From Bacteroidales bacterium (GTDB lineage Bacteria > Bacteroidota > Bacteroidia > Bacteroidales > VadinHA17): 32,610 nucleotides of DNA. The notes beneath the pieces are model-generated. The model had not been told where the DNA came from and ran no database searches. It saw only the letters and a list, made by a program, of their open reading frames with translations. Positions 1 through 32,610 of this stretch are shown here, piece by piece (within the stretch, counting starts at the first letter, position 1; every line of letters begins with the position of its first letter). Both the position numbers and the translations under genes were made by a program. Location of the stretch: assembly GCA_019429325.1 (NCBI GenBank), contig JAHYJA010000021.1, positions 1 to 32,610 on the forward strand, in the 5' to 3' direction.

Positions 1-200
1 ATCCATTGAGAAGTGGCGACAGATTTCTGGTGAAACTTAATTTTCTAAGGAAAGGAAATGTCAGACTGATTTTCGAACAGGATATTTTCAGACATTCAGA
101 TAACAGATTAATAATAAGTGCGTTAGTCACCGGTACAGCCACAAAAAACGGAAGACCTATCTCTCCTTTTTCTCTTCTTTCCCAAATTGGCCTTGATTGA
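1..200 (+). CDS. acyl-CoA thioesterase (4HBT/YbgC-like), C-terminal fragment
   Basis: The reading frame is open from the left window edge (codons in phase with base 3) to a TGA at 198-200, so this is the 3' end of a gene that starts outside the window. The visible 65 residues (…LRSGDRFLVKLNFLRKG… then …DNRLIISALVTGTATKNGRPISP…) look like the last strands of a hotdog-fold thioesterase of the 4HBT/YbgC type. In that family a 'GD.l.v…' strand is followed by a strand pair describing the acyl group and a basic tail with 'GRP..P'. Such enzymes hydrolyse acyl-CoA thioesters in the cytoplasm. The catalytic Asp of the family lies in the missing N-terminal part, so activity cannot be judged. The internal TTG at base 6 is not a credible start. 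Confidence 0.6.
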   Translation, partial: PLRSGDRFLVKLNFLRKGNVRLIFEQDIFRHSDNRLIISALVTGTATKNGRPISPFSLLSQIGLD

Positions 201-264
201 GATAAAGAGTCACGGTAATTGAGAAGATGTATGTCGAAAACAAAGTAGTTACAATCCTTTACAA

Positions 265-295
265 AACCGGCAGTCAACCAGGTAAAATGCCGGTT
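265..295. terminator. inverted repeat after the thioesterase
   Basis: AACCGGCA (265-272) and TGCCGGTT (288-295) form an 8-bp perfect stem around a 15-base loop, about 65 bases after the thioesterase stop codon. There is no clear T-run, so termination is only a possibility. The stretch 201-403 holds no credible gene. Confidence 0.3.
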
Positions 296-334
296 CCTTC
301 GGGCAGTTCTGTTACGCGGCCGTTGATCTGAAGG

Positions 335-358
335 CCGCCGGTTAAAACCGGCGGTTAT
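335..358 (+). terminator. GC-rich hairpin upstream of the aldo/keto reductase
   Basis: CCGCCGGTT (335-343) pairs with AACCGGCGG (346-354) and is followed by TTATTA. The stem is perfect over nine pairs; in RNA the inner pairs would open into a loop of about six bases. It is a better terminator candidate for the upstream gene than the 265-295 repeat, and lies just before the likely promoter of the next gene. Confidence 0.45.
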
Positions 359-372
359 TAGAAATATTTTGA

Positions 373-380
373 TATCTTTA
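373..380 (+). promoter_or_regulatory. candidate -7 element (TATCTTTA)
   Basis: TATCTTTA differs by one base from the Bacteroidota -7 consensus TAnnTTTG and lies 23 bases before the ATG of the aldo/keto reductase. No clear TTG -33 element is visible at the usual spacing. The same octamer precedes the genes at 6805 and 8566. Confidence 0.4.
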
Positions 381-403
381 TCCTGAACCAAGATCAGATT
401 ATC

Positions 404-1315
404 ATGCAAAAAAAGACAATAAGCCGGAGGAAATTCATGGCGGCGATGACTGCCGGTGCCGGTACAATAATTCTCGGGAGACACGCGTTGGCCAGCACCG
501 TGCCTTCTGTACCTCAAACAGCTGATCCTTTCAGGATCGTGACCCTCGGTAAGACCGGGATCAAAACCACACTGCTGGGTATGGGCACAGGCTTTACCGG
601 AGGTAACCGTTCATCAAACATCACAAGGGCAGGTGTTGCTGAATCACTTATAAAAACCGCATATGATAAAGGCATCAGGTATTTCGACTGCGCCGACAGT
701 TACGGTACACATCCCCATACCCGTGATGCGCTGAAAAACTATCCACGCGAATCGTACGTTGTGGGGACAAAGATGTGGGTTTTGAGAGGAGGAATTCCCG
801 AGCCGGAACGTCCCGATGCAGATATCGTCGTGGATCGCTTCAGAAAAGAGCTGAATACCGACTATATCGATATTGTCCAGCTGCATTGCATGATGACAGG
901 GACGTGGACAGATGAACAGAAGCGGCAGATGGAGATTCTTGATAATCTCAAGGCAAAGGGAATAGTTAAGGCACACGGGGTTTCCGTTCACTCCTTTCAG
1001 GCCCTTGAGGCTGCAGCTGACAGCCCGTGGGTAGATGTGATACATGTGCGCATTAATCCCTTCGGAATCTCCATGGACTCCAAAGATCCTTCACAGGTGA
1101 TTCCTGTTATTGAGAAGATGCACAAGGCCGGTAAGGGAATTATCGGTATGAAACTTATCGGAAACGGTAACTACCGTGACGATTCCGCAAGGATTGATGA
1201 GGCTTTGAAATTCGTTCTCGGGCTGGGTACCGTCGACATGGTCATCGTGGGATTTGAACAACCTGAACAGATCGATAATTACGCGGGGAGATTCAGGAAG
1301 GTGACACTGGCATGA
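404..1315 (+). CDS. Tat-exported aldo/keto reductase
   Basis: This 303-residue NAD(P)H-dependent oxidoreductase is predicted to leave the cytoplasm folded. Residues 7-12 (SRRKFM) form a twin-arginine motif followed by a hydrophobic stretch and an ALA-S cleavage site near residue 30. The aldo/keto reductase tetrad is visible: Asp95 and Tyr100 (FDCADSY), Lys123 (VGTKMW) and His161 (VQLHCM). The family reduces aldehydes or ketones, often sugars, with NADPH; the substrate here is unknown. Tat export of cofactor-loaded AKRs is common in Bacteroidota and Planctomycetota genomes, where they sit with sugar-processing proteins. The next gene, only 40 bases downstream on the same strand, is a secreted SMP-30-like lactonase, so the two may act on the same sugar-derived substrate in the periplasm. 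The ATG at 404 is supported by the intact Tat motif right after it. Confidence 0.9.
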   Translation: MQKKTISRRKFMAAMTAGAGTIILGRHALASTVPSVPQTADPFRIVTLGKTGIKTTLLGMGTGFTGGNRSSNITRAGVAESLIKTAYDKGIRYFDCADSYGTHPHTRDALKNYPRESYVVGTKMWVLRGGIPEPERPDADIVVDRFRKELNTDYIDIVQLHCMMTGTWTDEQKRQMEILDNLKAKGIVKAHGVSVHSFQALEAAADSPWVDVIHVRINPFGISMDSKDPSQVIPVIEKMHKAGKGIIGMKLIGNGNYRDDSARIDEALKFVLGLGTVDMVIVGFEQPEQIDNYAGRFRKVTLA

Positions 1316-1355
1316 ACAAGCCTTTTAATCTGATATCCAATTAACTCTGTCAACC

Positions 1356-2255
1356 ATGAAATACCTGGTAACTTTGGTTTCACTATTAATTTTTCCGTCA
1401 CTTACACTTTTATCACAATCCGAAGGGCTTGCACCTGTTATTAAACCCGGTGCAGAGCTTGAAAAGCTATCCGGCGATTTTCAGTTCACTGAAGGACCGG
1501 CTCCTGACCGGCAGGGAAATGTTTATTTTACCGACCAGCCCAACGACCGGATTATGATCTGGACCACAAAAGGAGAACTGAAAACATTCATGCAGCCTTC
1601 AGGAAGATCAAACGGCCTCTTCTTTGATCGTCAGGGCTTCCTCTGGGCTTGTGCAGATGAGAAGAACGAGCTCTGGAAAATAAGCCCCGCAAAAGAGGTT
1701 GAAGTGATACTTGATGATTTTAACGGCGCTCTGCTGAATGGCCCCAACGACCTGTGGATAACAACCGATGGAAGCGTTTATTTTACCGACCCCTTTTACA
1801 GAAGAACCTGGTGGTCGCATAAAGAGAAACCGCAGGATAAGCAATGCGTCTATTTTCTGAGTGCCGACGGTAAGATACTGAAAAGGGTGGCGGAAGATCT
1901 TACACAACCCAACGGCATCATCGGAACCCCCGATGGCAAAACCCTGTATGTAGCTGATATCGGTGGAAAGAAGACATGGTCGTACAGTATAAATGCCGAC
2001 GGCTCTCTCAGCGATAAAAAACTTTTCTGCGAAATGGGCTCCGATGGCATGACAATCGACAGGAAAGGTAATGTCTATCTTACAGGAAAAGGGGTCACAA
2101 TATTCGACAAAACAGGAACACAGCTTGGAAATATCCCTGTACCTGAGAACTGGACCGCCAATGTCTGCTTCGGCGACAAGAACCGGAAAAGCCTCTATAT
2201 CACTGCAAGCAAAGGCCTTTACCGTATCAGGACCCGCATAAAGGGAGCTTATTGA
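1356..2255 (+). CDS. secreted SMP-30/gluconolactonase-like protein
   Basis: A 299-residue protein with a Sec signal peptide (residues 1 to about 20, MKYLVTLVSLLIFPSLTLLSQS). The rest is a six-bladed beta-propeller of the SMP-30/gluconolaconase/LRE type: repeats such as EGPAPDRQGNVYFTD, NGPNDLWITTDGSVYFTD, QPNGIIGTPDGKTLYVAD and DGMTIDRKGNVYLT mark the blades. The Glu in 'EGP', the Asn in 'NGPND' and 'PNG' and the Asp in 'SDGM' match the divalent-metal ligands of the family. Family members hydrolyse sugar lactones or related esters. It follows the Tat-exported aldo/keto reductase at 40 bases with no terminator between, so co-transcription and a shared periplasmic pathway are likely. The exact substrate cannot be read from sequence. 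Confidence 0.88.
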   Translation: MKYLVTLVSLLIFPSLTLLSQSEGLAPVIKPGAELEKLSGDFQFTEGPAPDRQGNVYFTDQPNDRIMIWTTKGELKTFMQPSGRSNGLFFDRQGFLWACADEKNELWKISPAKEVEVILDDFNGALLNGPNDLWITTDGSVYFTDPFYRRTWWSHKEKPQDKQCVYFLSADGKILKRVAEDLTQPNGIIGTPDGKTLYVADIGGKKTWSYSINADGSLSDKKLFCEMGSDGMTIDRKGNVYLTGKGVTIFDKTGTQLGNIPVPENWTANVCFGDKNRKSLYITASKGLYRIRTRIKGAY

Positions 2256-2353
2256 TCTGCAATTTTTCAACATTGGTCAAAACAACCTGATTTTTCTGCA
2301 TAGTCTGAGAAAAATTTATTTATTATTGTACCCTGTTTTTAACTCAAACGCAA

Positions 2354-2545
2354 ATGGAAGGAAAACGCAGAGCTGATGTCAGACCGGGCATTGCAGTCAT
2401 GGTGGAACTGATGGAGGATAAAAGGAGCGGAAGACTTACCGGAGGAAGAGTGAAAGATGTTCTTACCAGCTCGCCGGTCCACCCGCATGGGATAAAGGTC
2501 AGGCTTGAGAATGGTCTTATCGGAAGAATCAAGCAGATAATCTGA
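2354..2545 (+). CDS. ywbE: YwbE family protein (DUF2196)
   Basis: A 63-residue protein that matches the small conserved YwbE family almost end to end: an N-terminal R-x-D-V-x-P-G segment, a K-R-S-G-R-L-T-G-G-R-V-K-D-V-L-T core, 'SSPVHPHGIKVRL' and a C-terminal 'GLIGRIKQII'. The family has no established biochemical function; the small basic beta-rich sequence resembles nucleic-acid-binding folds but that is inference. The full family length is present, starting at the ATG at 2354. It stands alone between the lactonase and phosphofructokinase genes with about 100 bases on either side. Confidence 0.88.
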   Translation: MEGKRRADVRPGIAVMVELMEDKRSGRLTGGRVKDVLTSSPVHPHGIKVRLENGLIGRIKQII

Positions 2546-2585
2546 TACCGCAAATAACCTGTTTCGATATCAATCGATTTTTTAC

Positions 2586-2593
2586 TAATTTTG
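2586..2593 (+). promoter_or_regulatory. -7 element (TAATTTTG) of the phosphofructokinase gene
   Basis: TAATTTTG fits TAnnTTTG exactly and sits 54 bases before the ATG at 2648, which would give a leader of about 48 bases. No exact TTG is found at the -33 position. Confidence 0.5.
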
Positions 2594-2647
2594 CAATCTG
2601 AAAATTTTTGCTTTTCAGATATTTAGTATTACTCAATCCCTCATAAA

Positions 2648-3973
2648 ATGAAATACGAGGATCTGATTGTTCAGACACTGGGAAAGGGGAATCTTATTTC
2701 ACCACTGAAGAATTCTCAGCGGGCTGACAGTCCAGTTTATAAATTTGTTGATGATGACGACAGGATCCTGTATGATGTTTCTGTCGAATATTACTACAGA
2801 TCGAAAGTAACTGACGAAATTCCGGTATCGTTCGAAAAAGCCGGTCCAAAAGAGTACATATTTTTTGAGCCGGCAAAAACCAAGGTGGCGATCGTAACCT
2901 GCGGCGGTTTATGCCCGGGAGTCAACAACGTAATACGAAGTCTTGTCCATCAGCTCTTCTACAGGTACGGAATCAGCAGGATACTTGGCATAAAATACGG
3001 TTATGAAGGGTTGAACCCTGATTTTAACCATCCCGTGGTTGATCTCGATGCTGCCATGGTCAGTGAAATACACCTGTCCGGAGGAACATTTCTGGGCACA
3101 AGCCGTGGCGAGCAATCAGTTGAAAAGATGGTCGATACGCTTGAAATACTTAATGTAAACGTTTTGTTCTGCATAGGAGGTGACGGTACTCTGCGGGGAG
3201 CTCATGCCATCCATGAGGAGATTCAGAAGCGTAAACTGAAAATAGCTGTTGCCGGTATTCCTAAAACGATCGATAACGATATAGATCTTATTCAGAAATC
3301 TTTCGGATTCGAGACGGCATTTTCAATTGCCAACGATATCATAAGGAACGCGCACAATGAAGCTTTCGGAGCCCACAACGGAATAGCGCTTGTAAAGCTT
3401 ATGGGCAGGGATTCGGGATTTATTGCCGCGAGCGCTGCACTTGCTATTCAGGAGGTCAATTTTGTTCTTGTTCCTGAAATTTCATTCGACCTCTATGGTC
3501 CCAGGGGATTCCTGAAAATTCTGCGCAGACGTCTTGAGGAAAGACATCATGCAGTGGTCGTGGTAGCCGAAGGTGCCGGGCAGGATCTTTTCGAATCACA
3601 TGAAGAGGAGAAAGATGCCTCCGGCAATGTCAAGCATAAGGATATAGGTATTTATCTCAAGGAGAGGATAAGGGAAGAGTTCAGCGCCAAAGGCTTTCCG
3701 CATGTTATAAAATACATCGATCCCAGCTATATTATAAGAAGTGCTCCCGCGAATGCCAACGACAGCAAGTTCTGTAACCTCCTTGCCCAGCACGCCGTTC
3801 ATGCTGCGCTTGCCGGCAAAACCGACTTTGTTCTCGGGTTCTGGAACAATCAGTTCACGCTAATACCCATTCCCATGGCCATCAGACAGAGGAAAAAGAT
3901 AGATGTGGAAGGTGAGCTCTGGTGGAACGTCCTTGAAGCTACCGGACAACCTATCAGCATGAAAAACCCCTGA
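2648..3973 (+). CDS. 6-phosphofructokinase, TP0108/plant-like long type
   Basis: A 441-residue cytoplasmic enzyme of the PfkA superfamily that phosphorylates fructose 6-phosphate to the 1,6-bisphosphate, the committed step of glycolysis. The phosphate-donor loop GGLCPGVN is at residues 86-93, GGDGT at 177-181 and the catalytic PKTIDND loop at 205-211; 'GRDSGF' follows near 258. The length, with about 80 extra N-terminal residues compared with the short bacterial ATP enzyme, fits the TP0108/plant-like group. Donor signature: Gly180 at the position that is Asp in PPi enzymes points to ATP, whereas Lys206 is the residue seen in PPi enzymes; this Gly/Lys mix is known for the ATP-using TP0108 group, so ATP is the better guess. 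The gene is followed after 5 bases by a HAD phosphatase. Confidence 0.92.
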   Translation: MKYEDLIVQTLGKGNLISPLKNSQRADSPVYKFVDDDDRILYDVSVEYYYRSKVTDEIPVSFEKAGPKEYIFFEPAKTKVAIVTCGGLCPGVNNVIRSLVHQLFYRYGISRILGIKYGYEGLNPDFNHPVVDLDAAMVSEIHLSGGTFLGTSRGEQSVEKMVDTLEILNVNVLFCIGGDGTLRGAHAIHEEIQKRKLKIAVAGIPKTIDNDIDLIQKSFGFETAFSIANDIIRNAHNEAFGAHNGIALVKLMGRDSGFIAASAALAIQEVNFVLVPEISFDLYGPRGFLKILRRRLEERHHAVVVVAEGAGQDLFESHEEEKDASGNVKHKDIGIYLKERIREEFSAKGFPHVIKYIDPSYIIRSAPANANDSKFCNLLAQHAVHAALAGKTDFVLGFWNNQFTLIPIPMAIRQRKKIDVEGELWWNVLEATGQPISMKNP

Positions 3974-3978
3974 TACCC

Positions 3979-4587
3979 GTGAAAATAAAGAATATAATAT
4001 TCGACCTGGGTAATGTCCTTATCAGCTTCAATCCCGAAGAATACCTGATCAAGAAGGACTACTCGCGGCACATCAGGGAGACCATAATGAATGATATTTT
4101 TCAGAGCCAGGAGTGGAAAAGTCTCGATAACGGCAACATCACCACAACTGAAGCCATTGATTCAATCGCCCTGAAATCTTCGCTTACAAGGGATGAAATA
4201 AACGTTGTATTCAATTTTCGCACAGATATAATGTTTCCCCTTGACCAGAACGCCAGACTTCTTCCAGGGCTAAAAAAACAAGGTTTTAAGCTATTCTTTC
4301 TTTCCAACTTCCCGCTTGATACTTTCGAGGAAATAAGGAACGGTTATTTCTTCTTCCGCCATTTCGACGGAGGAGTAATATCATCCGAAGCCAAACTTTC
4401 AAAACCTGACCCGAGGATCTACGAATTGCTTCTCAGACAATATTCCCTCAAGCCTTCCGAATCACTATTTATAGATGATCTCGAAGTGAACGTCAAAGCG
4501 GCCATGGCCTCCGGTATGAACGGGCTGACAACTTTCGGTGAGGCTGATATTTCTGCCATGCTGGCTGAGGTGCTAAGCACAGATTAA
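3979..4587 (+). CDS. HAD family phosphatase (HAD-IA, YihX-like)
   Basis: A 202-residue haloacid-dehalogenase-type hydrolase. Motif I is FDLGNVL near residues 9-15, with the nucleophilic Asp followed two residues later by Gly instead of the usual second Asp, as in the YihX clade. Motif II is the Ser of LSNFP near residue 113, motif III the Lys of SKPDPRIYE near residue 139, and motif IV FIDDLEVN near residue 160. The helical cap between motifs I and II makes it class C1. YihX-like members dephosphorylate sugar phosphates such as glucose 1-phosphate. The GTG start at 3979 lies 5 bases after the phosphofructokinase stop codon, so the two are probably co-transcribed and the substrate could be a glycolytic sugar phosphate, but this is inference. 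Confidence 0.85.
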   Translation: MKIKNIIFDLGNVLISFNPEEYLIKKDYSRHIRETIMNDIFQSQEWKSLDNGNITTTEAIDSIALKSSLTRDEINVVFNFRTDIMFPLDQNARLLPGLKKQGFKLFFLSNFPLDTFEEIRNGYFFFRHFDGGVISSEAKLSKPDPRIYELLLRQYSLKPSESLFIDDLEVNVKAAMASGMNGLTTFGEADISAMLAEVLSTD

Positions 4588-4598
4588 AGAAGAACCCC

Positions 4599-4860
4599 TC
4601 TGGCGCTGCTCGCCTTCGCTGAAGCTACGGCGAGCGAAGCGCGCCATCTCCCCTGGGAGGGGAGAAAATAATCAACAACTAATCAAATGGTATGAACCCC
4701 AGAGCAAGCTCTGGACTCAAAGAACGGTGCAAGCACCGAGGAATTATACCTATTTTTCGCGTCCGCCGAAGCTTTACGCGAAGGCGGATTAAAGGTTTGT
4801 TTGAATCCTGAGGATTTTCCCCCCTCCGGGGGGAAATCAAAAGGGGGGTATGCGTAAAAA
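4599..4860. repeat. cluster of unlike palindromic repeats
   Basis: The gene-free stretch 4588-5011 separates the convergent HAD and uvrC genes. It contains a row of hairpins: an imperfect GC-rich palindrome at about 4602-4648 (GGCGC..GCTCGCC against GGCGAGC..GCGCGCC), CTCCCC/GGGGAG around 4650-4670, CCAGAGC/GCTCTGG near 4697-4712, CGGTGC/GCACCG near 4724-4737, TCCGCC/GGCGGA arms near 4763-4790, and CCCCCC/GGGGGG near 4820-4838. The mix looks like several short dispersed palindromic repeats inserted next to one another. Some may end transcription of both neighbours. Bases 4861-5011 are AT-rich with nothing further recognised. Confidence 0.6.
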
Positions 4861-5011
4861 ATCCTCACCAGATTAATATAATTCCCTGCCCCTCTCCATG
4901 CACTTTCAAATATGCAATCCTAGGCGGGTTTACGACACATAATTCAATACTTAATATCTTGATTTAAAATACATTAGCACAAAGTATGTAAACTATTGTT
5001 CGAGCTTAATT

Positions 5012-6805
5012 CTAAACCTGATTTTTGTAGAAATTTTTCAGAATTGCTGTTTTAGCCTGGCCGACCAGGTTTTTAAGCTCGCTTTCCGAAGCCTTCCTGA
5101 TCTCTTCCATGGAGGCATAATTTTTAAGCAATGTCTCTTTTGTTTTGGGTCCGATCCCTTTTATCTGATCCAGGTCCGATTTAAGAAATTCTGACGATCT
5201 CTTGTCGCGATGGAAATTTATTCCGAACCGGTGGGCTTCGTTCCTTAACTGCTGAATTATTTTCAGGCTCACCGAATTTTTATCAAGGTAGATCGGAACA
5301 CTATCTCCCGGAAAATATATCTCTTCCAGCCGTTTTGCTATTCCAATTATCGCTATTTCATTTCGCAGACCCAGTTTATCAAGGCTTTTAAGTGCTGATG
5401 AGAGCTGGCCCTTGCCGCCATCTATGATTATCAGCTGGGGCAGACTGCTATGCTCTGCGATCATCCTGCTGTACCGCCGGTAAACAACCTCTTCCATCGA
5501 GGAGTAATCATCAGGCCCGGTAACACTTTTCACGTTGAAATGCCTGTACTCCTTTTTACTGGGTTTTCCGTTGCGGAAGACCACACAGGCCGCAACCGGA
5601 TTCTCTCCCATGATGTTTGAATTGTCGAAGCATTCTATGTGAACAGGTAACCCGGCCATATGCAGGTCAGCTTTCAGCTTTTCAAGGTTCTTGTATGTCC
5701 TGTCCTTCGGTTTCTGGTCTTCCCTCCTTTTCTTCTGTTCAAGTTTATAATACACGGCATTGCGGCCGGCAAGCTCAAGCAGTTTCTGCTTATCTCCCTT
5801 TAATGGCACTGTATATCTGATCTTTTCGTACTGAATATCAGGTTTGAAAGGGACTATTATCTCGGGAGAATCACTCGATACCCTCTGTCTTATCTCTGTT
5901 ATTGCAAAACCGAGAAGTGATTCCTTCTCTTCATCCACCCTGCTCTTAATCTCAAGCGTGAAGGTTTGAATAACTGCGCCATCAATAACTTTCAGGTAAT
6001 TGACGTACATGTTATCCGTGTCCTGTGATACTCCGAAAACATCAACATTCTTAATCGTTGTGCTTACGATTGTGGATTTACTACGGAATTTGGAGAGAAT
6101 TTCAATTTTTTCCTTAATGGTCTGCGCCTCTTCGAACCGGAGGTCTTTTGAATAACCGGACATCAAACCCTTCAGATGCTCCATCACAGAGGTTATGTTT
6201 CCTCTTAGTATGTTTTTTATCTGATTAATGTTCTCATTATATTCGTCTTCCGTCTGAAGTCCGACGCAGGGGCCCTTGCAGTTACCGATATGGTATTCGA
6301 GGCACACCCTGAATTTCCCGCTCTCTATATTCGTTTTCGTAAGGCTTAGCGAACAGGTCCTGAGTTTGTACAGATGCCGTATCAATCCCAGGAGGGTTTT
6401 GACCATCAAACCCGAAGTATAAGGCCCGAAATATTCTGATCCGTCCCTGACAGTATTACGCGTACTGAATACTCTCGGAAAGTGTTCTTTTTTTATGCAT
6501 ATCCAGGGGAATGTTTTGTCATCCTTCAGAAGTATATTATACCTGGGCTGAAGCTTCTTAATAAGGTTGTTCTCAAGTAAAAGTGCATCTGATTCATTGT
6601 CCACCACAGTATGCCGCAAATCTGCTGCTCTGTTAAGCATAACGGTAGTCTTGCCTGACTGGTTTTTTGAGAAATATGAGGTGACTCTTTTCCTGAGGTC
6701 CTTTGCTTTTCCCACATAGATAACCCTTCCCGCAGTGTCAGTAAACTGGTAAACGCCTGGTTTGTGGGGCAGGTGTGGCAATATTTGCTGAGGGTCGACG
6801 GGCAT
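5012..6805 (-). CDS. uvrC: excinuclease ABC subunit C
   Basis: A 597-residue protein that, with UvrA and UvrB, makes the two incisions on either side of bulky DNA lesions in nucleotide excision repair. Domains in order: N-terminal GIY-YIG nuclease (PGVYQFTD…VIYVGKAKDLRKRV, about residues 15-45), the Cys-rich linker (CSLS…CLEYHIGNCKGPC, about 150-180), a UVR segment that binds UvrB (about 200-235), the C-terminal RNase H-like nuclease (IECFDNSNIMG…, about 385-540), and helix-hairpin-helix motifs at the end (IKGIGPKTKETLLKNY). Length and all domains are normal. The ATG at 6805 is placed directly before the conserved LPHKPGVYQF start. A TATCTTTA -7-like sequence lies 19 bases upstream. Confidence 0.97.
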   Translation of the reverse strand: MPVDPQQILPHLPHKPGVYQFTDTAGRVIYVGKAKDLRKRVTSYFSKNQSGKTTVMLNRAADLRHTVVDNESDALLLENNLIKKLQPRYNILLKDDKTFPWICIKKEHFPRVFSTRNTVRDGSEYFGPYTSGLMVKTLLGLIRHLYKLRTCSLSLTKTNIESGKFRVCLEYHIGNCKGPCVGLQTEDEYNENINQIKNILRGNITSVMEHLKGLMSGYSKDLRFEEAQTIKEKIEILSKFRSKSTIVSTTIKNVDVFGVSQDTDNMYVNYLKVIDGAVIQTFTLEIKSRVDEEKESLLGFAITEIRQRVSSDSPEIIVPFKPDIQYEKIRYTVPLKGDKQKLLELAGRNAVYYKLEQKKRREDQKPKDRTYKNLEKLKADLHMAGLPVHIECFDNSNIMGENPVAACVVFRNGKPSKKEYRHFNVKSVTGPDDYSSMEEVVYRRYSRMIAEHSSLPQLIIIDGGKGQLSSALKSLDKLGLRNEIAIIGIAKRLEEIYFPGDSVPIYLDKNSVSLKIIQQLRNEAHRFGINFHRDKRSSEFLKSDLDQIKGIGPKTKETLLKNYASMEEIRKASESELKNLVGQAKTAILKNFYKNQV

Positions 6806-6823
6806 GCTATCCTGAAGTTGTGG

Positions 6824-6831
6824 TAAAGATA
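6824..6831 (-). promoter_or_regulatory. candidate -7 element (TATCTTTA) of uvrC
   Basis: On the minus strand TATCTTTA stands 18 bases before the uvrC ATG, one base from TAnnTTTG. The implied leader is about 12 bases. Confidence 0.4.
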
Positions 6832-6837
6832 GTTAAT

Positions 6838-7180
6838 AGAGGGTTTCAAAGTTTCAGGGTTTCAGAGTTTCAAAGTTTGGCTTCGCCGAGCTCGCCTGTG
6901 GCTCGGTTCAGGGTTTCAAAGTTTGGCTTCGCCGAGCTCGCCTGTGGCCCGGTTCAGGGTTTCAAAGTTTCTGAGCTTCAAAGTTTCAGAGCTTCAAAGT
7001 CTGGCTTCGCCGGGCTCGGTCTGCTAAAGCAGTCCTCGGTTCAGAGTTTGGCTTCGCCGGACTCGCCTGTGGCTCGGTCCAGAGTTTCACAGTTCATGGT
7101 CATTTTTCTCTATGCGGCGTTATTCGCCCTTCGGGCGTCATTCGGTTTCGTCGTCATTTGTCCGCCAGATGGCGGAGGTC
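6838..7180. repeat. degenerate 46-bp repeat cluster with hairpins
   Basis: The stretch 6806-7204 between uvrC and the ATPase gene has no credible gene. GGCTTCGCCG occurs at 6879, 6925, 7003 and 7050, each followed by a variant of GAGCTCGCCTGTGGCTCGG and preceded by variants of GTTTCAAAGTTT; the first two copies are 46 bases apart and nearly identical, the later ones are diverged and have insertions. Small hairpins follow: CGCCC/GGGCG (7125-7137) and TCCGCC/GGCGGA (7161-7176). The open frame across it on the plus strand encodes only a repeating FxVSxFQS-like peptide and is not a gene. Confidence 0.7.
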
Positions 7181-7204
7181 ATTCATTGTTTAAAAATTGA
7201 ATAA

Positions 7205-8566
7205 CTACTGAATGACCATACTTCCCAACCTGCTGGCAAGGTAAAGAGGAAGTGAAATCAAATTATAGGTAAGCTCCACCCGGTCAGGTAAATTGACCCG
7301 GGCGGTGAATCCCCTGCCAACCGATGGGATATCTGTATTGAAGCGGATACCGGTCTCCTTGTTTTTTTCCGCCAGAAAGACATGCAGTGATTTCAGTTTG
7401 CCCCGTTTCCCTGCTTTTATCTCAATGGGGTAAATGCTATTGCCAATCTGATAAAGACAATCAATCTCCGCATTTGAATTTTTGGCTTCACGTATCCAGT
7501 AGTACAGTTTTTGTTTGATGTATGGCTCACCTGATGCTGTTAACTCCTGAAAGACAAACTGCTCGGCAAGAGCGCCCTCAAATGCTGTAACAAGGTTATC
7601 AATATCCATCAGCTTTATTCCTGCTATATGATTCAAAACCCCGATATCAAAAAATACAGGTTTGAATACATCATTATCCTGCATCTGTGAAAGGGGAACG
7701 TTTGTTGATCGTGTGTGCCTGACAAGATGTACTATCCTGCTCATTTCCAGCTTCAGGAAAGCATCTTTCAGCAGACCTGAAGAAGCATTCCTGTTCACAT
7801 TCACATATTTCACCTTTTTACCGACATTGTTTGTCACGTAGTGCAGAACGTCCTTCAGATGCTCCTGTTGTTTCCGTGTTCCATACTTTGCAAAGTCATA
7901 TTCAATGGAGGTAATCAGACTGGTGTGGATCTTTTCGATGCCCGACAGCTCTCTCGTTTTAATGTAGTAATCAACTGCTTCGGGCATTCCTCCGATGAAG
8001 AAATATAATCGCAGCAACTCCAGTATCCTCTTATGAACCGCTTCACCGAAATATCCGTCAAATGAAAAACCTTCGATGACCCGAACCAGTCCATCTTCGC
8101 CGATTGCTGTCAGAAACTCTGAGAAGATCAGCGGGTACATATAGGCGAAGTCAATCCTTCCCACCGGCATCGAATACTGCATTTCGTTGAGGGTATGGTC
8201 TAACAGTGAACCTGCACTAATGACATGCAGTCCGCGTCTTTGCTCGTAAAAATAACGCAACGATGCGATAGCCTTTGGGCAAGCCTGTATTTCATCAATG
8301 AAGAACAGAGTGTTTTCATCTTCGGCAGCAACCTTGTAAAGCACTGACAATTCGTTGATGATCTGTTCTGGCTGCATGCTTTCAAATACGGAATGTATAT
8401 TGCGGTTCTGCTCGAGATTCACTTTCAGGAGGTACCTGTAATTCTTTTCGGCAAATTTTTCAATGGTGTATGTCTTACCTACCTGCCGTGTACCTCTGAT
8501 AATCAAAGGTTTTCTATTAAGACTATCCTTCCATTCATCCAGATATTTTTCAATTAATCGTTCCAT
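7205..8566 (-). CDS. AAA ATPase with C-terminal DUF4143
   Basis: A 453-residue P-loop ATPase. Walker A GTRQVGKT is at residues 25-32, Walker B FFIDE ends at 92, and a sensor-like ISAGSLL follows near 137. The C-terminal part has the DUF4143 pattern, a restriction-endonuclease-like fold ending in NAEIDCLYQIGNSIYPIEIKAGK, with the Glu/Asp-(x)-Glu-x-Lys residues intact. Proteins of this type are abundant and multicopy in Bacteroidota, Archaea and others, and their function is not established. A second, more distant relative is 1.8 kb away at 10324. The promoter region carries three 12-16-bp repeats at exact 32-bp spacing (8597-8676), suggesting dedicated control. The start at 8566 leaves the usual short N-terminus (MERLIEKYLDEW) before the P-loop. 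Confidence 0.9.
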   Translation of the reverse strand: MERLIEKYLDEWKDSLNRKPLIIRGTRQVGKTYTIEKFAEKNYRYLLKVNLEQNRNIHSVFESMQPEQIINELSVLYKVAAEDENTLFFIDEIQACPKAIASLRYFYEQRRGLHVISAGSLLDHTLNEMQYSMPVGRIDFAYMYPLIFSEFLTAIGEDGLVRVIEGFSFDGYFGEAVHKRILELLRLYFFIGGMPEAVDYYIKTRELSGIEKIHTSLITSIEYDFAKYGTRKQQEHLKDVLHYVTNNVGKKVKYVNVNRNASSGLLKDAFLKLEMSRIVHLVRHTRSTNVPLSQMQDNDVFKPVFFDIGVLNHIAGIKLMDIDNLVTAFEGALAEQFVFQELTASGEPYIKQKLYYWIREAKNSNAEIDCLYQIGNSIYPIEIKAGKRGKLKSLHVFLAEKNKETGIRFNTDIPSVGRGFTARVNLPDRVELTYNLISLPLYLASRLGSMVIQ

Positions 8567-8586
8567 ATCAAAATATATTCAGCCGA

Positions 8587-8594
8587 TAAAGATA
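8587..8594 (-). promoter_or_regulatory. candidate -7 element (TATCTTTA) of the DUF4143 ATPase
   Basis: TATCTTTA on the minus strand, 20 bases before the ATG at 8566 and directly next to the first of three 32-bp-spaced repeats. Confidence 0.4.
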
Positions 8595-8596
8595 GT

Positions 8597-8676
8597 AAAT
8601 ACTATTGGAAAATATTACAATACAACTAAAATACTATTGGAAAAAAGACGAACCGATCTGAAATACTAGTGGATAC
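8597..8676. promoter_or_regulatory. three direct repeats at 32-bp spacing, likely operator
   Basis: AAATACTATTGGAAAA occurs at 8597-8612 and again, identical, at 8629-8644. A third, diverged copy AAATACTAGTGGATAC is at 8661-8676 and overlaps the stop codon (8666-8668) of the upstream decarboxylase. Start positions differ by exactly 32 bases, about three helical turns, so bound proteins would lie on the same DNA face. The first copy abuts the candidate -7 element of the ATPase gene. Confidence 0.6.
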
Positions 8677-10114
8677 TGGAAGCTGTCTCTTCAATAACTT
8701 TGAGAAGCAGCTGCATATCCTCTTCTGTTGTAAGGGGATTGATTATCGTAACCCTCAGCCAGAGTATTTCCTCCAGTTCGGTCTGTACGATGTAGAATTT
8801 TCCTTCTTTTATGATTATGTCGCGGATGGCTGCGTTGAGCCGGTTGAGTTCTTCAGTATCCAAACCGCCGGAATTGTACCGGAAGCAGACGATGTTGGCT
8901 TGGGGTTCGAGTGCAGCCTCGAAGTTGTTTCTCTCCCTTACCATTTCGGTGAACCTCTTTGCAAGGTCGTAGCGGCTGTCAATGTAATTACCGAAGTAAT
9001 CCCTGTTGTAATATTTGAATGCAGTAAAAGCCACGAAGCCGAGTGAGCTCTTGGTACACTCGAGGGTTCTCTTTGCGCTGTTATACCACTCATTTTCAGT
9101 TTGTTTCTTAAATAAATAGGATGCTTTCTGGGCAAAGGTCTCGTACGACTGGCGGCCGTCGCGGAAAAGCACCATGCTATTCAGTCCGGGTATCAGCAAC
9201 ATCTTATGAAAATCAATCACTATCGAATCGGCCCTTTCTATTCCCCTGATAAGATGGCGGTATTTGTCAGAGAAGAGAACGCCCATTCCGTGTGCACCGT
9301 CTACATGAAGCCACAGATTGTACCTTTCGCAGAAATCGGCTATGGCCATCAGGTCATCATAAGAACCGGTGGCCGTTGAGCATGAGTTGGCGATTACTGC
9401 AGCTACCGAGATTCCCTTCTGGAGTGCTCTTTCGTAGTACTTTTCGAGCAGGTCGGTGCGCATCCTGTAACATTTGTCATAGGGTACCTTTATCAGTGCA
9501 TCATTACCGAGTCCCATTATCTTCACGTTCCTTGCCACGCTGTAATGTGACTGGTCCGTCACAATAAATCCGGTTTTCAGTTCCTTTTTTATACCCTCCT
9601 CCCATACGTTATATGGCGATTTTACCTGCCTGACAGCCAGCATTGCAGTCAGGTTGCCTGCACTGCCTCCGTGGGTAAAAATACCATCTGCATTATCGTC
9701 ATAACCTATCATTCCGGAAAACAATCTGACAAGATTTCTTTCCATTGCCATGGCAACCGGACCCATCTCGTATACTGCCGCTCCGTTGTTCAACAGGGTG
9801 GTACAGAGCTGTGCGAGTGCCACATGAGGAAGCGGGGAGGTTACCTGGTGTCCGATATATCGCGGGTGATGCAGGTGATTCGATCGTTCCAGCGCTTCAC
9901 TTATATATTCAATGAATGGCTCTTCATTACCCCTCCTGTAGCTTTCGGCGTACCGTTCTGCCAGCTCTTCGGGATCTGTCCATGGCAAAACCGGAGTGTC
10001 GGGCCTGTTTACAACTTCTTTCAGGTAGTCGGATAAAATGTCAATTATCTTGTGCCCGTCCTGCCTGAAGAGTTCAGGATCAAAAGGAGCCTCCTGATAT
10101 TTTCGTATGCTCAT
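8666..10114 (-). CDS. PLP-dependent group II amino-acid decarboxylase
   Basis: A 482-residue fold-type I PLP enzyme of the DDC/GAD family. The phosphate-binding THGGSAGNL is at residues 148-156, the ring-stacking His190 lies in DQSHYSVAR, Asp272 in LHVDGAHG binds the pyridine nitrogen, and Lys304 in DFHKMLLIPG is the Schiff-base lysine. Members remove the alpha-carboxyl group of amino acids such as glutamate, aspartate, diaminobutyrate or aromatic residues. The D-x-HKML form resembles the aspartate/diaminobutyrate branch (PanP-like) more than the aromatic branch (NPHKW), but I would not assign a substrate. The gene is complete. It has its own promoter-like TATTTTTG at 10174-10181, and its 3' end runs into the operator repeats of the downstream ATPase gene. 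Confidence 0.9.
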   Translation of the reverse strand: MSIRKYQEAPFDPELFRQDGHKIIDILSDYLKEVVNRPDTPVLPWTDPEELAERYAESYRRGNEEPFIEYISEALERSNHLHHPRYIGHQVTSPLPHVALAQLCTTLLNNGAAVYEMGPVAMAMERNLVRLFSGMIGYDDNADGIFTHGGSAGNLTAMLAVRQVKSPYNVWEEGIKKELKTGFIVTDQSHYSVARNVKIMGLGNDALIKVPYDKCYRMRTDLLEKYYERALQKGISVAAVIANSCSTATGSYDDLMAIADFCERYNLWLHVDGAHGMGVLFSDKYRHLIRGIERADSIVIDFHKMLLIPGLNSMVLFRDGRQSYETFAQKASYLFKKQTENEWYNSAKRTLECTKSSLGFVAFTAFKYYNRDYFGNYIDSRYDLAKRFTEMVRERNNFEAALEPQANIVCFRYNSGGLDTEELNRLNAAIRDIIIKEGKFYIVQTELEEILWLRVTIINPLTTEEDMQLLLKVIEETASSIH

Positions 10115-10173
10115 TCTTTAAGATTTCTAAAGTTGTGTTTGACATGAGATTCAGGTGTCGGGGCTGACGGTTT

Positions 10174-10181
10174 CAAAAATA
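10174..10181 (-). promoter_or_regulatory. -7 element (TATTTTTG) of the decarboxylase gene
   Basis: On the minus strand TATTTTTG fits TAnnTTTG exactly, about 60 bases before the ATG at 10114. Confidence 0.4.
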
Positions 10182-10293
10182 AGAAAAATATCAGGACAGA
10201 AGGGGCCATTTGAAACCCGGTTTCCTTAAACTTGAATAGTCTGAATTTTTACAAATACTTTATTTTCAGGAGTGGAATACCAATAAATTATAA

Positions 10294-10314
10294 TATATTT
10301 GGAATGAATTCCAA
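10294..10314 (+). promoter_or_regulatory. -7 element overlapped by a palindromic operator
   Basis: TATATTTG (10294-10301) fits TAnnTTTG and is 22 bases before the ATG at 10324. Overlapping its last three bases is TTGGAAT-GA-ATTCCAA (10299-10314), a palindrome with 7-bp perfect arms. An upstream shorter match, TGGAATACCAA at about 10273-10283, may be a second half-strength site. A protein bound here would block the promoter. Confidence 0.6.
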
Positions 10315-10323
10315 AATTATGCA

Positions 10324-11487
10324 ATGATAACACGTGAATTAGCCCGTCTTATAAGAGAAAAAAGAGATGATCGGAAAGTAATAATTATTCTGGGACCCCG
10401 ACAGTCTGGAAAAACCACCCTTCTCAAAATGTTGTTTGAAAACTCCGCAGACAGAGTTATGTGGTTAAACGGAGATGATGCCGAAGTACGTCAAAGATTT
10501 GAAAATCCTTCCTCATCAAGAATCAGGAATTATATTGGAGATGCACAGATAGTAATTTTTGATGAAGCTCAGCGCATAGTGAATATCGGATTATGCCTGA
10601 AAATTATCACCGACAACTTTCCAGGAGTAAAGGTTTATGCATCCGGATCATCATCTTTTGATCTGGCAAACAGGATAAACGAACCGCTTACAGGCAGAAA
10701 ATGGGAGTATATTTTGTTTCCGCTCTCTTTTATGGAAATGGCCAGTCACGACGGATTACTTCAGGAGGAGGGCTTACTTGAGCATCGCCTGGTGTACGGT
10801 TATTATCCTGATGTAATAAATCATCCCGGCAATGAAAAGGAAATACTTAATGCCTTATCTGACAGCTATTTATATAAAGACATTCTTGCCTGGGAGCGAA
10901 TACTTAAGCCGGACAGGCTTGAAAAGCTTGTTCAGGCACTGGCTTTCCAGACCGGTAACGAAGTGTCATACAATGAGCTTGGAAAAATTACAGGACTCGA
11001 CAATAAAACAGTTGAAAAGTATATCCAGCTTCTTGAGAAGGCATTTATCGTTTTCCGCCTGAACTCGTTCAGCAGGAATTTAAAAAATGAGCTCTCGAAA
11101 AGCAGAAAAATTTATTTCTTCGACAATGGTCTGCGAAATGCGGTTATCAGCCAGTTTAACCCCATAGGTTTGAGGAACGACGAAGGAGCATTGTGGGAAA
11201 ATTTTCTGGTATCTGAGCGCTATAAATATATTGAATACAAAAGAGTGTTTTGTAATCGATATTTCTGGAGAACCACACAGCAACAAGAAATTGATTACCT
11301 GGAAGAAAGAGATGGCATTCTATATGCATGGGAGTTCAAATGGAATGATGATCGCAATGCCAGAATGCCTTCTTCCTTTTCACAAGCTTATCCGGAAAAC
11401 AGGTTCATTTTGATAAACCGTAAGAACTATCTTTCATTCATTTCGGACATTCCTGCTGAAGAGTTAGCAAATTACCCTTTTTCCTGA
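10324..11487 (+). CDS. AAA ATPase with C-terminal DUF4143 (shorter type)
   Basis: A 387-residue P-loop ATPase. Walker A GPRQSGKT is at residues 24-31, Walker B IVIFDEAQ at 77-83, and SGSSSFDL (the sensor-1 region) near residue 110. A winged-helix-like middle (NEVSYNELGKITGLDNKTVEKYIQLLEKA, about residues 215-245) precedes the DUF4143 nuclease-like C-terminus, which ends in QQEIDYLEERDGILYAWEFKW with Glu-Ile-Asp and Glu-x-Lys present. The family function is unknown. It is related to, but clearly different from, the 453-residue ATPase at 7205-8566 and lies on the opposite strand, so the pair is not a recent duplication. The -7 element is overlapped by a palindrome, which suggests self-limited expression. 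Confidence 0.9.
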   Translation: MITRELARLIREKRDDRKVIIILGPRQSGKTTLLKMLFENSADRVMWLNGDDAEVRQRFENPSSSRIRNYIGDAQIVIFDEAQRIVNIGLCLKIITDNFPGVKVYASGSSSFDLANRINEPLTGRKWEYILFPLSFMEMASHDGLLQEEGLLEHRLVYGYYPDVINHPGNEKEILNALSDSYLYKDILAWERILKPDRLEKLVQALAFQTGNEVSYNELGKITGLDNKTVEKYIQLLEKAFIVFRLNSFSRNLKNELSKSRKIYFFDNGLRNAVISQFNPIGLRNDEGALWENFLVSERYKYIEYKRVFCNRYFWRTTQQQEIDYLEERDGILYAWEFKWNDDRNARMPSSFSQAYPENRFILINRKNYLSFISDIPAEELANYPFS

Positions 11488-11545
11488 TATCATTGAATTC
11501 GAAAAACATTTTCATCAGTATATAATTTTTATTTTATTGGTCTGA

Positions 11546-11613
11546 TGGAACCCACATGTCTGAAAATTATAAACATACGTGTTTGTGTTTGCAATACATG
11601 TGGGTTTCACCAT
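11546..11613. repeat. long-looped inverted repeat
   Basis: AACCCACATGT (11549-11559) and ACATGTGGGTT (11596-11606) are perfect 11-base arms, extended with small mismatches to ATGG/CCAT at the outer ends. The 36-base loop contains a smaller hairpin, AAACA-TACG-TGTTT. It lies between the convergent ends of the second ATPase and adenine deaminase genes (11488-11671), where no other feature is seen. It may be a bidirectional terminator or a remnant of a small mobile repeat. Confidence 0.5.
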
Positions 11614-11671
11614 AGGAATTTGTTTAAATTTTGAGTGATTATCTGTCATGTCTGCCAATCTAATTGGCTTA

Positions 11672-13297
11672 TCATACAAACAGCGGCACAAACTGAAACT
11701 TCCTCCCGTCAAAGAGTCCCTTGTCGCTCAGTTTTAGTTCAGGTATCACAAGAAGGGCCATGAACGAGAGTGTCATGAAGGGCGCAGACAGGAGGGATCC
11801 CATTTCTTTAACTTTTCGAGAAAGATCTTCATATTGAGCGGCTATTGTGCTGACCGGCTTATCTGACATGATTCCTGCGATTGGCAGTGCCAGAGAACTT
11901 ATGTGATTTCCCTCTGCCACGGCCAATCCTCCCTTCATCTTAACAACCTCATTTATAGCATTAATAATATCATCATCGTTAGTTCCGATACAGATTATAT
12001 TATGACTGTCGTGAGCTACTGAACCGGCAAGGGCTCCCCTTTTTAGTCCGAAACCTTTTATGAATCCTGTTGCCGGCGCTGAATCCGTGTAACGATCCTT
12101 TACAACTATCTTCAGAATATCCCGGTTCAGATCTGGTAATACCCATGTTGCGGACGGAATATCAGCTATTATTTCCTTCGTCTGGAGCTCCCCATCAAAA
12201 GCTTCAATAACTCGTATTTTAGTCCCTGTTTTTCTGACTGTTATGCCTCCCTTTGATATCTTTGTACTGCAAAATTTGTTAGCCGGTTCAGCTCCCTTAT
12301 AATCAAAAAGGATCTTACCCCTGTCCCAGACTTTCCTTCCGTCGATCCATGTCTCAAGGACGTTCATTTCCCGGGGATTATCAACTACTATGAAGTCCGC
12401 AGGGTCTCCCGGCCTTAAAAGACCTGCTTCCAGTCCGTAATGTTTTGCCGGGTTCAGGGTACAGCTTCCGAGCACGTCAAATAGATCATACCCTTCGCTT
12501 ATCAGCCGGGCTGCAATCTTATTTATATGCCGTTTCTCCAGCATTTCGGGATGAAGATCATCGCTGCACAGCATAACCATATCCGGATGTGTGGCGATCA
12601 GCTCCTTAAGCGCCTCGAGGTTCCTTGCGGCACTTCCCTCGCGGATAAGAATCTTCATCCCCAGGGATATTTTTTCAAGCGCCTCTTCCATTTTGGTGCA
12701 CTCATGATCTGTAGATATACCCGCAAAAATATACTTTCTGAGGTTTTCACCCGTCAGTCCCGGAGAATGCCCGTCAACCGGTTTTCCCATTTTTACCGCT
12801 GACTCTATCTTTCTGTTTACTTCCGCATCGCCGTAAATAACTCCGGGGAAGTTCATCATTTCTGCAAGATATTTGATTTCCGGCATCTTAAGCAATTCAT
12901 CAACCCCCTGTGAATCAATCACTGCGCCTGAAGTCTCGAACGATGTAGCCGGCACGCAGGATGGTGCTCCGAACCAGAATTTAACCGGGACTTTCCCCGC
13001 ATCTTCAATCATGAATTTCACACCGTCTGTACCGAGTACATTTGCTATCTCATGGGGGTCGGAAACAACACCCGTTGTTCCACGTGAAACAGCGGCCATG
13101 GCAAAAGCGCCGGGTGTACACATTGAGCTTTCAATGTGAATGTGAGCATCTATAAGTCCCGGCATAATGAAGTTTTCAGAACCCGTTTCTTTTTCAATTA
13201 TCTCCTTTATGTATGTCCCTTCTACAATTATACGCCCCGGATATATTTTTCTCCGTTGTATATCCACTATTTTCCCTTCTATAATCATATTGTCCAA
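11672..13297 (-). CDS. ade: adenine deaminase
   Basis: A 541-residue amidohydrolase that converts adenine to hypoxanthine and ammonia in purine salvage. The N-terminal metal motif MPGLIDAHIHIESS is at about residues 45-58, VSDPHEIANVLG at about 80-91, DGHSPGL near 175 and STDHECT near 195; SDDLHPE lies near 243. The C-terminal domain typical of AdeC (RGALAGSVAHDSHNIICIGTND) follows at about 410-435. Length and motifs match the AdeC/YerA type of enzyme with dinuclear metal, not the adenosine-deaminase fold. The start at 13297 is supported by MIIEGKIVDI, the usual small beta-sandwich start. The codons for residues VSRGT contain a parS sequence (13076-13091). The gene is isolated downstream of the tandem repeats. 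Confidence 0.95.
   Translation of the reverse strand: MDNMIIEGKIVDIQRRKIYPGRIIVEGTYIKEIIEKETGSENFIMPGLIDAHIHIESSMCTPGAFAMAAVSRGTTGVVSDPHEIANVLGTDGVKFMIEDAGKVPVKFWFGAPSCVPATSFETSGAVIDSQGVDELLKMPEIKYLAEMMNFPGVIYGDAEVNRKIESAVKMGKPVDGHSPGLTGENLRKYIFAGISTDHECTKMEEALEKISLGMKILIREGSAARNLEALKELIATHPDMVMLCSDDLHPEMLEKRHINKIAARLISEGYDLFDVLGSCTLNPAKHYGLEAGLLRPGDPADFIVVDNPREMNVLETWIDGRKVWDRGKILFDYKGAEPANKFCSTKISKGGITVRKTGTKIRVIEAFDGELQTKEIIADIPSATWVLPDLNRDILKIVVKDRYTDSAPATGFIKGFGLKRGALAGSVAHDSHNIICIGTNDDDIINAINEVVKMKGGLAVAEGNHISSLALPIAGIMSDKPVSTIAAQYEDLSRKVKEMGSLLSAPFMTLSFMALLVIPELKLSDKGLFDGRKFQFVPLFV
13076..13091. other. parS: parS centromere-like site inside the adenine deaminase gene
   Basis: TGTTCCACGTGAAACA is a sequence well known as a ParB-binding parS site (the Bacillus subtilis consensus). 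It is read on the plus strand here, within codons for the conserved VSRGTTG stretch of adenine deaminase on the minus strand. A second site is 780 bases away. ParB clamps load at such sites to drive origin segregation. Confidence 0.75.
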
Positions 13298-13323
13298 TTT
13301 GTCAATCTATCATCAACAAGAAT

Positions 13324-13784
13324 CCGGTCATTGCGATACCGCGAAGCGGTAGAAGCAATCCTTATCTGCCTCCAGCGACCTATCCAATTAAGACCCCTTT
13401 TAGTCCCGGGGTTTGCTTCGTCGCTGCGCTCCTCGCAATGACTCGCCTTCAATGCTACCTCACTTCCTCCTGTAACACAATCCCAAATTGATTCACCGGT
13501 CATTGCGATACCGCGAAGCGGTAGAAGCAATCCTTACTGTCCTTCAGAGACCTTTCTAAGTTAAACCCCTTTAAGTCCAGGGGTTTGCTTCGTCGCTGCG
13601 CTCCTCGCAATGACTCGCCCTCAATGGCAGCTCTCTGCCTCCTGTAACACAATCCCAAATTAATTCACCGGTCATTGCGATACCGCGAAGCGGTAGAAGC
13701 AATCCTTAGCGGCCTCCAGCGACCGTCTAATTAAGACCCCTGTTAGTCCAGGGGTTTGCTTCGTCGCTGCGCTCCTCGCAATTA
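13324..13784. repeat. three tandem copies of a 172-bp palindromic repeat
   Basis: Copies start at 13324, 13496 and 13668, exactly 172 bases apart; the last lacks the final spacer part. Each begins CCGGTCATTGCGATACCGC and contains GAAGCAATCC, then about 45 bases later GGGGTTTGCTTCGTCGCTGC and CTCCTCGCAATG, so the unit core (about 115 bases) is an imperfect inverted repeat closed by CATTGCGA/TCGCAATG and GAAGCAA/TTGCTTC. Inner hairpins ACCGC-GAA-GCGGT and CCCCT…AGGGG are present. The CATTGCGAG…GAAGCAAT core is a widespread dispersed repeat of many bacteria; translated, it gives the familiar spurious CEERSDEA peptide. No gene lies in 13298-13855. Confidence 0.9.
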
Positions 13785-13855
13785 CCTTACCAACAAACAG
13801 GTGCGCTGCTAAACAATAAAATAAATAATTAAAATATTATTTCTATAAGTAAAAT

Positions 13856-13871
13856 TGTTCCACGTGGAACA
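13856..13871. other. parS: parS centromere-like site next to mnmG
   Basis: TGTTCCACGTGGAACA is a perfect 16-base palindrome and a known variant of the parS consensus. It lies 2 bases beyond the mnmG stop codon (13874-13876), preceded by a 60-base AT-rich stretch. mnmG (gidA) is a neighbour of parAB and of the replication origin in many bacteria, which agrees with the assignment. Confidence 0.8.
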
Positions 13872-13873
13872 TT

Positions 13874-15748
13874 CTATCTTCCCAGGTACAGTAAAAGAAT
13901 GCTTATGTCCGATGGTGACACACCGCTTATCCTCTGGGCCTGTCCAATTGTTGAAGGTCTTATCCTTCCAAGTTTTTGCCTTCCTTCCGTTGAAATTGAA
14001 ACCAGCTCTGTGTAATCAATATCTTCAGGTATTTTAAGTTTTTCAAGCCTCTTTAATTTATCCGCAATAATTTTCTCTCTTGAAATGTAACCCTCATATT
14101 TAATTCTTATCTGAGCCGCTTCAACTACCTCCTCCTCAATATCCGAATCATTAAATCTCAGTTCTTTTGAATCTCCCAGTATTTTCAGCAGCTCCTTAAC
14201 TTCTACTTCAGGTCTGCTTGCTATTGCTATTGCCTTTAACTTTTGTGCTATCCCTTTCGTTTTCTTTTCTGCAAGAAAGGTGTTGATCTCATCCGGAGCC
14301 ACGCTTCTTGTCCTGAGAAAAGATATAATTTCCTTCGTCACTTCCTCCTTTCTTCCAAGCTTCTCCATCCTTTCCCTTCCAGCGAGTCCCAGATTATATC
14401 CCTTTCCCGTCAGTCTATCATCTGCATTATCCTGACGCAAAAGAATCCTGTACTCTGCCCTTGATGTGAACATCCTGTAAGGTTCGTCTACTCCTTTTGT
14501 AACCAGGTCATCAATCAGTACACCTATGTATGCTTCCTCACGGCCAAGTATAAAAGGTTCTTCTCCCCGTATTTTCCTAACAGCATTAATTCCTGCCATT
14601 AAACCTTGCGCTCCCGCCTCCTCATAACCGGTAGTACCGTTAATCTGGCCGGCAAAATAAAGATTTTCGGCTCTTTTTGTCTCCAGTGTGTGTGTCAATT
14701 GAGTCGGCTGAAAGTAATCGTATTCTATTGCGTATCCTGGTCTGAAAATTTCAATATTTTCAAGTCCTTTTACCTTTCTCAGGGCTTTAAGCTGATACTC
14801 CAGAGGCAGACTGCTTGCAAAACCATTTATATAATACTCTGTTGTCTCCCTGCCCTCCGGCTCTATGAAAAGCTGATGAGTATCTTTCTCCCTGAAAGTA
14901 ACAATCTTATCTTCTATGCTCGGACAATATCTCGGACCTCTTCCCTTAATAATGCCCTGATATAAAGGGCTGTATTTCAATCCCTCTTCAATAATTTCAT
15001 GTACTTTACTGTTAGTATGAGTAATATAACAGCTTCTCTGGTCAATGATTTCCTTTTTCCCCGTCAGGTATGAAAATGTTCTTCCGTCCTCATCTCCTCT
15101 CTGTTCAACCATCCTGCTGAAATCTATTGTTCTTCCGTCTATTCGTGCGCTTGTGCCCGTCTTCATTCTCTCAACAGTGAATCCCATCTCCGCCAGCTGA
15201 TCGCTCAGTCCTGTCGAAGCCCTGTCGCCTGACCTTCCACCCATAATTTGATTAAAGCCCACATGCATAAGTGCATTAAGAAAGGTGCCATTTGTAAGAA
15301 TTACTGCTGATGCATAGAATTTTGTTCCAAATGTCGTCTCCACCCCTTCTATTCCATTCTTTCCTATAATCAGCGACTTTGCCTCCTCCTGCCAGATAAA
15401 AAGGTTATCCGTACTTTCCACTATCTTACGCCATTCTATTGTAAATCTCTGTCTGTCGCACTGCGCCCGCGGGCTCCACATTGCCGGCCCCTTTGATTTG
15501 TTCAGCATTCTGTACTGTATCATGCTTCTGTCGGTGACCAGGCCGCTACATCCACCAAGAGCGTCAATTTCCCTGACTATCTGACCCTTTGCAATACCAC
15601 CCATTGCGGGATTGCATGACATCTGCGCTATTTTCGTCATATCCATGGTAACCAGCAATGTACGCGAACCCATCCTGGCCGCGGCACGCGCAGCTTCACA
15701 GCCGGCGTGTCCCCCTCCTACAACGATTATTTCGTACCTGAATTCCAT
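13874..15748 (-). CDS. mnmG: tRNA uridine-5-carboxymethylaminomethyl(34) synthesis enzyme MnmG
   Basis: A 624-residue FAD enzyme that with MnmE adds the (carboxymethyl)aminomethyl group to U34 of certain tRNAs. The dinucleotide-binding motif GGGHAGCEAA is at residues 11-20, SCNPAMGGIAKGQIVREIDALGG at about 44-66, NGTFLNALMHVG near 152, and the second signature FTSRAEYRILLRQDNADDRLT near 425. The C-terminal helical domain that contacts MnmE and tRNA ends in SGVSPSDISILLLYLGR, so the protein is complete. The 5' end overlaps ybeY by 22 bases (15727-15748), making it the last gene of the seven-gene minus-strand run. A parS site follows directly. Confidence 0.98.
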   Translation of the reverse strand: MEFRYEIIVVGGGHAGCEAARAAARMGSRTLLVTMDMTKIAQMSCNPAMGGIAKGQIVREIDALGGCSGLVTDRSMIQYRMLNKSKGPAMWSPRAQCDRQRFTIEWRKIVESTDNLFIWQEEAKSLIIGKNGIEGVETTFGTKFYASAVILTNGTFLNALMHVGFNQIMGGRSGDRASTGLSDQLAEMGFTVERMKTGTSARIDGRTIDFSRMVEQRGDEDGRTFSYLTGKKEIIDQRSCYITHTNSKVHEIIEEGLKYSPLYQGIIKGRGPRYCPSIEDKIVTFREKDTHQLFIEPEGRETTEYYINGFASSLPLEYQLKALRKVKGLENIEIFRPGYAIEYDYFQPTQLTHTLETKRAENLYFAGQINGTTGYEEAGAQGLMAGINAVRKIRGEEPFILGREEAYIGVLIDDLVTKGVDEPYRMFTSRAEYRILLRQDNADDRLTGKGYNLGLAGRERMEKLGRKEEVTKEIISFLRTRSVAPDEINTFLAEKKTKGIAQKLKAIAIASRPEVEVKELLKILGDSKELRFNDSDIEEEVVEAAQIRIKYEGYISREKIIADKLKRLEKLKIPEDIDYTELVSISTEGRQKLGRIRPSTIGQAQRISGVSPSDISILLLYLGR

Positions 15749-16170
15749 CTGTCACCAAAATACTTTCTTATCCATACATCCTCTTTCTTCCTCATAATTT
15801 CCCGTAACTCTTCATTGCTGTCATCATAGTCACACAAATGAAGCACCCCATGTATAATAACTCTGACCAGTTCCTCATTTACCGGCACATTATATTTACT
15901 GCTGTTCTCCCTGACAGTTTCGTAGCTTATATATATTTCCCCCACAACAACTTTTTTCAAGCTGTAATTAAACGCAATAACATCTGTAAGATAATCATGT
16001 TTAAGGAATTCCCTGTTAATCTTTAACAGTTCTTCATCGGTCGTAATGATTATATCAATATCAACAGGTATTCTGTTTTCACTCCTGATGACCTCTTTTA
16101 CTAATCCCTTAACTCCAGCCGGTTTGCTGATCCTTTTCTTTACTCCGTCGTAGAATATTCGTACGCTCAA
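15727..16170 (-). CDS. ybeY: endoribonuclease YbeY (rRNA maturation factor)
   Basis: A 147-residue metalloprotein of the UPF0054 family that acts in 16S rRNA 3'-end maturation and ribosome quality control. The family signature HGxLHLxGYDH appears as HGVLHLCDYDD at residues 107-117: His107 and His111 are kept and the third ligand position is Asp117 instead of His. Asp or Lys-Asp at this position is usual in Bacteroidota as I recall, so I do not regard it as damage. The gene shares ATGA with the upstream RsbW-like ATPase gene (4-base overlap at 16167-16170) and overlaps mnmG by 22 bases, so all three are translationally coupled and link ribosome and tRNA maturation. Confidence 0.93.
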   Translation of the reverse strand: MSVRIFYDGVKKRISKPAGVKGLVKEVIRSENRIPVDIDIIITTDEELLKINREFLKHDYLTDVIAFNYSLKKVVVGEIYISYETVRENSSKYNVPVNEELVRVIIHGVLHLCDYDDSNEELREIMRKKEDVWIRKYFGDRWNSGTK

Positions 16171-16580
16171 GCGCCCACCTCCCTGAATGTCATTGTAACA
16201 CTGTTTCCCTTTTTATTGAAGTCAATCTTATCAGCAAGCTTTGACATCAGAAAGACGCCTCTGCCGCTAAGTTCTTCGATATTTTCAGGTTTTGTCGGAT
16301 CCGGCACTGATTCAGGATCAAAACCTGGTCCTTCGTCCGTGACGGTAATAAGTATCTTGTTCTTTTCATATTTGATCTCCACATCGACCAGCTTTTGCGG
16401 GTTTGTCTTGTTCCCATGTGTAATCGCATTGTTAACAGCTTCGAGTGTTGCGACAAGTATCTTCCCATAATCATCCGCCTTTATTCCCAGCGAAGCCGTA
16501 ACCTCATCAATGGCTTTTTCGACAACCCTCATGTTAGCCATTACCGATTCTATCTTGAGTCTCTTATAGAGTTGTGTCAT
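16167..16580 (-). CDS. RsbW-like serine/threonine kinase / HATPase
   Basis: A 137-residue stand-alone GHKL ATP-binding domain of the anti-sigma factor type (HATPase_c_2). The N box is EAVNNAITHGN (Glu47, Asn51), the G1 box TDEGPGFD (81-88) and the G2 box GRGVFLM (106-112). RsbW/SpoIIAB proteins bind sigma factors and phosphorylate an STAS anti-anti-sigma factor; no partner gene is in the window, so the target is unknown. In Bacteroidota this ATPase commonly precedes ybeY, as here with a 4-base overlap. It follows the EnvC-like gene by 43 bases and may have its own weak promoter (TATATTCG at the minus strand of that gap). Confidence 0.88.
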   Translation of the reverse strand: MTQLYKRLKIESVMANMRVVEKAIDEVTASLGIKADDYGKILVATLEAVNNAITHGNKTNPQKLVDVEIKYEKNKILITVTDEGPGFDPESVPDPTKPENIEELSGRGVFLMSKLADKIDFNKKGNSVTMTFREVGA

Positions 16581-16623
16581 TCTGGATCTGTTAAAATTTC
16601 CCGAATATATTCTTATGCAATTT

Positions 16624-17820
16624 CTAATTTTTTCCTGTAATCCACAATTCCGGATCGAGTTTAAGGGTTAACTCACCCTCCGAAGCAAAGATCATGAATT
16701 TCATTACTGACCTGTTACCGTTATCCGTATCACAAAAAACTCTTCCTATAACTTCCCTGGTTTCCACTTTCTGTCCCTGTCTGACTTTAACATCAACAAG
16801 ATTCTGATATACCGTAAAATATTTTCCATGTGTTATTATTATGGTCCAGTTAGCACCCGTAAGCGAAAAAACCTTTGAAACTTCGCCCCTGAAAACGCTT
16901 CTTACTTCTGTCTGGCCCGCTGAGGTTATATCAACTCCTATATTGTTTTCCGTCACATTTTTTAACACCGGGTGGCTCTGGATCCCGAATTTAGACGTTA
17001 TTACACCTCTGTCAACCGGCCAGGGCAATCTTCCCTTGTTTTCAGCGAAATTATCACTTATCAGCTTCATTTCGGGAGTCATCTCAGATACCAGGCTTTT
17101 CTTCCTCTCCTCTTCAATTATTCTTGCTATCTCTCTTTCTATTCTCTGAGCAATCCTTCTTTTTTCTTCGAGTTCCCTCTGTAGTTGCTTTTCTTTTGTA
17201 CTCAGAGTCTGTACAAGTCGTTGCGTTCTGACCCTTTCGGCATCAAGGAGGTTCTTTTGCTGTTCCTCGCGTGTTTTCAGTTCCGAAATCTTTGCGAGGT
17301 CTTTTTCCTGCTTCATTCGCGATGTTTCAATCTGGCCCTTTATTTCACTTATGATTTCTGCCTCTCTTCTCCTGTACTTTGTAAATTGCTGAAGGTACTT
17401 CAACCGCTTGTATCCCTGATTAAAATCCCTTGCTGACAACACATAAATCAGGCTTGTGTTAACCTTCCCGGTCTTATATGAATTCACAATTGAATTTGCA
17501 TACTCCTTTTTCAAAAACTGAAGATCACTTTCCATCATATCAATAGCCAGTTCATTCATTCCGATTCGTTCATTAAGAAGGGTTATCTCATCCTGCATAC
17601 CCTTTATAACACTGGTCCTCATATTAAGCTTGCTCCCGATTATTCTTAGATCACTTACGCTTTCGCTTTTCTGTTTTGCCGTCGTCTTTATCATATTGTC
17701 AACGTATTCTATCTCTTCAAGCGTCTTCTTTCTCTGTTGCTCCAGTTCAGCCCTGCTTTGAGCGTACATCACAGGGGAAATTATTAACAGAAGGCTCAGT
17801 ATGTTAACTGCTAACTTCAC
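16624..17820 (-). CDS. EnvC-like murein hydrolase activator, degenerate M23 domain
   Basis: A 398-residue exported protein: signal peptide at residues 1-20 (…LLIISPVMYAQ), then long coiled coil (about residues 22-250, rich in Glu/Lys/Arg with ELEQQRKKTLEEIEYVDN at the start and EEKRRIAQRIEREIARI near the end), then a LytM/M23 domain (about 275-398). In the M23 domain the usual metal ligands are not intact: the HxxxD motif reads NIGVDI (no His), and the HxH region reads ITHGKYFTVYQNL, where the second His is Asn. This is the pattern of EnvC/NlpD-type activators that switch on amidases at the division site without cutting peptidoglycan themselves. It overlaps the DUF4292 gene by 4 bases (ATGA-type), in a cell-envelope operon. 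Confidence 0.9.
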   Translation of the reverse strand: MKLAVNILSLLLIISPVMYAQSRAELEQQRKKTLEEIEYVDNMIKTTAKQKSESVSDLRIIGSKLNMRTSVIKGMQDEITLLNERIGMNELAIDMMESDLQFLKKEYANSIVNSYKTGKVNTSLIYVLSARDFNQGYKRLKYLQQFTKYRRREAEIISEIKGQIETSRMKQEKDLAKISELKTREEQQKNLLDAERVRTQRLVQTLSTKEKQLQRELEEKRRIAQRIEREIARIIEEERKKSLVSEMTPEMKLISDNFAENKGRLPWPVDRGVITSKFGIQSHPVLKNVTENNIGVDITSAGQTEVRSVFRGEVSKVFSLTGANWTIIITHGKYFTVYQNLVDVKVRQGQKVETREVIGRVFCDTDNGNRSVMKFMIFASEGELTLKLDPELWITGKN

Positions 17821-18581
17821 TTTATACGTATAATTTTATATCTTGTTCCATGTACAAAGTCGATATTTCCTTTCCATGGTATTTCAATGCTCCTGATTTC
17901 CACCCTTATGACAGCTTTATTCTTCATATCCTCTACCTCAATTCTTCCTGGTACCATGTGATTGCCTTTCTTTATGAAATTTCTGTATCTTATTGTAATT
18001 CTGTCATTTGTCGAAGATCTGCTAAGAGTTGCACCGGTAATCTTCCTCAGTTTACAGTCTATTTCATAATTAATCCTTCCATCCTCAAGTCTTGTCTGCA
18101 TTGATAATATTCCCTTCTGACAATTTTCTTTCATGTTTCTGTCAACCTGCTTTATAAAAATGTCTCCAAGTACAAGCATAATCAAGCTTCTGTTAATTCC
18201 GTATCTCATTTCAAGATACTCAGGATTACCAGACATAACCCGTCTGTTGATCCTGTCATTTATTAAAAGTGTATCAGCGGTAAGAAATATCCTTGCTATC
18301 TCTACACCAGTTGTGTGTCTGACCGCAACCAGCAGAGTGTCCTGTCCCTTGCTTTTAATTCCTGCTGTCAACCGTCCTGATACCCCTTCTATTGAATAGG
18401 AAACATCTGCTCTGCTGATATTAAAACCATAATTTGATATGTTGTTTCTGACAACCTCTGACAACATCGCAGCATCGCCTTCCACGGAGGGCTGAATCAT
18501 TCCTGCACCAGTTCTTCTGGTTGCAGAGCATCCTCCTGTTATCGTTGATGCTATTAATAGTATATATATTATTTTACGCAA
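17817..18581 (-). CDS. DUF4292 family lipoprotein
   Basis: A 254-residue lipoprotein: signal peptide with lipobox TGGC, acylated Cys near residue 18. The rest is a beta-rich domain with alternating strands (…DVSYSIEGVSGRLTAGIKSKGQDTLLVAVRHTTGVEIARIFLTADTLLINDRINRR…) that matches DUF4292, a Bacteroidota family resembling the LolA/LolB-type outer-membrane lipoprotein carriers. That functional link is inference. It is encoded between the TPR lipoprotein (13-base overlap, 18569-18581) and the EnvC-like protein (4-base overlap), the same order seen in many Bacteroidota, so it probably acts in envelope assembly. Confidence 0.8.
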   Translation of the reverse strand: MRKIIYILLIASTITGGCSATRRTGAGMIQPSVEGDAAMLSEVVRNNISNYGFNISRADVSYSIEGVSGRLTAGIKSKGQDTLLVAVRHTTGVEIARIFLTADTLLINDRINRRVMSGNPEYLEMRYGINRSLIMLVLGDIFIKQVDRNMKENCQKGILSMQTRLEDGRINYEIDCKLRKITGATLSRSSTNDRITIRYRNFIKKGNHMVPGRIEVEDMKNKAVIRVEIRSIEIPWKGNIDFVHGTRYKIIRIK

Positions 18582-20311
18582 CTCTGTATCTCCTTAACAA
18601 GATGTTCCTTTGTGTTGTCGAGCTTTAGCGCATATTCCCATTTGATAATTGCTTCAGCACATTTTCTTCTCTTCCTGAGGATGTAGCCATAGTGTTCAAA
18701 CCATTCAGCATCATCCTCTTCGCCCGAATTAACTATTTCCATCATAATCTTCTCTGCTCTTCTCACTTTTCCTCTCTTATACAGCACCCAGGCATAAGTA
18801 TCCAGAAATGCTGTATTTGTGTTGTCTCTTTCTATAACATATTTGGCCATTTTCTCAGCTTCCCTGAGTCTGAGGTTTCTCTCCGTCAGAAAATATGCAT
18901 AATTGTTAATTATCGTAAGATCCTCATTATCAATTTCCAGCGCTTTTTCGAAAGTTTCAAAGGATTTCTCAAAATCCTTCATTCTGTAAAATACATCTCC
19001 TCTGAGTGTCATAACCTGAATCAGCAAATCCTTGTTGTCCCCGGCTAGTATTTCGGCCTTTCTCAGCTCATCAAGAGCAGTCTCATACTTCTGGTTTTCG
19101 TTTGCTGCTGCCGCGTAAAGCAACTTTGCGATAAACGACCGGTTGAATCTGGTCGCACCCTGCTCCCCCTTTATCATGAGGTCCATATACCGTTTCGATC
19201 TGTAATAGATCAGAAGCAGCCTTTCCCATGCGAAATAGTTATCCGGGCGCATTTTTATTATTTCCTCAAGCCTTGCTGCCGCATCATCAAGTCGATTTTG
19301 ACGGTCATAAAGCTCGGGTCTGAGCAGCAGAATAATATCATCGTTCAGATAATTTGCCTCCATCACCATGATCGCCAGTTCAATCTCAGCCCTGTGTTCC
19401 TTGATAATTTCAGGTATTTCGATTAATTGTGCCATAAGGCTAATTTTGTCCTCTCTGGCAATATTCTCATTAAGTATCACGGTGTTGATCAGTGTAAGAA
19501 GCTCCTTGTAATCCTTCTGCTCAATCATAAATTCACAGAGAGAGAGTTGCGTCTGCGGGTCATCAGGCTTTTCAAGCATAAGTTCCCTGTACACTTCTGT
19601 AGCATCATCAATTCTTCCTTCATTTCTGTATATCTCTGCAAGAATACCTCTGTAAAGTATCTCCTCCGGATCCTGTTGTATCAGCTCATTCACCCTGGCA
19701 CGCGCCTCGATGAACTTCCGGTCCATCATCAGGCTTCTGATATGAGCAATTGTTGATATCTCGTTTACACCGTATTTTTTATCGATTTTTCCGAAAATCT
19801 CACCCGCCCTGTCAAACTGTTTGTTTTCAGCATAAAGATTACCCAGCGCCATCAAAAGGTTCTCTCTTTCAGGATACCTGTCCACCAGTTTTTCATAATA
19901 GATTGTTGTACTGTCAATATTCCCCTGCTGGTAATAGACTCCCGCTATCATCATCAGGTACCAGCTATTTCCCGGATCTATCTCAAGGGCTTTTTTTATA
20001 TACTTCAATCCATTTCCAAGGTCGCCGTTATTAAGTACAATCTGGGCCATCTGATAATATACAGCGTCGTTAAGCTGGTTTATTTTCAGCATCTGTTCCA
20101 GAATTTTCAGGGCCTCCCCCGCATTTCCCATCAGCTTCTGTTTCACAGCCTCCACGAACAAATAATCCGAAGCGGCAATGTCATAATCCTGTCCTGCCCT
20201 TCCCGTAAGCATCTTTGGCACAATTGACCGGTTACAGGCAGTCAAAAATATCACAGCCGTTACCAGCAGTGCTGTCAGGTATGCTCTTGGTTTATTTATC
20301 ATTTCTTTCAT
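18569..20311 (-). CDS. TPR-repeat lipoprotein
   Basis: A 580-residue protein with an N-terminal signal peptide ending in a lipobox (FLTAC, Cys near residue 26), so it is probably anchored to a membrane facing the periplasm. The rest is a chain of tetratricopeptide repeats from about residue 45 to 575: for example NAVYYQMAQIVLNNGDLGNGLKYIKKALEIDPGNSWY and LLIQVMTLRGDVFYRMKDFEKSFETFEKALEIDNEDLT, with the 34-residue spacing of Ala/Gly/Leu/Pro positions. TPR arrays act as protein-docking scaffolds. It overlaps the flippase gene by 4 bases at its start and DUF4292 by 13 at its end. A role in assembling an envelope complex with these neighbours is likely but unproven. Confidence 0.9.
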   Translation of the reverse strand: MKEMINKPRAYLTALLVTAVIFLTACNRSIVPKMLTGRAGQDYDIAASDYLFVEAVKQKLMGNAGEALKILEQMLKINQLNDAVYYQMAQIVLNNGDLGNGLKYIKKALEIDPGNSWYLMMIAGVYYQQGNIDSTTIYYEKLVDRYPERENLLMALGNLYAENKQFDRAGEIFGKIDKKYGVNEISTIAHIRSLMMDRKFIEARARVNELIQQDPEEILYRGILAEIYRNEGRIDDATEVYRELMLEKPDDPQTQLSLCEFMIEQKDYKELLTLINTVILNENIAREDKISLMAQLIEIPEIIKEHRAEIELAIMVMEANYLNDDIILLLRPELYDRQNRLDDAAARLEEIIKMRPDNYFAWERLLLIYYRSKRYMDLMIKGEQGATRFNRSFIAKLLYAAAANENQKYETALDELRKAEILAGDNKDLLIQVMTLRGDVFYRMKDFEKSFETFEKALEIDNEDLTIINNYAYFLTERNLRLREAEKMAKYVIERDNTNTAFLDTYAWVLYKRGKVRRAEKIMMEIVNSGEEDDAEWFEHYGYILRKRRKCAEAIIKWEYALKLDNTKEHLVKEIQSCVK

Positions 20312-21780
20312 CTACGTATAAAAACAGTAAGTATCCTGTCCTGCAACTGAGCCCAGGCTACAAAAATGCCCAATAGAATTGTATTTATCAATAGTTCCAT
20401 TGGCAGGCTGCCGTAATTAAATGTCCGGCTGAATATAACCATTCCTATGGCTATCATAAAATAAGGGATATACCTTGTAACATTATATTCAACCCGGTAA
20501 TATTTTCTCGCAAGTAAAAATGACATTAAGATCATGGCGCCATAAGCAGCCACATGCGCCCATGCCGAAGCCATGTACCCGTAAACAGGAATCAACAGTA
20601 TGTTTATCAGAACTGTAATAATAACTCCCGTCGCGGAAATATAAACAGCATAAACAGTCAGGTCATTTATTTTATACCATATGCTGTGATTAACATAAAT
20701 TCCATACAAAAGGTAGGCCATACTTATTATTGGCACCACGGCCATGGCTTCCTGATAGTGGACTGGTACAATATTTTGAATAACAGAAAGATAAAGGTTA
20801 ATTACAAGAAATATAACAAGCATTATCAAAACAAAATATTTCATTACAAAAGCATATGTTTCCTTTGCATCAGCATCCCTGGCCCTTTCAAAGAAGAATG
20901 GTTCAGCCGCGAATCTGAACATCTGAATGAAGAGTGCCATCAGCACTCCTATCTTATATGCGGCTCCATATATTCCAAGGACCTTCAGTCCTTCTGCTTC
21001 TCCTATCATTCTTCGCAGGATGACTTTATCAAGAACGTCGTTTATCGTTCCGCTCAGACCTGCAAGAAGCAAAGGGAATGAATATGCAACCATTCTGTAC
21101 CACAATAATGAGCTGAAGGTCAGGCTGACCCGTAGAATAACCGGCAGGAGTATCAGCATGGTGACACTGCTTGATATAAGATTTGCAGTGAAAACATACC
21201 CGACCTTATAATCGGGATTATAAATCCTCCTGAACCATCCGTCACTCCTTTCCCATAATGCCGGAGCAATTTTAAGCAGGAAAACCACAAGAGATATGGT
21301 AACAAAAACGTTTAACAGTTTTATCAAACTGAACATTAATGGTTTGTTCTCTTTTCTCAGACGTGCGAACGGGATTGCCGTAAAGGCGTCTATTGCCACT
21401 ATACCTGCAAACATTCTGATGTAACCTGTATTCTCAGGATATTTCATCAGTGATGCAACAGGCCTGATGAATATGTTCACTGCGATCACAAACAGTACTG
21501 ATGTAATCATCAGGCTTATAAGGGCTGTGCTGTATACTTTCTCCGGGTCTTCGTCCGTCTTTTGTGAGAACCTGAAAAACCCGGTTTCCATTCCATATGT
21601 CAGTATTACCAGTAAAAGTACGATCCATGCGTACATTTCGGTTATAATACCGTAATCGCCGGTGTTTATAAAAATTCTTGTATAGAAGGGGGTCATAACA
21701 GCATAATGCAGGAATCTGGGTATTATGGTCCCCAGCCCGTATATCATAGTCTGTCCCGCCAGTCTCCTGACACCTCTCAT
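20308..21780 (-). CDS. oligosaccharide flippase family protein (Wzx/MVF-like)
   Basis: A 490-residue inner-membrane protein with about 12-14 hydrophobic segments over its whole length, starting with an amphipathic RLAGQTMIYGLGTIIPRFLHYAVMTPFYTRIF motif typical of the polysaccharide biosynthesis/flippase family in the MATE-like superfamily. Such proteins move undecaprenyl-linked saccharides across the inner membrane. The substrate is unknown, and no glycosyltransferases are nearby, so it may serve a general envelope glycan. It is the first gene of the seven-gene minus-strand run, preceded by a TATATTTG -7 element at 21797-21804 that diverges from the cyclophilin promoter. Confidence 0.9.
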   Translation of the reverse strand: MRGVRRLAGQTMIYGLGTIIPRFLHYAVMTPFYTRIFINTGDYGIITEMYAWIVLLLVILTYGMETGFFRFSQKTDEDPEKVYSTALISLMITSVLFVIAVNIFIRPVASLMKYPENTGYIRMFAGIVAIDAFTAIPFARLRKENKPLMFSLIKLLNVFVTISLVVFLLKIAPALWERSDGWFRRIYNPDYKVGYVFTANLISSSVTMLILLPVILRVSLTFSSLLWYRMVAYSFPLLLAGLSGTINDVLDKVILRRMIGEAEGLKVLGIYGAAYKIGVLMALFIQMFRFAAEPFFFERARDADAKETYAFVMKYFVLIMLVIFLVINLYLSVIQNIVPVHYQEAMAVVPIISMAYLLYGIYVNHSIWYKINDLTVYAVYISATGVIITVLINILLIPVYGYMASAWAHVAAYGAMILMSFLLARKYYRVEYNVTRYIPYFMIAIGMVIFSRTFNYGSLPMELLINTILLGIFVAWAQLQDRILTVFIRR

Positions 21781-21796
21781 ATCAGAAATTTGTTGT

Positions 21797-21804
21797 CAAA
21801 TATA
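21797..21804 (-). promoter_or_regulatory. -7 element (TATATTTG) of the flippase operon
   Basis: On the minus strand TATATTTG fits TAnnTTTG and stands 17 bases before the ATG at 21780, so the leader would be about 10 bases. This is the likely main promoter for flippase to mnmG. Confidence 0.5.
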
Positions 21805-21894
21805 GCCTTTAAAGCCAATATGTTCACATTGCTTCCCTGAAGCAATTTTTAATAAATTGAAAACCTATATTATAGTGAATCTCTCAAAGTTAAA

Positions 21895-21902
21895 TATCTT
21901 TG
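21895..21902 (+). promoter_or_regulatory. -7 element (TATCTTTG) of the cyclophilin gene
   Basis: TATCTTTG followed by CACAC is the archetypal Bacteroidota -7 region. It lies 42 bases before the ATG at 21945, implying a leader of about 36 bases. It diverges from the flippase promoter about 95 bases away. Confidence 0.6.
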
Positions 21903-21944
21903 CACACAGATCTACCGAACGTTATTAACTAAAATCATCTTTTC

Positions 21945-22760
21945 ATGAACAGAACAGTAAGGTTTATTATCATAATGATTATGCAATTGCTGCTTTTCGC
22001 CTGCCAGGCACCGGCCGGTAATGAAAAAACCATGGTTTCCGTGCAAACTACGCTTGGAGAGATAAAACTCGTACTTTATGACGAAACACCGCTGCACCGG
22101 GATAATTTTATCCGCCTTGTGAAATCAGGTTATTTCGACGGGATCTCATTTCATCGCGTTATCAGGGATTTCATGATACAGGCCGGTGATCCTTCAACCA
22201 AAACGGGACAGGCTGAGCCGCTTCCTGACAGCATGCGCACTTTTACCATTCCTGCTGAGTTCAGAAAAGAGTTTTTTCATAAAAAGGGGGCTCTTGCCGC
22301 TGCCAGGCAGGGTAACAATGTAAATCCAGAAATGAGGTCGTCCGGTACACAATTTTATATTGTTCAGGGTATCAGATACGGGCAGGAGGAACTTGCTGCT
22401 GCAGAGAAACAAATCGATGCCAATATCAAACAGTCTGCTTACACCCGTATATTCAACAGGATTGCTGACAGTTTGCGCATTGCAGGCACCGATATGCCTC
22501 AGGGGGAGATGCTCGAGCTGGCTAATTCCAGGATGTTCAGTTACCTCTCTTCATCAGGTGATTTTAAGTTTTCGGATGAACAGATAAGCCAGTACCAGAG
22601 TATAGGCGGTGTTCCCCGCCTGGATGGCACCTACACGGTTTTTGGGGAGGTCATTGAAGGATTTGATATTGTCGACAGGATTGCCGGAGTGCCGACCAGC
22701 GAAACTGACAGGCCTCTGACTGATGTCAAAATCATTAAGATGAAGATTGTGACCAAATGA
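21945..22760 (+). CDS. cyclophilin-type peptidyl-prolyl isomerase lipoprotein
   Basis: A 271-residue lipoprotein (lipobox LFAC, Cys near residue 20) carrying a cyclophilin domain. Core motifs are visible: TTLGEIKLVLYDETPLHRDNFIRLVKSGYFDGISFHRVIRDFMIQAGDP, with the catalytic Arg in FHRVI and the Phe/Gln in F-M-I-Q-A-G, then SSGTQFYIVQG and TYTVFGEVIEGFDIVDRIA. A predicted helical insertion of about 75 residues (RYGQEELAAAEKQIDANIKQSAYTRIF…) sits between the FYIVQG strand and the final part, a frequent arrangement in Bacteroidota. It would isomerise Xaa-Pro bonds in exported proteins. A strong hairpin follows at 22783-22818. Confidence 0.94.
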   Translation: MNRTVRFIIIMIMQLLLFACQAPAGNEKTMVSVQTTLGEIKLVLYDETPLHRDNFIRLVKSGYFDGISFHRVIRDFMIQAGDPSTKTGQAEPLPDSMRTFTIPAEFRKEFFHKKGALAAARQGNNVNPEMRSSGTQFYIVQGIRYGQEELAAAEKQIDANIKQSAYTRIFNRIADSLRIAGTDMPQGEMLELANSRMFSYLSSSGDFKFSDEQISQYQSIGGVPRLDGTYTVFGEVIEGFDIVDRIAGVPTSETDRPLTDVKIIKMKIVTK

Positions 22761-22782
22761 ATTTGGTTGCTGGTTGCTGGTT

Positions 22783-22818
22783 ACTGGTTTTCCTGCTTTT
22801 TCATCAAGGAAAACCAGT
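22783..22818 (+). terminator. 12-bp hairpin after the cyclophilin gene
   Basis: ACTGGTTTTCCT (22783-22794) and AGGAAAACCAGT (22807-22818) are perfect complementary arms around a 12-base loop, 22 bases after the stop codon. No long T-run follows, so efficiency is uncertain. Immediately before it is a TTGCTGG-type repeat (22764-22782) that also occurs at 29693-29714. Confidence 0.55.
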
Positions 22819-22856
22819 CAGTCAAATAGTAATGTTTTAATTTTTAGAAAATCATA

Positions 22857-23897
22857 ATGGTTGAAAAGATTCAAAAACTCCTTGATGAAATATCATCGCT
22901 TGATGTGAAAGGAAAAGACGACCTTGAATCCTTCAGGCTCAAATTTTTAAGTAAAAGGGGGCTGATATCACTCCTTTTTGAAGAATTCCGTGCTGTACCC
23001 TCATCAGAAAAAAAAGATATTGGCCTTAAACTCAATTTTTTGAAACAGGCTGCACTTGAAAAATACAATACTCATCTTACACGGTTTTCAGATACAGCCG
23101 AAATAAAAGAAACTGATGATCCCACCCGTCCGGCGTATATTTTTAACTTAGGCTCCCGTCATCCGATTTCTATTGTTCGCAGAGAGATAATAGGTATTTT
23201 TTCCCGTATAGGCTTCACCGTGTCGGAAGGGCCTGAAATAGAGAATGATGATCATGTCTTCACCAAACTTAATTTTGCACCTCATCATCCTGCCAGGGAT
23301 ATGCAGGACACCTTTTATATTTCAAGGGTATCCCAGGAAGATCCGGACCCGGGTGATGTGCTTCTGCGCACTCATACTTCATCGGTCCAGGTAAGGGTCA
23401 TGCAGAGTCAGAAGCCTCCCATACGCACCATCTCTCCCGGCCGTGTATTCAGGAATGAGGCTGTCTCTGCCCGGGCGCATTGTATTTTCCATCAGATAGA
23501 AGGACTGTACATTGATGAAAATGTTTCATTTGCAGATCTTAAACAGACGCTTCTGTTTTTTGCCAGGGAGCTTTTTGGAAGAGAAACCCTTATCAGGTTG
23601 CGTCCGTCGTATTTCCCGTTTACAGAGCCCTCGGCGGAAATGGATGTCAGCTGTAAAATATGCCATGGCAGTGGCTGTAATGTATGCAAATATACCGGAT
23701 GGCTCGAGCTTCTTGGTTGTGGTATGGTTCATCCCAATGTTCTTGAGGCGTGTAACATTGACAGCAATAAATACACCGGATTCGCTTTTGGTATGGGCAT
23801 AGAGAGAGCTGCCATGCTGAAATATGAAGTTAATGATCTTCGGCTCTATTTTGAAAATGACCTGAGGTTTCTTGATCTTTTCAGGACAGCCTTATAA
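22857..23897 (+). CDS. pheS: phenylalanine-tRNA ligase alpha subunit
   Basis: A 346-residue class II aminoacyl-tRNA synthetase subunit; with PheT it charges tRNA-Phe. It has the N-terminal coiled coil (residues 1-85), motif 1 (SRHPISIVRREIIGIFSRIGF, 100-120, then GPEIENDDHVF), the HPARDMQDTFY segment (144-154), motif 2 (RTISPGRVFRNEAVSARAHCIFHQIEGL, 190-217) and motif 3 (GFAFGMGIERAAML, 308-321). A CxxC-x4-CxxC cluster (Cys266, 269, 274, 277) just before GWLELLGCGMV may bind zinc; related sequences of this phylum have it. pheT is not next to it, as often in Bacteroidota. It follows the cyclophilin gene by 96 bases with a hairpin between. Confidence 0.98.
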   Translation: MVEKIQKLLDEISSLDVKGKDDLESFRLKFLSKRGLISLLFEEFRAVPSSEKKDIGLKLNFLKQAALEKYNTHLTRFSDTAEIKETDDPTRPAYIFNLGSRHPISIVRREIIGIFSRIGFTVSEGPEIENDDHVFTKLNFAPHHPARDMQDTFYISRVSQEDPDPGDVLLRTHTSSVQVRVMQSQKPPIRTISPGRVFRNEAVSARAHCIFHQIEGLYIDENVSFADLKQTLLFFARELFGRETLIRLRPSYFPFTEPSAEMDVSCKICHGSGCNVCKYTGWLELLGCGMVHPNVLEACNIDSNKYTGFAFGMGIERAAMLKYEVNDLRLYFENDLRFLDLFRTAL

Positions 23898-23950
23898 ATA
23901 GTCTGAACAAAGGCAGGTCAGGTATTGTTAGCTTATTAATGTAAATTGAT

Positions 23951-24667
23951 ATGGTCATGAAACAAAATGAGGTTCATATTCCTTTCTGCGCTAAATGTGC
24001 CCTTGAGACAAATTCAATATTCAGGCATCTTTCGTCAGAAGAGATTGAAATACTTGATTTTGAAAAGGATTTCCGCCACTATAAGCGCGGCAGTGTATTA
24101 TATCATGAAGGTAACCGTATAAGTGGCTTTTACTGTATCAACAGCGGGATCATTAAAGTCTTCAAAACCGGTTTTGACGGGAAAGAGCAGATAATCAGGT
24201 TTGCAAAGGCGGGTGATATAATAGCGTACCGGAGTGTGCTCAGCAATGAGCCTGCATGCACCTCAGCCAAGGTCATTGAAGATTGTTCTGTTTGCTTCAT
24301 CCCCTCTGAAATACTTACCACTTTCATCAAGAATAATTCTGCTTTTGCCCTTGAGTTGCTTAAGCTTGCCTGCCATGAACTGGGAGAGGCCAATTCGTTT
24401 ATCACCGACATTGCACAAAAAACCGTAAGGGAAAGACTTGCGGAGATCCTGATTTTTCTTGTAAATGATTTTGGCCTCGACAGCCAGAATTATCTTCAGA
24501 TTTCCCTGACACGCGAAGAGCTTGCCAATATTGTTGGTACCGCTACCGAATCAGTGATCCGTTTATTGTCTGAGTTCAAGTCCGACAGGTATATTGATCT
24601 CCATGGACGAAAGATCATGATATTGAACAGGAAAGGGCTTGAAAAGGTCAGCAATGTCTTCAGTTAA
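23951..24667 (+). CDS. Crp/Fnr family transcriptional regulator
   Basis: A 238-residue one-component regulator. The cyclic-nucleotide-binding beta-barrel covers about residues 20-140 (HYKRGSVLYHEGNRISGFYCINSGIIKVFKTG…GKEQIIRFAKAGDII), followed by the dimer helix and a winged helix near residues 175-225 (LTREELANIVGTATESVIRLLSEFKSDRYIDLHGRKIMIL). An N-terminal CxxC (Cys13, Cys16) precedes NSIFRHLSSEE. Other Cys are at ACTSAK and EDCSVC, but the FNR pattern for a 4Fe-4S cluster is not clearly met, so the signal is unknown. A start at the second ATG (23957) is equally possible. No target operon can be named. Confidence 0.92.
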   Translation: MVMKQNEVHIPFCAKCALETNSIFRHLSSEEIEILDFEKDFRHYKRGSVLYHEGNRISGFYCINSGIIKVFKTGFDGKEQIIRFAKAGDIIAYRSVLSNEPACTSAKVIEDCSVCFIPSEILTTFIKNNSAFALELLKLACHELGEANSFITDIAQKTVRERLAEILIFLVNDFGLDSQNYLQISLTREELANIVGTATESVIRLLSEFKSDRYIDLHGRKIMILNRKGLEKVSNVFS

Positions 24668-24670
24668 CTG

Positions 24671-24690
24671 ATCTTTCCGTAAGATTTTTC
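24671..24690 (+). terminator. weak terminator between the Crp/Fnr gene and ruvB
   Basis: ATCTT-TCCGT-AAGAT followed by TTTTCATTTTTT, directly after the regulator's stop codon and between two convergent genes. The stem has only five pairs, but the T-run is good. Confidence 0.4.
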
Positions 24691-24695
24691 ATTTT

Positions 24696-25721
24696 TTAAA
24701 AAAGTGTGCCGTTAAGATTCTGGCCGAACTGTATTCCAAGATGTCTGTATGCATGTTCTGTTGCCTCTCTGCCTCTCGGGGTTCGTTTGAGATATCCCTC
24801 TTTTATCAGGAACGGCTCATATACTTCTTCAAGTGTGCCGCTCTCTTCCCCGACTGCCGTTGAGATCGTGTTAAGTCCTACCGGGCCGCCGTTAAATTTC
24901 TCAATAATTGTTGTCAGTATCCGGTTATCCATTTCATCAAGGCCATGCTGATCGATATTGAGAGCCTTTAATCCGTACCGGGTAATTTTAATATCTATTT
25001 TTCCTGTCCCCTTAACCTGTGCAAAATCCCTGACGCGCCTGAGAAGGGCATTGGCAATCCTTGGTGTACCCCTGCTTCGCCGTGCGATTTCAATTGCTGC
25101 TTCATTATCAATTTCAACATTAAGGATGCCGGCCGATCTGTTTACAATACCTGTAAGAACCTCATGATCATAATATTCCAGATGAAACGTTATACCAAAC
25201 CTTGCTCTCAGGGGGCTTGTCAGAAGGCCGCTGCGTGTTGTGGCTCCGATAAGGGTAAAATTATTCAGGGTCAGCTGGACGGATCGTGCGCTTGGTCCCT
25301 TGTCGATCATTATGTCTATCTGAAAGTCTTCCATCGCCGAATAGAGGTATTCTTCCACTACCGGACTCAGGCGATGGATCTCGTCTATAAAAAGCACATC
25401 TCCTTCCTGCAGGTTTGTAAGCAAACCTGCAAGGTCACCAGGTTTATCCAGTACAGGACCTGATGTGACTCTGAGGTTTACCTCAAGCTCATTGGAAATG
25501 ATGTTCGCAAGCGTTGTCTTTCCGAGTCCGGGAGGGCCGTGCAGAAGAACATGGTCAAGTGCTTCCCCCCTCTGTTTTGCAGCTGTCACAAAAACAAGCA
25601 GATTGTCGATTATCTGTTTCTGACCCTTAAAATCCCTGAAATGGGCCGGACGAAGCTGTTGTTCAAATTCCCTGTCTGTAACAATCAGGCCTTCCTTCCG
25701 GATACTGAAATTGTCTTCCAT
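24696..25721 (-). CDS. ruvB: Holliday junction branch migration ATPase RuvB
   Basis: A 341-residue AAA+ motor that with RuvA moves Holliday junctions before RuvC cuts them. Walker A GPPGLGKT is at residues 62-69, Walker [10 protein letters not shown] at 110-118, sensor 1 and the arginine-finger stretch [18 protein letters not shown] at about 155-172, and the C-terminal winged helix ([56 protein letters not shown]) at 262-320. The protein is full-length. It is the third gene of a minus-strand run after nadA and the MORN-repeat gene, with 16 bases between the latter's stop codon and its start. Confidence 0.98.
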
Positions 25722-25737
25722 AAATTGGTGTAGCTGT

Positions 25738-27291
25738 TTATTTAATAAGTCTTATGTCACTCTCAGGAAGATCTATCTTAACTCCGTTGATGCTTATTTC
25801 AGTATCATCCTTGTATGTTATTGTAAGGATCAGGTTCCCGTCTTCATCATATTTTTTCCAGGTTTTTACCCTTAATCCGGTCCTGTAATGCTGTTCCTCC
25901 TTCATTCTCCCGTTCTCATAGAAATATAAATGCTGCCCGTCGGGATTGCCCTGGATATAATTTCCCCTGAATCTCAGTTTCTCTCCGGGGTAATAAGATC
26001 GCCAGGCACCATCTCTCAATCCGATAATATATTTACCTTCCTCATTATTATCCCCCGATCTGTATTTCCACTCCGCATTCTTTTCTCCGTCAGAATAGGT
26101 GCCGGTCGCTATTATTTCTCCGGCAGGGGAATATTCAACAAATGATCCGTCGCGCTGCCCCTGGAAATACTCCTCCTCTCGCAGCAGGGCTCCGTTGCCG
26201 TAATACCATTTCCATATTCCGTCAGGTCTGTCATTGTTAAAAGAGCCTGTCTGTTCGACTTTTCCTTCCGTGTTATAAAACCTCCATATTCCGGTTTTCC
26301 TGTTATCAGTATACTGTCCTTCAGCTTTTATTGATCCGTCCTCATACAGATCCTTCCATCTTCCGTTGCGGTTGCCTGCCTCGTTCACTATCCCTTCTGA
26401 GATAAGCAAGCCTTTATCGTTATAAACGAACGCGTTGTTAACTCTTCCGTCACTGCCGTACTCGCGATGTATACCGACAGGAATATCGCTTCTGAAATAC
26501 CCGTTATAAATTAGCCTGCCGCTTTGATCGTACCTGTTTACAACTTCAATATCAGGTTCATCTTCAACCCTCGATTTGACAATGGATCCCTCCTGGTAAA
26601 GCATTGTAAAAGAAAGTCTGCCCCTTGTATCATACTCCTTGTAATATCCGTGGAGTTTATCGTCCCTGAATGTCTTTTCCGCCTTAATGGTTCCATCGGG
26701 ATAAAAGTCCTTCCATTCGCCCTGTTTATTTCCCTGGTTATCGGTCCGGTTTATCCTCTGCCTCGAAATGAGAAAATCATTGCTGTACTCCAGAAGGGTA
26801 ATCACCGTTCCATCCTTGTCGAACTCTTTTGCCAGCCCCTCTTTTTTTCCGTTATTGTAAAAAATGGTCTGTTGAACAGAACCGTCGGGGAAATAAATGT
26901 AGGCTGTACCTTCCTTGTTATTTCCGGCAAACAATTCCTGCGACCACAGGTAAAGGCCAAAAACAGGATCTTTTTTGTATTTATAATGATATCCGTTCTT
27001 CCTGCCAAACAGATAGCTTATTTTATCCGTGATATCGCCTGTCTGGTCATAGAATATCCAGATGCTGTCGAGCATAAAACTGGTATATTTCCCTTCTGCT
27101 TTCTTTACTCCTGTTACATAGTAGTTTTTCCAGAACCCTTCAGGTTTTCCATCCTTCATATACCCTTCGCTCGATATAGCACCATTGGGATATCTGAAAA
27201 CCTGGTAGCCATCTTTCTGATTTGTTCCTGTCTGGCATAGGGTTATCGCACCTGAAAATAACATCAGAATAATTATGACTGTTTTCTTCAT
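25738..27291 (-). CDS. secreted MORN-repeat protein
   Basis: A 517-residue protein with a Sec signal peptide (residues 1 to about 20) and then some fifteen repeats of about 23 residues with the MORN-2 pattern, e.g. [52 protein letters not shown]. The middle (about 215-270) is less regular. The repeats form a beta-sheet ribbon. Databases often call such proteins 'YwqK antitoxin', but nothing here suggests a toxin-antitoxin pair: it is exported and its neighbours are nadA and ruvB. In Bacteroidota such proteins are common and of unknown role, perhaps binding envelope components. It starts 3 bases after the nadA stop codon, so the two are co-transcribed. Confidence 0.88.
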
Positions 27292-27294
27292 AAT

Positions 27295-28248
27295 TCAGAG
27301 TCCTGCATTTTTTGATATTTCCAACATTCTCAATATTGGTTTGCGAGCTTCGTTCAATATCTTATCACTGATTATTATTTCAGGTTTTTCATATACAAGG
27401 CAGTTATATATTTTCTCCATTGTGATAAGTTTCATAAAATTGCATTCACTGCAACCGCATGTTGAATCGCGGGGAGGAGCCGGTATATAAGTCTTTTCCG
27501 GATTCTCTCTCTTCATCTGATGTATTATGCCCGGTTCAGTTGCTACAATATACGATTTTCCTTCATCTTTACGTGTAAAATTAAGCAATGCTGATGTTGA
27601 TCCTATAAAATCGGCAACCATTCTGACCGGTAGTTCACACTCAGGATGTGCAATTATTTTCGCATCGGGATTTACTTTTTTTATATCAAGGATCGCCTCG
27701 AGCGAAAATTCTTCGTGTACATGACATGTGCCGTTCCAGATAAGCATGTCTCTTTCTGTCCTGCTCTGTATATAATTTCCAAGGTTTCTGTCGGGAGCAA
27801 ATATTACCTTTTCTCCGGCTGGAAGTGATTCAATGATCTGCACTGCATTGGAGGAAGTACAGATGATATCCGATAAAGCCTTTATGTCAGTATTTGTATT
27901 TACATAAGTGACGACTGTCCTTCCCGGATTTGCTTCAATGAATTTTTTAAATTCAACAGGATCGCATGAATCAGCAAGAGAACATCCGGCATTCATATCC
28001 GGCAGAAGCACTTTCTTTTCCGGAGCAAGTATCTTTGCTGTCTCAGCCATAAACTTAACCCCTGCAAACAAAATAATATCAGCATCCGTATCAGCTGCCT
28101 TCTGAGAAAGAGCGAGACTGTCACCAATATAATCAGCAATATCCTGGATGTCTCCGGTCTGATAATAATGGGCAAGTATCACCGTATTCTTCTCATCCTT
28201 AAGTCTTTTTATTTCAGAAATATAATCTGTTGACAATCCCCCTTCCAT
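27295..28248 (-). CDS. nadA: quinolinate synthase
   Basis: A 317-residue iron-sulfur enzyme that condenses iminoaspartate with dihydroxyacetone phosphate to quinolinate in NAD synthesis. The family motifs are present: ILAHYYQ (24-30), the Tyr of the active site there, GVKFMAETAKIL (63-74), and the cysteines for the oxygen-sensitive 4Fe-4S cluster, most likely Cys89 (AGCSLADSC), Cys175 (NGTCHVHEEF) and one of the CGCSEC group at 264-269. Length is that of the short NadA type. nadB and nadC are not in the window. It is the first gene of the nadA-MORN-ruvB run and reads away from a 557-base AT-rich gap. Confidence 0.96.
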   Translation of the reverse strand: MEGGLSTDYISEIKRLKDEKNTVILAHYYQTGDIQDIADYIGDSLALSQKAADTDADIILFAGVKFMAETAKILAPEKKVLLPDMNAGCSLADSCDPVEFKKFIEANPGRTVVTYVNTNTDIKALSDIICTSSNAVQIIESLPAGEKVIFAPDRNLGNYIQSRTERDMLIWNGTCHVHEEFSLEAILDIKKVNPDAKIIAHPECELPVRMVADFIGSTSALLNFTRKDEGKSYIVATEPGIIHQMKRENPEKTYIPAPPRDSTCGCSECNFMKLITMEKIYNCLVYEKPEIIISDKILNEARKPILRMLEISKNAGL

Positions 28249-28805
28249 ACTTTCCTGCTATTTACGGTATTATATTATTAACATCTTTAATTTTAAAACA
28301 TATAAAAATTTAAATTTCTTTTGATTATAGTTATATCCTGTTAATTGTGTTAAAAATTTAAGGTAATTTTCCTTGTTTTTTACATTATTATCATGAGATA
28401 AACATCTTTTGAACAGCTCAAAAAATATACCAATTTTGAAAATCAGATCATTAGTCTGTTAATTAACAATTGTTAAGATATAATTGTTGATAATCAGATT
28501 AAGGCAAAAGTAAAATATTTGAGGTTTATATTTAGTTTAAAAATTGATTTAATTTTCTGATAAATCTGTGACCAGAGGTGAACTACTCTGATTTGGGCTT
28601 GAGATTGTTAAGAAAACAAAAGATTTAACATTTTATCGCTTAATTATCCCCTTGTTTTTCAACATTAATACAGAACGGGTATTACAGAAACAAAAAAAGG
28701 TTATATATGTTAATAAGGATATTAGCATGTTTTTTTCTTAAAACAGACTAATTGTGTTAATTTGCATGATAATAAAAAAGAAAACTGAATAAAGAAGAAA
28801 ATAAG
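28249..28805. other. AT-rich intergenic region between divergent nadA and rpiB
   Basis: There is no credible gene in these 557 bases, which are far more AT-rich than the surroundings. Visible elements are the 14-base palindrome TTAACAATTGTTAA (28463-28476); TGTTGATAA (28485-28493), one base from the DnaA-box consensus; the 12-mer TAATTGTGTTAA at both ends (28342-28353 and 28749-28760); AATCAGAT at 28441 and 28493; and a short CAGAG/CTCTG hairpin near 28575-28592. It may be just a long double promoter region, or an origin or regulatory locus. TTAATTTG at 28757-28764 is a possible -7 element of rpiB. Confidence 0.5.
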
Positions 28806-29243
28806 ATGAGAATCATCATAGCATCGGATCATGCAGGGTTTCATCTTAAAGAGAAAATAGTAAGATTTCTGGCAGGCGGGAAGCATGAGGTAAAGGATAT
28901 CGGAAGTTATTCTGACGAAGCAGTCGATTATCCTGATTACGGGCATCTGCTTGCAACAGAATTATTAAAGGGGGGATACGATCTAGGGATATCAATATGC
29001 GGTACGGGTAACGGCATAAACATGGTTGTGAACAAGCATCAGGGAATAAGAAGCGCCTTATGCTGGAATGAAGAGATTAGTCGCCTGGCAAGGGCGCATA
29101 ACGACGCCAACATCTGTGCCCTGCCGGCAAGGTTTATCACTGAACCGGAGGCATTGCTTATAGTAAAAACTTTCGTGAATACTTCTTTTGAGGGAGGGAG
29201 GCATAAAAGAAGAATAGATAAAATACCGGTAAAAACAGATTGA
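28806..29243 (+). CDS. rpiB: ribose-5-phosphate isomerase B
   Basis: A 145-residue enzyme of the RpiB/LacAB family interconverting ribulose 5-phosphate and ribose 5-phosphate in the pentose phosphate pathway. The substrate-binding ASDHAG is at residues 6-11, the catalytic Cys65 lies in SICGTGNGINMVVNK, and LARAHNDANICALPAR (about 93-108) carries the His that opens the ring. Cys at position 65 indicates the RpiB function rather than allose or galactose-specific relatives, though not decisively. The stop codon is one base before the ATG of the following Rrf2 gene, so the two are coupled. Confidence 0.95.
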   Translation: MRIIIASDHAGFHLKEKIVRFLAGGKHEVKDIGSYSDEAVDYPDYGHLLATELLKGGYDLGISICGTGNGINMVVNKHQGIRSALCWNEEISRLARAHNDANICALPARFITEPEALLIVKTFVNTSFEGGRHKRRIDKIPVKTD

Positions 29244-29244
29244 T

Positions 29245-29685
29245 ATGCTTTCCAACTCATGCCGATATGCCATAAGGGCTATGATCTACATAGCAAATCA
29301 GCCCGCCGGCCAGGGAAAAACAGGGATAAGGCAGATATCGAAGGACCTTGATCTTCCCACTCCATTTCTTGCCAAGATACTTCAGCAGCTGGCAAAACAG
29401 AAGATCCTCAGTTCCCTGAAAGGACCACACGGAGGATTCTCTCTTCTCAGGGATCCCTCGACGATAACACTTTATGATATTATTAAAATAATTGATGGTG
29501 ATGATATTTTCACGAAATGTATCATTCATGACGGATCGTGCACTCATGTAGAAGCCGCAAACCGGCCATGCCCCGTTCATGAAGATTATTCTAAAGTCAG
29601 GATGGGCCTGATAAAACTTTTCCGTACAAAAAACATAAGTGATCTTGTTGAGGAGGTAAAAAAATCCGGAGAGATCTTTATTTAA
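29245..29685 (+). CDS. Rrf2 family transcriptional regulator
   Basis: A 146-residue winged-helix regulator of the IscR/NsrR/RirA family. The N-terminal NSCRYAIRAMIYIANQPAG and QISKDLDLPTPFLAKILQQLAKQKILSSLKGPHGGFSL form the DNA-binding domain (about residues 3-70). Three cysteines follow in FTKCIIHDGSCTHVEAANRPCPVHE, with spacings of six and nine residues; related proteins use three such Cys to hold an iron-sulfur cluster that senses iron, NO or redox state. The spacing differs from that of IscR (five and five), so the cluster is probable but unproven. It starts one base after the rpiB stop codon. Confidence 0.92.
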   Translation: MLSNSCRYAIRAMIYIANQPAGQGKTGIRQISKDLDLPTPFLAKILQQLAKQKILSSLKGPHGGFSLLRDPSTITLYDIIKIIDGDDIFTKCIIHDGSCTHVEAANRPCPVHEDYSKVRMGLIKLFRTKNISDLVEEVKKSGEIFI

Positions 29686-29692
29686 TCTAAGT

Positions 29693-29714
29693 TGCTGGTT
29701 GCTGGTTGCTGGTT
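29693..29714. repeat. TTGCTGG short tandem repeat
   Basis: Three 7-base TTGCTGG units in a row after the Rrf2 gene. Nearly the same sequence (TTGCTGGTTGCTGGTTACTGG) lies after the cyclophilin gene at 22766-22786. Both are intergenic at 3' ends, so this is a dispersed short repeat of this genome. Confidence 0.6.
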
Positions 29715-29748
29715 GATTGAAAAAGGAAACAGCATCTGACAACTTGAG

Positions 29749-30132
29749 TTATTTAACTAACCCTCGGTAATGATAAGGCCTTATAAACAACCAGAGGAAC
29801 AGGGCGGTTACCACCCCTGCAATATTTGCTACAAGGTCAAGAATCTCACCACTCCGGTTGATAATGTCAATTCCCGATTGCAATAATTCGATCATCGAGC
29901 CAAAAGAGAACGGAACAAGAGAGGCCAGCAGTAACCGTCGTGTGTTCACGAGGTTATCCCTGTGTTCAAAAATAATGACAGACATAAAAAGAAAATAGAA
30001 GCCAAAATGAGCTATCTTGTCAATGTAGGGAATATCGTCAAAACCGGTATTGCTGAAAGTTTGTGAACTGGTTAGGCTCAGAACAAGGATGATCAGTGCC
30101 ACAGCTATTGAGAATTTGTTTTTCCGCAGCAT
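29749..30132 (-). CDS. VanZ-like family membrane protein
   Basis: Taken from the ATG at 30132, this is a 127-residue integral membrane protein with four hydrophobic segments: SIAVALIILVLSLTSSQ, IAHFGFYFLFMSVIIF, LLLASLVPFSFGSMIELLQ and LVANIAGVVTALFLWLFI. The DKIAHFGFYFLF and EllQ.…R..DilDlvANiaG motifs are those of the VanZ-like family, whose namesake gives low teicoplanin resistance by unknown means; most members are of unknown function. The frame extends upstream to 30255, but that part would overlap the divergent hemW start and contains the TATCTTTG promoter element at 30147-30154, so the shorter start is preferred. A rise of hydrophobicity right after MLRKNKF supports it. Confidence 0.82.
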   Translation of the reverse strand: MLRKNKFSIAVALIILVLSLTSSQTFSNTGFDDIPYIDKIAHFGFYFLFMSVIIFEHRDNLVNTRRLLLASLVPFSFGSMIELLQSGIDIINRSGEILDLVANIAGVVTALFLWLFIRPYHYRGLVK

Positions 30133-30146
30133 TTTACAATTTCGTG

Positions 30147-30154
30147 CAAAGATA
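30147..30154 (-). promoter_or_regulatory. -7 element (TATCTTTG) of the VanZ-like gene
   Basis: TATCTTTGCAC on the minus strand fits TAnnTTTG exactly and lies 14 bases before the ATG at 30132. The transcript would have a very short leader of about 8-9 bases. It decides against the upstream start codons at 30165 and 30255. hemW begins only 75 bases away on the other strand. Confidence 0.6.
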
Positions 30155-30206
30155 GTTATTCGCATGACAATATTATTTATATTTTTATTGATCACTAATT
30201 TGATAT

Positions 30207-31340
30207 ATGGCGGGCATTTATATACATATACCTTTCTGTAAGAAACTTTGTTCATATTGTGATTTCTATCACGTTATTTCCGGTGGTGATCACAGCTCTT
30301 TTATTGAGGCGCTTGTCAGGGAGATGGAAATGAGGAGGTCTTACACAGGGACGGAAGAGATTTCCACACTCTACATTGGAGGTGGAACACCTTCAGTTTT
30401 ATCATTAGAGGAAACTGGGGTGATCTTTGAATCGCTATGGCGCAGTTTTAATATATCCAGTGATCCGGAAATTACAATAGAGCTTAATCCGGATGATGTT
30501 AATCCGCCATATTTATCAGGTTTGAAGACACTTAAAGTCAACAGGATAAGCCTGGGCATCCAGTCGTGGCACGATGATGATCTGAGACTGCTTAACAGGA
30601 GGCATGACTCGTTGCAGGCATCCGCAGCCCTGGATGAGATAAGAAATGCAGGATTTGAGAATATAAGTGCTGACCTTATTTATGGGATCCCGGGCATGAC
30701 CACCGCAAGGTGGGCTGAAAACCTCGATCTGACCTTTTCGAAGGATATAAAACATCTTTCAGCATATCACCTTAGCATTGAAAAAGGGACTCCCTTCCGG
30801 AAGATGAAAGAAAAAGGCCTCTTACAGGAGACGGAGGAAGAAGAAAGCGTGGCCCAGTTCAATCTTCTTACTGAAAAGGCAGAGATAGCCGGATTCATTC
30901 AGTATGAAATATCCAATTTTGCGCAGCCCGGATATTTCTCAATTCACAACACAAATTACTGGAAACAGGTCACGTATCTTGGACTGGGTCCATCAGCACA
31001 TTCCTTCAACGGGTATTCACGGCAATGGAACATCCGTGATCTGAAGGGTTACATTAAGGCGGTCGGCTCAGGCAGAGAATTTTATGAAAAAGAGGAGCTT
31101 GACAACAGGACAAGATTCAATGAGTATATAATGACATCATTAAGAACCATGTGGGGAATTGATCTTGAGTACGTTGAAAAGGTTTTTGAGAAGGAGGGTT
31201 ATGATTATCTTCTGAATATTGCCGGCAAATTCATTGCTTACGGACTTATGAAACACCAAAATAATACCCTGGTCCTTACGAACCAGGGTAAAATGATATC
31301 CGATAATTTAATTTCCGAGCTGATGATACCCGGAAAATAA
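30207..31340 (+). CDS. hemW: HemW-type radical SAM protein (coproporphyrinogen III oxidase-like)
   Basis: A 377-residue radical SAM protein. The cluster motif CxxxCxxC is Cys11, Cys15, Cys18 in HIPFCKKLCSYCDFYH; GGGTPS follows near residue 50, RISLGIQSW near 110 and LIYGIPGMT near 150. The HemW subgroup signature HNTNYWKQVTYLGLGPSAHSF is at about 250-270, and the HemN_C domain fills the C-terminus. HemW is a heme chaperone/transferase, not the true oxidase HemN, and this protein has the short N-terminus of HemW. The start at 30207 directly precedes the conserved AGIYIHIPFC. Its 3' end abuts the convergent gene at 31341 and contains a strong hairpin. Confidence 0.93.
   Translation: MAGIYIHIPFCKKLCSYCDFYHVISGGDHSSFIEALVREMEMRRSYTGTEEISTLYIGGGTPSVLSLEETGVIFESLWRSFNISSDPEITIELNPDDVNPPYLSGLKTLKVNRISLGIQSWHDDDLRLLNRRHDSLQASAALDEIRNAGFENISADLIYGIPGMTTARWAENLDLTFSKDIKHLSAYHLSIEKGTPFRKMKEKGLLQETEEEESVAQFNLLTEKAEIAGFIQYEISNFAQPGYFSIHNTNYWKQVTYLGLGPSAHSFNGYSRQWNIRDLKGYIKAVGSGREFYEKEELDNRTRFNEYIMTSLRTMWGIDLEYVEKVFEKEGYDYLLNIAGKFIAYGLMKHQNNTLVLTNQGKMISDNLISELMIPGK
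31265..31290 (-). terminator. hairpin within the hemW 3' end, terminator for the convergent gene
   Basis: TACCCTGGT (31265-31273) and ACCAGGGTA (31282-31290) form a 9-bp perfect stem with an 8-base loop. Read on the minus strand it is followed by TTATTTT and lies 51 bases after the stop codon of the coiled-coil gene (31341), so it can act as that gene's intrinsic terminator although it is inside the hemW coding sequence. Confidence 0.5.
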
Positions 31341-32246
31341 CTATCTCCTGCTGAGCATAAAAGTGGACCTGCCGATAATATTGTTTTCGAGGTATAGCTC
31401 AACGCTGTAATTACCTATGATGAAATCACCTGTATTGTCAACAAAAATACACATTTCAATATCCTGATTCATATAATCTACCAGGCGGCTGGCTGAATAG
31501 ATCAGCTGGTTGTCCCTGTAGGAAAAAATGTTGTCGGGGCTGTTGGTTATGACGAGGGAATCGGGTCTTATTACTCTCAGAAACACCTCTTTTTCGCCTG
31601 CCTGCGCGAGGGGATTTTCCCTGAGGGTAAAACAGACCCTGAGTTTGTTCAGAAGATTGATCCTTGAAGTCTCTTTCCGGTTCTTGTTTAATGCGACCGC
31701 GGCTATATCCTTGGCCTGAATGACAGAAGCCACAACAACTTTGGCACCAAGCTCCTCCTTAACCCTGGTCAGTTCAACATTGGTGCTCTGAACGGCGTCC
31801 ATCTGCTGTTTGATATCGATGTTTTCGGCAACAAGCTGTTTATTTCTGGTGTTAAGTGAATCGATCTGAACTATGTAGCTCTTCATAATCTCTCTCATCG
31901 TGGTGATCTCGCTCCGGTATTTTTTTATGAGCTGAACATTGGATGCATTGATTGACAACAACTGCACGATCCTGTCCTTTTCCTTATCAAGACTTGCCTG
32001 CAGGGTGTCGTTGTTTGCCACCATTGTATCGTAGGCATAAACCATCCTCCGCAGCTCGTTGGCAAGTGAATCCTTCTCATTGGTAAGAACTGTCTCCATT
32101 TCGATCATTTTGCCTCTCTGATCGAAATACATTACTACAATAAAAATCAATAATGCTGCCAGAATGATCGAAGTCGCGATCATGGCAATGGGAGCACTTT
32201 TTTTCTCAGGCCTTTCAACCGGCGTAATTTCTTTCTCGTCTGTCAT
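31341..32246 (-). CDS. membrane-anchored coiled-coil protein of unknown function
   Basis: A 301-residue protein with a short acidic and basic cytoplasmic N-terminus, one transmembrane helix (about residues 17-40, APIAMIATSIILAALLIFIVVMYF), a long coiled coil (about 45-175, heptads such as ETVLTNEKDSLANELRRMVYAYDTM and LNTRNKQLVAENIDIKQQMDAVQSTNVELTRVKEEL), and a C-terminal beta-rich domain (about 190-301, CFTLRENPLAQAGEKEVFLRVIRPDSLVI…NYSVELYLENNIIGRSTFMLSRR). I do not recognise a named family; similar proteins occur in Bacteroidota. The C-terminal part has the look of an immunoglobulin-like sandwich. It is transcribed towards hemW and its stop codon abuts the hemW stop codon. A divergent PurF-like gene starts 128 bases upstream. 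Confidence 0.85.
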   Translation of the reverse strand: MTDEKEITPVERPEKKSAPIAMIATSIILAALLIFIVVMYFDQRGKMIEMETVLTNEKDSLANELRRMVYAYDTMVANNDTLQASLDKEKDRIVQLLSINASNVQLIKKYRSEITTMREIMKSYIVQIDSLNTRNKQLVAENIDIKQQMDAVQSTNVELTRVKEELGAKVVVASVIQAKDIAAVALNKNRKETSRINLLNKLRVCFTLRENPLAQAGEKEVFLRVIRPDSLVITNSPDNIFSYRDNQLIYSASRLVDYMNQDIEMCIFVDNTGDFIIGNYSVELYLENNIIGRSTFMLSRR

Positions 32247-32278
32247 TTATTCTGTTGTCTTTAATTAATTTACTGGTA

Positions 32279-32286
32279 CAAAATTA
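32279..32286 (-). promoter_or_regulatory. -7 element (TAATTTTG) of the coiled-coil gene
   Basis: On the minus strand TAATTTTG fits TAnnTTTG, 33 bases before the ATG at 32246. Confidence 0.5.
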
Positions 32287-32319
32287 ATAATATCCCGATA
32301 ATTTTAATTAATCCGATTC

Positions 32320-32360
32320 ATTGATTAATTTTACAAGCTCACCAAACAATGTTAATCAAT
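32320..32360. promoter_or_regulatory. inverted repeat upstream of the PurF-like gene
   Basis: ATTGATTAA (32320-32328) and TTAATCAAT (32352-32360) are perfect 9-base arms 23 bases apart, ending 14 bases before the ATG at 32375. Their location suits an operator, but the region is AT-rich, so chance is not excluded. Confidence 0.35.
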
Positions 32361-32374
32361 TAATATTCAATTAT

Positions 32375-32610
32375 ATGAGTGGTTTTTTCGGGGTGGTTTC
32401 AAAGAACGATTGCGTGAAGGATGTGTTCTATGGAACTGATTATCATTCTCATCTGGGGACAAAACGGGCAGGGATGGTTTTTATTGTTCCCGGCAAAGGG
32501 TTCCGACGGTCAATACATAATCTCGAGAATGCATATTTCAGGAGCAAGTTTGAAGATGAGCTGGGAGGGTTCAGGGGATATTCCGGCCTCGGAGTAATAA
32601 GCGACACCGA
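32375..32610 (+). CDS. PurF-like amidophosphoribosyltransferase homologue, N-terminal part (Ser2)
   Basis: The first 78 residues of a gene cut by the window end. They resemble the N-terminal glutamine amidotransferase domain of PurF-type proteins: MSGFFGVVSKNDCVKDVFYGTDYHSHLGTKRAGM, then IHNLENAYFRSKFEDELGGF and GLGVISDT. In PurF the first residue after Met is the nucleophilic Cys (MCGI.G); here it is Ser2. This matches a second PurF-like paralogue found in Bacteroidota, which usually has Gly or Ser there. It may lack glutaminase activity and use ammonia, or have another role. The phosphoribosyltransferase domain is outside the window. Confidence 0.8.
   Translation, partial: MSGFFGVVSKNDCVKDVFYGTDYHSHLGTKRAGMVFIVPGKGFRRSIHNLENAYFRSKFEDELGGFRGYSGLGVISDT

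Follow-up and report, generated by a model that had tools for sequence, protein, structure and literature searches.

The closest described counterpart of the locus reported here is the chromosomal ParABS system (ParA, ParB/Spo0J, and parS), with which it shares a 16-bp palindrome, a ParA-ParB pair, a small number of sites, and a position near the predicted origin of replication. In other bacteria, it is established that ParB is loaded onto the DNA as a clamp and then spreads, and one parS site of Bacillus subtilis is located inside the spo0J reading frame. In the nucleoid occlusion system formed by Noc and its NBS sites, many such sites are found over the chromosome.

For gut bacteria, the sections of PMC10197239 on parS print the 16-bp consensus and place parS clusters at the origin in 12 species, including Bacteroides caecimuris and Muribaculum intestinale, the origins being called from these clusters together with the GC skew. 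They also state that dnaA is not a marker of the origin in every case. Those sections describe neither an anchoring gene nor an in-frame site, and a limited literature search found no report linking parS to mnmG in the Bacteroidota.

The ParABS system described below is an ordinary one, and what is unusual is the tight, phylum-wide link of its sites to mnmG, with parAB lying elsewhere in the source genome, together with an in-frame copy in the adenine deaminase gene (ade) that has fixed codons and changed amino acids. In contrast to the typical chromosomal ParABS, parAB is on another contig and not beside parS, the sites stay with mnmG over much of the phylum, and one of them is read in frame within ade. 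This last site resembles that of B. subtilis spo0J in lying within a reading frame, but here the gene encodes an unrelated metabolic enzyme, the site is accompanied by an amino acid change, and it has been gained or lost several times in a single genus.

The two parS sites and the intervening repeat

The window, i.e., the whole stretch of 32,610 nucleotides that was analysed, is the entire contig C223 of a genome of 263 contigs and 3.39 Mb, the host of which is a bacterium of the Bacteroidota, probably of the order Bacteroidales. The features discussed are collected in Table 1.

Table 1. Features of the window, with positions counted from its first nucleotide.
Feature	Position	Strand	Basis or remark
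ade, adenine deaminase	11672-13297	-	NCBIfam TIGR01178, 600.8 bits
parS site inside ade	13076-13091		exact 16-mer; in frame over codons 69-74 (A-V-S-R-G-T)
Tandem repeat, 172-bp unit, 2.7 copies	13324-13782	+	Tandem Repeats Finder; local insert
parS site by the mnmG stop	13856-13871		exact 16-mer, perfect palindrome
mnmG (tRNA modification)	13874-15748	-	NCBIfam TIGR00136, 813.8 bits
nadA, left flank of predicted oriC	27295-28248	-	Pfam NadA
Predicted oriC, nadA-rpiB gap	28249-28805		skew minimum, AT-rich, TGTTAA cluster
rpiB, right flank of predicted oriC	28806-29243	+	Pfam LacAB_rpiB

A sequence-only reading of this DNA had proposed two exact parS 16-mers, 780 bp apart from start to start, the second of them separated by 2 bp from the stop codon of mnmG, and both were found there, the stop codon occupying positions 13874-13876. 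Both match the printed consensus exactly (PMC10197239). The rarity claimed for such matches also holds, as 0.0036 places would be expected in 3.39 Mb, against the two exact ones found, and only 0.000035 places in the window alone, both figures being for a base composition of 43% GC. When up to three mismatches were allowed, the window returned four matches, which correspond to two places on both strands, and none of 100 shuffles scored as high. In the whole genome, at up to two mismatches, five forward and six reverse matches were recovered at six places, against 0 and 0 for the reversed-pattern control; these places are the two exact sites, which are the only ones, one site with a single mismatch, and three with two. 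The many scattered copies that had been named as a sign against the proposal are, in fact, few.

The site with one mismatch (C243:15856-15871; L003 1501-1516) is flanked by genes that resemble, by eye, a transposase and a metallopeptidase, and the open reading frames of the first 20 kb of this contig had no tblastn match in 400 kb of the relative G096. In the window, nothing matched Rfam at the gathering threshold, and short tandem repeats of 8, 16, and 46 bp are present at positions 6840-7000, upstream of uvrC.

The two sites do flank a tandem repeat, as had been noted, and the array was considered as a possible part of the centromere, a candidate that was rejected, given that the copies are confined to the array and are rarely found in relatives. 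The genome has three copies of the 172-bp unit, all in the window array, together with one partial match of 38 bp on contig C143, and among the loci of relatives that were compared, only L132 was matched, by a copy with 78% similarity. The unit has a strong predicted hairpin. Across the 26 loci of the genus that have two core sites, the spacing is 188-780 bp in 22 (window included) and 1660-1854 bp in the other four, which indicates that the pair of sites is independent of the repeat.

Association of parS with mnmG

The link between parS and mnmG was followed in samples of increasing breadth. Among 60 near relatives, comprising the source genome, 35 others of the genus, and 24 representing further families, 52 have a site matching with no more than one mismatch and eight have none, the reversed control being matched in four. 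The order was sampled through one genome per family with a completeness of at least 90%, of which 94 of 99 genomes (source genome included) yielded mnmG, and was searched with the 14-mer core GTTYCACGTGRAAC. This core is present in 86 of the 98 other families and absent in 12, while the reversed control gave three sites across the 98 genomes. A total of 142 core sites were recovered, 103 of them 3' of mnmG and 24 of them 5' (each within 3 kb), with one inside the gene, six farther off on the mnmG contig, and eight on another contig, such that 128 sites, in 84 of the 98 genomes, lie inside mnmG or within 3 kb of it. The median position of the 3' sites is approximately 9 bp past the mnmG stop.

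The core was missing from all five genomes without a recovered mnmG, against seven of the 93 with one (p 1.2e-5), a pattern that would follow if the mnmG region bearing those sites had not been assembled. The association breaks down in G118, whose sites are at a distance of 95 kb from mnmG, and in G103, where the sites are on the contig that bears rpiB.

The association extends well beyond the order. In the best 80 named loci, retrieved by MnmG alone from among at least 585 confirmed stretches, a core site was found within 1 kb in 70 loci and none in 10, with 130 core sites in 1.53 Mb against 0 for the reversed motif. These named loci include Alistipes, Dysgonomonas, Porphyromonas, Olleya, Flavobacterium, Chryseobacterium, Tenacibaculum, Algoriphagus, and Roseivirga. 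Across a sample of the whole phylum, the core was present in 56 of 59 genomes and, among the matches listed, 32 of 33 genomes have a core no more than 1 kb from mnmG, some of them outside the class. From these comparisons, the parS site 3' of mnmG appears to be an anchor conserved over much of the phylum Bacteroidota. Sites read in frame were also seen within mnmG itself in a member of the Cryomorphaceae (L235, 1523) and within uvrC in G125 (L274, 2482).

The site inside ade

The sequence-only reading had placed the first site within the ade coding sequence, which is correct, and had taken its VSRGT residues to be conserved in adenine deaminases, which they are not. An ade match was obtained in 56 of 62 genomes of the genus, and 53 of these genes (50 + 3) were readable at the site. 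V-S-R-G-T is found in 26 of the 53, encoded in all 26 by GTT TCA CGT GGA, with ACA as the next codon in 23 and a T as the preceding base in 23. In the remaining 27, the site is absent and His (26 genes) or Gln (one gene) stands in the place of Arg, with varied codons, from which it follows that the ade site is not the by-product of a conserved motif. VSRGT was accordingly rejected as a conserved enzyme motif, given that in the genes of the genus it occurs only alongside the DNA site. Five genes with VPHGT read GTT CCA CAT GGA ACA, one mismatch from parS.

Such fixity of codons is rare within the gene. In the 25 VSRGT genes other than a remnant described below, only one of 188 other columns that are conserved in amino acid and neither Met nor Trp is codon-invariant, and this column is a His, which has two codons; CGT, moreover, accounts for 41 of the 536 Arg codons elsewhere in these genes. 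On a quick ade tree of 49 rows, built with residues 66-78 removed, the distribution of the site needs at least five changes, four of which well-supported branches make unavoidable, whereas shuffled labels need 16.7, and several gains or losses of the site have therefore occurred.

In G003, the ade gene is a remnant with stops that matches only at about residues 13-84 and 502-540, and yet its 16-mer is intact. The remainder of the first piece has at most 69% DNA identity to the other 25 genes, and the chance survival of the 16-mer would be 0.69^16, or about 0.3%, on the assumption of free decay, although its retention could reflect decay that is recent. Two N also occur in this stretch, near the mnmG site.

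Outside the genus, parS is found at the equivalent ade codons in G121 (VSRGT), G064 (VPRGT), and Carboxylicivirga (VPRGT), the last of which is perhaps of the same family as G121 or G064. Adenine deaminases in other loci have Arg in one of 13 cases, that of Carboxylicivirga. The solved adenine deaminase 3nqb has Arg at the equivalent position, and the change from His to Arg is thus likely to be tolerated. A divergent ade clade (L127-L130, VVHGT) has neither parS nor an mnmG end in the stretch examined, and is perhaps a paralogue. Taken across these genes, the second parS site appears more mobile than the mnmG anchor.

The predicted origin of replication

The window reaches its lowest cumulative GC skew at position 28,431, within the 557-bp gap between nadA and rpiB, which is 77% AT and has 10 copies of TGTTAA, against 1.3 in shuffles, none of 1000 of which reach 10. 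Classical DnaA boxes (TTATNCACA) were rejected as a mark of oriC, with 27 in the window against 32 expected, and the likely oriC would instead carry an unusual repeated word, TGTTAA. As the window ends 4 kb beyond the minimum, this minimum is weak on its own.

In four long relatives, the distance between parS and the skew minimum of the stretch examined is 6.5-46 kb. The minimum of a 400-kb stretch of G096 (368,090) is in the nadA-rpiB gap, where the TGTTAA count is also at its highest, with parS at 13 kb, and that of a 125-kb contig of G121 (76,320) is just upstream of rpiB, with eight TGTTAA and parS at 34 kb. In a 200-kb stretch of G104, the minimum (268,559) is at the AT-richest place, 4 kb from rpiB and 6.5 kb from parS, with no TGTTAA cluster there. 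A 400-kb stretch of G050 has a broad minimum (377,745) at about 21 kb from rpiB and 45 kb from parS, although rpiB is where its AT content and TGTTAA count are highest. The median distance between mnmG and rpiB is 13.3 kb in the 30 of 98 order genomes that have both on one shared contig, a figure biased to short distances.

Taken together, the skew minimum, the features of the gap, and the layout of the relatives indicate that the window probably holds oriC, most likely in the nadA-rpiB gap. The earlier placing of the window near oriC accords with this, with the parS pair 14-15 kb from the skew minimum and oriC itself being a prediction. In the source genome, dnaA is on contig C233, and oriC is commonly far from dnaA in the Bacteroidetes (PMC4755523).

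ParA and ParB

A parB gene, the presence of which had been proposed as a check, is found on contig C12 (C12:8588-9469), and adjoins parA. It is of the chromosomal type (PF02195, E 2.3e-33) and scores over the cut-off of the NCBIfam model TIGR00180. The parA gene (C12:9486-10265) is 16 bp from parB on the same strand and matches ParA-type NCBIfam models with scores under their cut-offs; the two genes presumably form one operon. The suggestion that parAB might lie near mnmG, as in other bacteria, does not apply in this genome. A second protein with a ParB_N domain is encoded on contig C164, beside a gene that resembles a transposase by eye.

The solved proteins closest to the parB product are Noc (7nfu) and ParB, and its top NCBIfam model is that of Noc, with a score of 232 against a cut-off of 315. 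In the Noc alignment, read by eye, R and G stand at the equivalents of Caulobacter residues 173 and 201, which differ between the readers of parS and those of NBS (PMC7383237), and the base-reading residues thus seem to be of the parS type and not of the Noc type. A Noc/NBS system was rejected on these two grounds, i.e., the residues and the score of the Noc model.

Alternative explanations

The palindrome past mnmG may be read as a transcription terminator, or as the operator of some other regulator with a CACGTG core, instead of a centromere. The palindrome is able to form a short hairpin, and the order sample places 63 of its 103 3' sites no more than 20 bp from the mnmG stop. Against this, the motif also occurs 5' of mnmG (24 sites) and inside the frames of ade, mnmG, or uvrC, its letters match the ParB consensus whereas a hairpin with a run of T would suffice for a terminator, and the genome has a parB with what appear to be parS-type residues, which together leave this explanation scarcely credible.

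It is also very improbable, if marginally less so, that only the site at the mnmG stop is parS and that codon choice at a short motif produced the ade copy by coincidence. A coincidence would be eased by the V-x-H/R-G-T frame being only a few bases from parS, as the five VPHGT genes illustrate, by the Arg at the equivalent place in 3nqb, and by the 27 of 53 readable genes that do without the site. These points are outweighed by the invariance of four codons in 26 of 26 genes where CGT is otherwise rare, by the retention of the 16-mer in the decayed gene of G003, and by the in-frame recurrence at equivalent codon positions, with different codons, in G121, G064, and Carboxylicivirga.

Proposed mechanism and significance

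Given the computed identity, rarity, location, and conservation of the sites, the invariance of the codons, the presence of parAB, and the skew minimum, the two 16-mers are, with high confidence, genuine chromosomal parS sites near the predicted oriC, consisting of an anchor at mnmG and a mobile in-frame site in ade. The computable checks of the segregation centre near oriC proposed for this member of the Bacteroidota came out in its favour. By analogy with the systems of other bacteria, ParB produced from the parAB pair of contig C12 would bind the two parS sites, load there as a clamp, and spread over mnmG and ade, and ParA would then move the copied origin regions apart. We infer from this a role of the locus in chromosome segregation, with the nadA-rpiB gap acting as oriC. 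In ade, the in-frame site keeps synonymous codons fixed and accompanies the change from mostly x-His to Ser-Arg.

Somewhat better than evenly balanced, in our estimation, is the broader proposal that the centromere has been attached to mnmG since the early Bacteroidota, even with parAB elsewhere, and that a second copy repeatedly invades neighbouring reading frames, with selection for ParB binding overriding the codons and residues of ade (V-x-H-G-T to V-S/P-R-G-T). At the ade site, a DNA-binding sequence within a gene seems to have altered the protein, a natural example for which near-sites and a decayed gene are available.

The association with mnmG also offers a simple rule, i.e., that the centromere, and roughly the origin, of Bacteroidota genomes, including fragmented metagenome assemblies, may be searched for beside mnmG, which is useful given that dnaA is a poor guide to the origin there (PMC4755523, PMC10197239). 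Finally, no known condensin was found in two Bacteroidetes (PMC10197239), for which reason a defined ParB loading site there would help in finding the factor that aligns the chromosome arms.
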